64,000 nucleotides of DNA from Gammaproteobacteria bacterium (GCA_021772985.1 JAJFKX010000012.1:186001-250000); one strand, 5' to 3'. Positions 1-64,000 are shown, numbered from the stretch's first letter. The notes: generated by a model from the letters alone, not told the origin. Program-made: numbers and translations.

Positions 1-36
1 ACAGATGAAAATATTAATGGCCGTGTGCGGACACAG

Positions 37-744
37 ATGCAAACCATATTAATTGTTGAAGATGAGCCAGGCATTGCCGATACCCTGGTTTACGTGCTGG
101 AGCAAGAGGGTTTTGCAACCCGTTGGGTACAGCTGGCTGGTGATGCGCTGGAATTGCTGGAGCAGGAGCCAATAGATGCAGTGCTGCTGGATATTGGCTT
201 ACCTGATGCCAGTGGATTGGAAACCTGCAAGCAGATTCGCGCCAAATGGACTGTGCCAATACTGTTTTTAACTGCCCGCAAAGAAGAAATTGATCGGATT
301 ATAGGTCTGGAAATCGGGGCTGATGATTACATCAGCAAACCGTTCAGTCCACGCGAAGTAGCCGCTCGGGTAAAAGCCGTGCTGCGGCGAACCCAAGCTA
401 ATCAGATAACGTCACAGCCTGCCGGTCAAGGCGAGTGTGAACAGCAGCAATGCGGTCCGTTTTTACTGAACCTGACAACCCACAGTATCAGCTATCACAA
501 TCAGGTATTGGAGCTGACACCTTATGAATACCGAATTTTGCGGACCTTGCTAAGCCAGCCTGAACGTGTGTTCAGCCGTGCTCAGCTGCTGGATAATATG
601 TCAGATACACCATTGCCCAGTCTGGATCGCAGTGTAGACTCACATATTCGCAGTCTGCGCGCAAAACTCACCATGGTTAATCAGGAAAACCAACCAGTCT
701 GCACTCGACGTGGTTTCGGGTATTTTTTGAAAGTCCAGGCTTAA
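37..744 (+). CDS. creB: Two-component response regulator, CreB type
   Basis: OmpR-class transcription factor expected to be phosphorylated by the CreC kinase encoded 6 bp downstream. An N-terminal receiver domain shows the acidic pair in VEDE, the phosphoacceptor Asp in LLDIGLPDA (residue 52 counted from this start), the switch Thr in FLTARK and the Lys in YISKPFS. The C-terminal winged helix carries the LTPYEYRIL and DSHIRSLRAKL segments. Length (235 aa) fits the family. A GTG at 25 is also in frame, but the ATG at 37 has a GGA-type ribosome site about 6 bp upstream and begins directly with the first receiver strand, so it is preferred. The CreB assignment rests on the receiver sequence and on the CreC-like partner. 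In enterobacteria CreBC responds to fermentable carbon sources and envelope or beta-lactam stress; its regulon here is unknown. Confidence 0.88.
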   Translation: MQTILIVEDEPGIADTLVYVLEQEGFATRWVQLAGDALELLEQEPIDAVLLDIGLPDASGLETCKQIRAKWTVPILFLTARKEEIDRIIGLEIGADDYISKPFSPREVAARVKAVLRRTQANQITSQPAGQGECEQQQCGPFLLNLTTHSISYHNQVLELTPYEYRILRTLLSQPERVFSRAQLLDNMSDTPLPSLDRSVDSHIRSLRAKLTMVNQENQPVCTRRGFGYFLKVQA

Positions 745-750
745 TCGGTT

Positions 751-2202
751 ATGCGTTTAAGTGTCCGCATTTTTATCGGTTATTTCGTATTGGTGGCAGC
801 CGCCTTATGGTGGTACATTCAAAGCACTGTAGATGAGTTGAAACCTGCATATTTACAGCCCAGCGAAGAAGTGATGGTGGATACTGCCAACCTGTTGGCG
901 GAATTAGCTGCTCCCATGGTTATGCAGCGGTTTCCGGATGATTTACGGAATACTGAATTGGCGGATTCGATCAACCGCTACCTGCAACGTGAGCTGGATG
1001 CGCAGATATGGTCTTACCACAAAACCGACCCCAATCTGATTGTGTACATCACCGATGCACGTGGACAGGTTTTGTATCATACCCAATATGATCAGATCGG
1101 TGCAGACTACAGTCAGTGGCTTGATGTCGGTCTTACTTTGAAGGGCGAATATGGTGCACGAACTTCGGAAGCCATCCCAGGACAGATTGCTACCCGGGAA
1201 GCTTATGTGGCAGCACCGATCATTGTCGGTGATGAAATTATCGGAGTACTGGCAGTTGGTAAACCGCATGCCGGTTTACAACCGTTATTAACTGCCACCC
1301 AGCACAAAATTATTATCCAGGGATTGTTGTTGATGCTGGTTGCACTGGTGCTGGGGGTGTTGTTGTCCTGGTGGCTGACCCATTCCATCCGCAGGTTGAC
1401 CGAGTATGCCAGGCGGGTACGTGATGGTGAACGTATTGATCCACCTCAACTGGCGGAAAAAGAGTTGAGCTACCTGGCCAGCGCAATGGCAGAGATGCGC
1501 ACTGAATTACGGGCTGCCAATTATGTAGAGCGCTACATCCACAGTATTACCCATGAAATGAAAAGTCCGATTGCCGCCATTCGCGGCGCCGCTGAATTAC
1601 TCAGCGAGCCACAGATGGCGGATCAGCAAAGGGATCGCTTTGTGGGCAACATCAATACTGAAGTTAAACAGCTTCAGGATTTGATTGACCGATTGCTTGA
1701 GCTGGCGAAACTGGAAAAGCAGGAACGCCTGCATGCGCCAACCGGACTGGATATCCGTGATCTGCTACAGCGTGTACAGCAACGGCAGGCGGCCAGTGCT
1801 GCGGCGCAATATCGGTTATGGCAGGTTTACATGCCAAACACCGGATGCCAGGTGTTAGGAGATGCGTTTTTACTGGAAATTGCATTAAGCAATATGCTCG
1901 ATAATGCGATCCAGTTTTGCCCATCCGAAGGAACGATCCAGGTTGAATTGATTGTTCGGCAACGGGATTTAAGTATATTAATTGCTAATCAGGGTGAACC
2001 CATTCCGGATTATGCACTGAGACGGGTATTTGACCGTTTTTATTCACTACCCAGACCTGGAGGTAAAAGAAAAAGCACGGGTCTGGGGTTGGCAATTGTA
2101 CGTGAAATTGCGACTTTGCACGGTGGAGCTGTGGATGTTCGCAATCGTGTTGCTGGCGGAGTAGAGGTTGAACTGGTGTTGCCAAGATCCGGGAACCTTT
2201 GA
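751..2202 (+). CDS. creC: Sensor histidine kinase, CreC type
   Basis: Inner-membrane sensor kinase of 483 aa, partner of the preceding regulator. The N-terminus has one membrane helix (about residues 7-25), then a periplasmic sensor region of about 160 residues, a second membrane helix (about 188-208), a HAMP-like linker, a dimerisation/phosphoacceptor helix with His268 in ITHEMKSPI, and a GHKL ATPase domain with an N box (NMLDNAIQF), an F box (FDRFYSLPR) and a G box (GLGLAIV). The order creB-creC with a 6-bp gap indicates cotranscription. The opening MRLSVRIFIGYF and the ELKPAYLQPSEE segment after the first helix are what I associate with CreC. No periplasmic ligand can be deduced. Confidence 0.88.
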   Translation: MRLSVRIFIGYFVLVAAALWWYIQSTVDELKPAYLQPSEEVMVDTANLLAELAAPMVMQRFPDDLRNTELADSINRYLQRELDAQIWSYHKTDPNLIVYITDARGQVLYHTQYDQIGADYSQWLDVGLTLKGEYGARTSEAIPGQIATREAYVAAPIIVGDEIIGVLAVGKPHAGLQPLLTATQHKIIIQGLLLMLVALVLGVLLSWWLTHSIRRLTEYARRVRDGERIDPPQLAEKELSYLASAMAEMRTELRAANYVERYIHSITHEMKSPIAAIRGAAELLSEPQMADQQRDRFVGNINTEVKQLQDLIDRLLELAKLEKQERLHAPTGLDIRDLLQRVQQRQAASAAAQYRLWQVYMPNTGCQVLGDAFLLEIALSNMLDNAIQFCPSEGTIQVELIVRQRDLSILIANQGEPIPDYALRRVFDRFYSLPRPGGKRKSTGLGLAIVREIATLHGGAVDVRNRVAGGVEVELVLPRSGNL

Positions 2203-2361
2203 TTACGATTAATGAGAGTCGCTTGATTGTTGGAACTGCGTCGAGCATTGGCTTTTTATTGGCACTATTTTTGTTTTATATGGTTATGCGTTTTTAGACT
2301 GGGTTATTCAGCAGAATTTAGCTAACCTTGAACGTTTGGTGATAATTGTTTCAGGAAACTG

Positions 2362-4956
2362 ATGACTGATTGGGTTATATACAAATTTGGCGGTACCAGC
2401 GTCGCAACAATAGCGGGGTGGCGAACCATCGCCGGGCAGATAAACAGCTGTGTTGATGGTGGCCAAACGCCGGTGGTGGTGTGTTCAGCACTGGCTGGGG
2501 TGACCAACCAGTTGCAGCGACTTGCGGCAGGCTGGTTTGAACACGGCCAAGCCACTGTAATAGCCAATCAGATCAGTCAGCAACACCGGGAATTGCTGGC
2601 CGATGCAGGAGGGCTGGATTTGTCTGAAGCATTGCGGCAGCAATTATCGGAGCTGGCAGGGTTGGCAGATCAGGCATCGGCGGAACAAGAAATGAGTCCA
2701 GGCCTGCAGGCACTGATATTAGCTCAAGGGGAGTTGCTCAGTACCTTGCTGGGCCAGCAGCTTTTGCATCATTGGGGTATTGATATCGTCTGGTATGACA
2801 GCCGTAATGCAATCCGAATTCCGTTTGTCAACACAAGTGCTGATGCGACACAACATTATCTGAACGCCCATTACCGACCTCAGCCAGCACCGGATTTGCA
2901 AGCTGAATGGTCAAACAAAGCAGCGGTGATTACGCCTGGTTTTATTGCCCATGATGACAACGGCGAAACTGTGGTGTTGGGGCGTGGTGGTTCAGATACC
3001 AGTGCCAGTTATATGGCGGTGTTGCTGGAAGCTCAGCGGGTTGAGGTTTGGACCGATGTTCCCGGATTGTTCAGCGCAAATCCGCACCAGGTGCCGGGAG
3101 CCAGGTTATTGCGCCACTTAAGTTATCTGGAAGCCCAGGAAATCGCTTCGGCGGGTGGCAGAGTGTTGCACCCGCGCTGCCTGAAACCTTTACGTGATGC
3201 GCATATCCCGCTGTGTGTGTACTCCACCCGACAGCCGGAAGTGGAAGGCAGTCAAATATCTGATCAAGCCCGCGATTTCGGCGCGCAGGTCAAAGCCATT
3301 GTTTGCTCATACGGAATAACCCTGATCAGCATGGAAACCCTGGGAATGTGGCAACAGGTCGGTTTCCTTGCTGAAGCATTCGCATTGTTTGAGCAGCATC
3401 GTTTATCGGTTGATTTGATGGCGACCTCAGAAAGCAATGTGACGGTGACCCTTGATCCAGAGGCGCAACTGGTTTCGGATGATACTTTACAGTTGCTGGA
3501 GCAGGATTTAAGCCGTATTTGTCAGGTCACTATTACGCCGGGTTGTGCAGCGGTGACGCTGGTTGGACGTGGTATTCGTACTATTTTGCATCGTCTGGGC
3601 CCCGCGCTGGAAGCTTTTGAGGAACGCCGGATATACCTTCTCAGTCAGGCAGCCAACGATTTGAACTTAAGTGTGGTAGTACCGCGTGAACATGCCGATA
3701 CACTGGTCCGACAATTGCATTCGACCCTGATACCCAAACAGGCGAGGATACCGGAAGAATCTGTGTTTGGCCCCAGTTGGGAAACATTACAGGCCGGTGG
3801 CGGTGATTTACCCGAACCATTGCCGTACTGGTATCGGCGTGAGCGTGAGCAACTGTTGCAGCTGGCCCAGCAACATGAGTCGGCATATGTCTATCACCTG
3901 CCGACTATCCAATCGCAAGCCGTCAGGTTGTTAAGCTTGGGCAGCATCGACCGGGTGTTATACGCATTGAAAGCCAATAACCACCCGGCAGTATTGAATT
4001 GTTTGCATCAGTTGGGTGTTGGGTTTGATTGCGTATCCATGGCAGAGGTTAAACATCTACAAAATGAGATTGCTGGTTTTTGCCTCCAGGAAGTACTGTT
4101 TACGCCTAACTTCGCTCCTGTGGCCGAATACCAGCAAGCATTTTTGGCTGGCTTGACCGTGACCCTGGACAATCTGTTTCCTTTGCTGCACTGGCCCGAG
4201 TTATTGCGCGGGCAACAGGTGTTTCTGCGGGTGGACCCAGGGCAGGGGCATGGGCACCATCAAAAAGTTAAAACTGCCGGCAGTCATTCAAAATTTGGTA
4301 TTCCCATACAAGAACTGGAACAGGCGCGTACGCTTTGCCGTGAACTGAATGTGACTGTCACCGGGTTGCATGTGCACATTGGTTCAGGCTTGACTGTGCC
4401 GGATAACTGGCGACGCAGCGCAGAATTGTTAACTGCAATGCTGCATAATTTCCCACAAGCCGGAGTGATTGATTTAGGCGGTGGTTTAAGTGTGCCGACC
4501 AAGCCTGGAGATGGTGAATTAGAGCTGGGTGAGCTGGATCGGATGTTGACTGCGGTCAAGCAAACAGCGCCACGCAAGGTCGAATTCTGGCTGGAGCCTG
4601 GGCGGTTTCTGGTTTCAGAAGCAGGTGTGTTATTTGCACGGGTTACTCAAACCAAGGGCAAGGGTGAGGTTCGTTATGTTGGTGTCAGTACCGGTATGAA
4701 CTCGCTGATTCGGCCTGCACTCTATGGCGCATACCATGACATCGTTAATTTAACCCGCTTGGATGCCGCTCAGCAGGTCGCAGTGAATATCGTCGGTCCA
4801 ATCTGTGAAACCGCTGACATTCTTGGTTTGGACCGAATGCTGCCGACATGTTACGAAGGTGATGTGCTGCTGGTGGCCAATGCAGGTGCTTATGGGCGGG
4901 TAATGAGCAGCCACTATAATTTACGTGATCCGGCAATCGAGCTGATATTGGATTGA
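2362..4956 (+). CDS. lysAC: Bifunctional aspartate kinase / diaminopimelate decarboxylase (LysC-LysA fusion)
   Basis: Single 864-aa chain joining the first and last enzymes of lysine biosynthesis. Residues 1 to about 450 are an aspartokinase: KFGGTSV at the start, the GRGGSDTSA substrate loop near residue 208 and two ACT regulatory segments. From about residue 500 the chain is a PLP-dependent diaminopimelate decarboxylase of fold type III: Lys537 in YALKANN should hold PLP, a glycine loop DLGGGLS follows, an EPGR motif, and Cys815 in ICETADILG is the conserved substrate-side Cys. Such fusions are known from Xanthomonas and relatives. The adjoining murD-like gene uses the diaminopimelate route product indirectly, so the pair may serve cell-wall and lysine supply together. 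Confidence 0.93.
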   Translation: MTDWVIYKFGGTSVATIAGWRTIAGQINSCVDGGQTPVVVCSALAGVTNQLQRLAAGWFEHGQATVIANQISQQHRELLADAGGLDLSEALRQQLSELAGLADQASAEQEMSPGLQALILAQGELLSTLLGQQLLHHWGIDIVWYDSRNAIRIPFVNTSADATQHYLNAHYRPQPAPDLQAEWSNKAAVITPGFIAHDDNGETVVLGRGGSDTSASYMAVLLEAQRVEVWTDVPGLFSANPHQVPGARLLRHLSYLEAQEIASAGGRVLHPRCLKPLRDAHIPLCVYSTRQPEVEGSQISDQARDFGAQVKAIVCSYGITLISMETLGMWQQVGFLAEAFALFEQHRLSVDLMATSESNVTVTLDPEAQLVSDDTLQLLEQDLSRICQVTITPGCAAVTLVGRGIRTILHRLGPALEAFEERRIYLLSQAANDLNLSVVVPREHADTLVRQLHSTLIPKQARIPEESVFGPSWETLQAGGGDLPEPLPYWYRREREQLLQLAQQHESAYVYHLPTIQSQAVRLLSLGSIDRVLYALKANNHPAVLNCLHQLGVGFDCVSMAEVKHLQNEIAGFCLQEVLFTPNFAPVAEYQQAFLAGLTVTLDNLFPLLHWPELLRGQQVFLRVDPGQGHGHHQKVKTAGSHSKFGIPIQELEQARTLCRELNVTVTGLHVHIGSGLTVPDNWRRSAELLTAMLHNFPQAGVIDLGGGLSVPTKPGDGELELGELDRMLTAVKQTAPRKVEFWLEPGRFLVSEAGVLFARVTQTKGKGEVRYVGVSTGMNSLIRPALYGAYHDIVNLTRLDAAQQVAVNIVGPICETADILGLDRMLPTCYEGDVLLVANAGAYGRVMSSHYNLRDPAIELILD

Positions 4957-5037
4957 AATGCAGAGGTTGCAGAGCAAAGCTTATTCGCTGGTGATTGACA
5001 GGAAAATTTGCCATCGAGCCGGCTCCTGTTGTGGAAT

Positions 5038-6414
5038 ATGTCGATGCGTTTGAAGGATCTGCAAGCTCGCAGGGTAGCGGTATTGGGCTTCGGTAAAGAA
5101 GGGCAGGCTGTCTGTCAGACGCTGCAGCAGCAAGCCCGGGAAATTGACGTCACAGTATTGGCGGAGCAGCCACTGGCAGCGGATGCACATTGTCCATACC
5201 CGGTCAGCATAGCGCCTTTGGAGAGTGCCAATCTCAGCAGCTTTGAAGTATTGATCAAATCACCAGGGATCAGTTTGTATCATCCGGCTATTCAGAGTGC
5301 CTGTAAAGCAGGTAGTGTGCTCACCTCCGGTACCAATTTGTGGTTTGCAGAAAACCCGAATGCCAGGGTAGTGGCGATAACCGGAACCAAGGGCAAAAGT
5401 ACTACAGCAGCATTGAGTGCACATTTGTTATCTGCCGCTGGTTTGCAGGTGCAGTTGGCTGGCAATATCGGGTTGCCGGTAATCAGTTGCCTTGGCCGGG
5501 AGGCCGATGTCTGGGTGTTTGAATTGTCCAGTTACCAGCTTGCCGATTTGCAGGCACAACCGGAATTGGCTGTGCTGGTGAGTTTATTCGCCGAACATTT
5601 GGTCTGGCATGGTGGTTCACAACAATATTTTTCAGATAAATTGCGGTTGTTGTCGATATCAAATCGGTCTTTGATCGAACACGAATTACTCTGCAAACTG
5701 CTTGACGACCCTGTATTTAAGCAGTGGCTGCCGGTCAAAGGACAGCTGCAGAGTTATAACGATGCAGGAGGCTGGCAAGCGCTTGATCAAGGCCTGGCCT
5801 ATGCCGGCAAATTGTCAGTGCCTCTGGATTGCTTGTCGCTCCGTGGGCGACATAATCATGTGAATACCTGTGCAGCATTGAGTATTGCAGATTACTTCGG
5901 CATTGATCGCTCAAGTGCTATAGCGGCGGTGGCAACATTTCAGCCTCTGCCGCATCGTTTGGAAGTGGTCGCTGAGCATAACGGAGTACTGTATGTGAAC
6001 GACAGTATTGCCACCACACCTATGGCAACGATTAAAGCCATGCAAGCATTTGCAGGTCAGGCAGTCATATTAATCGCGGGTGGCTTTGACAAAGGCAGAG
6101 ATTGGCAGCCATTGATAGACGCTGTGCAACAACAGCAGTTAACTGCTGTTGTTGGATTACGTGCAGTGCTGGCGCTGCCGGATAATGGCCTGACGTTATT
6201 GGCAGGTTTGCAGCAGGTATTGACTGAAGAGCAGCAACAACGCTGTGTAATGCATGCGGTCGACGACTTGTCGGAAGCGGTAAAATTAGCGAATGACTTG
6301 AGTCAACCGGGTGATGTGGTGTTGCTTTCGCCAGGCGCAGCAAGTTTCAGTCAATATCGAAACTTTGAACACCGTGGTGATGAATTTCGTCAACTGGCCC
6401 GGTTGATTGGTTAG
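5038..6414 (+). CDS. murD: UDP-N-acetylmuramoyl-L-alanine--glutamate ligase (MurD family, MurD2-like)
   Basis: Cytoplasmic Mur ligase that adds glutamate to UDP-MurNAc-L-Ala using ATP. A Rossmann-like N-domain (VLGFGKEG) binds the nucleotide substrate, the central domain has the P-loop ITGTKGKSTT, and the C-domain ends with LLSPGAASFSQYRNFEHRGDEF, typical of MurD. The loop that reads NDSKATN in classical D-glutamate ligases reads NDSIATTP here (Asn321 onward). I associate this with the MurD2 branch, which in Xanthomonas adds L-glutamate before epimerisation by MurL; no MurL-like gene lies in the window. Two ATGs (5038, 5044) are plausible starts behind a GTGGA ribosome site; a TTG at 5008 is less likely. 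The stop overlaps that of ispB by 4 bp, convergently. Confidence 0.8.
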   Translation: MSMRLKDLQARRVAVLGFGKEGQAVCQTLQQQAREIDVTVLAEQPLAADAHCPYPVSIAPLESANLSSFEVLIKSPGISLYHPAIQSACKAGSVLTSGTNLWFAENPNARVVAITGTKGKSTTAALSAHLLSAAGLQVQLAGNIGLPVISCLGREADVWVFELSSYQLADLQAQPELAVLVSLFAEHLVWHGGSQQYFSDKLRLLSISNRSLIEHELLCKLLDDPVFKQWLPVKGQLQSYNDAGGWQALDQGLAYAGKLSVPLDCLSLRGRHNHVNTCAALSIADYFGIDRSSAIAAVATFQPLPHRLEVVAEHNGVLYVNDSIATTPMATIKAMQAFAGQAVILIAGGFDKGRDWQPLIDAVQQQQLTAVVGLRAVLALPDNGLTLLAGLQQVLTEEQQQRCVMHAVDDLSEAVKLANDLSQPGDVVLLSPGAASFSQYRNFEHRGDEFRQLARLIG

Positions 6415-7418
6415 CTGCCACGCTGGACAACAAATTTGCATTTGCCCAGCAATTCATCCCGATAGAAATTCTGGGGTAACGATAACAGGGCCTTTTCAGC
6501 CTGTTTAATCAGTAACTCTGCTTTTCGTTGGGCCATTTTGGCTGCACCGGTGCTGAGCAGAAGTGCATGCACTTCGCTGAGTGATTCACGTTTGCCGTTT
6601 TGAATAATATCGTCCAATCGTTCACGTTGCTGTGGAGTTGCTGCCATGCGGGCATAAATCAACGGCAGGGTTGCTTTGCCTTCAGCTAAATCATCACCTA
6701 AAGATTTGCCCAGTTGTTCTTCATCTGCAGTGTAGTCAAGTACATCATCCATAATTTGAAATGCACTGCCCAGCAATACGCCAAAACGTGCCATGGCATC
6801 GCGCATGGCCAGGTCGCCGCCGGAAATTACCGCACCTAATTCACATGCTGCACTGAACAACCGAGCGGTTTTACTTTCGATGACCTGTAGATATTGGGCT
6901 TCATCCAGAGCCGGGTTACCCATTTGCAGCAATTGCTGCACCTCGCCTTCGGAAATGACATTGGTGGTGCGCGACAAAATTGCCATTACCGGCATGCTGC
7001 CGACTTCGACCATCATTTCAAAACTTCGCGAATACAAAAAATCCCCGACGAGCACACTGGCGGCATTGCCCCAAACCGTATGTGCAGCGCTTTTACCCCG
7101 ACGGCGATCAGATTCGTCAACCACATCATCATGCAGCAAAGTGGCGGTATGGATGAATTCAATTATGGCTGCTATTCGGATGTGCTGTTCACCGCTATAG
7201 CCGCAGGCCCGCGCCGCCAGCAAGTGCAGCAATGGGCGCAGACGCTTGCCGCCGCTATGGATAATGTACTCCGCTACCTGATTGATCAGCACTACGTCAC
7301 TGTGTAATGACTGACGGATCAAATGGTCAACCGCCAACATATCGTTTTCGATAAGCTGGTGGTCTTTGGAAAGTTTATTGGTAGGCAGTACGGCGACGTT
7401 TTCTGAGGGCATAGACAT
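6411..7418 (-). CDS. ispB: Octaprenyl diphosphate synthase
   Basis: Trans-polyprenyl synthase (335 aa) that extends farnesyl diphosphate with isopentenyl units to make the quinone side chain. Both aspartate-rich motifs are present: LLHDDVVDESDRRRG (first, chain-length side) and QIMDDVLDYTAD (second), plus the GGKRLRP substrate motif near residue 55 and KATLPLIYA near the end. Length and motif order match IspB closely. In many proteobacteria ispB sits beside rplU-rpmA; here it faces a Mur ligase instead. ATGs at codons 1 and 3 are both possible starts, the second having better spacing to an AGGCG site. Confidence 0.92.
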   Translation of the reverse strand: MSMPSENVAVLPTNKLSKDHQLIENDMLAVDHLIRQSLHSDVVLINQVAEYIIHSGGKRLRPLLHLLAARACGYSGEQHIRIAAIIEFIHTATLLHDDVVDESDRRRGKSAAHTVWGNAASVLVGDFLYSRSFEMMVEVGSMPVMAILSRTTNVISEGEVQQLLQMGNPALDEAQYLQVIESKTARLFSAACELGAVISGGDLAMRDAMARFGVLLGSAFQIMDDVLDYTADEEQLGKSLGDDLAEGKATLPLIYARMAATPQQRERLDDIIQNGKRESLSEVHALLLSTGAAKMAQRKAELLIKQAEKALLSLPQNFYRDELLGKCKFVVQRGS

Positions 7419-7567
7419 TCGCCTATTATACGGCGATTTACAGGATTACTGCATCCTTGGAGCCAGTTTGCCCAGGTTTTGGGGGTATCTGAAGGTTTCA
7501 ATTGCGACCTTTTCAGAGCAATGTATCAATCCTGATATAGCATTGGAATCCGGTTAAACAACGGCTG

Positions 7568-7732
7568 TTATTCGCTGTTCTTATCAGGCAGGCGGCCAGC
7601 CTTACGCAGTGCTTCGCGTAATACGTATTCAATCTGCCCATTAACGCTGCGTAACTCGTCGTCAGCCCATTTTTGCAAGGCCTGAAAATGTTTCGGGTCA
7701 AGCCGCAGGGCAAATGATTTTTTTTCGCTCAT
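7568..7732 (-). CDS. Small Arc-type ribbon-helix-helix DNA-binding protein
   Basis: A 54-aa reading frame. It opens MSEKKSFALRLDP, a basic beta-strand typical of Arc/MetJ-fold repressors, followed by helix A (HFQALQKWADDEL) and helix B (SVNGQIEYVLREALRKAG), with the SVNGQIEYVL turn characteristic of Arc family proteins. It ends before a short acidic tail. It lies 59 bp downstream of the SPFH gene on the same strand, so both are probably cotranscribed. It may be an autoregulator of that pair. No toxin gene accompanies it. Confidence 0.78.
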   Translation of the reverse strand: MSEKKSFALRLDPKHFQALQKWADDELRSVNGQIEYVLREALRKAGRLPDKNSE

Positions 7733-7791
7733 AACAAGTCAGGCTATCAAGTCACGGCCGGCGATGCCAACCGTGCAGAATTGTTAAGTGA

Positions 7792-8658
7792 CTAATACAA
7801 GCTGCCGGTGTTTATGATCGGCTGAGTATGCTCTTCGCTGCACAATACCACCAACAGGTTGCTGACCATGGCGGCTTTGCGTTCTTCATCCAATGCCACC
7901 AGCTGCTTGCGGCTTAACTCTTCCAAAGCCATTTCGACCATGCCGACAGCGCCTTCAACAATACGGGTTCGGGCTGCGATAATGGCGCCAGCTTGCTGAC
8001 GGCGAAGCATCGCCTGTGCAATTTCCGGCGCATAAGCGAGATGACTGATACGTGCTTCAATCACTTCCACACCTGCTTTATCCAACCGGTCCTGGATTTC
8101 GCCTCGCAGTGAGTCTGACATTGCCTGGGTGTGACTGCGTAACGAAGGTTCATCTTCATTATCAGTGTCATAAGGATAACTGGAGGCAAGATTACGCAGC
8201 GCTGCTTCACTTTGAATACTGACAAACTCTTCGAAATTATCCACTTCAAATACTGCTTCGGCAGTGTCAACAACTTTCCATACAACCACTGCAGCAATCT
8301 CAATCGGGCTGCCGGAATTGTCATTGACCTTCAGCGTACCGCTTTCGAAGTTGCGAATTCGGACAGACACTGCCCGGCGGCTGTAAAACGGATTGGTAAA
8401 ACGCAGGCCGGGTACATAAGCAGTGCCACGGTAGGCACCAAATAACTGCAGTACCTTGCCTTCGTTTGGCTGGACCATGAACAGGCCTCTCCAGCAAATA
8501 GTCACGACAATTATCAGCAATAGAACTGATATGAACTGAACAATATTGCCCCGCGCGAGTGCTTCGACCAAAAAATAGATAAGCCCCAGTTCTGCAGCCA
8601 ACAGGATAAATGCAGCCAGGATACCGGACGGCGGATTACGTTCGATTTCACGATTCAT
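7792..8658 (-). CDS. SPFH/band 7 domain membrane protein
   Basis: Stomatin/prohibitin-class protein of 288 aa. Two adjacent N-terminal membrane helices (about residues 10-30 and 36-58) are followed by the phrase [19 protein letters not shown], typical of the start of an SPFH domain, which runs to about residue 210, and then an Ala/Glu/Arg-rich helical segment with a [16 protein letters not shown] core. Such proteins form membrane-associated oligomers and organise microdomains or control proteases; a specific role cannot be read. A GGAAC ribosome site precedes the ATG. The small RHH gene follows in the same direction. Confidence 0.88.
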
Positions 8659-8854
8659 GAGGCAGTTCCTTATTTTTAAGTGATATCAAAATAATATCAT
8701 ATTGATTGGAAGGGTTGCAATAACACATAAAAATGACTTTCATGAGCGGGTCAATACTGACGCTTTATACTGCTATCTTCCGACAGTAATTCGGAACCTG
8801 AAAACCCGATTGCTATGTTAAACTTGATCTCTTTGAAGAACTGAAGGCAATGGC

Positions 8855-9340
8855 ATGGCACGTGGTGTAAATAAAGTTATTCTGGTGGGTAATCTGGGAC
8901 GGGATCCAGAAACCCGTTACACGCAATCCAACACAGCGGTTACCACACTGACACTGGCAACTTCCGAGTCCTGGAGAGATAAAAACACCGGTGAGAACCA
9001 GGAGCGTACTGAGTGGCATCGGGTAGTGTTATGGGGTCGGTTAGGAGAAATTGCCGGTGAATACCTTCAAAAAGGCCGTCAGGTTTATATCGAAGGTAAA
9101 TTGCAAACCCGCAAATGGCAGGATCAATCCGGTCAAGACCGTTACACTACCGAAGTCGTCGGCAGTGAAATGCAAATGCTGGGTGGTCGCGCTGGTGGCA
9201 GTGCACCTTTGGATGATGGTGGTTTTGAGAGCAAACCTGCTCCTGACCAGGGCGGGGCTGGTCAAAGTCAAGCTCAAGCTCAGCCTGGTAATCCACCGGC
9301 TGCAGCAGATGATTTTGTAGACGACGATATACCATTCTAA
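8855..9340 (+). CDS. ssb: Single-stranded DNA-binding protein
   Basis: Homotetrameric SSB (161 aa) for replication, repair and recombination. The OB fold spans about residues 1-110 (starting [19 protein letters not shown], with [14 protein letters not shown] and [16 protein letters not shown]). A Gly/Gln/Pro-rich linker follows, and the acidic tip DDDIPF that recruits partner proteins closes the chain. It is transcribed divergently from the SPFH gene across a 196-bp spacer. No LexA-type palindrome was seen in that spacer, unlike in the enterobacterial uvrA-ssb region. Confidence 0.96.
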
Positions 9341-9428
9341 GGCAACTGACCCAGGCATCATATTGCCGGTGTAAACAGCCTGGCAGCGTGATGCTGTAAA
9401 GTTCTACCAATCAGGTTAATTGACTCAA

Positions 9429-10487
9429 ATGTATCAAACTACTTGGTTAGTTACCGGTGGCTCTGGTTTTATCGGCAGTCACTTTATTCGTAACAACCTG
9501 GCGGATAACCCCGGATTGCGCATTATCAATCTGGATGCGCAGACTTACGCGGCTTGCCCATTGAGCTTGATTGATATCGATCAGCAGCGCTATCAACTGG
9601 CTTCCGGAAGTATTAATGACGCTGATTTGGTCAATCGACTGTTGCTTGAATACAAGCCTTCGGCGATCATTCATTTTGCTGCGGAAAGCCATGTTGACCG
9701 CTCGATTGAAGCACCGGATATTTTTCTGCAAACCAACGTCAACGGTACTTTGAACCTGTTACAGCGGGCATGCAGTTATTGGCAGGGTTTAAACATTGAT
9801 GCCAAGCATGCATTTAGATTTCTGCATATCTCCACTGATGAGGTCTATGGGAGCCTGGGGCCGGAAGGCGCTTTTTGTGAAGATTCACCGTATCAGCCCA
9901 ATTCGCCATATGCAGCCAGTAAGGCTGCTGCTGACCACCTGGTCAGAGCCTGGCACCATACTTATAGCATGCCGGTTTTGACCACCAATTGTTCGAACAA
10001 TTACGGTAGTCACCAATATCCGGAAAAGTTAATTCCGCTGGTGATACTGAAAGCCGTAGCTGGCGAAGCATTGCCGGTTTATGGTGATGGTCTACAGGTG
10101 CGTGACTGGTTACATGTAAGTGATCATGTGGCTGCCTTGCAGCGGGTATTACAAGCTGGACGACCAGGCCGGGTGTACAACATTGGCGGCAATAATGAGC
10201 AAACCAACCTAACCATAGTGAATACTATCTGTGCACAACTTGATCAGCTGCGCCCGGAGCATGCACCGCACCACCGGTTAATCGAATTTGTTACCGACCG
10301 ACCTGGCCATGATCGACGTTACGCGGTCAATGCGCAACGCATTGAAACTGAACTGGACTGGCAACCACAGGTCAACTTCAGGCTTGGATTACGCGAAACA
10401 GTGAACTGGTATATGCAAAACAATGAATGGATAACAGCGGCCCGTAAAGCATATCAGGGTCAGCGGCTGGGTTTGGTGGCGGTATGA
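9429..10487 (+). CDS. rfbB: dTDP-glucose 4,6-dehydratase
   Basis: Second enzyme of dTDP-L-rhamnose synthesis, converting dTDP-glucose to the 4-keto-6-deoxy sugar with bound NAD. It is an extended SDR protein: [11 protein letters not shown] binds [15 protein letters not shown] is the family signature, HISTDEVYG carries the Asp-Glu catalytic pair, and YAASKAA supplies Tyr and Lys. An in-frame TTG lies at 9420, but the ATG at 9429 starts right before the Rossmann strand. First gene of the rfbBACD-manC operon; the stop overlaps the next ATG by 4 bp, indicating translational coupling. Confidence 0.95.
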
Positions 10488-11395
10488 AACCAACAAATCA
10501 AACGGCGGGTATTGATCGCCGCGGTATTATTCTGGCTGGCGGCAGTGGCAGCCGCTTGTATCCGTTGACCAAGGTGATCAGCAAACAATTATTACCGGTT
10601 TACGACAAGCCGATGATTTATTACCCGTTGAGCACCTTGATGCAAGCTGGGATACGGGAAATCATTGTTATCACCACGCCGCATGAACAGCATTTATTCC
10701 AGGACCTGCTGGAAGATGGCAGCCAATGGGGGCTGAAAATCAGTTACGCGATTCAGTTCAGGCCCGATGGGCTGGCTCAGGCCCTGGTTCTGGCACGCGA
10801 ATTTCTGGGTGGTCGTCCGTCTTGTTTGATCTTGGGTGACAATATTTTCCATGGTAGTGGAATTGCGCAATTGCTGGCATCCGCCAGCGCCCGTAAACGG
10901 GGTGCGACTGTGTTTGGCTACCAGGTCAGTGATCCGAAACGTTACGGTGTAGTAGAAATGAGTGCGGATGGGCAGGTGCTTTCTATTGAAGAAAAACCGC
11001 TGCAGCCTAAATCCAATTTTGCCGTAACCGGGCTGTATTTTTATGATGAAAAAGCACCGGAATACGCTGCCGGACTGAAACCATCCAAACGTGGTGAGCT
11101 GGAAATTACTGATTTGAATCGGATTTACCTGGAAAAAGGCCAGTTGAATGTCGAGCGTATGGGGCGCGGCTATGCCTGGTTGGATACCGGAACCCATGAT
11201 TCATTACAGCAGGCTGCCAGTTTTATCGAGACCATTGAAGCCCGTCAGGGCTTACGGGTTTCCTGTCCGGAGGAGTTGGCCTACCATCAAGGATGGATAG
11301 ATCGTGAGCAATTATTGCGGCTGGCTGAACCATTAATTTCCAGCGGCTACGGGCAGTATCTGCTTGCGGTGGCGGACAGTTCGCCCGAATGGTAG
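10484..11395 (+). CDS. rfbA: Glucose-1-phosphate thymidylyltransferase
   Basis: First enzyme of dTDP-rhamnose synthesis, joining glucose-1-phosphate and dTTP. The nucleotidyltransferase signature [11 protein letters not shown] is near residue 20, followed by [17 protein letters not shown], the LGDNIFHG metal site and the [13 protein letters not shown] segment typical of RmlA. Length (303 aa) is typical. The start overlaps the rfbB stop (ATGA). Alternative identities such as glucose-1-phosphate uridylyltransferase are unlikely given the RmlA-specific segments. Confidence 0.95.
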
Positions 11396-11405
11396 CCAGC
11401 AACCA

Positions 11406-11957
11406 ATGAAAGCCTCTCCGACACAATTACCGGAAGTGCTATTGATAGAACCGGATGTTTACGGTGACCAACGTGGCTGGTTTATGGAAAGCTGGCAAGC
11501 TGAACGCTATAAACAGCACGGGGTGATGGCAAACTTTACCCAAGCGAATATTTCTTATTCTGAACAGGGTGTTTTGCGCGGTTTGCATTATCAATACCCG
11601 CAACCCCAGGGGAAGCTGGTATATGTATTAGCTGGTTCAGTATTTGATGTGGCGGTGGATATCCGGCATGGCTCACCAACTTTTGGACAATGGGTCGGTG
11701 CCGAATTGAGTGCAGAAAACCATCATCAACTGTGGGTTCCGGAAGGATTTGCGCATGGCTTTCAGGTATTGTCCGGCAACACCACTTTCGCTTATTTCTG
11801 TACCCGGAAATATCATCCGGAATACGATGCGGCGATTGCACACGATGACCTTGATATTGGCATTAAGTGGCCGCTGCCGGTGAGTGATATATCTGCTAAA
11901 GACCGCGATGCGCCTGGCCTTCTGTCATTAAGTCCAGAGCAACTGCCCGGCTTTTAA
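11406..11957 (+). CDS. rfbC: dTDP-4-dehydrorhamnose 3,5-epimerase
   Basis: Cupin-fold epimerase (183 aa) that inverts C3 and C5 of the keto sugar. Motifs include DQRGWFMESW near the start, RGLHYQYPQPQGKLV with the catalytic His, and VPEGFAHGFQVLS. The frame is open further upstream (to 11364, inside rfbA), but the ATG at 11406 gives the usual RmlC length and lies 10 bp after the rfbA stop. Third gene of the operon, followed after 4 bp by rfbD. Confidence 0.94.
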   Translation: MKASPTQLPEVLLIEPDVYGDQRGWFMESWQAERYKQHGVMANFTQANISYSEQGVLRGLHYQYPQPQGKLVYVLAGSVFDVAVDIRHGSPTFGQWVGAELSAENHHQLWVPEGFAHGFQVLSGNTTFAYFCTRKYHPEYDAAIAHDDLDIGIKWPLPVSDISAKDRDAPGLLSLSPEQLPGF

Positions 11958-11961
11958 GCAC

Positions 11962-12894
11962 ATGACACGGGTATTGATTACCGGTGCTACCGGGCAGATT
12001 GGCAGTGCATTAATTGCTCAGGCGCCGGCCACCGCCGAATTATTTCTGGCAGCTCGCAGTCTCGATGCTGACCAGCCGGGTAATTGTCTAATTGATTTAT
12101 CTGAACGTTCGTTGGTAGATCAGATGCTGGTTCAGGTAAAGCCCAGGGTGATTATCAATACAGCGGCATGGACCAATGTTGATGCTGCAGAAACGGATTC
12201 TGACGCAGCTCATATCATGAATGCAGAGTTGCCAGCCTGGCTGGCAGATTATGCCGGTCAAACAGATACATTGCTGGTGCATTATTCAACTGACTATGTA
12301 TTTGACGGCAACCAGTCACAGGCATATATGGAGATTGACCAGGTCAACCCGCAAACAGTTTATGGGCGCACCAAACTGGCAGGCGAGCGTGCCATTTCAA
12401 ACAGGCAGGTGGCAGCGTTAATATTAAGAACCAGTTGGGTCTACGGCGGACCAACAGGTAATTTTTTGAGCACCATCGCCGGTAAATTAATCGCTGGTGA
12501 GCAGTTGCATGTAGTCGATGATCAATTTGGTTGTCCAACCTGGAGTTGGGATATCGCTGGATGTACCTGGGCGGCACTGGAAAAAGTCCTGCCGGTTCAG
12601 CAGGCATTTAATACCAGCATTTATCATCTTGCTGGTGACACTGCCGGTAGTTGGTATGATTTTGCCAGGCAGATTGAAACTGAATTGGCTGAATTAGGCA
12701 GGCTGGCCTATGATCCACAGCTTGGAAGTGCAGTTTCTCCCTGTGCAACAACAAAATATCCACGCCCCGCACCCAGGCCAACTTATTCGGTGCTGGACAG
12801 TGGAAACTTCGCCAAACAATTTGGCCGAAGGCCGCGTGGCTGGCAAGCTGTTGGTGATTGTTTGCGACTTGGTAATCAGGAACCTTTGACTTAA
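11962..12894 (+). CDS. rfbD: dTDP-4-dehydrorhamnose reductase
   Basis: NAD(P)H-dependent reductase (310 aa) completing dTDP-L-rhamnose. An SDR fold is shown by GATGQIGSAL at the N-terminus, NTAAWTNVDAAE (RmlD signature), STDYVFDG and the catalytic YGRTKLAGE; LRTSWVYG follows. The set rfbB-A-C-D is complete here, so the cell can make dTDP-rhamnose from glucose-1-phosphate. Its use (O-antigen, exopolysaccharide or glycoprotein) is not shown because no glycosyltransferase is nearby. Confidence 0.94.
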   Translation: MTRVLITGATGQIGSALIAQAPATAELFLAARSLDADQPGNCLIDLSERSLVDQMLVQVKPRVIINTAAWTNVDAAETDSDAAHIMNAELPAWLADYAGQTDTLLVHYSTDYVFDGNQSQAYMEIDQVNPQTVYGRTKLAGERAISNRQVAALILRTSWVYGGPTGNFLSTIAGKLIAGEQLHVVDDQFGCPTWSWDIAGCTWAALEKVLPVQQAFNTSIYHLAGDTAGSWYDFARQIETELAELGRLAYDPQLGSAVSPCATTKYPRPAPRPTYSVLDSGNFAKQFGRRPRGWQAVGDCLRLGNQEPLT

Positions 12895-12907
12895 AGGAGC
12901 AGAATGC

Positions 12908-14323
12908 ATGTTAGTACCGGTGATTATGTCCGGTGGAGCTGGTACCCGTTTATGGCCGGTATCACGTAAAGCACATCCCAAACCGTTCATGCGCATGGCG
13001 GACGGTCATTCTCTGGCCGAGCACACCTTACGCAGGGCACTGGCCGCCAGTGCCGGTGATGGCGTATTAACAATCACTGCTCGGGATTATTACTTTTTGA
13101 CTCGAGATACCTATCTTGGTGTGGATAATCGTGTTGATCAGTTCGATTTTATTCTTGAGCCGTGCGCCCGCAACACCGCCCCGGCGATAGCAATGGCTGC
13201 ATTGAGGGTAATGGAACGCTTCGGCCCGGAGGCACAAATATTGGTAATGCCGGCCGATCACCTGATTAGAGACCTGCAGCCATTTCTACAGGCTGTGGAG
13301 CATGCCAAAGCTTTGGCTGCTGATGGCAGGCTGGTGACCTTTGGTGTACACCCGACTGAGCCGGAAACCGGTTATGGTTACATACGCCTGGGTGCAGCTA
13401 TTCAAAACGGTTACGAAGTCGATGCATTTGTTGAAAAACCTGATTTGGAAACTGCGAAAACGTATCTGCAGAGCGGGGAGTACCGCTGGAATGCGGGGAT
13501 TTTTTGCTATCGCTGCGATGCTATTTTGGGCGCGTTGGAACGTTTTCAGCCGGAACTCTACCGGCAGGTATCTGTTTTATGGGCAGCGCTGGATAAAAGC
13601 AAAACGCCTTTGGAAATACCGCACCAGCCATTCTCTGAATTGCCATCAATTTCGATTGATTATGCGGTCATGGAACAGGCAGATAATGTCGCTGTGGTAG
13701 AAGGCGATTTTGGTTGGAATGATATTGGTTCCTGGAAAGCCATCAGTGAGTTGTATGCTCAGGATGAGTCCGGCAACCGGATACGTGGACAAGCGGTGCT
13801 GGTGGATAGCCAGCGATGTTTCGTACAGTCTGAAGACCGTCTGGTAGCAGTTGTAGGCGTTGACGATCTGGTCATTGTTGATACCGGGGATGCGGTGTTG
13901 ATTGCTGATCGTGATCGGGCCCAGGAGGTCAAGCAGGTGGTTAAGCGCTTGACCAGTGCTGATCATGAGGCGGCCATATTCCATCGGACGGTGCATCGCC
14001 CCTGGGGCAATTACACGGTGCTGGAAGATGCCGATGACTGCAAAGTCAAGCGCCTGGTAGTCAAGCCTGGGCAGGTATTATCATTACAATTGCATCATCG
14101 GCGCAGCGAACACTGGACTGTTATCCGGGGTATCGCCAAGGTGCGTGTTGGTGAACAGGAATCTATACTAGAGCGCAATGAGTCTACCTGGATACCGGTT
14201 GAAACATTGCACCGGTTGGAAAATCCCGGTGGCGAAGACCTGCATTTGATTGAAGTGCAAACTGGAGACTATTTTGGCGAAGACGATATTGAAAGATTTG
14301 AGGATGTATATGGACGTGCGTAA
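12908..14323 (+). CDS. manC: Mannose-1-phosphate guanylyltransferase / mannose-6-phosphate isomerase
   Basis: Bifunctional type II enzyme (471 aa) making GDP-mannose. The N-terminal GTP:mannose-1-phosphate transferase has SGGAGTRLWPVSR and the FVEKPD motif. The C-terminal cupin-type mannose-6-phosphate isomerase domain (from about residue 355) has RPWGNYTVLE, QLHHRRSEHW with metal-binding His residues, and IPVETLHRLENPG. An AGGAG site lies at good distance before the ATG at 12908. Being last of the sugar-nucleotide genes, it adds a second activated sugar to the pathway; the family is often named CpsB, XanB or AlgA. Confidence 0.93.
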   Translation: MLVPVIMSGGAGTRLWPVSRKAHPKPFMRMADGHSLAEHTLRRALAASAGDGVLTITARDYYFLTRDTYLGVDNRVDQFDFILEPCARNTAPAIAMAALRVMERFGPEAQILVMPADHLIRDLQPFLQAVEHAKALAADGRLVTFGVHPTEPETGYGYIRLGAAIQNGYEVDAFVEKPDLETAKTYLQSGEYRWNAGIFCYRCDAILGALERFQPELYRQVSVLWAALDKSKTPLEIPHQPFSELPSISIDYAVMEQADNVAVVEGDFGWNDIGSWKAISELYAQDESGNRIRGQAVLVDSQRCFVQSEDRLVAVVGVDDLVIVDTGDAVLIADRDRAQEVKQVVKRLTSADHEAAIFHRTVHRPWGNYTVLEDADDCKVKRLVVKPGQVLSLQLHHRRSEHWTVIRGIAKVRVGEQESILERNESTWIPVETLHRLENPGGEDLHLIEVQTGDYFGEDDIERFEDVYGRA

Positions 14324-15230
14324 TCATATTCCAGGTCGGTTTCTGGGCGTAATGCTTTGCATACTATTGTTTTCAACAGCAGTTGCTTCAGCTGGTGGGT
14401 TATCAGGGGTAAGCCTGCAGTTATGGGAGCAGGAAGTTACAGGCTGGCAACAACAACGGTTGCAGAAACTGACCAAGCCGGATGGCTGGTTATCACTGGT
14501 TGCATTTGAGTGGCTGCGACAAGGCTCCAGTACTGTAGGCAGTGGAGCTGATGTTGATATCCAGATACCTGGTGGTCCGGATTATTGGGGAACACTGTCG
14601 GTGCGGGACGATCAGGTGGCATTTTTGCCCGCTGATGATAGCGGTGTTTTGATTGACGGTAAGCAGCAGCCGTTGGCGCAACTGGTAGCAGATCACCAGG
14701 GCACAGCAACTGTTGTCAGCGCAGGCACAGCCAGCTTTTACGTTATCATGCGTGAAAAACTTGCGATTCGCGCCAAGAACAGTGAATCACCGGTGCGAAC
14801 CGGGTTTCATGGATTGAATTATTTTCCGCTTAATCCGGAGTGGCGCAAAGTAGCCCGCTATGAGCCGCATTTACCCGGTAAGACCATCGATGTCGCCAAT
14901 GTCTTAGGCCAGATTATTCCTACGCCTAATCCGGGTGCGCTGATATTTGAGCATGCAGGTAATGAATACCGGGTGGAAGGACTGGTTGAAGAAGGCAGCG
15001 ATCAACTGTTTTTTGTGATTGCCGATCGGACCAGTGCTCGTGAAACTTATGGCGCCGGCCGGACACTGTACGCCGACTATCCAGGCTTGGACGGCACCAG
15101 CATTATTGATTTCAACAAAGCATACAATCCACCTTGTACGTTTACCGAGTTCTCTACCTGTCAATTGCCACCGGAAGGGAATCGGTTGGATGTGCGTATT
15201 GAAGCAGGTGAGTTGAACTATAAGCATTGA
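14310..15230 (+). CDS. DUF1684 secreted protein
   Basis: A 306-aa protein whose N-terminus has a basic start and a hydrophobic stretch ending in an Ala-rich cleavage region (FSTAVASAGG), so export is likely. The body matches what I know as DUF1684: KPDGWLSLVAFEWL near the mature N-terminus, a beta-rich middle and a C-terminal block with RTSARETYGAGRTLY, DFNKAYNPPC and LPPEGNRLDV. The biochemical role of the family is unknown to me. ATGs at 14304 and 14310 both lie inside the manC 3' end; a GAGG just upstream favours 14310. Overlap with manC implies coupling to the sugar operon. Confidence 0.78.
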   Translation: MDVRNHIPGRFLGVMLCILLFSTAVASAGGLSGVSLQLWEQEVTGWQQQRLQKLTKPDGWLSLVAFEWLRQGSSTVGSGADVDIQIPGGPDYWGTLSVRDDQVAFLPADDSGVLIDGKQQPLAQLVADHQGTATVVSAGTASFYVIMREKLAIRAKNSESPVRTGFHGLNYFPLNPEWRKVARYEPHLPGKTIDVANVLGQIIPTPNPGALIFEHAGNEYRVEGLVEEGSDQLFFVIADRTSARETYGAGRTLYADYPGLDGTSIIDFNKAYNPPCTFTEFSTCQLPPEGNRLDVRIEAGELNYKH

Positions 15231-15274
15231 TCATCAATGTGAAACGCTTTTGAAACCCTAGAGCGGCCTTTAAT

Positions 15275-15850
15275 GTGGATGCCATTTTAAGCGACATAAA
15301 AGCTTGCCAGTTATGCAAGGCGCAGTTACCTCATTCACCCAGACCGGTGATGGCGGCCGGTCAGCATAGCAGGGTAGTCATTATTGGCCAGGCACCGGGC
15401 AGTAAAGTGCATAAAACAGGGGTTCCATGGGATGATCCCAGCGGGAATTTATTGCGTGAGTGGATGGGAATTGATAAAGCCGCTTTTTATGATACTGAGC
15501 AAATAGCGCTGATACCGATGGGTTTTTGTTATCCCGGCAAGGGTAAGTCCGGTGATTTACCTCCTCGGCCGGAATGCGCGCCACAATGGCATACTTTGCT
15601 GCTGCAGAATATGCAAAACGTAAGCTTAACCCTATTAATTGGCCAGTATTCGCAAAAATATTATCTTGGCGATACAGCCAAGTCGAACCTGACTGAGACC
15701 GTCAGGCATTATCAAAATTATCTGCCCAGGTTTTTCCCGTTGCCACACCCATCGCCCAGAAACCGATTTTGGTTGAAAAAAAACCCATGGTTTGGAGCAG
15801 AGGTTTTGCCGGCATTCACAAAGTTAGTGGGTAAATTGTTGACCGATTAG
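15275..15850 (+). CDS. Uracil-DNA glycosylase superfamily protein
   Basis: A 191-aa protein. The N-terminal CQLC pair is reminiscent of the Cys residues of iron-sulfur-type family 4 and 5 glycosylases, but only two Cys are obvious. The GQAPGSKVHKTGVPWDDPSG block is the first active-site motif of the superfamily, and PLPHPSPRNRFW matches the C-terminal HPS-type motif. It is probably a base-excision repair or related nucleobase-binding protein of the YqiQ-like single-domain group. Start is GTG at 15275; no better ATG is available. It stands alone between a DUF1684 gene and a TonB-like lipoprotein. Confidence 0.8.
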   Translation: MDAILSDIKACQLCKAQLPHSPRPVMAAGQHSRVVIIGQAPGSKVHKTGVPWDDPSGNLLREWMGIDKAAFYDTEQIALIPMGFCYPGKGKSGDLPPRPECAPQWHTLLLQNMQNVSLTLLIGQYSQKYYLGDTAKSNLTETVRHYQNYLPRFFPLPHPSPRNRFWLKKNPWFGAEVLPAFTKLVGKLLTD

Positions 15851-15918
15851 AAATAAGCTATGCTGGTGAAGTACACCAATTGGTTTTATGCGTTTGATTA
15901 TTTACAGGGAAGGTAATA

Positions 15919-16317
15919 ATGCTTAGGACAATTCTTATTTTCATCACGGTATTAAGCTTGTACGGCTGCGCAGCCGGGCGGGAAATCTACCTGACCGAGG
16001 ACGTGCTGGTAATCGATGCCGAGGCTTTAGACCAGTATTGGGTGACCAGGCAAGACAACGTCAGTTTCAATACGCGGTCGGTCAAATACAAGCAGGCGCG
16101 TTGTGGTCACGTTGTGCTGCAATACCTGATAGATTCCAACGGCATTGTTTTTGACGCCCGCATAGTTGAATCAGAACCGGCAGGTTTTTATGATGAAGCT
16201 GCGTTAAGGTCACTAAGCTTATTTGAATACGTGCCCGCTGCCGGCAACCCACAACGAACACCGGTGCAGGTCACCAAACGAACTGAGTTTAAGGTAGCTG
16301 ATCAAGCTTGCCCGTAA
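15919..16317 (+). CDS. Lipoprotein with TonB C-terminal-like domain
   Basis: A 132-aa protein. The signal peptide ends in the lipobox LYGC (Cys17), so it should be anchored in a membrane by lipid. The C-terminal half (GHVVLQYLIDSNGIVFDARIV, then DEAALRSLSLFEYVPA) follows the TonB family C-terminal pattern of strand-helix-strand, with the usual ending VTKRTEFKV. Without a membrane-spanning N-terminus or Pro-rich linker it is not a classical TonB and may be a periplasmic TonB-box or peptidoglycan-contact protein. A strong AGGGAAGG ribosome site precedes the ATG. Confidence 0.72.
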   Translation: MLRTILIFITVLSLYGCAAGREIYLTEDVLVIDAEALDQYWVTRQDNVSFNTRSVKYKQARCGHVVLQYLIDSNGIVFDARIVESEPAGFYDEAALRSLSLFEYVPAAGNPQRTPVQVTKRTEFKVADQACP

Positions 16318-16346
16318 TTACCCGGCACCTGGGCAACCTGCCCGGC

Positions 16347-16688
16347 TTATTTGTCGGGCAAGGACCCGACAAAGTTTTCACACAGATCAAGCCACTCCTG
16401 TAATGTCTGATCAGTATTAAAACCGTCAGAATCCACATACACAAAACCTTTCAGGGAACGACCGGTAAAGTTCATTTCTCTGGCGTGAGGCCTGGCAAGC
16501 GCTTGCAGATATTGGTCTGGCCCGACCCGTGCCATCAATGCACCTTTGTTGACGCCGCACAGCATATTGCCGCACAGCATGAATGCGATGCCGCCAAACA
16601 TCTTCTTCTCAACGATATCTTTACGGTTTCCAAGAACTTGGCGAAGCCTGTCAGCAACGGTTGTATCGTAAGCCATTGATTTATACAT
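16347..16688 (-). CDS. TfoX N-terminal domain protein
   Basis: A 113-aa protein consisting of only the N-terminal TfoX domain: KKMFGGIAFMLCGNMLCGVNK followed by LMARVGPDQY, FTGRSLKGFVYVD and a C-terminal LDLCENFVGSLP. This domain occurs alone in many bacteria; in full-length TfoX/Sxy it accompanies a C-terminal domain in competence regulation. A role in competence here is not supported by neighbours. The gene converges on the TonB-like lipoprotein gene. The second Met (codon 5) is an alternative start. Confidence 0.82.
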   Translation of the reverse strand: MYKSMAYDTTVADRLRQVLGNRKDIVEKKMFGGIAFMLCGNMLCGVNKGALMARVGPDQYLQALARPHAREMNFTGRSLKGFVYVDSDGFNTDQTLQEWLDLCENFVGSLPDK

Positions 16689-16896
16689 TCTTAACTGGTA
16701 TTCCGGATATCATAGCAGGCATTTATCAGGATGCTGCACTTAATGAATATAGTATGCTAAGCTTCTGAAATATATAAATAAAAGGCAGCTTTTAATGGGC
16801 GCTTGGCGATCGGCTCAATTCTTTGTAGTATTTTGTAGCAGTTTGTCGCCTATACTCCTATGAAAACCGAAAATATCTGGGAATAGAGCGATCATT

Positions 16897-19212
16897 TTGT
16901 TTAGACAAAATTGGATAATCCGGTTAGCAGCTATTGCTGGGTTATGCTTTATCGCCAGTTGTCGGCCTGCTGATCCGTTCGGATGTAATCAAGCATTTGA
17001 GGCAGGCGACTATGAGCAGGCTGTAACGGCCTGTACCAATGCTTATGAGCAAACCGGGGCAGTTGGTTTTGGTGCAACTGTTGCAAAAGCTTATTTCCAG
17101 TTAGCTGATGTTGAGCAAATACAGACCTGGGCGGAGCGCTTAACGGGTACCGAAGTAGAACCCGGTTTATGGAGTGATGTCGGTTTGTTATTGCGTTCGA
17201 AAGGTGATTATCAGCTGGCTGATCAGGCTTACCAACGAGATTATGGCTTATACAGAGCCGCTGAAAATCACGTTGGAATATCGGCAAGCTTGTATTGGCG
17301 CGGGTATATGGCTTGGGAAACAGCCAGATATAAAGAAGCGCTGGAGCATGCTGCAGATGCATTTGAAAATGCTGAGCTTGCGCAAGACAGCAAGCTTGAA
17401 GTACGTGCGCTGTATCTTTTATCCAGCATTTTTCAGGATTTGGGCTATTACGACAGTGCTGAGCAGGTTTTGGGTTTTATCAAAAACCGTATTTCATCTG
17501 AGGATACTTCCTCGCAAATATACTTCCTGATCAACGAAGGTACTTTACGTATGCATCAGCAACGTATGGCGTTGGCACGTGACTCTTTGGAAAAGTCATT
17601 GAGTCTGGTGCGGGAAGATGAAAACCTTAGAACGGTGAGGTCAATATATCTTAATCTGATTGAAGCCAACTTATCCCTTAATAATGTGGACGATGCCGCG
17701 TTGCTTATGGACAAAGCATGGGATTTTATTGAGCCGGGTGGCCGAGTGCAAACGCCCATATTATTTAACCAGGCTCGGGTCCTGTTTGCTCAGGGTAAAT
17801 ATCAGGACTCCATGAATGTATTGCACAGTGCTTTGGAACGGGAAGATATTGCGCCGATCTGGCAATGGCAGATTCATGATCAGATAGGGCGTATTGCTGA
17901 AGAATTAAATGATGATCAGCTGCTGGCGACGGCATATGAGTCAGCGATCACCGCATTTGAAAATTTCCGCAGCTCATTGTTAGTCAATGAGCTCAAGTCT
18001 GCCTATTCGAACCGAAGACGCCAACCTTACGAAGCTTTATTTAATTACTATGCGTCTTCAGGCGATGTAATGCAGGCTTTTGATGTTATTGAAAGAGCCA
18101 AAGCGCGGACTTTTTTGGATGCTTATATTGATTCAATTAGTAATTTCCCTGAAAACCAGTCTGTCTCTACAGTGATTCAGCAAGCCCCGCAACGGTATGA
18201 CGCGCTAAGTAAAGTTTTGCCGGCAATGAATGCTTCGGCGATGGTTTCACCAAAAGACATTACTACCTCATTAAGATTGCTTGGTGATCGCAATGTGCTG
18301 GCTTACTTTGAAAGTGACAACCAGTTATGGTTGCTTGCAATTACTGAAGGTCAGGCTCAAATCAGTCAATTGCATTCTGAAATCGCTTCACTCAAACCAA
18401 TGATCGCTGATTTTGCCGGAAACCCGAATAATAAAGATGGTGCATTGACGCTGGGTAATATTTTGCTCCCGGATAACATGTTGCCGGCACCTGGTGAGCG
18501 TATATATATCGTACCTGACACTGTAATCGGGCAAGTCCCATTTGCAGCCTTGATACGCAATGGGCGATATCTTGTTGAAGATTACATAACCAGTTATGTG
18601 CCCAGCGTGAATGGTTTGCTGGCTATCGATGAAGACGACAACCAGCAATCGTTTGGCCCGGCGCTGGTCCTCGGTGATCCGCTGGATAACCTTCCTTCAG
18701 CAAAGGCTGAAGCGTTAGAGGTTGCCATGACCCTGAATGTTAAGCCGTATTTAGGTATTGATGCATCCAGTCAAGTTTTACTTGGTGGTGCCGATGCTTC
18801 GGTGCTGCACCTGGCAACTCATTCAGGTTTAAGTGCAAATGGTTCGTGGTTTAGTCTTGCAGATACCGAGTTTAATTCAGCATCGGTATTAACAGGCAAT
18901 GTTGCTCCCCGTTTGGTAACACTTGCCAGCTGCGCTTCAGCCTCCAGAAATAGAGGTGAGCTTTGGGGGTCGTTAGGGGCGGCATTCCTGACAGCGGGAA
19001 GTAAAGCGGTTTTGGCATCATTATGGACAGTGGATGATGATAAAACCAGAGAGTTTATGTCTGGTTTTTACAGCAATGATGTCAGGCGTGACCCAGCTGG
19101 ATCGCTTGCAAGCGTACAACGTGATTTTATTGTAAATGACAGGCCAGCTTCAGAGTGGTCTGCGTTTGTTTTATTAGGTTCAAATGGAACCTTTGATATG
19201 GGAGGAGATTGA
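16897..19212 (+). CDS. TPR-CHAT domain lipoprotein (caspase-fold peptidase-like)
   Basis: A 771-aa protein with a signal peptide ending in a lipobox (IASC), hence probably a periplasm-facing lipoprotein. Residues about 30-400 are helical with TPR-like pairs (for example AFEAGDYEQAVTACTNAYEQ, and YNEALEHA-type helices). The C-terminal third is a CHAT domain: catalytic His642 in HLATHSG and Cys679 in TLASCAS, then SLGAAFLTAGSKAVLASLW and the closing SAFVLLGSNG. CHAT proteins are cysteine proteases related to separase and caspases, although some are inactive scaffolds. The start is TTG at 16897. It is followed without a gap by a small membrane protein and then an ECF sigma/anti-sigma pair, suggesting a role in that signalling path. 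Confidence 0.85.
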   Translation: MFRQNWIIRLAAIAGLCFIASCRPADPFGCNQAFEAGDYEQAVTACTNAYEQTGAVGFGATVAKAYFQLADVEQIQTWAERLTGTEVEPGLWSDVGLLLRSKGDYQLADQAYQRDYGLYRAAENHVGISASLYWRGYMAWETARYKEALEHAADAFENAELAQDSKLEVRALYLLSSIFQDLGYYDSAEQVLGFIKNRISSEDTSSQIYFLINEGTLRMHQQRMALARDSLEKSLSLVREDENLRTVRSIYLNLIEANLSLNNVDDAALLMDKAWDFIEPGGRVQTPILFNQARVLFAQGKYQDSMNVLHSALEREDIAPIWQWQIHDQIGRIAEELNDDQLLATAYESAITAFENFRSSLLVNELKSAYSNRRRQPYEALFNYYASSGDVMQAFDVIERAKARTFLDAYIDSISNFPENQSVSTVIQQAPQRYDALSKVLPAMNASAMVSPKDITTSLRLLGDRNVLAYFESDNQLWLLAITEGQAQISQLHSEIASLKPMIADFAGNPNNKDGALTLGNILLPDNMLPAPGERIYIVPDTVIGQVPFAALIRNGRYLVEDYITSYVPSVNGLLAIDEDDNQQSFGPALVLGDPLDNLPSAKAEALEVAMTLNVKPYLGIDASSQVLLGGADASVLHLATHSGLSANGSWFSLADTEFNSASVLTGNVAPRLVTLASCASASRNRGELWGSLGAAFLTAGSKAVLASLWTVDDDKTREFMSGFYSNDVRRDPAGSLASVQRDFIVNDRPASEWSAFVLLGSNGTFDMGGD

Positions 19213-19461
19213 ATGAATCGTTTAATGAGTGCAATTATCGCTTTTGTGATAGGCATCGCAGTAGGTTTTATCATAAGCCAGTTAATTATTGGCACAGACG
19301 AAGCCTGTATAAATATGAGCTTGTCACAGGCAGGTATTGCTGGTACGACATCCCCAGCGCAGGTTTGGCAAGAGCTTGAGGAAAAATATGATGTGCAAGT
19401 TACATGTCTGGATAAAAATTGTCACGAAGTAACCATTTGCACTGTGCCACCACCAAATTAG
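19213..19461 (+). CDS. Small single-span membrane protein
   Basis: An 82-aa protein whose ATG follows the CHAT stop codon directly (TGAATG), so translation is almost certainly coupled. An N-terminal hydrophobic stretch (about residues 5-27) acts as an anchor or signal. The remaining roughly 55 residues hold three Cys in the mature part (CLDKNCHEVTIC), compatible with a disulfide in the periplasm. I do not recognise the family. Its position between the CHAT protein and the sigma factor suggests it works with them, for instance as a linker to the anti-sigma factor. Confidence 0.7.
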   Translation: MNRLMSAIIAFVIGIAVGFIISQLIIGTDEACINMSLSQAGIAGTTSPAQVWQELEEKYDVQVTCLDKNCHEVTICTVPPPN

Positions 19462-19470
19462 AGTACCCAA

Positions 19471-20055
19471 GTGCCAGCAACAATCACCCAATTTCAACCT
19501 GAAGCAAGAGCTATTGAAGCTTTATCTCGACAAAATTACCGAGAAGTTCTGGTGTTTATGATGGATAACTACGGCAATCAAATTTACCGCTTCTGCATTC
19601 AAATGCTGGCGGATAGGGAATCTGCCAAGGACGTCCACCAAATGGTTTTTGTTCAGGCGTATGAAGGTCTGGGTGCTTTTAAAGGTAAGTCGTCGTTACG
19701 TACCTGGCTATTCAGCATTGCACGTAACCGTTGTCTGGATGCATTAAAAATGACCCGCCGCAGAGAGCAACGGATAACTTTGGTAGAGGAATTGCCGGAA
19801 ACGTCGGTTGAGCAACAGACGGACTCGGAGGTATTCGAAGGTGATTTACGGCATAGATTGGCGGAGTGCCTGCGTAAGCTCGCACCCCATGTACGCAGCG
19901 CTGTGCTGCTGCGTTTTCAGGAAGAGAGATCTTATCGTGAAATGAGCCAGATAAGTTCAGAGAAACCAGCAACTATACAGGCACGTGTAGTCCGGGCATT
20001 GCCGGTGTTACGGCGTTGCCTGGAACAGGGAGGAGTAACCAGTGAATCATTGTGA
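19471..20055 (+). CDS. ECF-type RNA polymerase sigma factor
   Basis: A 194-aa sigma-70 family protein with only regions 2 and 4. Region 2 includes YRFCIQMLADRESAKDVHQM and the SSLRTWLFSIARNRCLDALK DNA-melting/-10 segment. Region 4 is in the C-terminal part (LRKLAPHVRSAVLLRFQEERSYREMS, then the recognition helix area). The start is GTG at 19471, 9 bp after the preceding stop; no strong ribosome site is visible, consistent with coupling. Its stop lies within the next gene (14-bp overlap), which encodes the probable cognate anti-sigma factor. Target promoters were not identified. Confidence 0.88.
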   Translation: MPATITQFQPEARAIEALSRQNYREVLVFMMDNYGNQIYRFCIQMLADRESAKDVHQMVFVQAYEGLGAFKGKSSLRTWLFSIARNRCLDALKMTRRREQRITLVEELPETSVEQQTDSEVFEGDLRHRLAECLRKLAPHVRSAVLLRFQEERSYREMSQISSEKPATIQARVVRALPVLRRCLEQGGVTSESL

Positions 20056-20710
20056 TCGATTTGAACAAGAAGGGTTATTAAAGTTAGAACAGGGGGACAG
20101 TCTTGATCAGCATTTTAGTGAATGTGATGACTGTATCGAAAAAGGGAATGCTTACCAAAAAATAAAGATGGAACTCAAGAACATGCAACAACAATGGAAA
20201 GCACCTCAGGGATGGCAGGATAGGGTTTGGGAAACAATTGCCGAGCGTCAACAAGGCGAATCGCAACGCTGGAAATGGGCTGTATGGCCAGCAGCAGCAG
20301 CTATTGCCGGCGTTTTTTTAATTTTCGGTGTTTTATTACCGAATAACGCTCAAGTATCCATTAATGTTTCGATCGAAAAGACCGAATCAGCAACCCGCGG
20401 CCTGAATGCCAAGCCAGGTGATGAACTGGTTATAGATGCTGAGATAGGCAATGCGGAAATTGCAGAATTATTGGTTTACCGAAATGATAATCAACTGGTG
20501 CTCAGGTGCAGCGACCAGCCGCCGTGTATACGCCGTGGCAGGCGCTTGCAGGCAACAGTTGAGTTACAAAGCATAGGTAACTATCAACCTGTATTGGTAC
20601 TGGCCGAGTCGGTGCTTCCCCAGCTTACCCATCAATTGGACGTGGATGCGAGCCTCGTCCTGGAGTCAGGGGCAAGAGTGGAGCTGGCCGAGCAAGTATC
20701 AGTGTACTAA
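20042..20710 (+). CDS. Putative zinc-type transmembrane anti-sigma factor
   Basis: A 222-aa protein starting with GTG inside the sigma gene. The N-terminal cytoplasmic part has a zinc anti-sigma signature, His24-x3-Cys28-x2-Cys31 (HFSECDDC), followed by a helical region. A single membrane helix lies at about residues 79-100, and the C-terminal 120 residues are beta-rich and would face the periplasm, where the CHAT lipoprotein is predicted to be. This topology allows an outside signal to release the sigma factor, for example by proteolysis. The zinc motif lacks further Cys. The assignment rests on motif, topology and gene order. Confidence 0.75.
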   Translation: MNHCDRFEQEGLLKLEQGDSLDQHFSECDDCIEKGNAYQKIKMELKNMQQQWKAPQGWQDRVWETIAERQQGESQRWKWAVWPAAAAIAGVFLIFGVLLPNNAQVSINVSIEKTESATRGLNAKPGDELVIDAEIGNAEIAELLVYRNDNQLVLRCSDQPPCIRRGRRLQATVELQSIGNYQPVLVLAESVLPQLTHQLDVDASLVLESGARVELAEQVSVY

Positions 20711-20731
20711 TAATAAAGATAGTAACTTATT

Positions 20732-20776
20732 GGCGGAGTCCTGGGTTAACGGCCGGTAAACTCCGCCTGTCTTTTT
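20732..20776 (+). terminator. Probable terminator after the anti-sigma gene
   Basis: An 8-bp stem GGCGGAGT / ACTCCGCC (20732-20739 and 20760-20767) with a 20-bp spacer is followed by TGTCTTTTTT. It sits at the convergent junction and overlaps the last codons of the enoyl-CoA hydratase gene on the other strand. The long loop makes it weaker than a classical terminator. Confidence 0.5.
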
Positions 20777-21528
20777 TCTAAAAATGCACTTGTGCCTTCA
20801 CGCATGTCGTGGGTGCTGCAACATAGCGCAAAAAGCTGAGTCTCCATATCCAGTGCTGCATTCAATGGTAAATCAGCACCGTGCTGGATAATATGCAAAA
20901 TATGTTGCATGGCAATAGGCGCAGAGCCGGCCATGGTGGCTGCAAGTTTGTCGGCTTGATCCTGTAGTTCAGCTTGATTAAACAACTTGCTGACCAGGTT
21001 CAATTGCAATGCATCTTGGCCGCTGATCGGGTTGCCGGTTAAGGTCATTTCCAGGGCTTTGGCACGGCCCACCATACGCACCAGGCGTTGAGTACCACCA
21101 AAGCCGGGGATCACTCCAAGTTTTATTTCTGGCAAGCCGAAACGAGCATTATCTGATGCCAATCGGATCGAGCAGGCCAGTGCCAGTTCACAACCACCAC
21201 CGAGTGCAAAACCATTTACAGCAGCTATCACCGGCTTCCCCAGGTTTTCAATTTGCAACATCAATTGTTGGCCAAGCTCAGAAAAATCTTTGGCTTCCAT
21301 GGGTGAAAGCTGGTTGATTTCGCTGATGTCTGCGCCTGCTACAAAAGCTTTTTCCCCAGATCCGGTCAATACGACAACCCGAGTTGCTTCATCGTTAGCA
21401 GCATCTTCAAAGGCCTGGCCAAGTTCCAGCAACGTATCCAGATTCAAGGCATTGAGTTTGTCAGGGCGATTAACGGTGATACGCATAACCGCATTATTTG
21501 ATGAAGTCAGAATGTTATTGAAACCCAT
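20746..21528 (-). CDS. Enoyl-CoA hydratase
   Basis: Crotonase-fold protein (260 aa) expected to hydrate trans-2-enoyl-CoA in fatty or amino acid oxidation. It shows AFVAGADISE, the oxyanion-hole segment NGFALGGGCELALAC with the first catalytic Glu equivalent nearby, and PEIKLGVIPGFGGTQRL carrying the second catalytic Glu. Both acidic positions of true hydratases appear to be kept. The start at 21528 is chosen because a GGAA ribosome site precedes it; seven more codons upstream are open. It stands alone between the anti-sigma gene (convergent) and the psp operon. Confidence 0.88.
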   Translation of the reverse strand: MGFNNILTSSNNAVMRITVNRPDKLNALNLDTLLELGQAFEDAANDEATRVVVLTGSGEKAFVAGADISEINQLSPMEAKDFSELGQQLMLQIENLGKPVIAAVNGFALGGGCELALACSIRLASDNARFGLPEIKLGVIPGFGGTQRLVRMVGRAKALEMTLTGNPISGQDALQLNLVSKLFNQAELQDQADKLAATMAGSAPIAMQHILHIIQHGADLPLNAALDMETQLFALCCSTHDMREGTSAFLEKRQAEFTGR

Positions 21529-21841
21529 GTTTTGTTCCACTTTGCGCAAAACGCTTATTATCCGGTGTTAGCCAGAATATTGCACCAAGCCGGTTATTGA
21601 ATAGCGATTTTTTCGCTAAATACATGACAAGCTCTGGTTAAATCAGAGGTTTCCTTAATATGTTTGGCTGTTTTCTAGATGTCCCGCGTTAAAAATGTGG
21701 CCAAGCAGCTTGAGCTATATTCCCGGCGATCAAGAACATGTATATCAGGAATTCTGCATAAAGCTGTATAGCAAGCGGCCCACCGTAGTGGGCCGAATTT
21801 TCTCAGGCAGGTTTTGAGGAGACCAGTTAACTCCGTTGTGC
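21529..21841. other. Intergenic stretch with a hairpin
   Basis: No gene is supported in this roughly 310-bp spacer. It contains a perfect 8-bp hairpin (21776-21783 with 21788-21795, CGGCCCAC / GTGGGCCG) followed on the + strand by AATTTT. A T-run on the minus strand, which would be needed to end the psp transcript, is missing, so its role is unclear. Confidence 0.5.
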
Positions 21842-22024
21842 TTAATTTGGCGGGCTTAAGTCATTAATTGGATCGCTTGCAGGGTGCATCAATCCATGGA
21901 TCAGCGCTAACCAGACAGAGCTATATATCGGCCGCAGGTGCTGGCGTGATTTAGCTGTGGAAAAAGCCTGGTTGTGCAAGCGTTGCACGACTGGTGATTG
22001 CTTCTGACTTAATGAATTGTTCAT
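21842..22024 (-). CDS. Possible small psp-linked gene, 60 aa
   Basis: A 60-codon frame with ATG preceded by TGGAG at about 8 bp, on the same strand as pspABC and 112 bp after pspC. The product is basic and polar at both ends, with a short hydrophobic patch around residues 34-46 (YSSVWLALIHGLM). It does not look like enterobacterial PspD or PspE, and I recognise no family. The ribosome site and position support it, but it could be spurious. Confidence 0.4.
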   Translation of the reverse strand: MNNSLSQKQSPVVQRLHNQAFSTAKSRQHLRPIYSSVWLALIHGLMHPASDPINDLSPPN

Positions 22025-22136
22025 GTCTTAATCTCCAGTTGAAGTGCTCGTTCTTGTAAATTTAGATACCGTTATCTGTTGATCGTTTAGTACCCACAAA
22101 GATTTAACCGTATTGCGAGGTTATTTAATCGTATTG

Positions 22137-22532
22137 CTAATCTTTCAGTTGACGATCAATCTCGTATTCCTTCGAGGTCATGTAACTTTCCATACGTTGC
22201 AAGCGCAATTCCAGGTCACGGAACCGATGGCGCAATTCGCCAAACAAGTTTTTTGGCTGCTGTGACATGTCACGCCAGAATGTTTCCTGTTCCTTATTTT
22301 GATAAAGGTCATCCGGGCGGACCGGCAATAAAATTGCCAGCGCTATGTAGCCAAGAACCACAAACGGGGTAAACGGAATGGCAGCTACACATGTCACTAC
22401 ACGTACTGCATTACGCTGAAAGCCAAAATAATCTGCCAACCCAGCGCATACGCCGGCGATTATCCGGTGCTCGCGGTTACGATAAAGCCGATGTGGATTT
22501 TGTTCTCTTCGATGGTGGTGTTTAGCTTTCAT
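22137..22532 (-). CDS. pspC: Phage shock protein C
   Basis: Inner-membrane protein of 131 aa. A PspC domain begins at about residue 14 (HRLYRNREHRIIAGVCAGLADYFG) with the re-entrant or membrane helix that follows (TCVAAIPFTPFVVLGYIALAILLPV). The C-terminal region is helical and charged (LRHRFRDLELRLQRMESYM), as in PspC of gammaproteobacteria. With PspB it senses envelope damage and pulls PspA from its effector PspF. The start overlaps the pspB stop by 4 bp, giving tight coupling. Confidence 0.92.
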   Translation of the reverse strand: MKAKHHHRREQNPHRLYRNREHRIIAGVCAGLADYFGFQRNAVRVVTCVAAIPFTPFVVLGYIALAILLPVRPDDLYQNKEQETFWRDMSQQPKNLFGELRHRFRDLELRLQRMESYMTSKEYEIDRQLKD

Positions 22533-22747
22533 GAGCGTCCTCTCCAGCTGGGATGATCAGCGTCCAAGATGCGTTCCAATGAATTAATCCGGTCTTCCAT
22601 TTTGCGTGTAGACTCCCAGATTTCACTTAACATTGTCTCATCTTCGTTAGTCAAGCCACGCGAACTGCGCATCTTGGCTATGTAGTGGAATATGATCCAC
22701 AGTGGTACCACTACAGTTAAAAATAAAATTCCAAATACTTCAGACAT
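22529..22747 (-). CDS. pspB: Phage shock protein B
   Basis: A 72-aa inner-membrane protein with one N-terminal helix (FGILFLTVVVPLWIIFHYI) and a cytoplasmic amphipathic helix with a leucine-zipper-like pattern (LSEIWESTRKMEDRINSLERIL), the classic PspB layout. It partners with PspC in sensing. It lies 69 bp after pspA and overlaps pspC. Sequence and operon context agree. Confidence 0.92.
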   Translation of the reverse strand: MSEVFGILFLTVVVPLWIIFHYIAKMRSSRGLTNEDETMLSEIWESTRKMEDRINSLERILDADHPSWRGRS

Positions 22748-22816
22748 TCAAGCTCTCCAATCTATTCACGAAATTGGTAACCGTCACACGATTACCAACA
22801 TGTGCTGGTGACGCAG

Positions 22817-23524
22817 TTATTTCTTGGTGGCGACCACTGGTTCGGCTTTAGGCGCACTACCACCAGATTTCCGTTTGGCTTTCAGGGCGGCCAGTTCGTC
22901 TGCAACCTCATCGGCATTAGCCAAGTCATCGATCTCGTCAGAAACCGTCCGTGGTCGGCGACCAAGGTCCATGGCTTCACCACGTGCTTCAACATCTTCG
23001 ATTCGACGTTCAGCACTTTCAAAGCGAAACATAATGTCTTCAATCTTATCGCTATGCACCACTTCACGGGCCTTCAATGTTGTGGTGGCATGTTTTTGGC
23101 GCATAACCAGGCTACGTTGGCGATTTTTGGCATCTTGCAGCTTGGCCTGTAGCCGGCCGATGTCTTCATTGAAGCGTGTTAACTGTTCTTCCAGCAACTT
23201 GACTTCGTCGGTTACTGCATCTACACGTTGTTGCAATTGACGTTTTTCCAACAACGCTGACTGGGCTAAATCTTCACGGTCTTTATCCAGTGCCAGCTCA
23301 GCCTTGCGCTCCCATTCCAGTACTTGTTTTTCCAAACGGGTCAGCAGACGGCTGCGTTCTTTTTTCTCAGCAATACATTTGGCGGCGCTGGAGCGCAACT
23401 CTACCAAAGTGTCCTCCATTTCCTGGATCATCAGTCGGATAATCTTTTCCGGATCTTCGGCTTTTTCCAGTACCGCATTGATATTTGAATTGATAATATC
23501 GCCTAATCTTGAAAATACGCCCAT
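22817..23524 (-). CDS. pspA: Phage shock protein A
   Basis: ESCRT-III-like peripheral membrane protein (235 aa) that both repairs stressed membranes and restrains the activator PspF. The amphipathic N-terminus MGVFSRLGDIINSNINAVL is canonical, followed by EDPEKIIRLMIQEMEDTL and long coiled-coil helices with many charged residues; the C-terminal tail (SGGSAPKAEPVVATKK) extends past the usual end. The ATG at 23524 is chosen over an upstream one because GGAG precedes it by 5 bp and the family starts at this MGVF. First gene of the psp operon, driven by a sigma-54 promoter just upstream. Confidence 0.95.
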   Translation of the reverse strand: MGVFSRLGDIINSNINAVLEKAEDPEKIIRLMIQEMEDTLVELRSSAAKCIAEKKERSRLLTRLEKQVLEWERKAELALDKDREDLAQSALLEKRQLQQRVDAVTDEVKLLEEQLTRFNEDIGRLQAKLQDAKNRQRSLVMRQKHATTTLKAREVVHSDKIEDIMFRFESAERRIEDVEARGEAMDLGRRPRTVSDEIDDLANADEVADELAALKAKRKSGGSAPKAEPVVATKK

Positions 23525-23559
23525 AGTGTTCTCCATTTTGGGTTGTTTGCAAATATACA

Positions 23560-23575
23560 TGCAATAACTGTGCCA
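23560..23575 (-). promoter_or_regulatory. Sigma-54 promoter of the psp operon
   Basis: Read on the minus strand the site is TGGCACAGTTATTGCA, a full match to the -24/-12 consensus TGGCACRNNNNTTGCW. Transcription would start roughly 12 bp downstream, about 25 bp before the pspA ATG. Sigma-54 control by PspF is the known rule for psp operons. No pspF gene is adjacent: the divergent neighbour encodes an FKBP. Confidence 0.88.
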
Positions 23576-23848
23576 TATTTATTTATTTTTATATTTCAAT
23601 AAGATAAGATCAAAATAACCAATAAAAATAATACATTTTGTAAAAAAAACTTAAATTTGGTGAAAATAACCATATAAAAGATTAATAATAGCGGGTCGCT
23701 GATTTACCTGATTTCTAACCGAAGCCTTTTGTATCTGAATGAACCCGGCCCCAAGTAAAGGGTCTATGCGCGATAAGGATGGCCGGAAGTCATCCATGAC
23801 GTTACAATAGTCGGCTAGATTGAAAATATTTGTTTTTCGGAGGACTTC
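23576..23848. other. A+T-rich psp upstream region
   Basis: About 270 bp without a gene between the psp promoter and the FKBP gene. The half nearest the promoter (about 23576-23700) is strongly A+T-rich with A- and T-tracts, as expected for a region where an enhancer-binding protein and IHF bend DNA towards a sigma-54 promoter. I could not define specific PspF or IHF boxes. A CGGAGGA ribosome site for the FKBP gene lies at the right end. Confidence 0.45.
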
Positions 23849-24568
23849 ATGAAATTTACTCAGCGCTTAGTAGTGCTTGGCTTTTTGTTGAGTTTGCTGG
23901 TGGTTAGCGGGGCTGTAGTTGCTCAAGATACACCGCCACAAGATCGCAGCAAACTCAGTTACGCCATTGGTTATGACATTGGTTTGAATCTGCGTCGTCA
24001 GAATCTGGACTTGGACCTCGAACAGATCTTAAAAGCCGTTCGTGATACCCACAATGAAGTTGAGCCGAGTGTGCCGCCTGAAGAAATGAGTCAGCTGCTG
24101 ACCACATTAAATGAAAGGCTTAAGAAAGAACGCCTGGAAGAATTTCAGGCTCTGGCAGATCAAAATCAAACCAGAAGCAACGAATACCTGGCAGCCAATC
24201 GCAGCAAGCAAGGCATTGTCGCCTTACCCAGTGGTGTGCAATACCGGGTAATTGAAAGCGGTGAAGGTAATCGTCCAGGTCCTACCGAAACTGTGACGGT
24301 ACATTACCGCGGTTCACGTATGGACGGTCTGGAGTTTGACAGCTCATTTGCCCGGGGTACACCGGAAACTTTCCAGGTGGACAAAGTCTTGCAAGGTTGG
24401 CAGGAAGTGCTTCCACTCATGCGCGTAGGTGCATCCTGGCAAGTATTCGTACCACCAGAAATGGCTTTTGGTTTACGCGGCCAACCGCCTGTTGGGCCTA
24501 ATGAAGCGGTCACTTTTGACCTTAAATTAGTCCAGATCGGTGAGCTTGAGCAAGCTGCAGGTTCCTGA
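23849..24568 (+). CDS. FKBP-type peptidyl-prolyl isomerase, periplasmic (FkpA/Mip-like)
   Basis: A 239-aa exported folding helper. It has a signal peptide (hydrophobic residues 8-25, cleavage near VVAQ), a dimerisation domain with the Mip/FkpA-type opening DRSKLSYAIGYDIGLNLRRQ and a long helix, and the FKBP catalytic domain from about residue 120 (VQYRVIESGEG, VTVHYRGSRMDGLEFDSSF, VLQGWQEVLPLMRVG, VFVPPEMAFG). It should catalyse proline isomerisation of envelope proteins. An excellent ribosome site precedes it. It is divergent from the psp operon. Confidence 0.92.
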   Translation: MKFTQRLVVLGFLLSLLVVSGAVVAQDTPPQDRSKLSYAIGYDIGLNLRRQNLDLDLEQILKAVRDTHNEVEPSVPPEEMSQLLTTLNERLKKERLEEFQALADQNQTRSNEYLAANRSKQGIVALPSGVQYRVIESGEGNRPGPTETVTVHYRGSRMDGLEFDSSFARGTPETFQVDKVLQGWQEVLPLMRVGASWQVFVPPEMAFGLRGQPPVGPNEAVTFDLKLVQIGELEQAAGS

Positions 24569-24624
24569 TAACAGATATTACCGGCGGGGTCATCACCGGC
24601 CCTGCTGCTGCTATATAAGTTGTA

Positions 24625-24828
24625 ATGACTATCACAACGCGCGCTAGCGTTGTCTCCAGCCCATGTATTGGCGTTTGCACATTGGATGTCAGTGGTTATT
24701 GTCTTGGCTGCTGGCGGACCATGGGTGAAATCAGTCATTGGCTATCATTAACTGAACAGCAGCGCATCAACTTGATTCAAACCATACTTCCACAGCGTCA
24801 GCAGGATTACTTCGATAGTATCGAGTAA
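24625..24828 (+). CDS. DUF1289 small Cys-rich protein
   Basis: A 67-aa protein carrying the DUF1289 pattern: SPCIGVCTLDVSGYCLGCWRTM, that is four spaced Cys likely to bind a metal, followed by EISHWLSLTEQQR. The family is often called Fe-S or zinc-binding YdhL-like, but the function is unknown to me. It lies between the FKBP gene and a Nudix gene (21 bp upstream of the latter), so it may be cotranscribed with it. Confidence 0.87.
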   Translation: MTITTRASVVSSPCIGVCTLDVSGYCLGCWRTMGEISHWLSLTEQQRINLIQTILPQRQQDYFDSIE

Positions 24829-24849
24829 TCTGTTGTAAAGCTTCGACAC

Positions 24850-25467
24850 ATGAATTACCCAATCGGACCAGATTATCTGTTGCAAAGGCTGTTGCCACTC
24901 GACAGCCAGGCTAACGATATCCCATTGTGGTCACACACGCTCTCTGTTGCCCATCCGAGGCAGGCCGCGGTGCTGATTCCGTTACTGGCGCCCGATACCC
25001 AACAAGCAACAGTCAGGTTGCTGTTGACTCGGCGTGCAGAGCACCTGAGCAGCCATCCGGGTGAAATGAGTTTTCCAGGTGGTGCATTTGAACCGAACGA
25101 TAGTGGCCTGCTGGCTACCGCGATTCGGGAAACCACCGAAGAAACCGGGATATGCCCGGAATATATTGAACCTGTTGGTATTGTTGGTGAGCTGGATACA
25201 ATCAGCGGTTACCGATTACGTGCATATGTGGGTTGGGTGCGTCCTGGGTATCGCTTGGCAGCAGATCGGCGAGAGGTTGCCGAGCTGGTGTTGGCCGATT
25301 CCAATCATGCAATGGATACGACAAACTTTGATTGGCAGGTACGGACTACTTCGGCAGGTACATTTAAATTACCGGAAATCAATGTAAATGGTCATCGCGT
25401 ATGGGGCGTAACCGGTGTGATACTGTGGCGCCTGGCAGAACGTTTAATGAAACCATCAGGTCGGTAA
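24850..25467 (+). CDS. Nudix hydrolase, CoA pyrophosphatase type (NudL-like)
   Basis: A 205-aa enzyme. The CoA-pyrophosphatase-type approach VLIPLL and LLTRRAEHLSSHPGEMSFPGG is followed by the Nudix box (GGAFEPNDSGLLATAIRETT then EETGI), where the Glu residues bind divalent metal. The UPF0035-like SHPGEMSFPGG segment is typical of CoA-cleaving members of this family (E. coli NudL, yeast Pcd1). It would remove or recycle CoA and its oxidised forms. The ATG at 24850 fits the usual length. Confidence 0.88.
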   Translation: MNYPIGPDYLLQRLLPLDSQANDIPLWSHTLSVAHPRQAAVLIPLLAPDTQQATVRLLLTRRAEHLSSHPGEMSFPGGAFEPNDSGLLATAIRETTEETGICPEYIEPVGIVGELDTISGYRLRAYVGWVRPGYRLAADRREVAELVLADSNHAMDTTNFDWQVRTTSAGTFKLPEINVNGHRVWGVTGVILWRLAERLMKPSGR

Positions 25468-25556
25468 CAGTCAAAATAACTTGAAGCTGTTTCTTTGATA
25501 AGCGTGATGTGATGTTTATCGGTGTGACAGGTTCCATTAGCACAGGAGGCGAAGTG

Positions 25557-27083
25557 ATGTTTTCAGTTAAATGGTTACGGTGGTATGGTCGGCAATTAAC
25601 CTTGGTTATGTTGGCCTTGGGGTTATCCAGTCAGAGCATGGTTATGGGACAAACAACAAGCAGTCAAGACAGTATTACTATTTACAGCAGCGCAACTCCC
25701 GGGGGAGTGCCTTCCGGCTTGTATTTGCCCGGTGCGGGGCGTTACAGCGGTCAGGTTCCCGGCTTTGCGATGGTGCGACATGTCCGGGAATATGACCTGC
25801 AGCGCGGTATCAGCAGCCTGCGGGTGGTAGATGTGGCTGCCGGGATTGACCCAACCACAGTTGCTTTTCGCTCACTGAGCCAACCGGAAACCCGGGTCTT
25901 GGAACAGAGTTTTGAGTTTGATCTGGTCAGCACTGACAAGTTGCTGGAGCGATATATAGGCCAGCAGGTCGAGGTGGAACAGGTTCGCGGGGACGGTGTT
26001 GATATCATAGCCGGCGAGTTACTCGGCACGGCAGGCGGTTTGATGTTGCGCCTGGCTGATGGCAGCGTGCAAACCCTGAATGGTTATCAGAATGTTCGCT
26101 TTCCAAGCCTGCCGGAAGGTTTGATTACCCGCCCGACATTGCTGTGGCAGCTGGACTCACCACAGCGTGGTAACCAGCAGATCCAAATTGCCTATCAAAC
26201 CAGTGGAATGACCTGGTGGACTGATTACAATCTGATTATTGATCCGCAAGATGAGTGCAGGATGGATTTATCTGCCTGGGTAACACTGGTGAATCAATCC
26301 GGAGCCAGTTATAGGCAGGCTACATTGAAGTTGATCGCAGGCGAAGTCAACCGAATACAAGGCGGTCGCCCACAAACCAAAGCCCGATTTGCAACCATGG
26401 CCCTGGCAGAAGCGGATAGCGGGTTTTCTGAAAAAGCTTTTAATGAATACCATTTGTACACTTTGGGCAGACCACTGGATTTGCCTCAGAATGCAACCAA
26501 GCAAGTGGAATTGTTTCCTGCTGTTGGTAATGCACGTTGCCAGCAGTTGCTGGTAATAGATGGTAGCCCGCCGTGGTATCACGGTGCCCGACAATTATCA
26601 GAAAATCTCACCGGCGCACGCGAGTTGGACGCCAAAGTGATCGTTCAATTTGAGAATACTGAAGAAAACGGCTTGGGTATTCCTTTGCCTGCGGGTCGGG
26701 TGCGGGTCTCGCAATTGGATCAGTCGGATGGCAACCTTGAATTTGTTGGTGAAGATGCAATTGGCCATACCCCACGCAAGGATACTGTGACTTTAAATAC
26801 CGGGGTTGCTTTTGATGTCAAAGGATCACGCAAACAGAGCAGTTTCCGGATTGACAGTAGAGCCCGTCAGGCCTGGGAAAGCATGGAGATTGAAGTTCGC
26901 AATCGCAAACAGGAACCTGTGGATGTGATTGTTAACGAAAATCTGTTTAGAGCCACCAGCTGGGAAATTACCGAGAGTAGCGATGAGTACGAAAAAATAA
27001 ACAGTAATACCATCCAGTACCATCTGCGTATTCCTGCAGACACAGTTAAAAAACTAACTTACTCGGTACATTACCGCTGGTAA
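25557..27083 (+). CDS. DUF4139 domain secreted protein
   Basis: A 508-aa protein with a signal peptide (hydrophobic residues about 12-30). The mature protein begins with a short beta segment (ITIYSS), continues with VREYDLQRGISSLRVVDVAAGIDPTTV, an N-terminal pattern seen in DUF4139 proteins, and ends with the characteristic block DARVIVQFEN-like, GIPLPAGRVRV, and REIEVRNRKQEPVDVIVNE with a final KKLTYSVHYRW. The family is beta-rich with no known activity. The start at 25557 has a perfect AGGAGG upstream; a more distal in-frame ATG at 25509 is unlikely. It stands alone. Confidence 0.82.
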   Translation: MFSVKWLRWYGRQLTLVMLALGLSSQSMVMGQTTSSQDSITIYSSATPGGVPSGLYLPGAGRYSGQVPGFAMVRHVREYDLQRGISSLRVVDVAAGIDPTTVAFRSLSQPETRVLEQSFEFDLVSTDKLLERYIGQQVEVEQVRGDGVDIIAGELLGTAGGLMLRLADGSVQTLNGYQNVRFPSLPEGLITRPTLLWQLDSPQRGNQQIQIAYQTSGMTWWTDYNLIIDPQDECRMDLSAWVTLVNQSGASYRQATLKLIAGEVNRIQGGRPQTKARFATMALAEADSGFSEKAFNEYHLYTLGRPLDLPQNATKQVELFPAVGNARCQQLLVIDGSPPWYHGARQLSENLTGARELDAKVIVQFENTEENGLGIPLPAGRVRVSQLDQSDGNLEFVGEDAIGHTPRKDTVTLNTGVAFDVKGSRKQSSFRIDSRARQAWESMEIEVRNRKQEPVDVIVNENLFRATSWEITESSDEYEKINSNTIQYHLRIPADTVKKLTYSVHYRW

Positions 27084-27186
27084 CAGTAATTTTAATAGCT
27101 GGCTGAAACTGAGATCTCCTGCATAGCTGTGATTATTGGGTTGGTGCAGAACTTATAACTGCAGTTGTACTGAATGGATTGCAGCC

Positions 27187-27213
27187 AAAAAAAGAGGCAG
27201 CCAAGGCTGCCTC
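27187..27213 (-). terminator. Rho-independent terminator of the repeat-protein gene
   Basis: On the minus strand a 9-bp stem GAGGCAGCC / GGCTGCCTC with a 2-base loop is followed by seven T. It lies 40 bp after the stop of the 18-bp-repeat gene, in the right orientation to end it. Confidence 0.88.
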
Positions 27214-27252
27214 AATACCATCAAGGAGTGTTGTTAACGAACAAATCGTTAA

Positions 27253-27717
27253 TCAGTAACCAGTAGACAACACAATTGCCGCACCATTCCCATGAAATCC
27301 AAATCCGTAGAAACTGGTGCCATACCGGCGGTGCCCGTGATGCCCACGGTTCCCGCGATAGCCACGGTTCCCGCGATAACTACGGTTCCCGCGATAGCTA
27401 CGGTTCCCACGATAGCTACGGTTCCCACGATAACTACGGTTCCCACGATAACTACGGTGGCTTTTGCGAGAACCGTGCCGATAATTAGAATGCCCACGAT
27501 AGCTGTCACGGTTATAATAACCATGGCGTTTGCGGTGTTTGTAACCATTGCGATGGCCATAATGGCTTTGTTGGTAGCTGCCATGACCGCTATAGCTATA
27601 ACCGTTGTAATGTCCTTTGTGCCCATAACTGTTTGCTGCGGCCGGGTTAGCCAGCAGGCCTAGGCTGAAGACTAGCGCCAAAGCGCCAATGAAATGTGCT
27701 GATTTTGTTCTCTTCAT
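27253..27717 (-). CDS. Secreted Tyr/Arg/Gly/His-rich repeat protein
   Basis: A 154-aa protein: signal peptide (about residues 1-29, ANPAAANS cleavage area), then a Tyr/Gly/His/Ser-rich region, then residues 89-125 made of six tandem copies of S/G-YRGNR, then a His/Arg stretch and a hydrophobic tip AAIVLSTGY. Very basic and low in complexity, as in secreted adhesive, RNA- or polyanion-binding proteins, but no function can be named. The start has GGAGG 8 bp upstream, and a strong terminator follows. The DNA repeat keeps other frames open too; this frame is chosen for its signal peptide and ribosome site. Confidence 0.75.
   Translation of the reverse strand: MKRTKSAHFIGALALVFSLGLLANPAAANSYGHKGHYNGYSYSGHGSYQQSHYGHRNGYKHRKRHGYYNRDSYRGHSNYRHGSRKSHRSYRGNRSYRGNRSYRGNRSYRGNRSYRGNRGYRGNRGHHGHRRYGTSFYGFGFHGNGAAIVLSTGY
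27348..27455 (-). repeat. 18-bp tandem repeat, six copies
   Basis: Six adjacent 18-bp units (on the + strand GGTTCCCGCGATAGCCAC and near-copies) differ at two or three positions, mostly CGC/CAC and AGC/AAC. The changes group the first three and last three units, suggesting stepwise duplication. In the coding strand they give the S-Y-R-G-N-R peptide repeat. Copy number may vary between strains. Confidence 0.9.
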
Positions 27718-27790
27718 CACTCGGTCCTCCGATTTACGTATGGCCAGTCTAGAACGCGGTTCATTAATACATACTGAATAAAGGTAAACC

Positions 27791-28540
27791 ATGTTAGTAA
27801 CCATCAATCACGATCAAATTATCGAACTGCGCTTGAATAGACCGCCGGTCAATGCAATTAATCACGAATTACTTAATGAATTACATTCATTTATAAAAAA
27901 AATACATGCAAAACAGGTGGATGCAAAAGCCTTGGTGATCTCGGGGGCAGCTGGAATATTTTCTGCCGGATTGGATGTGCCGGCCCTGTTGGCGTTTGAC
28001 CGAGAGGCAATGACGGGTTTTTGGGGTGATTTTTTTAACCTATGGAAAAACCTGGCAACTTTACCTATTCCGGTAGTGGCCGCAATGACCGGTCACAGCC
28101 CGGCAGGTGGCACGGTTTTGTCGTTGTTTTGTGATTACCGGGTATTGGCCGAAGGCGAATACAAGGTCGGCTTGAACGAAGTTCAGGTAGGTCTGGTAGC
28201 GCCAATGCCGATTGTTAGTGCGTTGCAACGCCTGTTGGGTCCGCGTGCAGCCGAGCGGCACCTGGTTGCAGGTGATCTGATTTCACCACAGGCCGCATTC
28301 GATGCAGGGCTGGTGGATGAGTTGGCGCCATTGGAGCAAGTGGTCGAGCGAGCGCTGGCATGGTGTCAAAAGCATCTGCAATTACCTGCACATGCGATGC
28401 TGGCCAGCCGAAATTTGGCTCGTGCTGATTTGCACAGTGCTTTTGATGAAAGTGATAATGGCGATGCATTTCTCGATCAATGGTTTTCACCAGACACCCA
28501 GCAGGTCTTGAAGGCATTGGCTGCCCGCTTGCAGGGGTGA
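27791..28540 (+). CDS. Enoyl-CoA isomerase (ECI1-like crotonase)
   Basis: A 249-aa crotonase-fold protein. The middle (GHSPAGGTVLSLFCDYRVLAEG and KVGLNEVQVGLVAPMPIV, then GPRAAERHL) matches the mitochondrial delta3-delta2-enoyl-CoA isomerase group much better than hydratases: the N-terminal first catalytic Glu position is not obvious, while GLNEVQVGL carries the single base. It would move double bonds during beta-oxidation of unsaturated fatty acids. Start is ATG at 27791; the spacer to the divergent repeat gene is 73 bp. It is followed by prfC in the same direction. Confidence 0.82.
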   Translation: MLVTINHDQIIELRLNRPPVNAINHELLNELHSFIKKIHAKQVDAKALVISGAAGIFSAGLDVPALLAFDREAMTGFWGDFFNLWKNLATLPIPVVAAMTGHSPAGGTVLSLFCDYRVLAEGEYKVGLNEVQVGLVAPMPIVSALQRLLGPRAAERHLVAGDLISPQAAFDAGLVDELAPLEQVVERALAWCQKHLQLPAHAMLASRNLARADLHSAFDESDNGDAFLDQWFSPDTQQVLKALAARLQG

Positions 28541-28634
28541 GGATGAGTTGGTTCAAGTTTTCCAGGTGATCAAAACCTAAGCCCACAAACTGCCGGCTCT
28601 GATAAACTAAGCGACTTTTGAACATTATCTGAAT

Positions 28635-30230
28635 ATGTCCTCAGCTTCTGAGCTACAGCGCCAAGCAGCGCGCCGGCGGACGTTTGCGATTATTTCGCAT
28701 CCGGATGCGGGCAAAACAACTATCACTGAAAAACTACTGTTATTTGGTGGAGCCATCCAACAGGCAGGCAGCGTCAAGGCGCGTAAAGCAGCCCGGCATG
28801 CCACTTCAGACTGGATGGAGCTGGAAAAAGAGCGTGGTATTTCGGTCACCTCCTCTGTGATGCAATTTCCTTATAAGGAACGTGTTATCAATTTGCTGGA
28901 TACACCGGGGCATGCAGACTTTTCAGAAGACACTTATCGCACCTTGACAGCGGTGGATTCAGCACTGATGGTGATCGACTGCGCTAAAGGTGTGGAAGCC
29001 CGCACCATCAAACTGATGGAAGTCTGCCGCTTGCGCAATACACCAATTATGACCTTTATCAATAAACTGGATCGTGAGGGCCGGGATCCGATGGAATTGA
29101 TAGATGAAGTTGAGCAAGTGTTGGGAATAGCCTGTGCACCGGTCACCTGGCCGATTGGCATGGGACGACGTTTACAAGGTGTCTATCACTTGCTGACGGA
29201 CCAGGTGCTGCTGTATCAAGCGGGTAAAAATTATGTGACCCAACAGGCTGAGACCATTGATGGTTTAAATAACCCTCAGTTGGATGCAAAGCTGGCCGGG
29301 ATGGCTGAGGAATTACGCGAAGAAATTGAACTGGTGCAGGGGGCCAGTAACCCTTTTGATCAGCAGGCTTATCTGGAAGGTCGACAAACGCCGGTATTTT
29401 TTGGTTCGGCGATCAATAATTTTGGAGTGACCCCATTATTAGATGCATTTGTTCAGCATGCACCAGCACCAGGGGCACGCAATGCCGGTTCACGGGATGT
29501 GCAGCCGATTGAGCCTGCCATGAGCGGTTTTGTATTTAAAATTCAAGCCAATATGGACCCGGCTCATCGGGACCGCATGGCTTTCATGCGGGTCTGTTCC
29601 GGTTGTTTTACACCGGGTGAGAAACTGTACCAGGTACGCACCGGTAAACCGGTACGCACGGCCGGCGCACAAACTTTTATGGCGGCCGGTCGAGATGCAG
29701 TAGAAAATGCCTGGCCAGGGGATATTGTCGGGGTGCACAACCATGGTGCGATTCGTATTGGCGACACTTTGACAGAAGGTGAGAGCCTGCATTTTACCGG
29801 TATTCCGAGTTTTGCTCCAGAATTGTTCCGGCGGGCCAGGTTGCGGGATCCGTTGAGGAGTAAACAGTTACTTAAAGGATTGGAGCAGCTGTCTGAAGAG
29901 GGTGCTACTCAGTTTTTCCGGCCGTTAAGAGGGAATGAATTAGTGCTAGGGGCGATTGGCATATTGCAATTTGATGTGACGGCTTATCGGCTTAAAAATG
30001 AATATAACGTTGATGCGTTGTTTGAACAGGTTAATGTTACTACCGCTCGCTGGGTACACAGCGATAATAAAGCCAAGCTGGAAGAGTTTCGCCGAAAGAA
30101 CGAATTACAACTGGCATTGGACCATTCCGGTGAATTGGTATACCTGGCAACTTCGCGGGTTAATCTGCAGCTGACTGAAGAACGTTGGCCGGATATTGGC
30201 TTCGCAGCAACGCGTGAATTGAGTAACTAA
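28635..30230 (+). CDS. prfC: Peptide chain release factor 3
   Basis: GTPase (531 aa) that recycles RF1 and RF2 from terminated ribosomes. G motifs are plain: G1 [15 protein letters not shown]3 [14 protein letters not shown]4 [10 protein letters not shown]. Switch I ([12 protein letters not shown]) and the RF3-specific C-domain ([31 protein letters not shown]) distinguish it from EF-G. Length is as in E. coli RF3. The stop codon TAA is followed immediately by the ATG of the MATE gene. Confidence 0.96.
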
Positions 30231-31583
30231 ATGGATGCAACAACATTAGGTAAATGGATGCCCCTGGGGGAGCGCCGTACACAGTTGCTGAGCATTGCAT
30301 TGCCGATTATTGGTGGGATGCTGTCTCAGAATATTTTGAACCTGGTGGATATCGCCATGGTCGGGCAATTGGGTGACAGCGCTTTGGCGGCCACCGGGGT
30401 GGGTTCATTTTTCAATTACCTATCGGTAGCGGCGGTTATTGGGCTGGCTACCGGAGTACAGGCCACAGCCGCTCGTCGAATCGGCCAGGGGCGTGGATCA
30501 GAAGCAGCATTGTCTTTGAATGGCGGCTTGCTATTGGCGCTATTGATTGGCGCCATGCTGAGTGTTGTGTTGATAGAACTGGCACCGGCCATTCTTAATT
30601 CATTGAATGACGACCAACAGGTTGTCGAGCAGGGCACGCCATATTTGCAGGTCAGGCTGGTAGCACTGGCAGCAGTGGGGATGAACTTTTCTTTTCGTGG
30701 ATATTGGAGCGCAGTGCACCTGACCCGGTTATATTTTCAGACCATCATCTGCATGCACGTGATCAATATTTTCCTCAACTGGGTGTTGATTTTTGGCAAT
30801 CTGGGTGCGCCGGAATTGGGTGTTTATGGTGCTGGGCTGGCCACCACAATATCAATTTTTGTTGGTTTGGGATTGCACATCACTTTTGCCCTGCGGCATG
30901 CCCGCGAGGCGGGCTTTATGCGTGGTTTGCCTGCCAGACACGAATTATGGCGGCAAGTGCAAATCTCATTGCCGTCCAGTATCCAGCAAATGTTTTTCTC
31001 GGGGGGCTTGGTCGTATTGATCTGGATTTTTGGGAAAATCGGTACTGCTGAAGTTGCGGCGGCCAATGTATTACTGACATTGGGTCTGGTATTACTGTTG
31101 CCGGCGATGGGTATCGGTATCGGTTGCTCCACTCTGGTTGGTAATGCTCTGGGTCGCAATAATGCCGCTGATGCAGAGCTTTGGGGTTGGCAATCCAGTG
31201 GGCTGGTGCTATTGGTCAATGGTACTATCGGCTTGCTGTTGATTGCCTTGGCGACGCCACTATTAAGCGTATTTCTGCATGATCCGGAAACCCTGAAACT
31301 GGCTTACTGGCCGTTTATCATCAGTGCTTTGATTGTTGGCTTTGATACCGCCGGAATGGTATTGATCAATGCACTGCTGGGAGCAGGCGCAAGTACCAGG
31401 GTCATGATAGTTTCGATCATTTCACAATGGCTGCTCTTTTTACCGCTGGCATGGTTGATCGGACCGGTCCTGGGAGGCGGTTTGCTTGCGGTGTGGTTGG
31501 TTCAGGCCGGCTATCGTTTGGCACAGGCGCTGGTGTTTGTGTGGAGTTGGCGGAGCGGATTCTGGAAAACCATCGAGGTGTAG
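30231..31583 (+). CDS. MATE family efflux transporter
   Basis: A 450-aa inner-membrane protein with about 12 hydrophobic helices. The N-terminal helix begins ALPIIGGMLSQNILNLVDIAMVGQLG, the typical MATE entry with the conserved VD-AMVG, and the two halves show the internal repeat of the family (second half SSIQQMFFSGGLVVLIW). It should export toxic compounds or drugs using Na+ or H+ gradients; the substrate is unknown. Its ATG abuts the prfC stop, so coupling to translation termination factor expression is likely accidental operon structure. Confidence 0.9.
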   Translation: MDATTLGKWMPLGERRTQLLSIALPIIGGMLSQNILNLVDIAMVGQLGDSALAATGVGSFFNYLSVAAVIGLATGVQATAARRIGQGRGSEAALSLNGGLLLALLIGAMLSVVLIELAPAILNSLNDDQQVVEQGTPYLQVRLVALAAVGMNFSFRGYWSAVHLTRLYFQTIICMHVINIFLNWVLIFGNLGAPELGVYGAGLATTISIFVGLGLHITFALRHAREAGFMRGLPARHELWRQVQISLPSSIQQMFFSGGLVVLIWIFGKIGTAEVAAANVLLTLGLVLLLPAMGIGIGCSTLVGNALGRNNAADAELWGWQSSGLVLLVNGTIGLLLIALATPLLSVFLHDPETLKLAYWPFIISALIVGFDTAGMVLINALLGAGASTRVMIVSIISQWLLFLPLAWLIGPVLGGGLLAVWLVQAGYRLAQALVFVWSWRSGFWKTIEV

Positions 31584-31682
31584 ATACTGATCAGTAGATT
31601 ACACACTGTGCAAGTGTTTGGTTTACTATTGTTTTTCTAATAATTAATGATGCCCCGGCATCGTGCTGACCTGGCAATAACA

Positions 31683-32960
31683 ATGATAGAACATTTAGGG
31701 AATATTTTATTCGGTCTGTTTGGTTTGGCGGTATTGTTAACCATGGTCTGGGTGATAGGCGGCTGTAAGCGGCAAATCAATCTGAGGTTGGTTGGTTTTG
31801 GTATTTTACTACAGGTAATATTTGCCCTGATTGTGCTGCGAACCGATTGGGGGAGAGCAGCATTTGACGCCTTGGGTAATGTTTTTGTGGTGCTGTTGGG
31901 TTTTACCCGCAGCGGCTCAGAGTTTATTTTCGGCAGTTTTATGGATGTCAACCAGTTCGGTTATGTATTTGCCGTTCAGGTATTGCCGACGATTATCTTT
32001 TTCGCTTCACTGATGGCGGTTTTGTATCACCTTGGCTGGATGCAAAAAGCTGTGCAAGGTATCGCCTGGATAATGACTCGGACATTAAAGGTCAGCGGCT
32101 CGGAATCACTGGCAGTTGCTGCGAACGTGTTCGTGGGGCAGACCGAAGCGCCATTGGTGGTCAGGCCGTATATCAGCAGCATGACTCAATCTGAGTTATT
32201 CACCATGATGGTTGCGGGTATGGCAACCATAGCCGGCGGGGTGTTGGCTGCCTACGTTGGGTTATTGGGTGGTAACGATCCGGTACAGCAATTGTATTAC
32301 GCCAAACATTTACTGTCTGCCAGCATAATGGCGGCACCGGCAACCATTGTTGCTGCAAAGTTGATTATTCCTGAAACCGAACAATCGGTAACCCAGGGGC
32401 AAGTACAAGTCAAGGTTGAGCGCGAAACGCATAATGTCATCGAAGCTGCCGCCAGTGGTGCCGCTGACGGCGTCAAATTGGCACTGAATGTCGGCGCGAT
32501 GTTATTGGCGTTTCTGGCATTGATTGCAATGATAAATTATCCCCTGGAATTCCTGGGCAATAAACTGGGTTTAGAGGAAGCACTGGGCAAGCCAACAAGC
32601 CTGGCTTTGATCCTGGGCTATATCTGTGCGCCGCTGGCATGGTTGATTGGTGTTCCCTGGCAAGATGCTACAACTGTAGGCAGCCTGATCGGACAAAAAG
32701 TTGTAGCTAATGAGTTTGTTGCCTACTCGCAGCTAAATCTCGTTAAAGATACCCTTACCGAGCATGGGTTGTTAATCAGTACTTATGCGCTGTGCGGATT
32801 TGCCAACTTTTCCTCGATAGCCATTCAGATTGGCGGGATTGGTGGCCTGGCGCCTAATCGTAAGACGGATCTGGCCCGTATGGGTTTGAAAGCGGTATTT
32901 GCAGGCACCGTGGTTACCTTAATGACAGCAACCATTGCCGGCGTGATTACTGGGTTTTAA
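31683..32960 (+). CDS. Concentrative nucleoside transporter (NupC/CNT family)
   Basis: A 425-aa inner-membrane symporter taking up nucleosides with H+ or Na+. Features include VFAVQVLPTIIFFASLMAVLYHLG, the signature GVANVFVGQTEAPL-type motif here ANVFVGQTEAPLVVRPY, and the SGAADGVKLALNVGAMLLAF motif; later LCGFANFSSIAIQIGGIGGLAPN is characteristic of the CNT core. Start at 31683 (MIEHLGNILFGLFGL) is preferred over the upstream ATG at 31647 because it begins right before the first helix. Converges on the dehydratase gene with a 14-bp overlap. Confidence 0.93.
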   Translation: MIEHLGNILFGLFGLAVLLTMVWVIGGCKRQINLRLVGFGILLQVIFALIVLRTDWGRAAFDALGNVFVVLLGFTRSGSEFIFGSFMDVNQFGYVFAVQVLPTIIFFASLMAVLYHLGWMQKAVQGIAWIMTRTLKVSGSESLAVAANVFVGQTEAPLVVRPYISSMTQSELFTMMVAGMATIAGGVLAAYVGLLGGNDPVQQLYYAKHLLSASIMAAPATIVAAKLIIPETEQSVTQGQVQVKVERETHNVIEAAASGAADGVKLALNVGAMLLAFLALIAMINYPLEFLGNKLGLEEALGKPTSLALILGYICAPLAWLIGVPWQDATTVGSLIGQKVVANEFVAYSQLNLVKDTLTEHGLLISTYALCGFANFSSIAIQIGGIGGLAPNRKTDLARMGLKAVFAGTVVTLMTATIAGVITGF

Positions 32961-33936
32961 CGCCGGCCAGGGTTTGGGGAATGAGTCCAGCTAACAAACG
33001 TTTAATATCGGCGTTGCCACCGCTTAATATCAGCCCGATTCTTTTACCGGCAAACACTTCCGGGTGTTTGGCAATGGCTGCCACTACGGTTGCGCTGGAG
33101 GGTTCAATAAGTTGTTTGGTATATTGCCATACCAACCCTAAAGCGTCGCGTATTTCAGCGTCATCAACCAGAATTATCCTGTCCAGATAACGGTTCATTA
33201 TGACAAAATTCCGGGCGCCAATAATCGCTCGCAGGCCGTCGGCGATGGTATCCGGCTGGATATCCGTGATGCGTTTGGATTGCAGCAATGATAGGTAACT
33301 GTCATTTGCACCGGCCGGTTCCGCAGCAATAACTGCAATGTCTTGCTTGCTGGCCTGAACCGCCAGACAAGCGCCACTGGTCAGACCGCCTCCACCTACT
33401 GGTACAACCACAATATCCAGGCCATCAACGTCCTCGAGCAATTCTGCAGTGGCGGTGCTTTGACCAAATATAATGCGCCAGTCGTCATAGGGATGCACTT
33501 TATGCAAGCCCTGCTCAATCAACTGCTGCAATAGCTGTTCTCTGGATTGCTGATTGGGTTCACAAAAATGGATGACACCACCATACGCTTTCACCGCGTC
33601 AACTTTGGTTTGGACCGAATTTTCGGGCATGACAATATGTGCTGCCAGCCCGCGATCAGCCGCTGCCGCTGCCAGAGCAGCGCCATGGTTACCGGATGAG
33701 TGGGTGGCAACACCGGTAATACTACTGTCCAATTGCAAAACGGCGTTGGTTGCACCGCGGTATTTAAACGCCCCGGTTTTCTGTAAGTGCTCGCATTTAA
33801 AAAACAGCTCGCAGCCGAACTGTTGGTTCAAACTGGTTGAAGTAATTATCTCAGTACGATGTACTTTCCCGTGCAGTCGCTGCTGGCTGAGTTCAACCTC
33901 GGCAAGATCAAATTCGGAGTTGGGAAAATCTGACAT
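32947..33936 (-). CDS. PLP-dependent threonine/serine dehydratase family
   Basis: Fold type II PLP enzyme (329 aa). Lys58 in QKTGAFKYRGA should bind the cofactor, THSSGNHGAALA is the substrate loop, VPVGGGGLTSG is the phosphate-cup glycine loop, and the chain ends with VGLILSGGN-type (RIGLILSGGNAD). It has no C-terminal regulatory ACT domain, so it resembles the catabolic threonine dehydratase or serine racemase group rather than biosynthetic IlvA. Reaction: Ser/Thr to pyruvate/2-oxobutyrate, or Ser racemisation. Start chosen at 33936 (MSDFPNSEFD); twelve more codons upstream are open. Convergent overlap with the CNT gene. Confidence 0.87.
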   Translation of the reverse strand: MSDFPNSEFDLAEVELSQQRLHGKVHRTEIITSTSLNQQFGCELFFKCEHLQKTGAFKYRGATNAVLQLDSSITGVATHSSGNHGAALAAAAADRGLAAHIVMPENSVQTKVDAVKAYGGVIHFCEPNQQSREQLLQQLIEQGLHKVHPYDDWRIIFGQSTATAELLEDVDGLDIVVVPVGGGGLTSGACLAVQASKQDIAVIAAEPAGANDSYLSLLQSKRITDIQPDTIADGLRAIIGARNFVIMNRYLDRIILVDDAEIRDALGLVWQYTKQLIEPSSATVVAAIAKHPEVFAGKRIGLILSGGNADIKRLLAGLIPQTLAGVKTQ

Positions 33937-33969
33937 GTGGTTGCTGTCTCTGCCGGGAATTGTGCTGAC

Positions 33970-34000
33970 CATCAGACGTCACCGGCGGTGACGTCTGATG
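33970..34000. other. Perfect 14-bp hairpin between dehydratase and mscL
   Basis: CATCAGACGTCACC at 33970-33983 is exactly matched by its inverse at 33987-34000 with a 3-base loop. It lies just after the mscL stop and upstream of the dehydratase start. There is no T-run on either side, so it may be an mRNA stabiliser, a processing site or an operator instead of a simple terminator. Confidence 0.65.
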
Positions 34001-34013
34001 CAGATACTTTGAG

Positions 34014-34412
34014 CTATTTTTTCAGCGAGTCACGAATTTCACGCAATAACAAAACTTCATCACTGGGCTTGGGAGGTTCAGCCGGTGCCTCCTGTTCCTT
34101 TTTCTTCATGGCATTCATTGCTTTGATTGCCACAAATATGGCCAGTGCAATAATCAGGAAATCAAAAATGGTTTGAAGAAATGCACCGTACGTGATCAAT
34201 ACAGCTTCAGTACCTTCGCCGGCTTCTTTCAGGGTTATCGCCAAATCAGAAAAATTCACTCCGCCAATAGCCATACCCAATGCTGGCATGACGACATCAC
34301 TCACGAAAGATGCAACAATTTTCCCGAACGCGGCTCCAATGATAATACCGACAGCCATGTCTACAACGTTGCCTTTCATAGCGAAGTCTTTAAATTCAGA
34401 TGCAAAACTCAT
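34014..34412 (-). CDS. mscL: Large-conductance mechanosensitive channel
   Basis: Pentameric channel (132 aa) that opens on hypo-osmotic shock. N-terminal [37 protein letters not shown] is the S1 helix plus TM1, followed by a periplasmic loop, TM2 ([23 protein letters not shown]) and the charged C-terminal helix with [12 protein letters not shown]. This is a near-ideal MscL. Confidence 0.97.
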
Positions 34413-34582
34413 GTGGTTTCTCCATGTTGTTATTGTATGGGTTGTTTATGCAGCGCTTAAGTTTGCCGTTTCCAGTAGCTAATCACAAGTAAAAAACTGT
34501 CAACAGAAAAGCCACCGGCTACAATGCTGGTGGTAAAATACAGCTCGGTAAATATTTTTCTGTTTTATAAGGATTAGCCAAT

Positions 34583-35710
34583 ATGATTGCCATTAACAGT
34601 GAATTTGACAGCGGCAATATTGAATGCGTGAAATGTGATGCCGCTGACAATATTCAGTTGGAAATTCGTATCGATAATGCCTCAGATTTTTATCAATGGT
34701 TTTATTTTCGAGTCACGGGCACCAAAGACACCCGCTCTCGAATACGGATTATCAACGCAGGTGATTCGGCTTATGCAGATGGCTGGAAGGATTACCAGGC
34801 AGTCGCCAGCTACGATTTGCAGAACTGGTTTCGGGTTCCTACCAGTTATGTTGAGCAACAATTGGTGATCGAGCACGAGCCGGGATTTGACAGCGTGTAT
34901 TACGCCTATTTTGCACCTTATCCAATGAGTCGGCATGCTGCTTTAATTGCAGATTGTCAAAGCTATCATCAGGTGCGCTATAGCCAGCTTGGGCAGACCC
35001 TGGATGGCCAGGTGATGGATCTGCTGGTAATCGGAGAACCGGCTGACAACAAAAAAATCTGCTGGGTTATCGCCCGGCAACATCCCGGAGAAACCATGGC
35101 GGAATGGTGGATGGAAGGTTTTCTGGCACGGTTATTGGATGAGAACGATGCCCTGGCACAAAGCCTGTTAAGTCAGGTTGTGTTTTATGTGGTGCCCAAC
35201 ATGAATCCGGACGGCAGCCGTCGTGGTCATCTGCGGACCAATGCCGCAGGCATGAATTTGAACCGTGAATGGAAAGACGCGTCCATGGGGAAAAGCCCTG
35301 AAGTCTTTCTGGTGCGTCAGAAAATGGCGGAAACCGGGGTTGATTTTGCCCTGGATGTGCATGGTGATGAAGCATTACCCTACAATTTCATCGCCGGTGC
35401 AGAAGGTATCCAAGGCTGGAACGAGCGATTAGCCGGGTTGCAAAAAGCGTTTTGTGATAACTATGAGCAGGCCAATCCTGATTTCCAACAACAATATGGT
35501 TACCCGCTGGATGAGCCTAACAGCTCGGATTTGCGTAAGGCAACTGACTATATCGCGAAAACCCATAATTGCCTGTCGATGACCTTGGAAATGCCTTTCA
35601 AAGACAACGCCAACCTGCCGAACGCGGAAACAGGATGGTCACCAGAACGCAGTGCACAGCTGGGTGCCAGTGTATTGCATCCTTTGGCAGCAGTTATTCA
35701 GGATTTATAA
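34583..35710 (+). CDS. M14 family zinc carboxypeptidase, cytosolic (CCP-like) type
   Basis: A 375-aa protein without a signal peptide. The N-terminal beta-domain (about residues 1-110) is the pepsin-like-inhibitor-shaped N domain typical of cytosolic carboxypeptidases (NASDFYQWFYFRVTG, PYPMSRH). The catalytic domain has the zinc pair in RQHPGETMAEW (His and Glu), NPDGSRRGHLRTNAAGMNLNREW, the third zinc ligand in DVHGDE and the catalytic Glu in LEMPFKD. In eukaryotes such enzymes trim tubulin glutamates; bacterial substrates are unknown. Good ATG at 34583 after a purine-rich AAGGATT. Confidence 0.9.
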   Translation: MIAINSEFDSGNIECVKCDAADNIQLEIRIDNASDFYQWFYFRVTGTKDTRSRIRIINAGDSAYADGWKDYQAVASYDLQNWFRVPTSYVEQQLVIEHEPGFDSVYYAYFAPYPMSRHAALIADCQSYHQVRYSQLGQTLDGQVMDLLVIGEPADNKKICWVIARQHPGETMAEWWMEGFLARLLDENDALAQSLLSQVVFYVVPNMNPDGSRRGHLRTNAAGMNLNREWKDASMGKSPEVFLVRQKMAETGVDFALDVHGDEALPYNFIAGAEGIQGWNERLAGLQKAFCDNYEQANPDFQQQYGYPLDEPNSSDLRKATDYIAKTHNCLSMTLEMPFKDNANLPNAETGWSPERSAQLGASVLHPLAAVIQDL

Positions 35711-35752
35711 CCGGCAAGCCGCTGAATTTATCAGTGGTTATCCGAGTTGAAC

Positions 35753-35783
35753 GGCATGCAGGTTATCAACCAATCTGCATGCC
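35753..35783. other. Hairpin in the convergent M14/IVD spacer
   Basis: GGCATGCAG at 35753-35761 pairs with CTGCATGCC at 35775-35783 with a 13-base loop. Genes converge here, so it may help stop both transcripts, but no T-run follows. Confidence 0.4.
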
Positions 35784-35827
35784 AGTACTGTTGTTAACTA
35801 TGCTGCAGGTGGTTAACAACGGCCGCG

Positions 35828-36988
35828 TTACTGATTGTCATTAACCAGCTCGCGCCCGATCAGCATGCGACGAATTTCGTTGGTGCCTGCGCCGATTTCG
35901 TAAAGCTTGGCATCACGTAATAAACGGCCGGTTCGGTATTCATTGATGTAACCATTACCACCGAGTGACTGAATGGCTTCCAGACAAACCTGAATGGAAT
36001 TGGTTGAGGCGTGCAACAGGCAGGCTGCGGAATCAATCCGCAATTGGCGGCCAGCATCGTAATCTTCCGCGACACGATAAGCTAAGGCACGCGAAGATTG
36101 TAACGCGGTATACATATCTGCCAGTTTGGCCTGCATAACGCCAAAACTGCCGATCGAGCGGCCAAACTGTTTGCGTTCGCGCAGATAAGGGATGGTATCG
36201 TCGATAGCTGCCTGCATCAGGCCCAAAGGGCCGCCGGACAGTACCACCCGTTCGGTATTCAAACCACTCATCAATACCTTGACACCCTGATTAACTTCGC
36301 CAAGGACATTCTCAGCCGGGATTTCACAATTATCGAATACCAGCTCACAGGTATTGGAACCTCGCATTCCAAGCTTGTCCAGTTTTTGTGCTTTACTGAA
36401 ACCAGGTGTGCCGTCCTCGACCAGAAAAGCCGTCATGCATTGCGAGCCGGCATCCTTATCTGCAGTTCGCATATAGACAATAGCCAGATGAGCTTCCGGG
36501 CCGTTGGTAATCCACATTTTGCTGCCATTGGCGATCCAAATATCACCTTGTTGTCGGGCACGGCAATTCATCGAGCCAACAACATCGGAGCCGGCCCCGG
36601 GCTCTGACATGGCCAACGCACCGACCCATTCGCCGGAACACAATTTGGGTAAATACTTTTGGCACTGCTCTGGATTGCCGTTTTTTTGCAGGTTGTCCAA
36701 GCATAGGTTGCTATGTGCGCCATATGACAGGCCCACTGAGCCAGAGGCCCGGGATATCTCTTCCATGGCGATCAGGTGTGCAAGATAACCGAAGTCGGTG
36801 CCACCGTATTGTTCAGGCACGGTCATGCCCAGCAGGCCCAGTTCGCCGAGCATCGGCCACAAATCTAATGGAAAGGCATTTTCCTGGTCAATGCTTTCGG
36901 CGCGTGGCGCCAGTTCTTCCACGGCAAACCGGCGCACGGTATCGCGCAACAGTTCAAGTTCTTCACTGAGAGGAAAACCAATATCCAT
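35828..36988 (-). CDS. ivd: Isovaleryl-CoA dehydrogenase (acyl-CoA dehydrogenase family)
   Basis: FAD flavoprotein (386 aa) oxidising isovaleryl-CoA in leucine breakdown. [15 protein letters not shown] and [10 protein letters not shown] are the family signatures. The catalytic Glu appears to be that in [16 protein letters not shown], the position used by isovaleryl-CoA dehydrogenase, while the later position used by medium-chain enzymes reads [14 protein letters not shown] without it; this supports an IVD identity. The 21-bp gap to the leucine-dehydrogenase-like gene upstream suggests one operon for leucine catabolism. Confidence 0.88.
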
Positions 36989-37009
36989 TATTTATACAGT
37001 AGCCATTCG

Positions 37010-38113
37010 TTATTTTGGGGCACCATCCCTACCAGGGAAACTATGTGAGCGGCCCATGAACGGCAATTTCAACTTGCCGATAGCCGTTATGCGTTCTTCC
37101 GCCACCCGGTCTGCTGCCTGTGCGCTGGTGATGCCATCGCGTTCAGCAATGTCAAATATTTTACCAACGTTATAGTAGATGGTGCGCATCATGCGCATTG
37201 CACGTTCACGATTATATCCTTCAAACTCAATAGAAACGTTCATCAGTCCACCGGCATTCACCGCATAATCCGGTGCATATAAAATACCACGGGCTTCCAC
37301 CTCGCCACAGATTTCCTCGGTGGCCAGCTGATTGTTGGCGGCTCCACAGATAATTTTGAACTTGAAGCGGGGTAGGGTATCTTCGTTAACAATAGCACCC
37401 AAGGCAGTCGGTGAAAAAACATCCGCATCAACATCGTATATCTCATCAACACCAACAGCTTCGCAGCCCAGCTCTACACATTGCTGCACAGCTTCTTCGT
37501 TGATATCAGATACAAAAACTTTGGCGTTTTCGGCCCGCATCAGTTTAACCAGTTCATAGCCGACATGGCCGCAGCCTTGGACCGCATAGGAATATTTACC
37601 GACATTTTCGTTGCCAAACTTCTTCAACAAACTGGCACGCACACCTTGCATGGTGCCGTAGGCAGTAAATGGTGATGGGTCACCACTGCCGCCGTGTACC
37701 TGATGTACACCAACCACATTACTGGTTTCGCGGAATACATATTCCATGTCATTGACATCAATGCCAACATCTTCTGCGGTTATGTAACGGCCGTGCAGCG
37801 ATTCAATAAAGCGGCCCAATGCTCTAAACAAGGCTTCTGTTTTATCTGTGCGCGGGTCTCCGATGATGACTGATTTACCACCACCCAGATTCAGCCCTGC
37901 AACTGCCGCTTTGTAAGTCATACCTCGGGATAATCTGAGTACATCATCCAGCGCATCCTGCTCGGTTTCATAGGGCCACATACGCAAACCACCCAATGCA
38001 GGCCCCAAAGTGGTGTTGTGGATAGCGATAATGGCCTTAAGGCTTGCGTCTTTGTTGTGGCAGAACACCACTTGTTCATGTTCGGTTTGATGCAACTTTG
38101 CGAACAAATCCAT
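37010..38113 (-). CDS. Glu/Leu/Phe/Val-family dehydrogenase, probably leucine dehydrogenase
   Basis: NAD-dependent amino acid dehydrogenase (367 aa) converting leucine or other branched amino acids to the 2-oxo acid. The catalytic region contains GPALGGLRMWPYETE and GMTYKAAVAGLNLGGGKSVI (substrate and catalytic Lys residues); the Rossmann part contains VQGCGHVGYELVKL. The start at 38113 has GGAG at good spacing; 12 extra codons upstream are open. Immediately followed by isovaleryl-CoA dehydrogenase, the enzyme two steps later in leucine degradation; the intervening oxo-acid dehydrogenase is not in the window. Phenylalanine or valine as substrate cannot be excluded. Confidence 0.85.
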   Translation of the reverse strand: MDLFAKLHQTEHEQVVFCHNKDASLKAIIAIHNTTLGPALGGLRMWPYETEQDALDDVLRLSRGMTYKAAVAGLNLGGGKSVIIGDPRTDKTEALFRALGRFIESLHGRYITAEDVGIDVNDMEYVFRETSNVVGVHQVHGGSGDPSPFTAYGTMQGVRASLLKKFGNENVGKYSYAVQGCGHVGYELVKLMRAENAKVFVSDINEEAVQQCVELGCEAVGVDEIYDVDADVFSPTALGAIVNEDTLPRFKFKIICGAANNQLATEEICGEVEARGILYAPDYAVNAGGLMNVSIEFEGYNRERAMRMMRTIYYNVGKIFDIAERDGITSAQAADRVAEERITAIGKLKLPFMGRSHSFPGRDGAPK

Positions 38114-38960
38114 GCAAATCTCCATTGGTGCGAAGAACAACATGCTCAAAGCAATAGCATTTTTTGAGCGATCAATTCTGGTTAGTATTTGAAATCACGA
38201 TACAGGCAGGAGTCAAATCCGGCTGCGCCGCATAGTTTAACCCAAATACGAATTATGAGCAGACTTGATATGTCAGGATTTTGATAAGCAGTGCATTTTT
38301 CAAGTTAGAGCGTGCACGCTCCAAAACCGCTATGAACTTATGACCATACCACGCCATCTGCAAAGTAATAATGCCGGGTTCGGCGAGTTCATTTGTACTC
38401 ATGGTAAGGCTGATCTGGCTAGCAAAGGCATGCAAGCTCTACAGCCACAGACACTTACAGCCACAGACACTGGTAAACCGGGCTAAGCAGCGGCGTAATC
38501 GCATGATACTTTGCAGAGACGTTATTGCGCCCGAAAACGTATGCCATTGTCTGCCCCCAGCGACTTATCGACAAACAACATTGGAATGCTGAACCCGGCA
38601 TGATCATTTGACTGGAATACCAGTTTGCCCTGCGGCATGGCAAAGCGCGGTGTGCTCTGCCATGGTGTTCAGGCTTTAGATAAAACGCAAGCGTACACTG
38701 TTATCACCCGGCGCTCTGAAACGCCGCCGCCGGCGACGTTCGCGGCGTTGCAACTCGTCACATTGGGCGTCGCCCATAATGCGCATAATGCCCTGTTGAG
38801 GCGTTACTATGTTTATTTTGTGTTTGTTCATGGCTATTGACCCAAATTAGAGATAAAACAGATTTCCTATTTACTTTTTGCAATACTGCGCTACACGCAA
38901 TAGCATGATAGGTCAATAATGTTGAGGTAAATATTGCGTTATCAAGGAGGAAACATCAAT
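38114..38960. other. Long intergenic region with reading-frame remnants
   Basis: About 850 bp without a convincing gene. On the minus strand a 47-codon stretch without stops (about 38524-38667) reads like protein (it includes RFAMPQGKLVFQSND and FSIPMLFVDKSLGADNG) but lacks a start, so it may be the remnant of a decayed gene. A short Arg-rich frame is listed separately. A GC-rich patch near 38725-38750 stands out. The AGGAGG at the right end belongs to the MarR-like gene. Confidence 0.45.
38676..38831 (-). CDS. Doubtful 51-aa Arg-rich frame
   Basis: ATG-started frame of 51 codons whose middle is strongly basic (RRERRRRRRFRAPG). There is no clear ribosome site and I recognise no family. It may be a real small protein or just a consequence of the GC-rich patch it covers. 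Confidence 0.18.
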   Translation of the reverse strand: MNKHKINIVTPQQGIMRIMGDAQCDELQRRERRRRRRFRAPGDNSVRLRFI

Positions 38961-39407
38961 ATGGTTGATATAAAAAGAAGAGAAGAGTTGAATGAAGCAC
39001 TAGAGCTGATGCATTTCGGGTTTCGTAAGCTGATTGAAAAGCCGGATCAACTCCTGGCGGCTCGTGGAATGCACCGCATGCATCATCGTTTACTGTATTT
39101 TATTGCTCGCAACGAAGGCTTATGTGTGAGTGATCTGCAAACTACTTTAATGATCAGCAAGCAGGCATTGCATCGGCCATTGAGCATGCTGATCAAGAAA
39201 GGGTTGGTAGAGTCTGCGGCATGTATGGAAGACGCACGCATGCGCAATCTCAGTTTGACACGAAAGGGTAGAGCGCTGGAAATACGATTATCGCGGATGC
39301 AGCGTAATCAATTCAGGAAGGTTTTTATGCAAAGCGCACCCGAGGCAGAATCAGGCTGGCGGAAAGTGATGCGAGATCTGATTAAAGTTGATTCGATTAA
39401 GGGTTGA
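38961..39407 (+). CDS. MarR-like winged-helix regulator
   Basis: A 148-aa protein with MarR topology: helix 1 (ELNEALELMHFGFRKLIEKPDQLL), HRMHHRLLYFIARNEGLCVSDLQTT leading to the recognition helix (SKQALHRPLSMLIKKGLV), a wing with the Asp-x-Arg MEDARMRNLSLT and a C-terminal dimer helix. AGGAGG precedes the ATG at 38961. It stands alone, so its targets are unknown; the region upstream may include its own promoter. Confidence 0.82.
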   Translation: MVDIKRREELNEALELMHFGFRKLIEKPDQLLAARGMHRMHHRLLYFIARNEGLCVSDLQTTLMISKQALHRPLSMLIKKGLVESAACMEDARMRNLSLTRKGRALEIRLSRMQRNQFRKVFMQSAPEAESGWRKVMRDLIKVDSIKG

Positions 39408-39682
39408 GCCTGCAGCAGTAAATATTTAAGCCGATCCGTTTGAAAATGCCGGCAAGCCCGCAGGCTTGCTGTGGTGTTGTCCGTGTTGATCGAGCTGACT
39501 TGATGGGGCAACCAAAAAGCCGATTATTGCATCATAACCAATGAAAACTGGCTAAACCGTACTTTTTGTGCGATGAAAAACAGGGTTCGCTGCCTGGGTA
39601 GTACTTCCGGGCCATGAATAGCAGTATCCTGTAGTGCTAAGGTCAGCGCATAAAATTACAACATACGAGGTTACCCCCTATC

Positions 39683-41518
39683 ATGAACATAATCCGATTG
39701 GCACTTATGCTGGTGTTCAGTATAAGTTTACTTGGCTGTCAGCAACCGGCTGAACCCCCTGCTGAAGAACAAGTACAAGCTGTTACAGATACCGAAACCG
39801 AAGCAACCGAAACCGAAGTGGAAGTGGTTGATCTGGCGCAGTTGTTTGAAGACTACTTTGAAGAAAGCCTGATCATGAACCCGATCCAGGCAACTTTTGT
39901 CGGGGATCCGCGTTACAACGACCAGCTGCCTGATTTTCTAAGTGAAGAATACCGTCAGAAGACCCACGATTTTAACCAGGGTTGGCTCAATCGCATTCAG
40001 GCTATCGAGCGTGAATCGTTAAGCGAACAGGATAAAATCAGCTATGACCTGTTTGTTTATCAACAACAGCAAGCCCTGGAAGGTGAGCAGTACCCTGGCT
40101 GGCAAACGCCGATCAGCCAGTTTTTCAGCCTGCATAACTTTTTCGCACAATTGGGTTCCGGGGTCAGCGCACAACCATTCCAAACCGTGAAAGATTACGA
40201 AAACTGGTTAAAGCGCGTCGAAAAAATGGTAATCATCAATGACAGTGCCATCGCCAGCATGCGCATTGGTATGCAAAACGGTGTCGTTCAACCTCGTATA
40301 GTGATGGAAAAAGTATTGCCGCAACTGGCAGCGCATGTTGTTGATGAGGCAGAGCAAAGCATCTTTTATGGACCGATCAACAATCTGCCGGAAAGTTTTT
40401 CTGAAGACGATAGAAGCCGTTTGACCACTGCATACGAACAGGCTATCAATAATCAGATAATCCCTGTGTACCGCAGCATGCACGATTTTATCCAGGATGA
40501 ATATCTGCCGGCGTGCCGGACCACAGTTGGCTTATCAGCGATACCCAATGGTGTCGACTGGTATAACTATATGATCAAAACCCAGACCACCACCAGCATG
40601 ACTGCCGATGAAATTCATGATTATGGTTTAAGTGAAGTGGCACGTATTCGCGGTGAAATGGAAGATGTCATGCGTGAAGTAGGTTTTGAAGGTGATCTGC
40701 AGGAATTCTTCATCTGGCTGAAAGCCAATGACGAACTCTATTACACCGACAAAGAAGAACTGTTGCAGGGATACCGTGACTTGCAGGCCAAGGTCAATGA
40801 ACTGCTGCCTAACCTGTTTGATATTGCGCCCAAAGCCGATTACGAAGTGCGTGCGGTTGAAGCCTTTCGGGAACAGTCGCAGGCCGGTGCCTCTTATCAG
40901 CGCCCATCACCTGATGGCTCCCGTCCGGGTGTTTTTTATGTCAACACGTATAACCTGCGGGCTCAACCTAAATACGGCATGGAAACCCTGTCCCTGCACG
41001 AAGCCTCTCCCGGTCATCATTTCCAGCTGACCATTCAGCAGGAAATTGAAGGCATGCCCAGATTCCGCCGTTTTGGTGGTTACACAGCATTTGCTGAAGG
41101 CTGGGGTTTGTATGCAGAATCAATCGGCAAAGAAATGGGCATGTTTACAGACCCATACCAATATTTTGGTCGGCTGAGTGATGAAATGCTGCGCGCTATG
41201 CGGTTGGTGGTTGATACCGGTCTGCACTCAAAAAACTGGACACGTGAACAGGCCATTCAGTATATGCAGGACAATTCAGACATGGCCGAATCGGATGTGG
41301 TCGCCGAAGTGGAGCGCTACATTGTGATTCCTGGTCAGGCCCTGGCTTACAAAATAGGTCAGCGCACTATCAGTGAACTGCGTGCCCAGGCCACTGAGGA
41401 GTTGGGTGACGACTTTGATATCAAAGCATTCCACCGTCTGGTGTTGACGGGTGGGGCAATGCCAATGGATGTATTACGTCAACGCGTAGCTGCCTGGATT
41501 GCGAGCGAAAAAGCCTGA
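39683..41518 (+). CDS. DUF885 lipoprotein, probable metallopeptidase
   Basis: A 611-aa lipoprotein: signal peptide with lipobox LLGC, then an acidic Glu/Thr-rich linker (about residues 20-47), then a DUF885 domain. His439-Glu440-x4-His445 in LHEASPGHHFQ and Glu472 in FAEGWGLYAES form the expected zinc site of this gluzincin-like family. The substrate is not known; periplasmic peptidase activity is likely. A clear terminator follows. A second DUF885 gene at 54.6 kb differs at the key Glu. Confidence 0.88.
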   Translation: MNIIRLALMLVFSISLLGCQQPAEPPAEEQVQAVTDTETEATETEVEVVDLAQLFEDYFEESLIMNPIQATFVGDPRYNDQLPDFLSEEYRQKTHDFNQGWLNRIQAIERESLSEQDKISYDLFVYQQQQALEGEQYPGWQTPISQFFSLHNFFAQLGSGVSAQPFQTVKDYENWLKRVEKMVIINDSAIASMRIGMQNGVVQPRIVMEKVLPQLAAHVVDEAEQSIFYGPINNLPESFSEDDRSRLTTAYEQAINNQIIPVYRSMHDFIQDEYLPACRTTVGLSAIPNGVDWYNYMIKTQTTTSMTADEIHDYGLSEVARIRGEMEDVMREVGFEGDLQEFFIWLKANDELYYTDKEELLQGYRDLQAKVNELLPNLFDIAPKADYEVRAVEAFREQSQAGASYQRPSPDGSRPGVFYVNTYNLRAQPKYGMETLSLHEASPGHHFQLTIQQEIEGMPRFRRFGGYTAFAEGWGLYAESIGKEMGMFTDPYQYFGRLSDEMLRAMRLVVDTGLHSKNWTREQAIQYMQDNSDMAESDVVAEVERYIVIPGQALAYKIGQRTISELRAQATEELGDDFDIKAFHRLVLTGGAMPMDVLRQRVAAWIASEKA

Positions 41519-41543
41519 TCCGGTAAGGTTAAACTGGCTTGTT

Positions 41544-41572
41544 ACGGGAAGCATTAATGCTTCCCGTTTTTT
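41544..41572 (+). terminator. Rho-independent terminator after DUF885 lipoprotein gene
   Basis: A perfect 24-bp palindrome (41544-41567), containing CGGGAAGCAT and its inverse, is followed by a run of T (41567-41572). It is 26 bp after the stop codon. Confidence 0.92.
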
Positions 41573-41773
41573 GTGGTACTGAATAAACATCCAAGCGGGC
41601 TTTGACTATTCACAATGGACTTTATTGAAAAGGGTTTTTATTCTGTTAACAGTGCTCCTGGGTTACCAGGGTTCATGGACCGGGCGCGAGATTCATCAGC
41701 CGCTGTATAGCCAATACCTCGGCAGTGGGTTTGCGCAATGTGAAAAGCAAGTCTCAATAAAGGGTTATTCAGC

Positions 41774-43141
41774 ATGCCAACCAAAAAAACCACCAAAAAG
41801 ACCAGTACAAAGGCGAGTCCAACAAACCGCCAAAAACCCAGCAAACAGGCGGTAGTCATTATTCATGGTATCGGCCAACAACAGCCGATGGATACTACCT
41901 GGGGGTTTGTGAAAAGCATGTGGGTGCGCAATTCCCGCATTCATAAACCCAACACCGCCGCAACGGTCTGGAGCAAACCGCTTTCCGGTGACTTGAATAC
42001 CGAGTTGAGAAGAATTACCACCGGTTACAATACAGGTGGCTTGCGAACCGATTTTTTTGAGTTTTATTACCAGCACCTGATCAAAGATACGCGTTTATCG
42101 CATGTATTCAGTTGGGCAAAAACACTGTTACTGCGCAGCCCGGAGCTGGTTCCCAAACAGTTGCGTAGCGCTTATTGGCTGTTATGGTCGATGTTGTTGT
42201 TAGCCGCCACCCTGATCGGTACAGGTACGGTAGGCACTGACGGGTCGTTATTTAACACCCAATCGTTTTTGGGATTGGTGGTGCTGGGAGTGGCTAACTA
42301 TATCCTGACCAAAATTGTCGGTGATGCAGCCCGCTATCTGGTACCGTCACCGGAAAATCTGGAAATCAGAGACCAGATTAAAAACGCCGGTGCAAAGCTG
42401 CTGCTCAGGCTATCCAGGCTTGGCAGTGAAACCGAACAAGGCAACGAATATTGCCGGATTATTGTGATGGGTCACAGTTTAGGCAGTGTGGTGGCATACG
42501 ACATCGTGCAGCAGGCCTGGATAAGCCAATATGAGTTATGTGGTGATGGCGGGCAACGCAGCAGGCTTGGAAAAGCCAGGATTGCATTGGAACAACTGCT
42601 GCGCAGTGATAATGTTGATTGGCAACAGGCACAGCCGTTACAGCGTGCCTACTTTAATGCTTTAAACAGCAAACCTGAGAGCAATTGGCTGATTGAACAT
42701 TTAATAACCTGCGGTTCGCCGTTGGCGCATGCTGATATGTTAATGGCAGATGATAACCAGGAGTTACAAGAGAAAATTAATCTGCGTGAACTGTCCATCT
42801 GCCTGCCGTTACCGGAAGGTTCAGGTGATAGATGTCGATTCACGTATTCCAGTCATGATACCGATGGCACTATTCCTCATCATGCGGCCGCTTTTGCCGC
42901 TACCCGCTGGACCAATATTTACTTTCCCAGCAAAGCCATTCTGATAGGTGATGTGGTTGGCGGGCCGGTTGGGCATTTGTTTGGCAGCGGTATTCGTGAC
43001 CTGCCAGTGCGAACAGGTGAACAGGGTGGATTGCTGCTGCACACGCGGTATTGGAAGGCGAATGATAATGAAGCCAGCCACCTGAATGCATTCCGTGAGG
43101 TGCTGGATTTGGCCGATACACTGGGGAAATCAATCCAATAA
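41774..43141 (+). CDS. Membrane-associated alpha/beta hydrolase-like protein
   Basis: A 455-aa protein. A Lys/Thr-rich disordered start (about residues 1-24) precedes VVIIHGIGQQQPMD, an oxyanion-hole strand of alpha/beta hydrolases. One or two hydrophobic helices lie at about 135-180 (LLWSMLLLAATLIG, FLGLVVLGVANYIL). The nucleophile elbow GHSLGSVVAYD follows, a LITCGSPLAHADML strand, and a possible catalytic His near the end. The lipase/esterase fold is clear; substrate and orientation are not. It resembles bacterial proteins related to eukaryotic lipid-esterases only loosely. No operon partner is seen. Confidence 0.72.
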   Translation: MPTKKTTKKTSTKASPTNRQKPSKQAVVIIHGIGQQQPMDTTWGFVKSMWVRNSRIHKPNTAATVWSKPLSGDLNTELRRITTGYNTGGLRTDFFEFYYQHLIKDTRLSHVFSWAKTLLLRSPELVPKQLRSAYWLLWSMLLLAATLIGTGTVGTDGSLFNTQSFLGLVVLGVANYILTKIVGDAARYLVPSPENLEIRDQIKNAGAKLLLRLSRLGSETEQGNEYCRIIVMGHSLGSVVAYDIVQQAWISQYELCGDGGQRSRLGKARIALEQLLRSDNVDWQQAQPLQRAYFNALNSKPESNWLIEHLITCGSPLAHADMLMADDNQELQEKINLRELSICLPLPEGSGDRCRFTYSSHDTDGTIPHHAAAFAATRWTNIYFPSKAILIGDVVGGPVGHLFGSGIRDLPVRTGEQGGLLLHTRYWKANDNEASHLNAFREVLDLADTLGKSIQ

Positions 43142-43287
43142 GCCTGGCTGAATGCTTGGCTCATCGTTTCATTACAAACGGGCTGCACTGACACAGTAAG
43201 CTTTTAGCACCAGGGTTAATCGGGCATTGCGGACTATATTTGTAGAAAAATCCATTGAATATTCGATATTCAGTGCAATATTGATCC

Positions 43288-44196
43288 ATGATGAATTGGA
43301 ATGATCTTAAATATTTTGTCGAATTAGCACGTTCCGGTTCAGTCCGGGCAACAGCCACCAAATTGCAGGTCAGCCATTCGACCGTCTCGCGGCGTGTGGA
43401 AGCCCTGGAAAAGGATTTAAGTGTAAAACTGTTCAACCGTTTTCCGGAAGGCTTTGTGTTGACTGCTGAAGGTGAGCACGCGCTGGTGCGTGCCCAGGAT
43501 GTTGAAAACGGAGTTCATGGTTTTGAACTGGAACTGCTGGGCAAAGATGCTCGCCTTTCCGGACAGGTGAAAGTGACCTTGCCGGAACCGCTGGCCAGTT
43601 ATTTTCTACTGCAACATTTGCCTGCCTTCAATCGAATGTACCCGGATATTGATGTGCGTTTTATTCCCTCGTATAACTGGCTGGATTTATCCAGACGGGA
43701 AGCTGACGTGGCTATCCGTTCGGTGGATAAGGCACCGGAACACCTGATTGGCCGGCAATTACTGGTGATGCACGATGCCGCCTATGCCACCCGCGAATAC
43801 CTGGATCGCTATGATCTGGATGACCCCGATTCCGGTGCCTGCTGGCTGGGTTGGGATGATAATGTTGTCTATCCATTGTGGACCAAACCCACCGGCTACG
43901 GGCACCTGCCTGCGGTAGGGTCAATGCCCGATCCCAACCTGCAGATAGCAGCTGCCAAAGCAGGTATGGGGATTGCCTGGTTGCCGTGTTTTATGGGTGA
44001 TCCGGACCCGGAACTGTTTCGGCTGCCACGCTGCCCTACATTTGCCCGTTGGAAAACCTGGATATTGACCCACCCCGAATTGAGAACCACTGAGCGGGTA
44101 CGTCAGTTTGTACGGTATACCTCAGAATTGATTCTGCAGCATATCGATTTGTTTGAAGGCAGACAGCCGGGCCTGGGATATACCGCTAACACCTAG
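43288..44196 (+). CDS. LysR family transcriptional regulator
   Basis: A 302-aa LysR-type regulator. The N-terminal helix-turn-helix MNWNDLKYFVELARSGSVRATATKLQVSHSTVSRRVEALEKDL fits the subgroup that resembles GcvA/BlaA-like regulators, and the substrate-binding domain follows (from about residue 90), ending with ELRTTERVRQFVRYTSE. No divergent target gene is adjacent; the neighbouring hydrolase is upstream in the same direction. Ligand unknown. Confidence 0.9.
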   Translation: MMNWNDLKYFVELARSGSVRATATKLQVSHSTVSRRVEALEKDLSVKLFNRFPEGFVLTAEGEHALVRAQDVENGVHGFELELLGKDARLSGQVKVTLPEPLASYFLLQHLPAFNRMYPDIDVRFIPSYNWLDLSRREADVAIRSVDKAPEHLIGRQLLVMHDAAYATREYLDRYDLDDPDSGACWLGWDDNVVYPLWTKPTGYGHLPAVGSMPDPNLQIAAAKAGMGIAWLPCFMGDPDPELFRLPRCPTFARWKTWILTHPELRTTERVRQFVRYTSELILQHIDLFEGRQPGLGYTANT

Positions 44197-44201
44197 CATT
44201 G

Positions 44202-44366
44202 TGTAGGAGCGGATTGCATCCGCGATAAACCATATGACATTCGCGGATACAATCCGCTAACCCTCTGACCACCGGCTATTGATTGGTCGAATCGCGGATA
44301 CAATCCGCTAACCCTCTCACCACCGGCAATTGATTGATCGAATCGCGGATACAATCCGCTCCTACA
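44202..44366. repeat. REP-like inverted element with 51-bp internal tandem repeats
   Basis: The outer 25-bp ends (44202-44226 and 44342-44366) are inverse copies differing at one position, each with the TGTAGGAGCGGATTG theme. Between them lie two full copies of a 51-bp unit (44241-44291 and 44292-44342) and a partial third (44343-44360). The unit itself contains the palindrome end TCGCGGATACAATCCGCT. This resembles REP/BIME elements of gammaproteobacteria. Confidence 0.85.
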
Positions 44367-44383
44367 GCGCCAACTCAAACTAT

Positions 44384-45058
44384 CTAATCCACGCTCATTG
44401 CCAGTACCCGGCTGATATGGCTCAAGCCCAGTCCGCTTTCTTCTGACCAGCTATTAAAAGCTGCCTGGACCGCTTTCAGATCCCGCTGTGAGGTTGGTGT
44501 TTGTGATACCACCTTGGCGATATGCAACGCTTTGACCACATCGCCGGACATAATAAAAGAGTTCATTCCCATACCGCGCAGACAGTATTGTGCTGATGTG
44601 CCGCCCAGCCGGGTGGCGCGTTTCTTCAAATCGATCAGCAGGCCGGTAAAATTGGACTGTGGCCAACTGGCGAAGTAACTGCTGGCTGAGCCATGTTGTT
44701 CGGCAACTTCCAATAGAAAACTAGCATTGTTTCGGGTAGCCAGCAGTTTTTTATAATGCCGGATCAAATCGGTATTGGTGGCCATTTCATCAATGGCTTC
44801 GTCCGGTAAATAGGCGACAGACACCGGGTCGAATTGTTTAAAAACCTGTTCGAATGCCGGCCATTTATTCTCCACCACACGCCATACAAAGCCTGCCTGG
44901 AATACCGATTTGCTCATTGCAGACAGCCAGCGGTGATCAGGTATTTTCTGCAGTGCGGTTGAGGTTTCAGGTTTGGTCCTGGCTAATAAAGCCTGTAATG
45001 CCTGCGAGCCGCCTTTACGGCCCGCAGCACGTGCGTAGATGGTTTCAAATGTTTGCAT
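44384..45058 (-). CDS. DNA-3-methyladenine glycosylase I family
   Basis: A 224-aa helix-hairpin-helix glycosylase expected to remove alkylated adenine in base-excision repair. The typical Tag features are visible: KIPDHRWLSAMSKSVFQAGFVWRVVENKWPAF near residue 40 and a C-terminal LGGTSAQYCLRGMGMNSFIMSGDVV. The Cys/His zinc snap seen in E. coli Tag is not obvious, so this belongs to the shorter subgroup. Start at the single good ATG. Confidence 0.85.
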   Translation of the reverse strand: MQTFETIYARAAGRKGGSQALQALLARTKPETSTALQKIPDHRWLSAMSKSVFQAGFVWRVVENKWPAFEQVFKQFDPVSVAYLPDEAIDEMATNTDLIRHYKKLLATRNNASFLLEVAEQHGSASSYFASWPQSNFTGLLIDLKKRATRLGGTSAQYCLRGMGMNSFIMSGDVVKALHIAKVVSQTPTSQRDLKAVQAAFNSWSEESGLGLSHISRVLAMSVD

Positions 45059-45137
45059 GGTCTAATGCAGGCTCCAAATACGAAAGCCAACAGTTTAACG
45101 GTTACCCAGCTAGGGACTAAATCCGTTTATTTCAGCA

Positions 45138-45635
45138 TCAGGCAGTCATTGGCTCAGCATCAATCAAAAAACCATCCTGATTGACCAGCTTACCGGTGCG
45201 CACATGGTCTTCCAGACCTTTAAGCATGCCGGCCAGGCCCTTGCTGAATTGTGGCTCAATCAGCATTTTTCCCATAACCCAGCCAAGTGGGCCAAACTTG
45301 GGTTGAAAGTTGAAGATGACCTCAACCTTGGTCTTGTTTGGGTTAATCGGTGTTACCGCAAAACGGGCGCTGCCGGCTTTAATCGGGGCTTTGATGTCGT
45401 ACAGATCCAGCTCATAAAAAGCGCCTTCCTGAAAGCGGGTGATCACCTCTTTAACACTGCCGCCGGCAGCAAATTCACAAATCCGCTGAGCTCCCGGGCC
45501 AATAACAACATCATTCAGCATTTCGGAATGCTTCACTCCGGGGGCAAATTTATAGATGCCACCATAATCCGCCAAAGCCGCCCATAATTTATCGGCGGGC
45601 AGTTGGATGATTTTACTTACCTGGACTGTGTGCAT
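45138..45635 (-). CDS. SRPBCC superfamily lipid-binding-like protein
   Basis: A 165-aa protein of the START/Bet v 1-like fold: the beginning VQVSKIIQLPADKLWAALADYGGIYKFAPGV is typical of polyketide cyclase/dehydrase-like members, followed by beta strands and a long C-terminal helix (FSKGLAGMLKGLEDHV). It likely binds a hydrophobic ligand. Nothing in the context reveals the ligand. Confidence 0.8.
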   Translation of the reverse strand: MHTVQVSKIIQLPADKLWAALADYGGIYKFAPGVKHSEMLNDVVIGPGAQRICEFAAGGSVKEVITRFQEGAFYELDLYDIKAPIKAGSARFAVTPINPNKTKVEVIFNFQPKFGPLGWVMGKMLIEPQFSKGLAGMLKGLEDHVRTGKLVNQDGFLIDAEPMTA

Positions 45636-45832
45636 GTTTGAGTCTCCAAAATATGTTTACGCAGTTAGGTTATGTGGATTTTTATTGCAGAAAGAAGGGC
45701 GGAAATTGGGTTCAGTCGGTGCAGATATGCACCAGCGATGGCTGTTTATTATGCAGGAGACGATTGTATTGGTGGTTGGTCTAGCCGGGTGCTTGATTGT
45801 AAATGAGTAATATCTGCTGCTGCGATGGTCGC

Positions 45833-47590
45833 TCAGGGTGATTGATGTAAATTTCTATTAAGGCCCAACTTACGCCATCCCAGCACTGCCAACAAGCTAA
45901 CCAGCAAAGTTAATGCCCATGATCTTAGTGTAGGCACTTGTCTGGTTTCGAGAATTTGAGCTCTGCCAAATACTACGTAACTTTCACCCGAGTCATCCCC
46001 ATTAGGGTCGGCAAAAGAAGCACCAACTATGATGTCATCTACACCGTCACCGTTGAAGTCACCCGCGTTGCTTACTGAGGTGCCGGTATAGTCGTAGGTG
46101 TTAATGCCATGCATGATAAATCCGTTATCCCCGTTTAAGGTGCTTAGCTCGAACACTGAGCCAAATGGGGAAGGTGAGCTGTTACTACCAAAAATCACGT
46201 AGCTTTCACCTGAGTTTATGTCATTGGGGTCGGCGCGCAAAGCACCAATGAGCAGGTCAGCAATTCCATCACTGTTAATATCACCGGCGGCGCTGACCGA
46301 AATACCCGAGGCATCAGCGAACTCAACGCCGTTAATAAAAAAGCCGTTATTACTATCCAGAGCACTCAGTTCCAGTTCAGCAGCAAATGGAGCGGTATTG
46401 CCAAAAATCACATAGCTTTGGCCCGAGGCACCGCCATTGGGATCAGCTAGAAAAGCGCCGATGATCAAATCGTCCAAGCCGTCAGCATTGATATCACCTG
46501 CGCTACTGACAGAAAAGCCTGATAGGTCGCTATCTGCAATACCGTTTATGGTAAATCCGTTATTACCGTTTAGCGCACTAAGATCGAGCATGCCGGGAAA
46601 AGGGGAAGTGCTGCCAAATACAACATAAGTTACACCGGAGTTTTCACCATTGGTATCTGCATTCGAAGCACCGATGATGATGTCTCCCAAGCCATCACCA
46701 TTGATATCACCGGCTGTGCTCACTGAAGAACCTGAGCGATCAAAAGAATTTGTGCCGTTCAAAATGAACCCGTTGCTACCATCCAGGTCACTTAGCTCAA
46801 ATACCGCACCGAATGGTAAGGGTGTCATGCTATTGCCAAAAACCACATAAGTTTGGCCAGAGCTAATGTCGTTACCATTGGCAAAATCTGCGCCGATGAC
46901 AAGATCTTGCAGGCCATCACCATTAACGTCGCCTGCCGTGCTGACCGAGTCTCCAAAATTATCCGACAGGTTAATGCCGTTTAATGTAAACCCATTATTG
47001 CCATTTAAGGCACTGAGCTCGAGCACGCTCCCAAACGCAGTGCTGCTGTTGCCAAACACCACATAGCTTTGGCCGTTGTATTCAGCATTTGTGGCTCCGA
47101 TGATCAGGTCATCGACACCATCGCCATTGAAATCGCCCGCAGTGCTTGCCGATTCTCCTGAACGGTCATAATTGCTAACGCCGTTTAGAGTAAATCCGTT
47201 ACTGCCATTTAAGTCACTGAGCTCAAATACAGAGCTTGATGGTGAAGTTGTTCCAAAGACTACGTAACTTTCCCCTGATCGTTCACCATTAGGATCAGCA
47301 AAAAAAGCACCGATGATCAGATCATCCACCCCGTCACCGTTAATATCACCTGCTGCACTTACCAGGCTGCCTGAGTTATCACTAGGGTCAATGCCGTGTA
47401 AAACAAATCCGTTGCTGCCGTTCAAATCCGATAATTCCAAAACCTGTGCAGCAGTATTGCCAGTTCCCATTAACAGTGCACTGCCAATAGCCAGCGACAA
47501 ACAATTCCGGCGGGCTTTATAGGAGTTGGTGTTCTCGTATTGGGTGGTAATAGGTGAAATAATTTTTAGTCCCTTAATTTGAGTTGGCAT
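45833..47590 (-). CDS. FG-GAP repeat surface protein with IPTL-CTERM-like tail
   Basis: A 585-aa exported protein. After a signal peptide (about residues 28-47, LSLAIGSALLMGTGNTAAQ) come seven integrin-alpha/FG-GAP blades of about 70 residues, each starting ELSxLNGxNGF and containing DINGDGVDDLIIGA-type calcium loops and an SYVVFG strand. The C-terminus VPTLRSWALTLLVSLLAVLGWRKL is a variant of the IPTL-CTERM sorting signal, so the protein may be anchored or processed like such substrates. The start at 47590 is chosen for its AAAGGA site. Role is probably adhesion or binding at the surface. Confidence 0.82.
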   Translation of the reverse strand: MPTQIKGLKIISPITTQYENTNSYKARRNCLSLAIGSALLMGTGNTAAQVLELSDLNGSNGFVLHGIDPSDNSGSLVSAAGDINGDGVDDLIIGAFFADPNGERSGESYVVFGTTSPSSSVFELSDLNGSNGFTLNGVSNYDRSGESASTAGDFNGDGVDDLIIGATNAEYNGQSYVVFGNSSTAFGSVLELSALNGNNGFTLNGINLSDNFGDSVSTAGDVNGDGLQDLVIGADFANGNDISSGQTYVVFGNSMTPLPFGAVFELSDLDGSNGFILNGTNSFDRSGSSVSTAGDINGDGLGDIIIGASNADTNGENSGVTYVVFGSTSPFPGMLDLSALNGNNGFTINGIADSDLSGFSVSSAGDINADGLDDLIIGAFLADPNGGASGQSYVIFGNTAPFAAELELSALDSNNGFFINGVEFADASGISVSAAGDINSDGIADLLIGALRADPNDINSGESYVIFGSNSSPSPFGSVFELSTLNGDNGFIMHGINTYDYTGTSVSNAGDFNGDGVDDIIVGASFADPNGDDSGESYVVFGRAQILETRQVPTLRSWALTLLVSLLAVLGWRKLGLNRNLHQSP

Positions 47591-47998
47591 GTCCTTTACG
47601 CCTATTGGTAACACTAATTTAGTTGTATTCCAAGCTATGAATTTGTACCACAATTGTAGATGCTAGTGTCGTCTGTAATCAACTTTGCTTAATTATAATA
47701 GGATCGAAACATCCTATAACCCTTCATCGTTGTCCATAATTTATCAGCGGATTACATGTAGGAGCTGGCTTGCCTGCGACCGAGGTTAACTGTGACGTTG
47801 GGTCGCGCCCGAGGGCGCTCTTACAATCCATGTCGTTGTTATCCTTTCCGGATGTTATTGGCCAGACAGACATTGGTTAAACACTTATCACGTTGCAACC
47901 GCCTCGCTTGTGGCGCACCAGCAACCACTTAGCGGTACAATAACAGGCTGAGTAAAACAGTTGCCGAGCAGGCATTTAGAGACATTGAGAGATAGTTC
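47591..47998. other. Intergenic region with a REP element
   Basis: About 400 bp separates the FG-GAP gene from icmF (divergent). It holds a REP-like element (listed separately) and presumably both promoters. No reliable promoter or riboswitch pattern, in particular no cobalamin riboswitch, was recognised. Confidence 0.5.
47757..47825. repeat. REP-like inverted repeat
   Basis: Ends TGTAGGAGCTGGCTTG (47757 on) and GAGGGCGCTCTTACA (to 47825) form an imperfect palindrome with GTCGC/GCGAC near the centre. Same family as the elements near 44.2, 53.4 and 61.8 kb. Confidence 0.75.
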
Positions 47999-50900
47999 AT
48001 GAGCACCACTGCTTCCGATTTGGGAATCAAACGCGAAACCGAACAGGACAACCCGCTGAGGTTTGTCACTGCTGCCTCGTTATTCGATGGCCACGACGCA
48101 GCCATCAACATCATGCGCCGCTTGATCCAGGCGCAGGGTTGCGAGGTGGTGCATATGGGGCATAACCGTTCGGTGGATGATGTGGTGCGGGCCGCGATTC
48201 AGGAAGATGCTGATGCAATAGCCATCAGTTCTTACCAGGGCGGACATGTGGAGTATTTCAAATACATGGTGGATCGGCTGAAAGCATTGGATGCCAGCCA
48301 CATCAAGGTGTTCGGTGGTGGTGGTGGAACCATTACTCTGGATGAAATTCATGAGCTGCACGAATACGGTGTAGAACGCATCTATCACCCCGATGATGGC
48401 ATGAACATGGGGCTGGTCGAGATGATCGAAGACGTGGTTGAACGGGCAGAACAAGCCCGTCAGCTCGAATATGAACCTGACAGTGTTGAACGCGACGAAC
48501 ATAAAACTGTTGGCGCGATGATTTCCGCACTTGAAACCGGCAAGATCGACAACGATCGACTCATTAACCTGCGCAAACAATGGCAATTGGCGGCCGGGAA
48601 CACACCGGTGGTAGGCATTACCGGTACCGGTGGTGCAGGTAAATCATCGGTAACCGACGAGCTGTTGAACCACTTTTTACAGCACTTTCCAGAGATGCGC
48701 ATAGCGGTGTTGGCAGTTGATCCCACCCGCCGTAAAACCGGTGGTGCGTTACTGGGCGATCGTATCCGTATGAACAGCCTGCGTAATCCACGGGTGTATA
48801 TGCGTTCGATGGCCACCCGGCGTCAGCATCTGGCCACTTCGGAAATGCTGGGTGATGCCACCTTGTTTTTGAAATCACTGGGTTTTGATCTGGTGATTGT
48901 CGAGACTGCGGGGATTGGCCAGTCCGATTCGGAAATTGTCGATCTGGTGGATTTTCCGGTATATGTGATGACCTCCGATTACGGTGCGGCCAGCCAGCTG
49001 GAAAAAATCGATATGCTGGATTATGCCGAACTGGTGGTGCTCAACAAGTTCGACCGCAAAGGTGCCGAAGATGCGCTGCGCGATGTCAAAAAACAATGGA
49101 AACGCAACCGCCTGGCATTCACTATGGATGATGCTGAGGTGCCGGTGTACGCAACCATCGCCAGCCAGTTCAATGATCCGGGAATTACCTGGATGTTCAG
49201 TAACTTGTGCCGGTTACTTCGAGACAATTTAAAGCTGGATCAGGCCCAATGGTCACCGTTGGTCAACACCGACCAGAAAGAGCCCAAAGCGGTATCGCTG
49301 ATTCCTGGTGCGCGGATTCGTTATCTGGCGGAAATCGCAGAGCAGGGGCGTTCGATTAACCAGTCGATTGACACCATGGCAGAAAATGCCAGTCTGGCGC
49401 AAAGCTATTATGAAGCGCTGCAGGCTTTGGGTGACACAGAGTTGCCGGCACCATTGGCATTGTACTCACACACCAGTCATGCAGATGATGGCAGTATCAC
49501 TTTGCTGCGCCAGCGTTACAATCAGGCGCTCAATTCACTTTCACCGGATGCCGTTGAGCTGTTGCAGCAATGGCCGGCACGTGCTGAGGGTGTGGTTGCT
49601 GATCAATACACCTATACGGTGCGGGGCAAGGAAATCAAAGGTGACAACTATAAAGTCAGCCTCTCTGGCAACAAAATTCCCAAAATTGCACCACCCAAGT
49701 TCCGGGATTGGGGTGATTTGCTGAAGTTTTTGATGAAAGAAAACCTGCCCGGTTCTTACCCGTATACCGGTGGTGTGTTCCCTTATCGCCGTATCGGCGA
49801 AGATCCCACCCGGATGTTTGCCGGTGAAGGTATGCCGGAACGCACCAATAAGCGTTTTCATTATCTGTCAGCCGGGCAGCCCGCAGCGCGTTTATCCACG
49901 GCCTTCGATTCGGTGACCTTATATGGTGAAGACCCGCATGAGCGGCCGGATATTTACGGTAAGGTAGGTAATTCAGGCGTATCAATTTCCTGCCTGGATG
50001 ATATGAAGCGCTTGTATTCCGGCTTTGATCTGTGTCTGCCGACCACCTCGGTATCGATGACCATCAACGGCCCGGCGCCGATGCTGCTGGCAATGTTTAT
50101 GAATACCGCGGTCGATCAGCAGATCGAGAAGCACCTGAAAGAGCAGGGCCAGTGGGAAGCTGCTCAGAATAAAATAAAAGATATATTGAACAATGACTTG
50201 CCGCGTTATCGTCGGGATATACCTGAACATAACGAAGGTCTGGGATTGGGTTTACTGGGGGTGACCGGCGATCAATTGGTTGATGCTGAAACCTATAGCA
50301 CTATCAAGGCTAAAACGCTCACCAGTGTGCGCGGCACCGTGCAGGCTGACATTCTGAAGGAAGATCAGGCGCAGAACACCTGTATTTTCTCGACCGAGTT
50401 TGCCTTGAAGATGATGGGTGATATTCAGCAGTATTTTGTTGATAACGCAGTACGCAATTTCTATTCAGTTTCGATTTCCGGCTATCACATTGCCGAGGCC
50501 GGGGCCAACCCGATCAGCCAGTTGGCGTTTACCCTTTCGAATGGTTTTACCATTGTGGAATATTATCTGGCGCGGGGAATGCACATTGATGAGTTTGCAC
50601 CAAACCTGTCGTTTTTCTTTAGCAACGGCATGGACCCGGAATACACCGCTATCGGCCGGGTGGCGCGGCGCATCTGGGCGCGGGCGATGCGCGAGCGTTA
50701 TGGTGCGAACAAACGCAGTCAGATGCTGAAATACCATATCCAAACCTCCGGGCGTTCACTGCATGCGCAGGAAATCCAGTTCAACGATATCCGCACCACT
50801 CTGCAGGCGCTGTATGCCATTTTTGATAACTGCAACAGCCTGCATACCAATGCCTATGACGAGGCGATTACCACCCCAACCGAAGAAAGTGTGCGCCGGG

Positions 50901-51433
50901 CGGTGGCGATTCAGTTGATTATCAACCGTGAGATGGGCCTGAATTTCAATGAGAATCCCTGGCAGGGCAGTTTTATTGTTGATGAGTTAACCGACCTGGT
51001 GGAAGAAGCAGTGTATGCCGAGTTTGAACGGATCAGCGAACGCGGCGGTGTGCTGGGTGCCATGGATACCATGTATCAACGCGGCAAGATTCAGGATGAA
51101 TCGTTATTTTATGAAAGCAAGAAACACGATGGCAGTTTGCCGTTAATCGGTGTAAACACCTTCCTGCCGCCGAAAGGTCAGGAAGAGGAAACACCAGAGA
51201 TTGAATTGATCCGGGCCACCGAAGAAGAAAAGCAGGACCAGATTACCGGGGTAAGGAATTTCCAGAACCGGCATGAGGATAAAGCAGGGCAGGTGCTAGC
51301 AGAATTGCAGCAGGTAGCGAGGGACCGGGGGAATATATTTGAATCTTTGATGGAGGCGGTGAAGGTGGCTAGTTTGGGGCAGATTAGTGAGGCGCTTTAT
51401 GGGGTTGGGGGGGAGTACCGGAGGAATATGTGA
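47999..51433 (+). CDS. icmF: Fused isobutyryl-CoA mutase (IcmF)
   Basis: A 1144-aa adenosylcobalamin enzyme isomerising isobutyryl-CoA and n-butyryl-CoA. Domains in order: B12-binding domain (residues about 20-155, with [12 protein letters not shown] holding the cobalt-ligand His), a MeaI-type G-protein chaperone ([19 protein letters not shown]-loop, about 200-220, and [10 protein letters not shown]), a linker, and the mutase TIM barrel with its substrate-binding part ([18 protein letters not shown]; a Phe at the position where methylmalonyl-CoA mutases have Tyr). The chaperone protects the cofactor during loading. It would connect valine or fatty acid breakdown with succinyl-type metabolism. 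Start ATG follows a GAGAG site. Confidence 0.93.
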
Positions 51434-51481
51434 TACATTGCTGTCGAGCTAGTTGGTTTTCTAAGGGTAAATTTAATAACA

Positions 51482-52228
51482 ATGCCTGGTTTATTTTTTA
51501 GCAATCAAAAAAAATTAAAAAAACATGACTGGTTACGAAATAAGCCTATAGCTCATAGAGGGTTGCACGATGGCGTGATTGTCTATGAAAATACAATAGA
51601 AGCATTTTCAAGGGCGATAAGTAAGCATTATCCTATCGAGCTAGATGTAAGACTCACTCGTGATAACCAAGTAATTGTTTTTCACGATGCGAGTTTAGAT
51701 AGATGGTTTGATTCTAAAAAGAAAATATGCAATTTGCGATTGAATGAATTAAAAGAATATAGCAATAATTATAAATATACTATCCCTACGTTAAAAGAGG
51801 TACTTTTGCATGTTGACGGAAAAGTTCCTGTGCTTATTGAGGTAAAAGATAGTGATAAGGTGGGTATTTTAGTAAAAGAAATACATAAATTGATTTATAG
51901 ATATAAGGGCGAATTAGCATTGCAGTCATTTTCATATAAAATTCTTAGAGAAATAAAATCATTAAATTTAAATATACCATATGGGTATTTATCTTCTGGC
52001 AAAGAATCAAAAGTAAAACCAATTTTTTTCTGCATGCGTGAATATTTAAAAATACTATTAATAAACCCTGTTTTTATAAGCTATAAGCACGATAAATTAG
52101 AAAAATGGTATAGCTTTGCGCTTAGAAAAAGGTACATAGTTATATTATGGACTATTAAAAGCAAAAATGATGCCTTAGCCGTGCCGAGTAAAGCAGATAA
52201 TTTTATCTTTGAGGGTTTCGGTATTTAA
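51482..52228 (+). CDS. Glycerophosphodiester phosphodiesterase, A+T-rich gene
   Basis: A 248-aa GDPD-fold protein without a signal peptide. The active-site residues are in place: His-Arg in AHRGLHDG, YENTIEAF, Glu and Asp in ELDVRLTRDNQVIVFHD, and LIEVKD. It would split glycerophosphodiesters into alcohol and glycerol-3-phosphate, or cleave a related phosphodiester. The gene and the next one are visibly poorer in G+C and use A/T-ending codons more than flanking icmF, which points to acquisition by transfer. No ribosome site is clear. Confidence 0.85.
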   Translation: MPGLFFSNQKKLKKHDWLRNKPIAHRGLHDGVIVYENTIEAFSRAISKHYPIELDVRLTRDNQVIVFHDASLDRWFDSKKKICNLRLNELKEYSNNYKYTIPTLKEVLLHVDGKVPVLIEVKDSDKVGILVKEIHKLIYRYKGELALQSFSYKILREIKSLNLNIPYGYLSSGKESKVKPIFFCMREYLKILLINPVFISYKHDKLEKWYSFALRKRYIVILWTIKSKNDALAVPSKADNFIFEGFGI

Positions 52229-52246
52229 AATTATAGGGAGTGACGC

Positions 52247-53104
52247 ATGTCAGCAATTTTGAATTCTATTATTGGAGCAGTATCAGCTGCAGTTGTTATT
52301 GCAGTTTTCAGATGGTTAGGTTTTGATTTTTTTCCAAAGCTTGTTTTTTTTATAAAATTAATCGGCTATTCAATATTAAGAATATTTGGCAGGAAGTTTA
52401 TTCTGCTTTATACTGACTGTGAAGGCTCTAGGACTGCTTCAAAGAAGGTTGCTAATAATATTTCAGGCAAGCGCGTAAAGTGTCTTGTGCTAACAAATCC
52501 TGAGCAATTTATAAATTATCCATTGTTTCCTTTTCTTGTAAAATCAATAATTATATTGATCACTAATGTGAGCCAGTTGAGTTCTGATAAGAATAAGAAA
52601 AATAAAATTCAACTTAAAGTCGCAGCATATTGTAAAAAAGGAGGGCGCCTGATACTTGGCCATGATGCAATATACTGGAGGACCTATAATAAGATATTTC
52701 AGGAATTGGCAGGTGGCGAGGTCACATCTTTTCACACTGTTGAAGGCGAGTTGATTCGCTATGTAAAGCTAACTGATGATATAGATGATGTTAATTTAGC
52801 AAAAAAAAGATTCATGAATAATGTTGGAGCCTTTGAGCAGCTTGATGACGGTTTTGCTTTAAGAGATAAAGAAGTATTGCTTTCTGGTAATTGGGCTGAT
52901 AATGTTAAATTTCTTTATGTTGCAAAAATAAGACATAATAGCCTGAAATATAAATATTACCCTGTAGTTACCATGAAAACTTTAGATAAAGGGAGTGTTT
53001 TTTGGGTAAATACCGGTGATAGTAGACCTGGTAATCCGCCTTTTCCAATATCAAGTCCGGACCCTGATTTTTTGAAGATGCTTACAAGTTTTATCGACTG
53101 GTAA
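52247..53104 (+). CDS. Membrane-anchored ThuA/GATase-like protein, A+T-rich gene
   Basis: A 285-aa protein with two N-terminal hydrophobic helices (about residues 4-22 and 28-48), then a globular domain. Its layout (LLYTDCEGSR, ILITNVSQLSSD, KVAAYCKKGGRLILGHDAIYW, and a closing GSVFWVNTGDSRPG) resembles ThuA-like or class I glutamine-amidotransferase-like folds, in which a GxGL-type loop follows a strand; the catalytic Cys of true amidotransferases is not evident. I cannot name a function. It starts 18 bp after the GDPD gene with an AGGGAG site, and shares its A+T-rich composition, so both form one cassette. Confidence 0.6.
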   Translation: MSAILNSIIGAVSAAVVIAVFRWLGFDFFPKLVFFIKLIGYSILRIFGRKFILLYTDCEGSRTASKKVANNISGKRVKCLVLTNPEQFINYPLFPFLVKSIIILITNVSQLSSDKNKKNKIQLKVAAYCKKGGRLILGHDAIYWRTYNKIFQELAGGEVTSFHTVEGELIRYVKLTDDIDDVNLAKKRFMNNVGAFEQLDDGFALRDKEVLLSGNWADNVKFLYVAKIRHNSLKYKYYPVVTMKTLDKGSVFWVNTGDSRPGNPPFPISSPDPDFLKMLTSFIDW

Positions 53105-53128
53105 TCCAGTGAGTGGTGCTGTATGGAA

Positions 53129-53158
53129 ATAGTCATGGACACCCATTATTCATCAAGA
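53129..53158 (+). repeat. 30-bp dispersed repeat, copy 1
   Basis: ATAGTCATGGACACCCATT begins a 30-bp sequence matching 26 of 30 positions of a second copy at 54558-54587, across the end of the second DUF885 gene. A degraded third piece (GGACAGCCATTATTTTA) follows about 70 bp later. Confidence 0.7.
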
Positions 53159-53384
53159 GATCAGAGCCAAACTTTTGAACCCCTGCAACCCCTGTATGGA
53201 CAGCCATTATTTTATTCTGAAACTCTCCAGGCCCTGGAATAGTCGATGGGAATAGAGCAGACAACCATAAAACCATCGCGCCTATAACCCTGGTAGATAA
53301 GATTTAGGTTGTTTCGGGTAATAGGCTTTTATCGATGATGCTCAGACACAGCGGGAGGCTGTGCAAAGGTTATTGCTGTAATGA

Positions 53385-53452
53385 TGTAGGAGCGGACCTG
53401 GCCGCGATCCAGCGCCACGCTATGTTATGTCGCACCCAGGTGCGCTCCTACA
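53385..53452. repeat. REP-like inverted repeat
   Basis: TGTAGGAGCGGACCTGG at the left and CCAGGTGCGCTCCTACA at the right form an imperfect inverted repeat with a spacer containing GCGATCC...GTCGC. Same family as the other TGTAGGAGC elements. Confidence 0.8.
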
Positions 53453-53473
53453 GATCAATTGCCGCTGTTGTTA

Positions 53474-54469
53474 TTACTGTATCAGCGTTGCAGACTGCTT
53501 TGAAATCCAGCCTTCCTGGCCTTGCGGGTCGCGGATCAGCATCCAGCCATTTTCGGTCTGCGCGACCACATCCACAATGTTGCCCGAGGCCAATGAAAAT
53601 TTGGTAGCAGTGCCGGTGGCCGGTGCTTGCAGCGCGTTCACTGAACCAACCGTGATGACCGCGCGTTGACCGCCGCTGCCTCCTGCTGGCGCCGCTGGTG
53701 TGGCTGCCGCTGCTGCGGGTTGTGCATTACCGTGACGCAGATATTGAGCCGGCGTTACCGAAATAACGTAATCCACCGACCTGTTGATCACTTCACGCAG
53801 GGCTTTTTCACGTGGTGTGTTTTTCCAGGTGCTTAGCCCGCCACCCAGTGCGCCGCCACCCCAATAGCCGCCGAGTGCACCACCGACGTTATAGTCACGG
53901 GCACGGCCTTCAACACTGGTCGCTGCCAGTATCCGGCTGGTGCGGGCATCGATAACGCGTAAATCAATCGCCATGTGAGCAGAGCTGGTGCCACCGGTCA
54001 CCGCGCCCAGTACCCTGCCGCCAAATCCGCCCAGCCCGCCTTGAGTGCCTCCGGCGTTGCCTTCAAATTCCGTCACGGCGGCAACAATCAATAGTTCTGC
54101 GCCTTCAATTTCGCCAATCGCTGCGGCTGTATCCTGACGGATTCGGCCGCTATCGCCCAGATCCTGTTCGTACAACACAACGTCAAGGCTGTCACGTTCC
54201 AACACGATATAACGGCCGGAGTTAACCAGGGCAGTGGTTAACATATCGGCCATTCCATCACCGATCTGGGGGTTGTACCAGCTACGGCTATCGGATGATT
54301 TGTTATCAAAGCGCGAGACCGCAATGCGTGCCTGAGGGCCGTCATAGGCCACTGCTCTGGCATCGTTTAGATCCTGCGCGGAGGCTGACGGGATTATGCT
54401 GGAAGGATAGGCTGCCAGTAACAATGAAATGCCGATCAGCAAGCCTGAAAATTTGATGAATAGCCGCAT
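53474..54469 (-). CDS. CsgG/HfaB-like exported protein with C-terminal SH3 domain
   Basis: A 331-aa protein. A signal peptide (about residues 1-31, ending SASA) has no lipobox Cys, unlike classical CsgG. The CsgG-like region (about 45-245) shows IAVSRFDNKSSDSRSWY, GDGMADMLTTALVNSGRYIVLERDSLD, EIEGAELLIVAAVTEF and VDLRVIDARTSRIL-type strands. A Gly/Ala/Pro-rich linker leads to a bacterial SH3-like domain (VNALQAPATGTATKFSLASG, GWMLIRDPQGQEGWI). It may form or support an outer-membrane or peptidoglycan-linked assembly. No curli subunit genes are nearby. Confidence 0.82.
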   Translation of the reverse strand: MRLFIKFSGLLIGISLLLAAYPSSIIPSASAQDLNDARAVAYDGPQARIAVSRFDNKSSDSRSWYNPQIGDGMADMLTTALVNSGRYIVLERDSLDVVLYEQDLGDSGRIRQDTAAAIGEIEGAELLIVAAVTEFEGNAGGTQGGLGGFGGRVLGAVTGGTSSAHMAIDLRVIDARTSRILAATSVEGRARDYNVGGALGGYWGGGALGGGLSTWKNTPREKALREVINRSVDYVISVTPAQYLRHGNAQPAAAAATPAAPAGGSGGQRAVITVGSVNALQAPATGTATKFSLASGNIVDVVAQTENGWMLIRDPQGQEGWISKQSATLIQ

Positions 54470-54557
54470 AGTTAGTTACCTCTCTGATTCAATATTCATT
54501 ATTCCCTGCAAATTATAAGGGAGAAATCTCGGGACACCCACTTCGTGGCCCCAGAAC

Positions 54558-54587
54558 ATAGTCATAGGCACCCATTATTTATCAAGG
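54558..54587 (+). repeat. 30-bp dispersed repeat, copy 2
   Basis: Partner of the sequence at 53129-53158, differing at four positions. Here it lies over the 3' end of the second DUF885 gene and includes its stop codon, so the repeat may have been carried along when that gene's downstream end was copied. Confidence 0.65.
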
Positions 54588-56249
54588 GTTCTGTATCATA
54601 ATTAAACTCTCCACCGGAATATGCTTCTGCAGCATTCGTACTTCATCATCCTTACCTGTCATCGCATAACGGATCAAAGACAACGGCATCCAGCCATAAC
54701 TCATTAGTTGATCGTGAAACGTTTGCAGTGAAAATGCCTCACCTTGCTGCCAACGGGCATCAGCCAGCAGCTTCTGCATTTGTAGATGGCCGATGGTGTA
54801 GCCGAGTCCGTAACCCGGTGGGCGGCGCAGGTAGATTTCGGCATCGACGCGGGCAACGTTTTTATCCAGGCCGGGGGTGAGCTGCATCCAGTAGTGCATC
54901 ACTTCGTCGGTGGTCATTTGGTTGAGCTGCAGTCTGACATCACCGATGCTGCGCACAGCACGAAACAGACCAAAGTTATAGATCAATTCACGGGTTCGCG
55001 GACGGTCGGTGTAAAAGCCCAGTTGCAATGGCATTTCCTCCAGATACACGGCCCAGCCTTCGGCGCGTGCACCATCGTACAGCTTGCTGCGAATAGGGTG
55101 CTCCAGGTGTTCGCGCAGCATGCTGTCAAAACGGTGGCCGGGTATAACAGCGTGCCAGTGATCGGGTGAAGGGTCGCGGAACTGGATGTGCTCCCAGTAA
55201 TTGGGACCACTGGGCCGCTTAATCCAGCGCACGTTATAGCCCATTTCCTCAAAGTCAGTCGGGATATAATCCGGTACGGTGATTAGCTTCTGGCGCTCGA
55301 TAAAAGCTCTGATATCGGCATCCACACCAGCAACACGCTCGGTATATCCCGCCTCATCTTTCGGTAGTTCCAGCTTGGCCAGATCGCGATTCTGGTGCTC
55401 AGCCAGCGCATAGTTGGCACGCAGACGATCCAGTTCACGCTGTGACATCAGCAGAATATCGTCGGCATCGTAGGGCATCATTTTGACCTGCTGCAGATAC
55501 CAGTCGAAAGCATTGCGGCCAACCCCGGACTCAGTGGTCAGTTGAGGGTGCTGTTGTTGCAGCCACTGCTGGAACGACTGCACTGCAGCCAGGGCTGGAT
55601 TGATATGCACCAGCAATTCCGGTTGGGTCTGCTGTGCGCGCTGTTGCAAATCCTGATACCAGCCAATCACACCGGCCGGTGGCACCTCGCGATGCGGATG
55701 CCCGTGACCAACACCATCCGGGTTGGATAATGCATAAAGTGCAAGGTCAGTGTAATCGACAGTGGCTTCAGTCAGGTTTGATCGAGCCTGCTTGCTTAAA
55801 CGCACGATTGATTGCAAACGCTCCACCAGTTCATCGTGTTGTTCAGCTTCGACCGGCAACTCAGTAAATGCCACCCATAACATCCGGTCAACATAAAAAC
55901 CCGGGTCACGAAACCAGGGGCGTGATATCTGCAGGGTAAAGTCGTATTCATTCATCTGGGCACGTACGGCCAGGTAATCGGCCTGCTGCTCGCGTGGCCA
56001 GGTATCGGCTGGCAGGGTTTGTAGTTTGTCCTGCATTTTTTGCAGATCGGCGACCCGTTCGGTTACGCTGTCATGAGTGGCTCTGCTGGGGTCAAAGTCA
56101 TTGCGCCAGTCGATAAACTGTTGATGGATGGTAACGAGTTCTGCATGGTCAGTTGCAGCATATGCGTTACTGAATAGCAGTGTTATGCACAATATGCCCA
56201 AAGCCAGCAGGCGTCGATGAATGGCAGTTGGCTGATAAATTGTTTGCAT
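54582..56249 (-). CDS. DUF885 family protein lacking the metal-site Glu
   Basis: A 555-aa exported DUF885 protein: signal peptide about residues 11-31 (LLALGILCITLLFSNAYA), then a long helical domain. The motif that reads HEAxPGH in active members reads His366-Ala367-x4-His372 (HWHAVIPGHRF), so the Glu expected to activate water is replaced by Ala, while the later Glu397 in ARAEGWAVYLEEM is kept. The two Arg/Glu positions further on look normal. It may be inactive or use another acid. The start at 56249 is chosen for its TTGGAG site; 20 codons upstream are open. Confidence 0.82.
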   Translation of the reverse strand: MQTIYQPTAIHRRLLALGILCITLLFSNAYAATDHAELVTIHQQFIDWRNDFDPSRATHDSVTERVADLQKMQDKLQTLPADTWPREQQADYLAVRAQMNEYDFTLQISRPWFRDPGFYVDRMLWVAFTELPVEAEQHDELVERLQSIVRLSKQARSNLTEATVDYTDLALYALSNPDGVGHGHPHREVPPAGVIGWYQDLQQRAQQTQPELLVHINPALAAVQSFQQWLQQQHPQLTTESGVGRNAFDWYLQQVKMMPYDADDILLMSQRELDRLRANYALAEHQNRDLAKLELPKDEAGYTERVAGVDADIRAFIERQKLITVPDYIPTDFEEMGYNVRWIKRPSGPNYWEHIQFRDPSPDHWHAVIPGHRFDSMLREHLEHPIRSKLYDGARAEGWAVYLEEMPLQLGFYTDRPRTRELIYNFGLFRAVRSIGDVRLQLNQMTTDEVMHYWMQLTPGLDKNVARVDAEIYLRRPPGYGLGYTIGHLQMQKLLADARWQQGEAFSLQTFHDQLMSYGWMPLSLIRYAMTGKDDEVRMLQKHIPVESLIMIQNP

Positions 56250-56479
56250 GGTGTCTGACTCCAAGGGCCGTTGTTGTTGGTTGGTAACCCTTTGGCTAAA
56301 TACCATCATAACAGCCTGATGAAATGGGGCAGCTGTATTTTGGGTGTAAACAGAGTTGGGATATTGATGGTTCTAAATATAACCGCATCACTTGAAAATA
56401 AGCTGCGGCTACCCCAATGCTGCGTGAACAGTTGGTTGGGGCATAAGAAAAAAAATTTGAACTGTGTAGAATAAATGCC

Positions 56480-57181
56480 ATGGCTGATGTTCAACTGAAA
56501 TTCCTGAGTAAAAAACTATTTATAGCTGGTCTTTTAAGTACATTGTTGCAAGCTTGTGCAATAACTTATCGAGATGTTGGCATTGAGCTGGAAAACCATG
56601 TGCAGATGCAACAAAGCCATATGGATGGTTTGAGTTATTGGGTGATCGAATGGAGGGGAATAGAAGAAAATAACTTACCAGGTAAGTCAGTCCAGACATA
56701 TAGAGCCAAAGTATCAAAAAATGAATGCATAGATAAATTGGATGCCAGGTATTCTTTAGTGCCAGGAAAAGTTTATGCTGCTTATCAAATTATTGAATGT
56801 ATGAAAAGCAAAGGGTTTGAGCCTTATTTGGAGGCTGCTTCTACGCTAACTGATAAGCAAGAGCTTGAAGATATCACTTATGTTGAAATAGCTGAAAATT
56901 TAGAAGGTACGGTTGCTTCTTACAAATATGCCAGTGGCTCTAATAGCTGGCATTTCAGCTGGAGGTCAGCACAGTATGATGAGTCTACGGATGGCATGTT
57001 TGAGCCAGTAGATGACGCACTTTTGCTTAAAATAAAAACATCAAAAAATAAATGTATAAATGCACTAAGCGAAAAATACCCAGTAGCGCCAGGGCTGATT
57101 TATGGTGGCTATCAATTGATTGAGTGTATGAAAAGTAAAGGTTTTATACCTGTTATAGTGCATATATCTATCATTGCGTGA
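56480..57181 (+). CDS. Lipoprotein with an internally duplicated domain
   Basis: A 233-aa lipoprotein with lipobox LLQAC (Cys26). Residues 76-114 and 185-223 are two similar segments: both contain KxSKNxC and IxALDARY-like helices, VPGKVYAAYQIIECMKSKGF versus APGLIYGGYQLIECMKSKGF. The duplicated unit of about 40 residues holds two conserved Cys, which may form a disulfide. I do not recognise the family. The gene is A+T-rich compared with neighbours, which suggests a foreign origin; no ribosome site is clear. Confidence 0.7.
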   Translation: MADVQLKFLSKKLFIAGLLSTLLQACAITYRDVGIELENHVQMQQSHMDGLSYWVIEWRGIEENNLPGKSVQTYRAKVSKNECIDKLDARYSLVPGKVYAAYQIIECMKSKGFEPYLEAASTLTDKQELEDITYVEIAENLEGTVASYKYASGSNSWHFSWRSAQYDESTDGMFEPVDDALLLKIKTSKNKCINALSEKYPVAPGLIYGGYQLIECMKSKGFIPVIVHISIIA

Positions 57182-57339
57182 TCGAGAGGTTATCAGGATG
57201 GATAGGCAAACCATCAGCATATATATAATTTCTGTCGCAATACTATGTACTTAAAATGAAAAGTTGAATGTAAAAGCAGGCCAGCTTTATGCTATTTCTC
57301 AGCAATCCATTGCTTAAATTGAACTAACCTATTGTCTGG

Positions 57340-57930
57340 CTACCATTCGCATTCCAAACCGCTGTTGTTTTCAAAGCCATCTCCAAAGGGAACTGGTTCT
57401 ATCTTACAGTCGGTAATGATCGCACTTGGACCACGCCAAAATGAACCGGCACTAGTCGCAGTGCCGGATATGAAATCGAACCAGGTGGAAATCATGCTGA
57501 ATTCGCTCGGGTCGATAAACGTCGGTTCCAGAACGAATGTTGCCTGAATGCTTGCATCAATAACCGTAGCAAAATCTATTTCTACGCTGGCAGTATTTTG
57601 AATCAAGCTGCCTGGTGCATGGTATAGACAGCAAATGCTCTCGTCGGTATGAAAGGAAAGCAGATTGCCGCGGTCGTACAAGTAGTAATCGATAAAACTG
57701 CCATCATGAAAATCGGCAAAACTACCGCCTACAGAATTCCAGATAAAATCTACAGCCCCGATTTTGCTGGTTGGTGGTTCAGCGAAATGAAAGGATATTA
57801 CGGCTCTTTGATCAGGGTATAAATTTACGTTAGGTGTTGTGTCACCAGCCATCAGCAGTTTGGGAGCCAATACAATGACCGCTAAGTACATCGCATGGAA
57901 TGGTCTGAATTGGCTTCTGACAACAAGCAT
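57340..57930 (-). CDS. Secreted protein with a GDGFE-type C-terminus
   Basis: A 196-aa protein with a hydrophobic N-terminal segment (about residues 13-27) and a beta-rich body with several Cys (SICCLYH). The end FGDGFENNSGLECEW resembles the ADGFE/GDGFE-type tails found on many secreted proteins of Lysobacterales, possibly a sorting or export mark. An AGGGG ribosome site lies 8 bp before the start. Function unknown. Confidence 0.62.
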   Translation of the reverse strand: MLVVRSQFRPFHAMYLAVIVLAPKLLMAGDTTPNVNLYPDQRAVISFHFAEPPTSKIGAVDFIWNSVGGSFADFHDGSFIDYYLYDRGNLLSFHTDESICCLYHAPGSLIQNTASVEIDFATVIDASIQATFVLEPTFIDPSEFSMISTWFDFISGTATSAGSFWRGPSAIITDCKIEPVPFGDGFENNSGLECEW

Positions 57931-58101
57931 AAGGTACCCCTAAGATATTCTGTATTGAGTGATAATTATACCAAATCATCTGCAGTCACAGGATATGACA
58001 AATCGAAACAGACATGTTTAAAAGATGCTCATTCCATGAGTATTTTTGCCTGTCTCAACATCTGAAGTTCAGATTACACTCTTTATTCAAACCCTCTCAC
58101 A

Positions 58102-60276
58102 TCAACGGCATTGAGACGGTATTTGTGATTCATGAGCCGATATATTTTCACAACGCCAGGTAAAATAACCACTTTCATCAATCTCGGGCACCAGCATAAT
58201 CATGGCTTCGTCTAAGTCACTAATATTGTCATTAAAATATATTTCTATTGCCTGGGTTTCAGCATTGAACTGAATCATTGCGTCTTCGGCCTCGAAGTAG
58301 AAAGACTCAGATTCTTCTATCGAAGGGTATCGGTCATAGGTGGTATAAAATTCTGCAAGCATCTGTTTGAGCAGCCCGGCACTTGTAATTGTGTCCATAA
58401 CCTTTGCTCTAATCGTATAGTCCTGATAAGCCGGTATGGCTACAGCTGCCAGAACACCCACGGCTGCAACAGTCGCAACGGTGCCGCTGCCGAAGAAATA
58501 ATCGACCATCGACTGCTCATAATCAAACTGCAGGCTGGTAATCTCACTTGCTGTTTTTACTTGTAAACCCAGCCTGCCTTGATTGGGTAGTTGTAAATCT
58601 TCTGCCAGTGGCATGCTCATAAGATTAGGGTTTACGCCAGCTATATCACTGAGGATTTGTATGCTTTGCAAATAAAATGTGTAGATTCTTTCCGGCAGTT
58701 TATTGCTTTCAACCAGTATAGATAGCAAAGTGCCATTCCAATCAACTTTATGTGCTGACAGCCATTCATCCAAAGAATATTTGGATAGGTGTCGTTGCCT
58801 GCTGATTAATATCTGTGGCACTGAAGCGATAATCAGATTGGATTGCTCTTTTTGCCAGTAAAGGTGGGTGCTGTCTGCGTTGGCAAGCTGAAATAACCAA
58901 TCAATGTGATTCTCGAATTCTTGTAATCCCGGTGTCTGCTCAATAACCAGCCTGCTAAGGCTGGGGAAATTATAATGGGTGATTTCAGTGCCATCGATTA
59001 TTTTAGTATCAAGTTTGGCGCCAAGGCTATCGACTGTCCAGGCTATCATTTCATCAAACGCATCTGCATCATCGATGGGTAAAGCAAACCAGATTCCGGC
59101 CTGGTCACCGACAACTACACCACTGGGTCCAAAGGCTGTGCCGAGCATTTCTATATCAAAATTTAATAGATCAAGTAATGATTCTCTGAGTTCGTTAAAT
59201 TCTGCTTGAAATTTAGCTTCATCTGTGGAGGCTTCATCGATCAGAATGATTTGTTCTACATGGTCTTTATTGGGAAATGGCAAAGTTGCTGCGAAACTGA
59301 CAGGCAAGCTGACTTTAACGTTTCTTACACTGTCTGAGCTTTTGAAATGCAACAGGTTTTGTGAATCACCTGCTTGTTTCAACATGACTCTGAAACTGCT
59401 GTGTCCATCTTTTGTGGCGCTGCCGGCATAAACAAACTCGGTGTTATGCAGGTTAAGATTTTCAAGTGAAAAGCGGTCATTGGGTGGTATTAATGATGAC
59501 AGCTGTTGCCATAAAGTTCTGGTATCTGCCCAGATGGCCAGATTGGTTCCTGTGGTATCAAAGGTTTGTTCAAATGCATATGCATCTGTGCGGGTTTCAA
59601 GACTGCCATCTCGATACTCACTTAAATTAGATTCAGTCACAGCCTGGCCAGCATACAGTGCTAATTGTTTACTGTTTGCGTCAAAATAACCCAATACATT
59701 CAATTGGCCTGCATTGAGTTGGAATGCGCCTTGCTGATCAGGCTCGCTGGTTATTTGGAGTTGCCCCTGGCTGATTGTAGTCAGGTGATTAAGCATGGTT
59801 GAAAATTGTTCAACAGATTCCAGGTCAAATTCGGTTTGAATCAGAAATTCAGGAGTCATCACACCACCAACGCCTGCAAGTATGGCGAATTCAATTGGGG
59901 CTGTTTGTTTGTTCAGAATCAGCTCTATTAATTCACGGACGGTTTGATTATCGATTTTGTTCAGCAGGTTATCGTGTAAGCCTTGAGCAATCAGGGCAAC
60001 TTGCTGTTGCATGGGCTCTGCCAACATGGCGGGTTGCAAAGCATCGCTTTGTGGTTGTATGAATGTACCGAGCAAACTGGGGATGCGAATATAGGCTACT
60101 GCTTGCTCCGGCAGGTTACGTATCAACGAAGCCTGATGCGGGACAGGCAGGTTAATGTTAGAACTTAAATGATCAAGTGAGTTTGCAGATAGGTTGCTGC
60201 TGGAGGAATCTTCCCGATTGCAAGCAGCCACAATTACAAACGCAGATAAACATAAAATAGCAGTTATTTTTTTCAT
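58102..60276 (-). CDS. Lipoprotein with a C-terminal type IV pilin-like domain
   Basis: A 724-aa protein. The N-terminus has a signal peptide with lipobox VAAC (Cys19). Residues about 45-590 form a large alpha/beta region (PEQAVAYIRIPSLL, then repeated beta units) that recalls DUF3352-like lipoproteins. From residue 595 a pilin-like domain follows: a hydrophobic helix VAAVGVLAAVAIPAYQDYTI with the typical PAYQDYTIRAKV turn, a helix (SAGLLKQMLAEFY), and a beta part closing with FTWRCENISAHESQIPSQCR, holding the two Cys of the pilin disulfide loop. The usual prepilin peptidase site is missing, so it cannot be processed as a normal pilin; the fusion is very unusual. Confidence 0.75.
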   Translation of the reverse strand: MKKITAILCLSAFVIVAACNREDSSSSNLSANSLDHLSSNINLPVPHQASLIRNLPEQAVAYIRIPSLLGTFIQPQSDALQPAMLAEPMQQQVALIAQGLHDNLLNKIDNQTVRELIELILNKQTAPIEFAILAGVGGVMTPEFLIQTEFDLESVEQFSTMLNHLTTISQGQLQITSEPDQQGAFQLNAGQLNVLGYFDANSKQLALYAGQAVTESNLSEYRDGSLETRTDAYAFEQTFDTTGTNLAIWADTRTLWQQLSSLIPPNDRFSLENLNLHNTEFVYAGSATKDGHSSFRVMLKQAGDSQNLLHFKSSDSVRNVKVSLPVSFAATLPFPNKDHVEQIILIDEASTDEAKFQAEFNELRESLLDLLNFDIEMLGTAFGPSGVVVGDQAGIWFALPIDDADAFDEMIAWTVDSLGAKLDTKIIDGTEITHYNFPSLSRLVIEQTPGLQEFENHIDWLFQLANADSTHLYWQKEQSNLIIASVPQILISRQRHLSKYSLDEWLSAHKVDWNGTLLSILVESNKLPERIYTFYLQSIQILSDIAGVNPNLMSMPLAEDLQLPNQGRLGLQVKTASEITSLQFDYEQSMVDYFFGSGTVATVAAVGVLAAVAIPAYQDYTIRAKVMDTITSAGLLKQMLAEFYTTYDRYPSIEESESFYFEAEDAMIQFNAETQAIEIYFNDNISDLDEAMIMLVPEIDESGYFTWRCENISAHESQIPSQCR

Positions 60277-60686
60277 TTCAGATCTTAAGTGTTAGCAGTG
60301 CTGATGTATCAGTATAGCAGCGCAATTAGTCAGAAATTAGGACAGGTAGAATTCAAAGTGGTTAAACGATGATCGTGTCTTTGATGTCAATTGATGATAG
60401 TGGATAGACTTGGTATCAGCTGGTACCAATTATAAATTCTGAGCCGGCATTGATTTAATTTGGCAGTAGGTTTGCCCATAACATGGTAAATGCGAAATTC
60501 TTTTGGGATACATGCTCGATCAGCAGTTCTGGGGAAATGCATACATTGTTCTAGTGACCTGATCGGAAGAATATCGGAAGGTGACTTGTTATGTTCGATT
60601 GCTATCATAGTTTACATACAAATCGCTGATGATTTCGAATCAGAAATAATTCAGAATAATAAATAGCTATTGATGAGGGTAATATC
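60277..60686. other. Intergenic spacer
   Basis: About 410 bp between divergent genes; no gene, repeat or terminator could be supported. The ribosome site GAGGG of the lipase gene is at the right end. Confidence 0.5.
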
Positions 60687-61742
60687 ATGTCTACAGTAAC
60701 CATCGCGCCAACATTGAATTCACGCCTGGCTTCGGCATGTAATTGTGCCTATGGCATTTCGGATACCACCGGCTGTTATGCGCCGCCGGCGATTTATGAT
60801 GTTGCGGTCAATTGGTCGGCAACACCAAAAGCAATCGCCGCAGCCAGCAGTCCGGGCGGGAAGCTTATCAATGCAGCACTGGTTGGTATCAATCAGGACG
60901 GTATTATTGTGGCGTTTCGCGGTACTATCCCACCAAGCTGGAAGGTGGCCAGCCTGGAAGACTGGTGGCAGGATATAGTGGATTCAGAACCCATTTCTGC
61001 ACCGCCATTAAAGGGAATGGTGCACAGTGGTTTTTGGCATGCCCTGCAATCCATATATGCAGGTGTGCTGGCTGAAGTGCAGAGTTTACAAAGCAGCCAT
61101 CCCGGGATGGCGGTTTATGTCACTGGTCACAGCAAAGGTGGACCATTGGCATCGATCGGTGCAGCGTTGATGTATTTGCAGAACGGCATTCAGGCAACTT
61201 CGGTGGTGACATTTGCATCACCTCTTCCTGGCGATCAGCAATTTGTGAATATGTATCCTTCAGTATTGCAGCCAGTGACAGCCTTTGAAAACTATCTGGA
61301 TCTGGTCCCGTTTTTACCACCGTCCAAGACGTTTTTTGAAGACTTTCAACCGATTGCCGATACCTGGCTGGGTAAAGAATTTTGTAAGTTGTTCCCCTAT
61401 ATATGCAATGCTCTGAGCAATGCCAGCAAGTGGGATTATGCATCGCTGGGAGACCTGCATTATGTGACGTACAGCGGTACAGTGGTTGATGCCAGTGACC
61501 CACTTGCAGCACCGGATTACCGGCTGGTTCAGATATTGCTGACCCTGTTCGGCCTGAATAGTGACCTTACAACATTCGCTGATCTGGCCGCCCAACCAGC
61601 AACCAGTTTAAGCCATTCCGGTTTGAGCCGGATTGGTGCAGCACACTGCATCGCCTGCAAAGCCAATACACCGAGCGATTTCTGTGCCGGTGGATATATG
61701 ACCGGGGCAGGGGGGGATCCTATTTGTCCAACTGGTAGCTGA
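60687..61742 (+). CDS. Class 3 lipase family protein with Cys-rich tail
   Basis: A 351-aa serine hydrolase. The nucleophile elbow is GHSKGGPLA (Ser near residue 150), preceded by MVHSGFWHALQSI and VAFRGT-type strand (IVAFRGTIPPSW). The Asp in NYLDLVPFLPP and the His in LGDLHYVTYSG complete a plausible triad as in fungal-type class 3 lipases. The final 30 residues hold five Cys (HCIACK, DFCAGG, PICP). There is no signal peptide, so export would need another route. Good GAGGG ribosome site. Confidence 0.82.
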   Translation: MSTVTIAPTLNSRLASACNCAYGISDTTGCYAPPAIYDVAVNWSATPKAIAAASSPGGKLINAALVGINQDGIIVAFRGTIPPSWKVASLEDWWQDIVDSEPISAPPLKGMVHSGFWHALQSIYAGVLAEVQSLQSSHPGMAVYVTGHSKGGPLASIGAALMYLQNGIQATSVVTFASPLPGDQQFVNMYPSVLQPVTAFENYLDLVPFLPPSKTFFEDFQPIADTWLGKEFCKLFPYICNALSNASKWDYASLGDLHYVTYSGTVVDASDPLAAPDYRLVQILLTLFGLNSDLTTFADLAAQPATSLSHSGLSRIGAAHCIACKANTPSDFCAGGYMTGAGGDPICPTGS

Positions 61743-62096
61743 TAAAGTTACCTATAACTGTCAAGTTTATTACTGTAGGAGCGGACCTGAACGCGTAAAT
61801 TACTTATACAAGAGTTATTAGTTGCCTTGGGAATGCTGGATTTCAGGGACTAGTGCTTTATCAAGCCAATAGATATGCGGGCAAGCACAGGTCGAGTACC
61901 TGTTTATGGCTGAATCATTCGCACTGGATAGCCTGGGTTTTGATTTACATTAAGCAGCCTTATAACAGAGGTGCTTGCCTGTTCTCGTTTTTACAGCGGC
62001 AATCATAGACGCTCACATTTTTTTAAAATCAGCACAATCATTCAACGCTATCAGTATGCGGTTACGGCTACATGGGTTGAGTCTTTTACTTGTGTA
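61743..62096. other. Intergenic stretch with a REP half-element
   Basis: About 350 bp without a gene. TGTAGGAGCGGACCTGAACG at 61774 matches the left end of the REP-like elements, but no inverse partner follows nearby, so it is a single or decayed copy. Confidence 0.55.
61774..61795 (+). repeat. REP-like half element
   Basis: A single TGTAGGAGCGGACCTG end, the fourth TGTAGGAGC element noticed in the window. Confidence 0.65.
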
Positions 62097-62684
62097 TCAA
62101 GGGTGAATCTTACGCGACTCACAGGACAAGTCATTCATCAGCAGTGGTGAGAAGTTAGCTGCACAATCCCATTCAATTAAAGTTCCATCCATCGCTTCAT
62201 GGGGGCTGAGAATTATCATTTTGTTTGTGCCGAGTGATTCCCTTAGCCTGGCGATCACAGCGCCCTCTTCACCAATTTTGATGGAGTCGATTTGTTCACT
62301 GTTGGTTTGTCGAGGGTCAAAACCCAGTGCTTCGAGTTTTTCCGGCCATTCCTGTTGTTGTAAATAATAATCAGCCATCATGATTTTAATCGGGGTTATT
62401 GCTGTTAGTGCCTCCCCCAGCTTTTGTCGAAGCTGCAGCATATCCTGCAGGCTCATATTGCTGCCATCCTGATAGGCGTCTGAGCTGAAGCGGCCGGTGA
62501 AGCTGCCCGGGCGGACGGTTTTTTCAGTCAATATCTCACTTTCATCGGGGCATTCAGTATCTGAAAAAATGATATTGCCATTCTCATCTTTGCATTTGAA
62601 GTAATTGGAGGCTTCGCCTGGTGTAGAGATCATATAAAGAAAAACGATACAAAAACAGGCAATTGTGAGTTTTTCAAGCATCAT
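62097..62684 (-). CDS. DUF4124 protein with a pilin-like C-terminal domain
   Basis: A 195-aa exported protein: hydrophobic signal residues about 5-22, then a short DUF4124 domain (NYFKCKDENGNIIFSDTECP), a helical linker, and a C-terminal part resembling type IV pilin globular domains: ITPIKIMMADYYLQQQEWPEKLEALGFDP, a strand turn SIKIGEEGAVIARL, MIILSPHEAMDGTLIEWDC and a final DLSC. The hydrophobic pilin helix is missing. The start is placed at 62684 because upstream codons lack a start other than TTG; there is no clear ribosome site. With the 724-aa protein it makes two pilin-domain fusions in this region. Confidence 0.68.
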   Translation of the reverse strand: MMLEKLTIACFCIVFLYMISTPGEASNYFKCKDENGNIIFSDTECPDESEILTEKTVRPGSFTGRFSSDAYQDGSNMSLQDMLQLRQKLGEALTAITPIKIMMADYYLQQQEWPEKLEALGFDPRQTNSEQIDSIKIGEEGAVIARLRESLGTNKMIILSPHEAMDGTLIEWDCAANFSPLLMNDLSCESRKIHP

Positions 62685-62816
62685 ACGAGAGGACCAGTGT
62701 ACTGAGTTGTTACCCGGATTATAGCCTGTGGCATCTGTGCCGGCACGATATCGCTTGACGTGTGGCCATTCGACCAAAGGCAGCGTTTGAAAATCAGGTG
62801 AGTTCAAACAATGAGA

Positions 62817-62837
62817 TCAGGCATGCTTCATGCCTGA
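62817..62837. other. Hairpin between two secreted-protein genes
   Basis: TCAGGCATG at 62817-62825 pairs with CATGCCTGA at 62829-62837 around a 3-base loop. It lies after the last minus-strand gene and before the DUF4124 gene. Without a T-run it is only a weak terminator candidate. Confidence 0.4.
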
Positions 62838-62877
62838 CTCAATGCTGCAATCCTTGAACAGTTACAATTGTGTATCG

Positions 62878-63663
62878 TTAATCGTTGTAGTGTTTTTCCC
62901 CGCAATAGTGCTGGTAGCGCTTATAAAGCTCACCATTTGAGGGTTCTATATCGAGCTTGCGCTCACCGCTTGGAAAAATTTGGTGTGAAGGCACTGATAC
63001 CTGCCAATATTTATAATACAAACGATTTACACGTGCTGCACATTCATCTGAAGTTTCCGATGGTTGAATCCAAATTCCATACGTTGCATCAGCTTCATCA
63101 GCTTGCCAGGGCCCCTGCGGGTCGAGCCATTTATTGGAATCCTTGGCTTCGCCGGCGCCGTATTTTTTACGTTGTTCGGGTGTTGGTCCAGGGCCGGTAC
63201 TGGGGCCGCTAGTTGGTCCACTACTGGTGCTGGGTCCACTGGTTGGTCCACCGGTGGGTTTAAACAGGCGTGTAATATGCCCAATTCCATGGCTACTGCC
63301 TGGGCCGCAGTTAATTTCGACGGGTAGTCCCACATTGGCATCCCAGGCATTGCCTTTGGCTACCGTTAAGGCATCAAAAGTGGTGGTATCACCCGGTTCG
63401 ATCAAACATAGAAAGAACCCGCTGCGAGTGCCCGATGTAGGGCTGCTGGTCATCCGGCCACGAATAATGACAAAATGCTCATGACTTGGGTGCACGCCCA
63501 TGCCCACCACTTCACCAACAACAAAACTAGCCGATCCTCCCGGTGGAATAAAATATGGAGCAGTAGCACTGGCGCCGGTGCCAGGCGTCGGAAACGGAAC
63601 GGCCAGAGCAAGGGCAGCTAGATACAAATAACATAATCCAAATAATATCGCTTTACCAAACAT
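62878..63663 (-). CDS. Secreted protein with a Gly/Pro/Ser/Thr-rich linker
   Basis: A 261-aa protein: signal peptide (about residues 3-22), an N-terminal beta-rich part with HEHFVIIRGR and FFLCLIEPGDTTTFDALT, a low-complexity linker of GPTSGPST-type repeats (about residues 140-170), and a C-terminal part with CAARVNRLYYKYWQVS and HYCGEKHYND. The family is not recognised. The ATG at 63663 has GGGGAA at good distance. Confidence 0.65.
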   Translation of the reverse strand: MFGKAILFGLCYLYLAALALAVPFPTPGTGASATAPYFIPPGGSASFVVGEVVGMGVHPSHEHFVIIRGRMTSSPTSGTRSGFFLCLIEPGDTTTFDALTVAKGNAWDANVGLPVEINCGPGSSHGIGHITRLFKPTGGPTSGPSTSSGPTSGPSTGPGPTPEQRKKYGAGEAKDSNKWLDPQGPWQADEADATYGIWIQPSETSDECAARVNRLYYKYWQVSVPSHQIFPSGERKLDIEPSNGELYKRYQHYCGEKHYND

Positions 63664-64000
63664 CAATATTCCCCATCGTTGGTTGTCGACATCAATCAGT
63701 ATACACCTTGGCTGGATTTCAATAGGCCAAGTAGCAGCGTGCTAAATAACTGGAACAAGTGCAATTCATGTACGCCACTGCGTAACTAAAAGCTGCTGAT
63801 TTACAACAAAAGCAGGAAAAATCTTACAAGCATCTGATTGAATCTCCTACGCGGTAAGTGATTGCTTGCTGTTACTTTATCGACGGCTTTGATTTAAAAC
63901 CTGTTTCGTATGAAAACGTAAATTGCTGAGCAAAAATCGCGTTGCGAATGACTATATTGATAATTTGGCAGGCCCTTGCAAAGGTTAATCAATATGTCGA
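63664..64000. other. Right end of the window
   Basis: No complete gene is seen. An ATG at 63994 is preceded by AAAGG at about 8 bp and may begin a + strand gene that continues past the window; this is only a guess. Confidence 0.35.

Follow-up and report, generated by a model that had tools for sequence, protein, structure and literature searches.

Bacterial CHAT proteases are abundant, and to our knowledge a substrate is known for only a few of them. The closest described system is the type III-E Craspase, in which the TPR-CHAT protease Csx29 cleaves Csx30, the inhibitor of CASP-sigma (PMC10028731). In the CalpL-CalpT-CalpS system, the Lon-family protease CalpL cuts CalpT, whereupon CalpS is freed (PMC11229360). 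CHAT proteins are also found in the genetic context of ECF54 sigma factors, together with subtilase and carboxypeptidase genes; the relevant passage of PMC8999054, citing Casas-Pastor 2021, suggests proteolytic control of this group, describes it as lacking an anti-sigma factor and refers to an actinobacterial example. Finally, in the DegS/RseP-RseA-sigmaE pathway, the anti-sigma factor is a membrane protein with an extracytoplasmic domain, and the site-1 protease DegS is a PDZ serine protease.

The locus analysed here lies in a window of 64,000 nucleotides (the whole stretch of DNA that was examined) and encodes a CHAT protein, a small Cys-bearing membrane protein, an ECF sigma factor and a membrane anti-sigma factor (Table 1). 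It shares with Craspase and CalpL-CalpT-CalpS the possible logic of a protease that cuts an inhibitor and releases a sigma factor, a cleavage that we infer here and that is described there. However, neither gRAMP/Cas7-11 nor a CRISPR array is found nearby, the CHAT protein is predicted to be exported, and the inhibitor is a putative membrane anti-sigma factor of the zinc type, whereas Csx30 is soluble. CalpL differs further in being a cA4-activated SAVED-Lon protease of type III CRISPR rather than an exported caspase fold. The proximity of an ECF sigma gene to a CHAT gene recalls ECF54, but an anti-sigma gene overlaps the sigma gene here, in contrast to what is reported for that group in the cited passage. 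The membrane topology of the anti-sigma factor and the presence of RseP are reminiscent of the sigmaE pathway; the candidate site-1 protease, however, would not be DegS but a lipoprotein of caspase fold whose gene accompanies the pair. In the literature searched, no pairing of an exported CHAT protein with a membrane anti-sigma factor was described, and the ECF classification may already list a group that has both CHAT and an anti-sigma factor. In our best reading, the locus would be an extracytoplasmic counterpart of Csx29-Csx30-CASP-sigma, in which an exported caspase-fold protease is coupled to a membrane sigma switch.

Table 1. Features of the CHAT-sigma locus (positions in the window)
Feature	Position	Strand	Description
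12-mer, candidate promoter element	16845..16856	+	GTCGCCTATACT; 5' of CHAT; weak candidate
CHAT gene	16897-19212	+	771 aa, TTG start (ORF call)
Small-protein gene	19213-19461	+	82 aa; TGAATG junction with CHAT
ECF sigma gene	19471-20055	+	194 aa, GTG start; 9-nt gap from small-protein gene
Anti-sigma gene	20042-20710	+	222 aa, GTG start; 14-nt overlap with sigma
Terminator-like hairpin and T-run	20732..20777	+	GGCGGAGT...ACTCCGCC then TTTTTT; 3' of operon

All four open reading frames of the originally predicted run (16897-20710) were recovered in place on the plus strand, including the TGAATG stop-start coupling at 19212/19213. Since the gene 5' of CHAT, of the TfoX_N type (Pfam), is oriented away from it, the four genes look like a single transcription unit. 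A hairpin directly 3' of the anti-sigma stop codon (fold energy -22.9 kcal/mol, z=-3.59) could terminate this unit; it was not among the calls of a consensus terminator scan. The flanking genes are ordinary, comprising sugar-nucleotide genes, genes for a UDG-superfamily protein and a TonB-C protein, and then enoyl-CoA hydratase and pspC, pspB and pspA. No CRISPR array was detected within 8-30 kb around the locus, no cas-like gene was present among the flanking genes scanned, and PADLOC returned zero defence matches for the scanned proteins near the locus. The module appears to belong to envelope signalling and has no CRISPR gene in its neighbourhood.

The CHAT protein matches Pfam CHAT (PF12770, E=2.5e-39, residues 519-762) and contains TPRs, and His642 and Cys679, which form the CHAT catalytic dyad, are kept in 3/3 orthologues, as is the lipobox Cys22 (IASC, IAGC and FTAC in the three sequences). 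The description of this protein as a TPR-CHAT lipoprotein with His642 and Cys679 therefore holds: it is predicted to be exported and lipid-anchored, and its caspase-fold domain is a predicted cysteine protease. The TPRs probably bind a signal or a partner, and an Arg at position +2 of the lipoprotein may place it in the outer membrane, apart from the anti-sigma factor. With the NCBIfam Csx29 model the protein scores 17 bits against a cut-off of 300, and it bears an export signal; it does not qualify as a Csx29 orthologue. A search of plasmids retrieved distant TPR-CHAT proteins only. AlphaFold2 models built on three-sequence alignments were too poor for use, with a pLDDT of 54 for the CHAT protein (mostly below 50 in the CHAT domain) and of 42 for the anti-sigma factor.

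The sigma protein matches Pfam Sigma70_r2 (2.7e-14) and Sigma70_r4_2 (3.5e-7) and NCBIfam sigma70-ECF; with regions 2 and 4 only, and without region 3, it is an ECF (group 4) factor, and the solved structures nearest to it are SigH/SigW/RpoE. Its neighbour matches the NCBIfam anti-sigma model NF052375 with E=3e-11, a score short of that model's cut-off, and has the sequence and topology features of ZAS anti-sigma factors: an HX3CX2C motif (H24-x3-C28-x2-C31, kept in 3/3 orthologues), a gene adjoining that of sigma, and a single transmembrane segment (about 80-100), which is followed by an extracytoplasmic domain of about 120 aa. Thus, the profiles, the motif, the 14-nt overlap and the topology all bear out the predicted ECF sigma factor and overlapping zinc-type transmembrane anti-sigma factor. 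We propose that the anti-sigma factor holds sigma at the inner membrane via its cytoplasmic zinc domain. The site-2 protease RseP is encoded in the genome (TIGR00054, E=1e-103).

The small protein, whose start is preceded by GGAGGA, likewise has the predicted character, with one N-terminal transmembrane segment and four Cys in its C-terminal part; in the congener it is only 29% identical, yet all four Cys are kept. As a guess, it might be a regulator or co-substrate. Its presence next in the operon, coupled to CHAT and with conserved Cys, would suit a scheme in which CHAT controls the pair but leaves the anti-sigma factor uncut: it might act as a scaffold through its TPRs, as a binding partner, or as the protease that cleaves the small protein, which would in turn affect the anti-sigma factor. 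Small secreted Cys-bearing proteins adjoin several other CHAT genes, but not more often than in controls, and the small protein is absent from the locus of the more distant gammaproteobacterium described below. We consider this scheme unlikely.

A close CHAT homologue occurs in 2/101 relatives, namely the window genome and a MAG of the same genus (OFTM396, JAJFKY010000009.1; G001), and a search of genome contigs by N-terminal patterns returned the congener only. There, all four genes lie in unchanged order between the same neighbour genes, so that the predicted arrangement does recur in another genome; identities are 53% for CHAT, 67% for sigma and 55% for the anti-sigma factor. When 369 genomes sampled evenly from the class were searched, the CHAT profile identified only the window genome (G000) and G330, a gammaproteobacterium outside the window's order, in which the genes are adjacent on one contig (CHAT 29%, sigma 48%, anti-sigma 35% identity) and the layout is rearranged, with sigma/anti-sigma convergent with CHAT. 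The anti-sigma profile matched exactly the same two among the 369 genomes; because this profile includes the G330 sequence, the informative part is its absence from the other genomes. No further matches were found in 296 genomes of G330's order, and the trio of CHAT, sigma and anti-sigma orthologues is thus known from three genomes only. Such a patchy distribution would fit a reading in which the CHAT gene and the sigma pair are mere neighbours, for example co-carried on a transferred segment, with no functional link. However, the genes stay together across the rearrangement and across orders, and a partnership that outlives rearrangement is not what an accidental operon would predict; we regard mere neighbourhood as highly improbable. 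Independent occurrence of the CHAT gene and the sigma pair, which had been named as the finding that would speak against the prediction, was not observed: the families co-occur in the sampled genomes, including the rearranged G330.

The region 5' of CHAT bears on how the pair and the protease might be linked. The 12-mer GTCGCCTATACT is identical in the region upstream of the congener's CHAT gene, and its core, GTCGCCTA, is found in G330 5' of sigma and not 5' of CHAT; by our own estimate, the chance of such an element being shared is a few per cent. This sharing hints at autoregulation of the operon, which is common among ECF sigma factors. As for a promoter motif shared in the operon and elsewhere, the 12-mer is common to the upstream regions of the two CHAT genes but is not enriched genome-wide (13 and 9 matches in the two genomes against 24 and 35 for the reversed control), and therefore no regulon is proposed. 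A scan for sigma-70 promoters gave matches at chance level. Autoregulation would also fit a reading in which CHAT is an output of the switch, i.e., the anti-sigma factor senses an envelope cue itself or via the usual DegS/RseP route, the freed sigma turns on the operon, and CHAT and the small Cys protein serve as an envelope effector, for example by degrading damaged or foreign proteins. The apparent single transcription unit with CHAT first and the promoter-like block directly 5' of CHAT, common to the congener, agree with this, and dyad conservation and export suit an effector equally well. Nonetheless, in G330 CHAT is convergent with the pair and the core precedes sigma rather than CHAT, which argues weakly against it; moreover, it is to the sigma/anti-sigma pair itself that CHAT is coupled, and genes that are no more than regulon members would not have to stay next to it. 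This reading is nearly as likely as cleavage of the anti-sigma factor by CHAT, and the present data do not separate the two.

The association between CHAT and ECF sigma genes extends beyond this locus. Six CHAT genes are present in the window genome; of the five outside the present locus, three lie within 1.5 kb of an ECF sigma gene and a fourth lies 5.1 kb from one. A survey of 151 relatives, many of which look like draft assemblies or MAGs, found CHAT in 66 genomes; 126 CHAT genes, several of them near contig ends, were scored for their surroundings up to 14 kb with profile HMMs built for the purpose. Of these 126 genes from the window's order, 71 (56%) have an ECF sigma gene within 5 kb; given about one sigma gene per 229 kb, 4.8% would be expected, and the excess is approximately 12-fold. 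In a control sample of CHAT genes taken phylum-wide from outside the order, 4/40 had an ECF sigma gene nearby (Fisher p=1e-7 against the order), and therefore the coupling belongs to this order and neither to CHATs generally nor to the method. CHATs with a linked sigma gene are spread across the CHAT tree, where well-supported branches force at least 10 changes, which points to repeated gain or loss. Both the excess and its spread over the tree weigh further against mere neighbourhood, and a functional link between CHAT and the sigma/anti-sigma pair is held with high confidence. Taken over all pairs, CHAT and sigma show only weak co-divergence (p about 0.03 in a within-genome shuffle). A transmembrane anti-sigma-like gene directly follows sigma in 54/71 cases, as called by position and hydropathy rather than by a family profile; its product has a single transmembrane segment and roughly 200-300 aa and is mostly of a non-zinc type, the zinc motif being present in seven.

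By an HMM-based count, both His and Cys of the dyad are kept in 71/71 sigma-linked CHATs and in 39/55 unlinked ones, a comparison that overstates independence, because the 16 that have lost the dyad entirely form one clade, which sits in a different, FHA-containing neighbourhood, and count as one event. By a strict rule for signal peptides, whose false-positive rate is 1-2%, 49/70 sigma-linked CHATs are exported, which would place the protease and the sensor domain of the anti-sigma factor in one compartment; the remainder, judged by eye, mostly begin with a signal sequence too.

It is this shared compartment, together with an adjacency to the pair that persists through rearrangement, that suggests the anti-sigma factor as the target of CHAT. 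The retention of the dyad in every linked CHAT and the presence of RseP point in the same direction, as do the precedents of Csx29-Csx30-CASP-sigma and CalpL-CalpT-CalpS. According to this scheme, an envelope cue would switch on CHAT, which, as a site-1 protease in place of DegS, would cleave the anti-sigma factor in its extracytoplasmic domain; RseP, the ordinary site-2 protease, whose gene is present, would complete the cleavage, and the released sigma might then transcribe its own operon and possibly a few other genes. We assign a probability of roughly 0.45 to this whole chain. The reading in the original prediction, by which the CHAT protease cuts the anti-sigma factor or another envelope protein and so activates transcription, is thereby supported in part. 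The broader generalisation is more tentative still: in one gammaproteobacterial order, CHAT may serve membrane anti-sigma factors as their dedicated site-1 protease, providing a widespread, CRISPR-independent, extracytoplasmic route from a caspase to transcription, of which Craspase would be a cytoplasmic, RNA-triggered analogue or relative. If this is true, DegS and the other site-1 proteases that open sigma/anti-sigma locks would have caspase-like counterparts, and the signalling of Craspase could be seen as one version of a broader theme of the envelope. The genomic partner narrows the search for a CHAT substrate to one testable candidate, the anti-sigma factor.

A single ORF in which sigma is fused to CHAT (L138) was set aside, since it is probably an artefact of assembly or of a deletion: its CHAT part is near-identical to that of L134, where the genes are separate. 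With regard to gene order, the original prediction regarded the arrangement at our locus as atypical, and CHAT-first is indeed a minority: sigma lies upstream on the same strand in 49 of the 71 linked cases and downstream on the same strand in 12. It is not unique, however, as the order CHAT, sigma, anti-sigma also occurs at L154 (with a 27-nt gap) and L216, which belong to other families; there the sigma factor is of a different lineage and the anti-sigma factor of a non-zinc type.

Three additional sets of sigma factor, anti-sigma factor and exported TPR-CHAT protein are encoded in the window genome (L063, L065 and L066, on contigs C28, C60 and C38, respectively), with sigma lineages differing from that of the window; at L066, two sigma-like genes are consecutive. 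At another locus, L138, an ECF sigma factor is joined directly to a CHAT domain in a single ORF, which is likely an assembly or deletion artefact because the near-identical L134 keeps sigma and CHAT as separate genes.

In one clade of 16 CHAT-like proteins (L181, L182, L187, L188, L191, L195-L197, L200, L204-L206, L209-L211, and L215), the catalytic His is replaced by Pro and the Cys is lost, and these proteins are therefore probably inactive. The majority have a signal sequence, none of the 16 loci has a sigma gene nearby, and the five neighbourhoods inspected contain FHA-like proteins as well as small proteins with one TM segment, the latter in repeated copies.

At several sigma-linked loci, i.e., those with an ECF sigma gene within 5 kb of the CHAT gene, a gene for a small secreted Cys-bearing protein lies within ~60 nt of CHAT (such neighbours occur at L112, L115-L117, L121, L133, L137, L179, and L194); by a crude count, they show no excess over the control. 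In G330, a gammaproteobacterium of another order, a Cys-rich lipoprotein gene occupies the place of the window's 82-aa Cys protein gene, and tblastn found no sequence similarity between the two products.

Coordinates of features in the window and at related loci
Feature	Position	Remark
pspC, pspB, pspA	window:22137-23560	downstream of operon, past enoyl-CoA hydratase gene
18-nt direct-repeat array	window:27319-27476	appears as six overlapping 68-nt copies
sigma-CHAT ORF	L138:1490-3265	591 aa
Cys-rich lipoprotein gene	L219:3018-3608 (G330)	196 aa; after CHAT, same strand

The psp genes, a second envelope-stress set near the operon, are similarly placed in the congener G001. The repeat unit of the array, being a multiple of three nucleotides, possibly represents a coding hexapeptide repeat.
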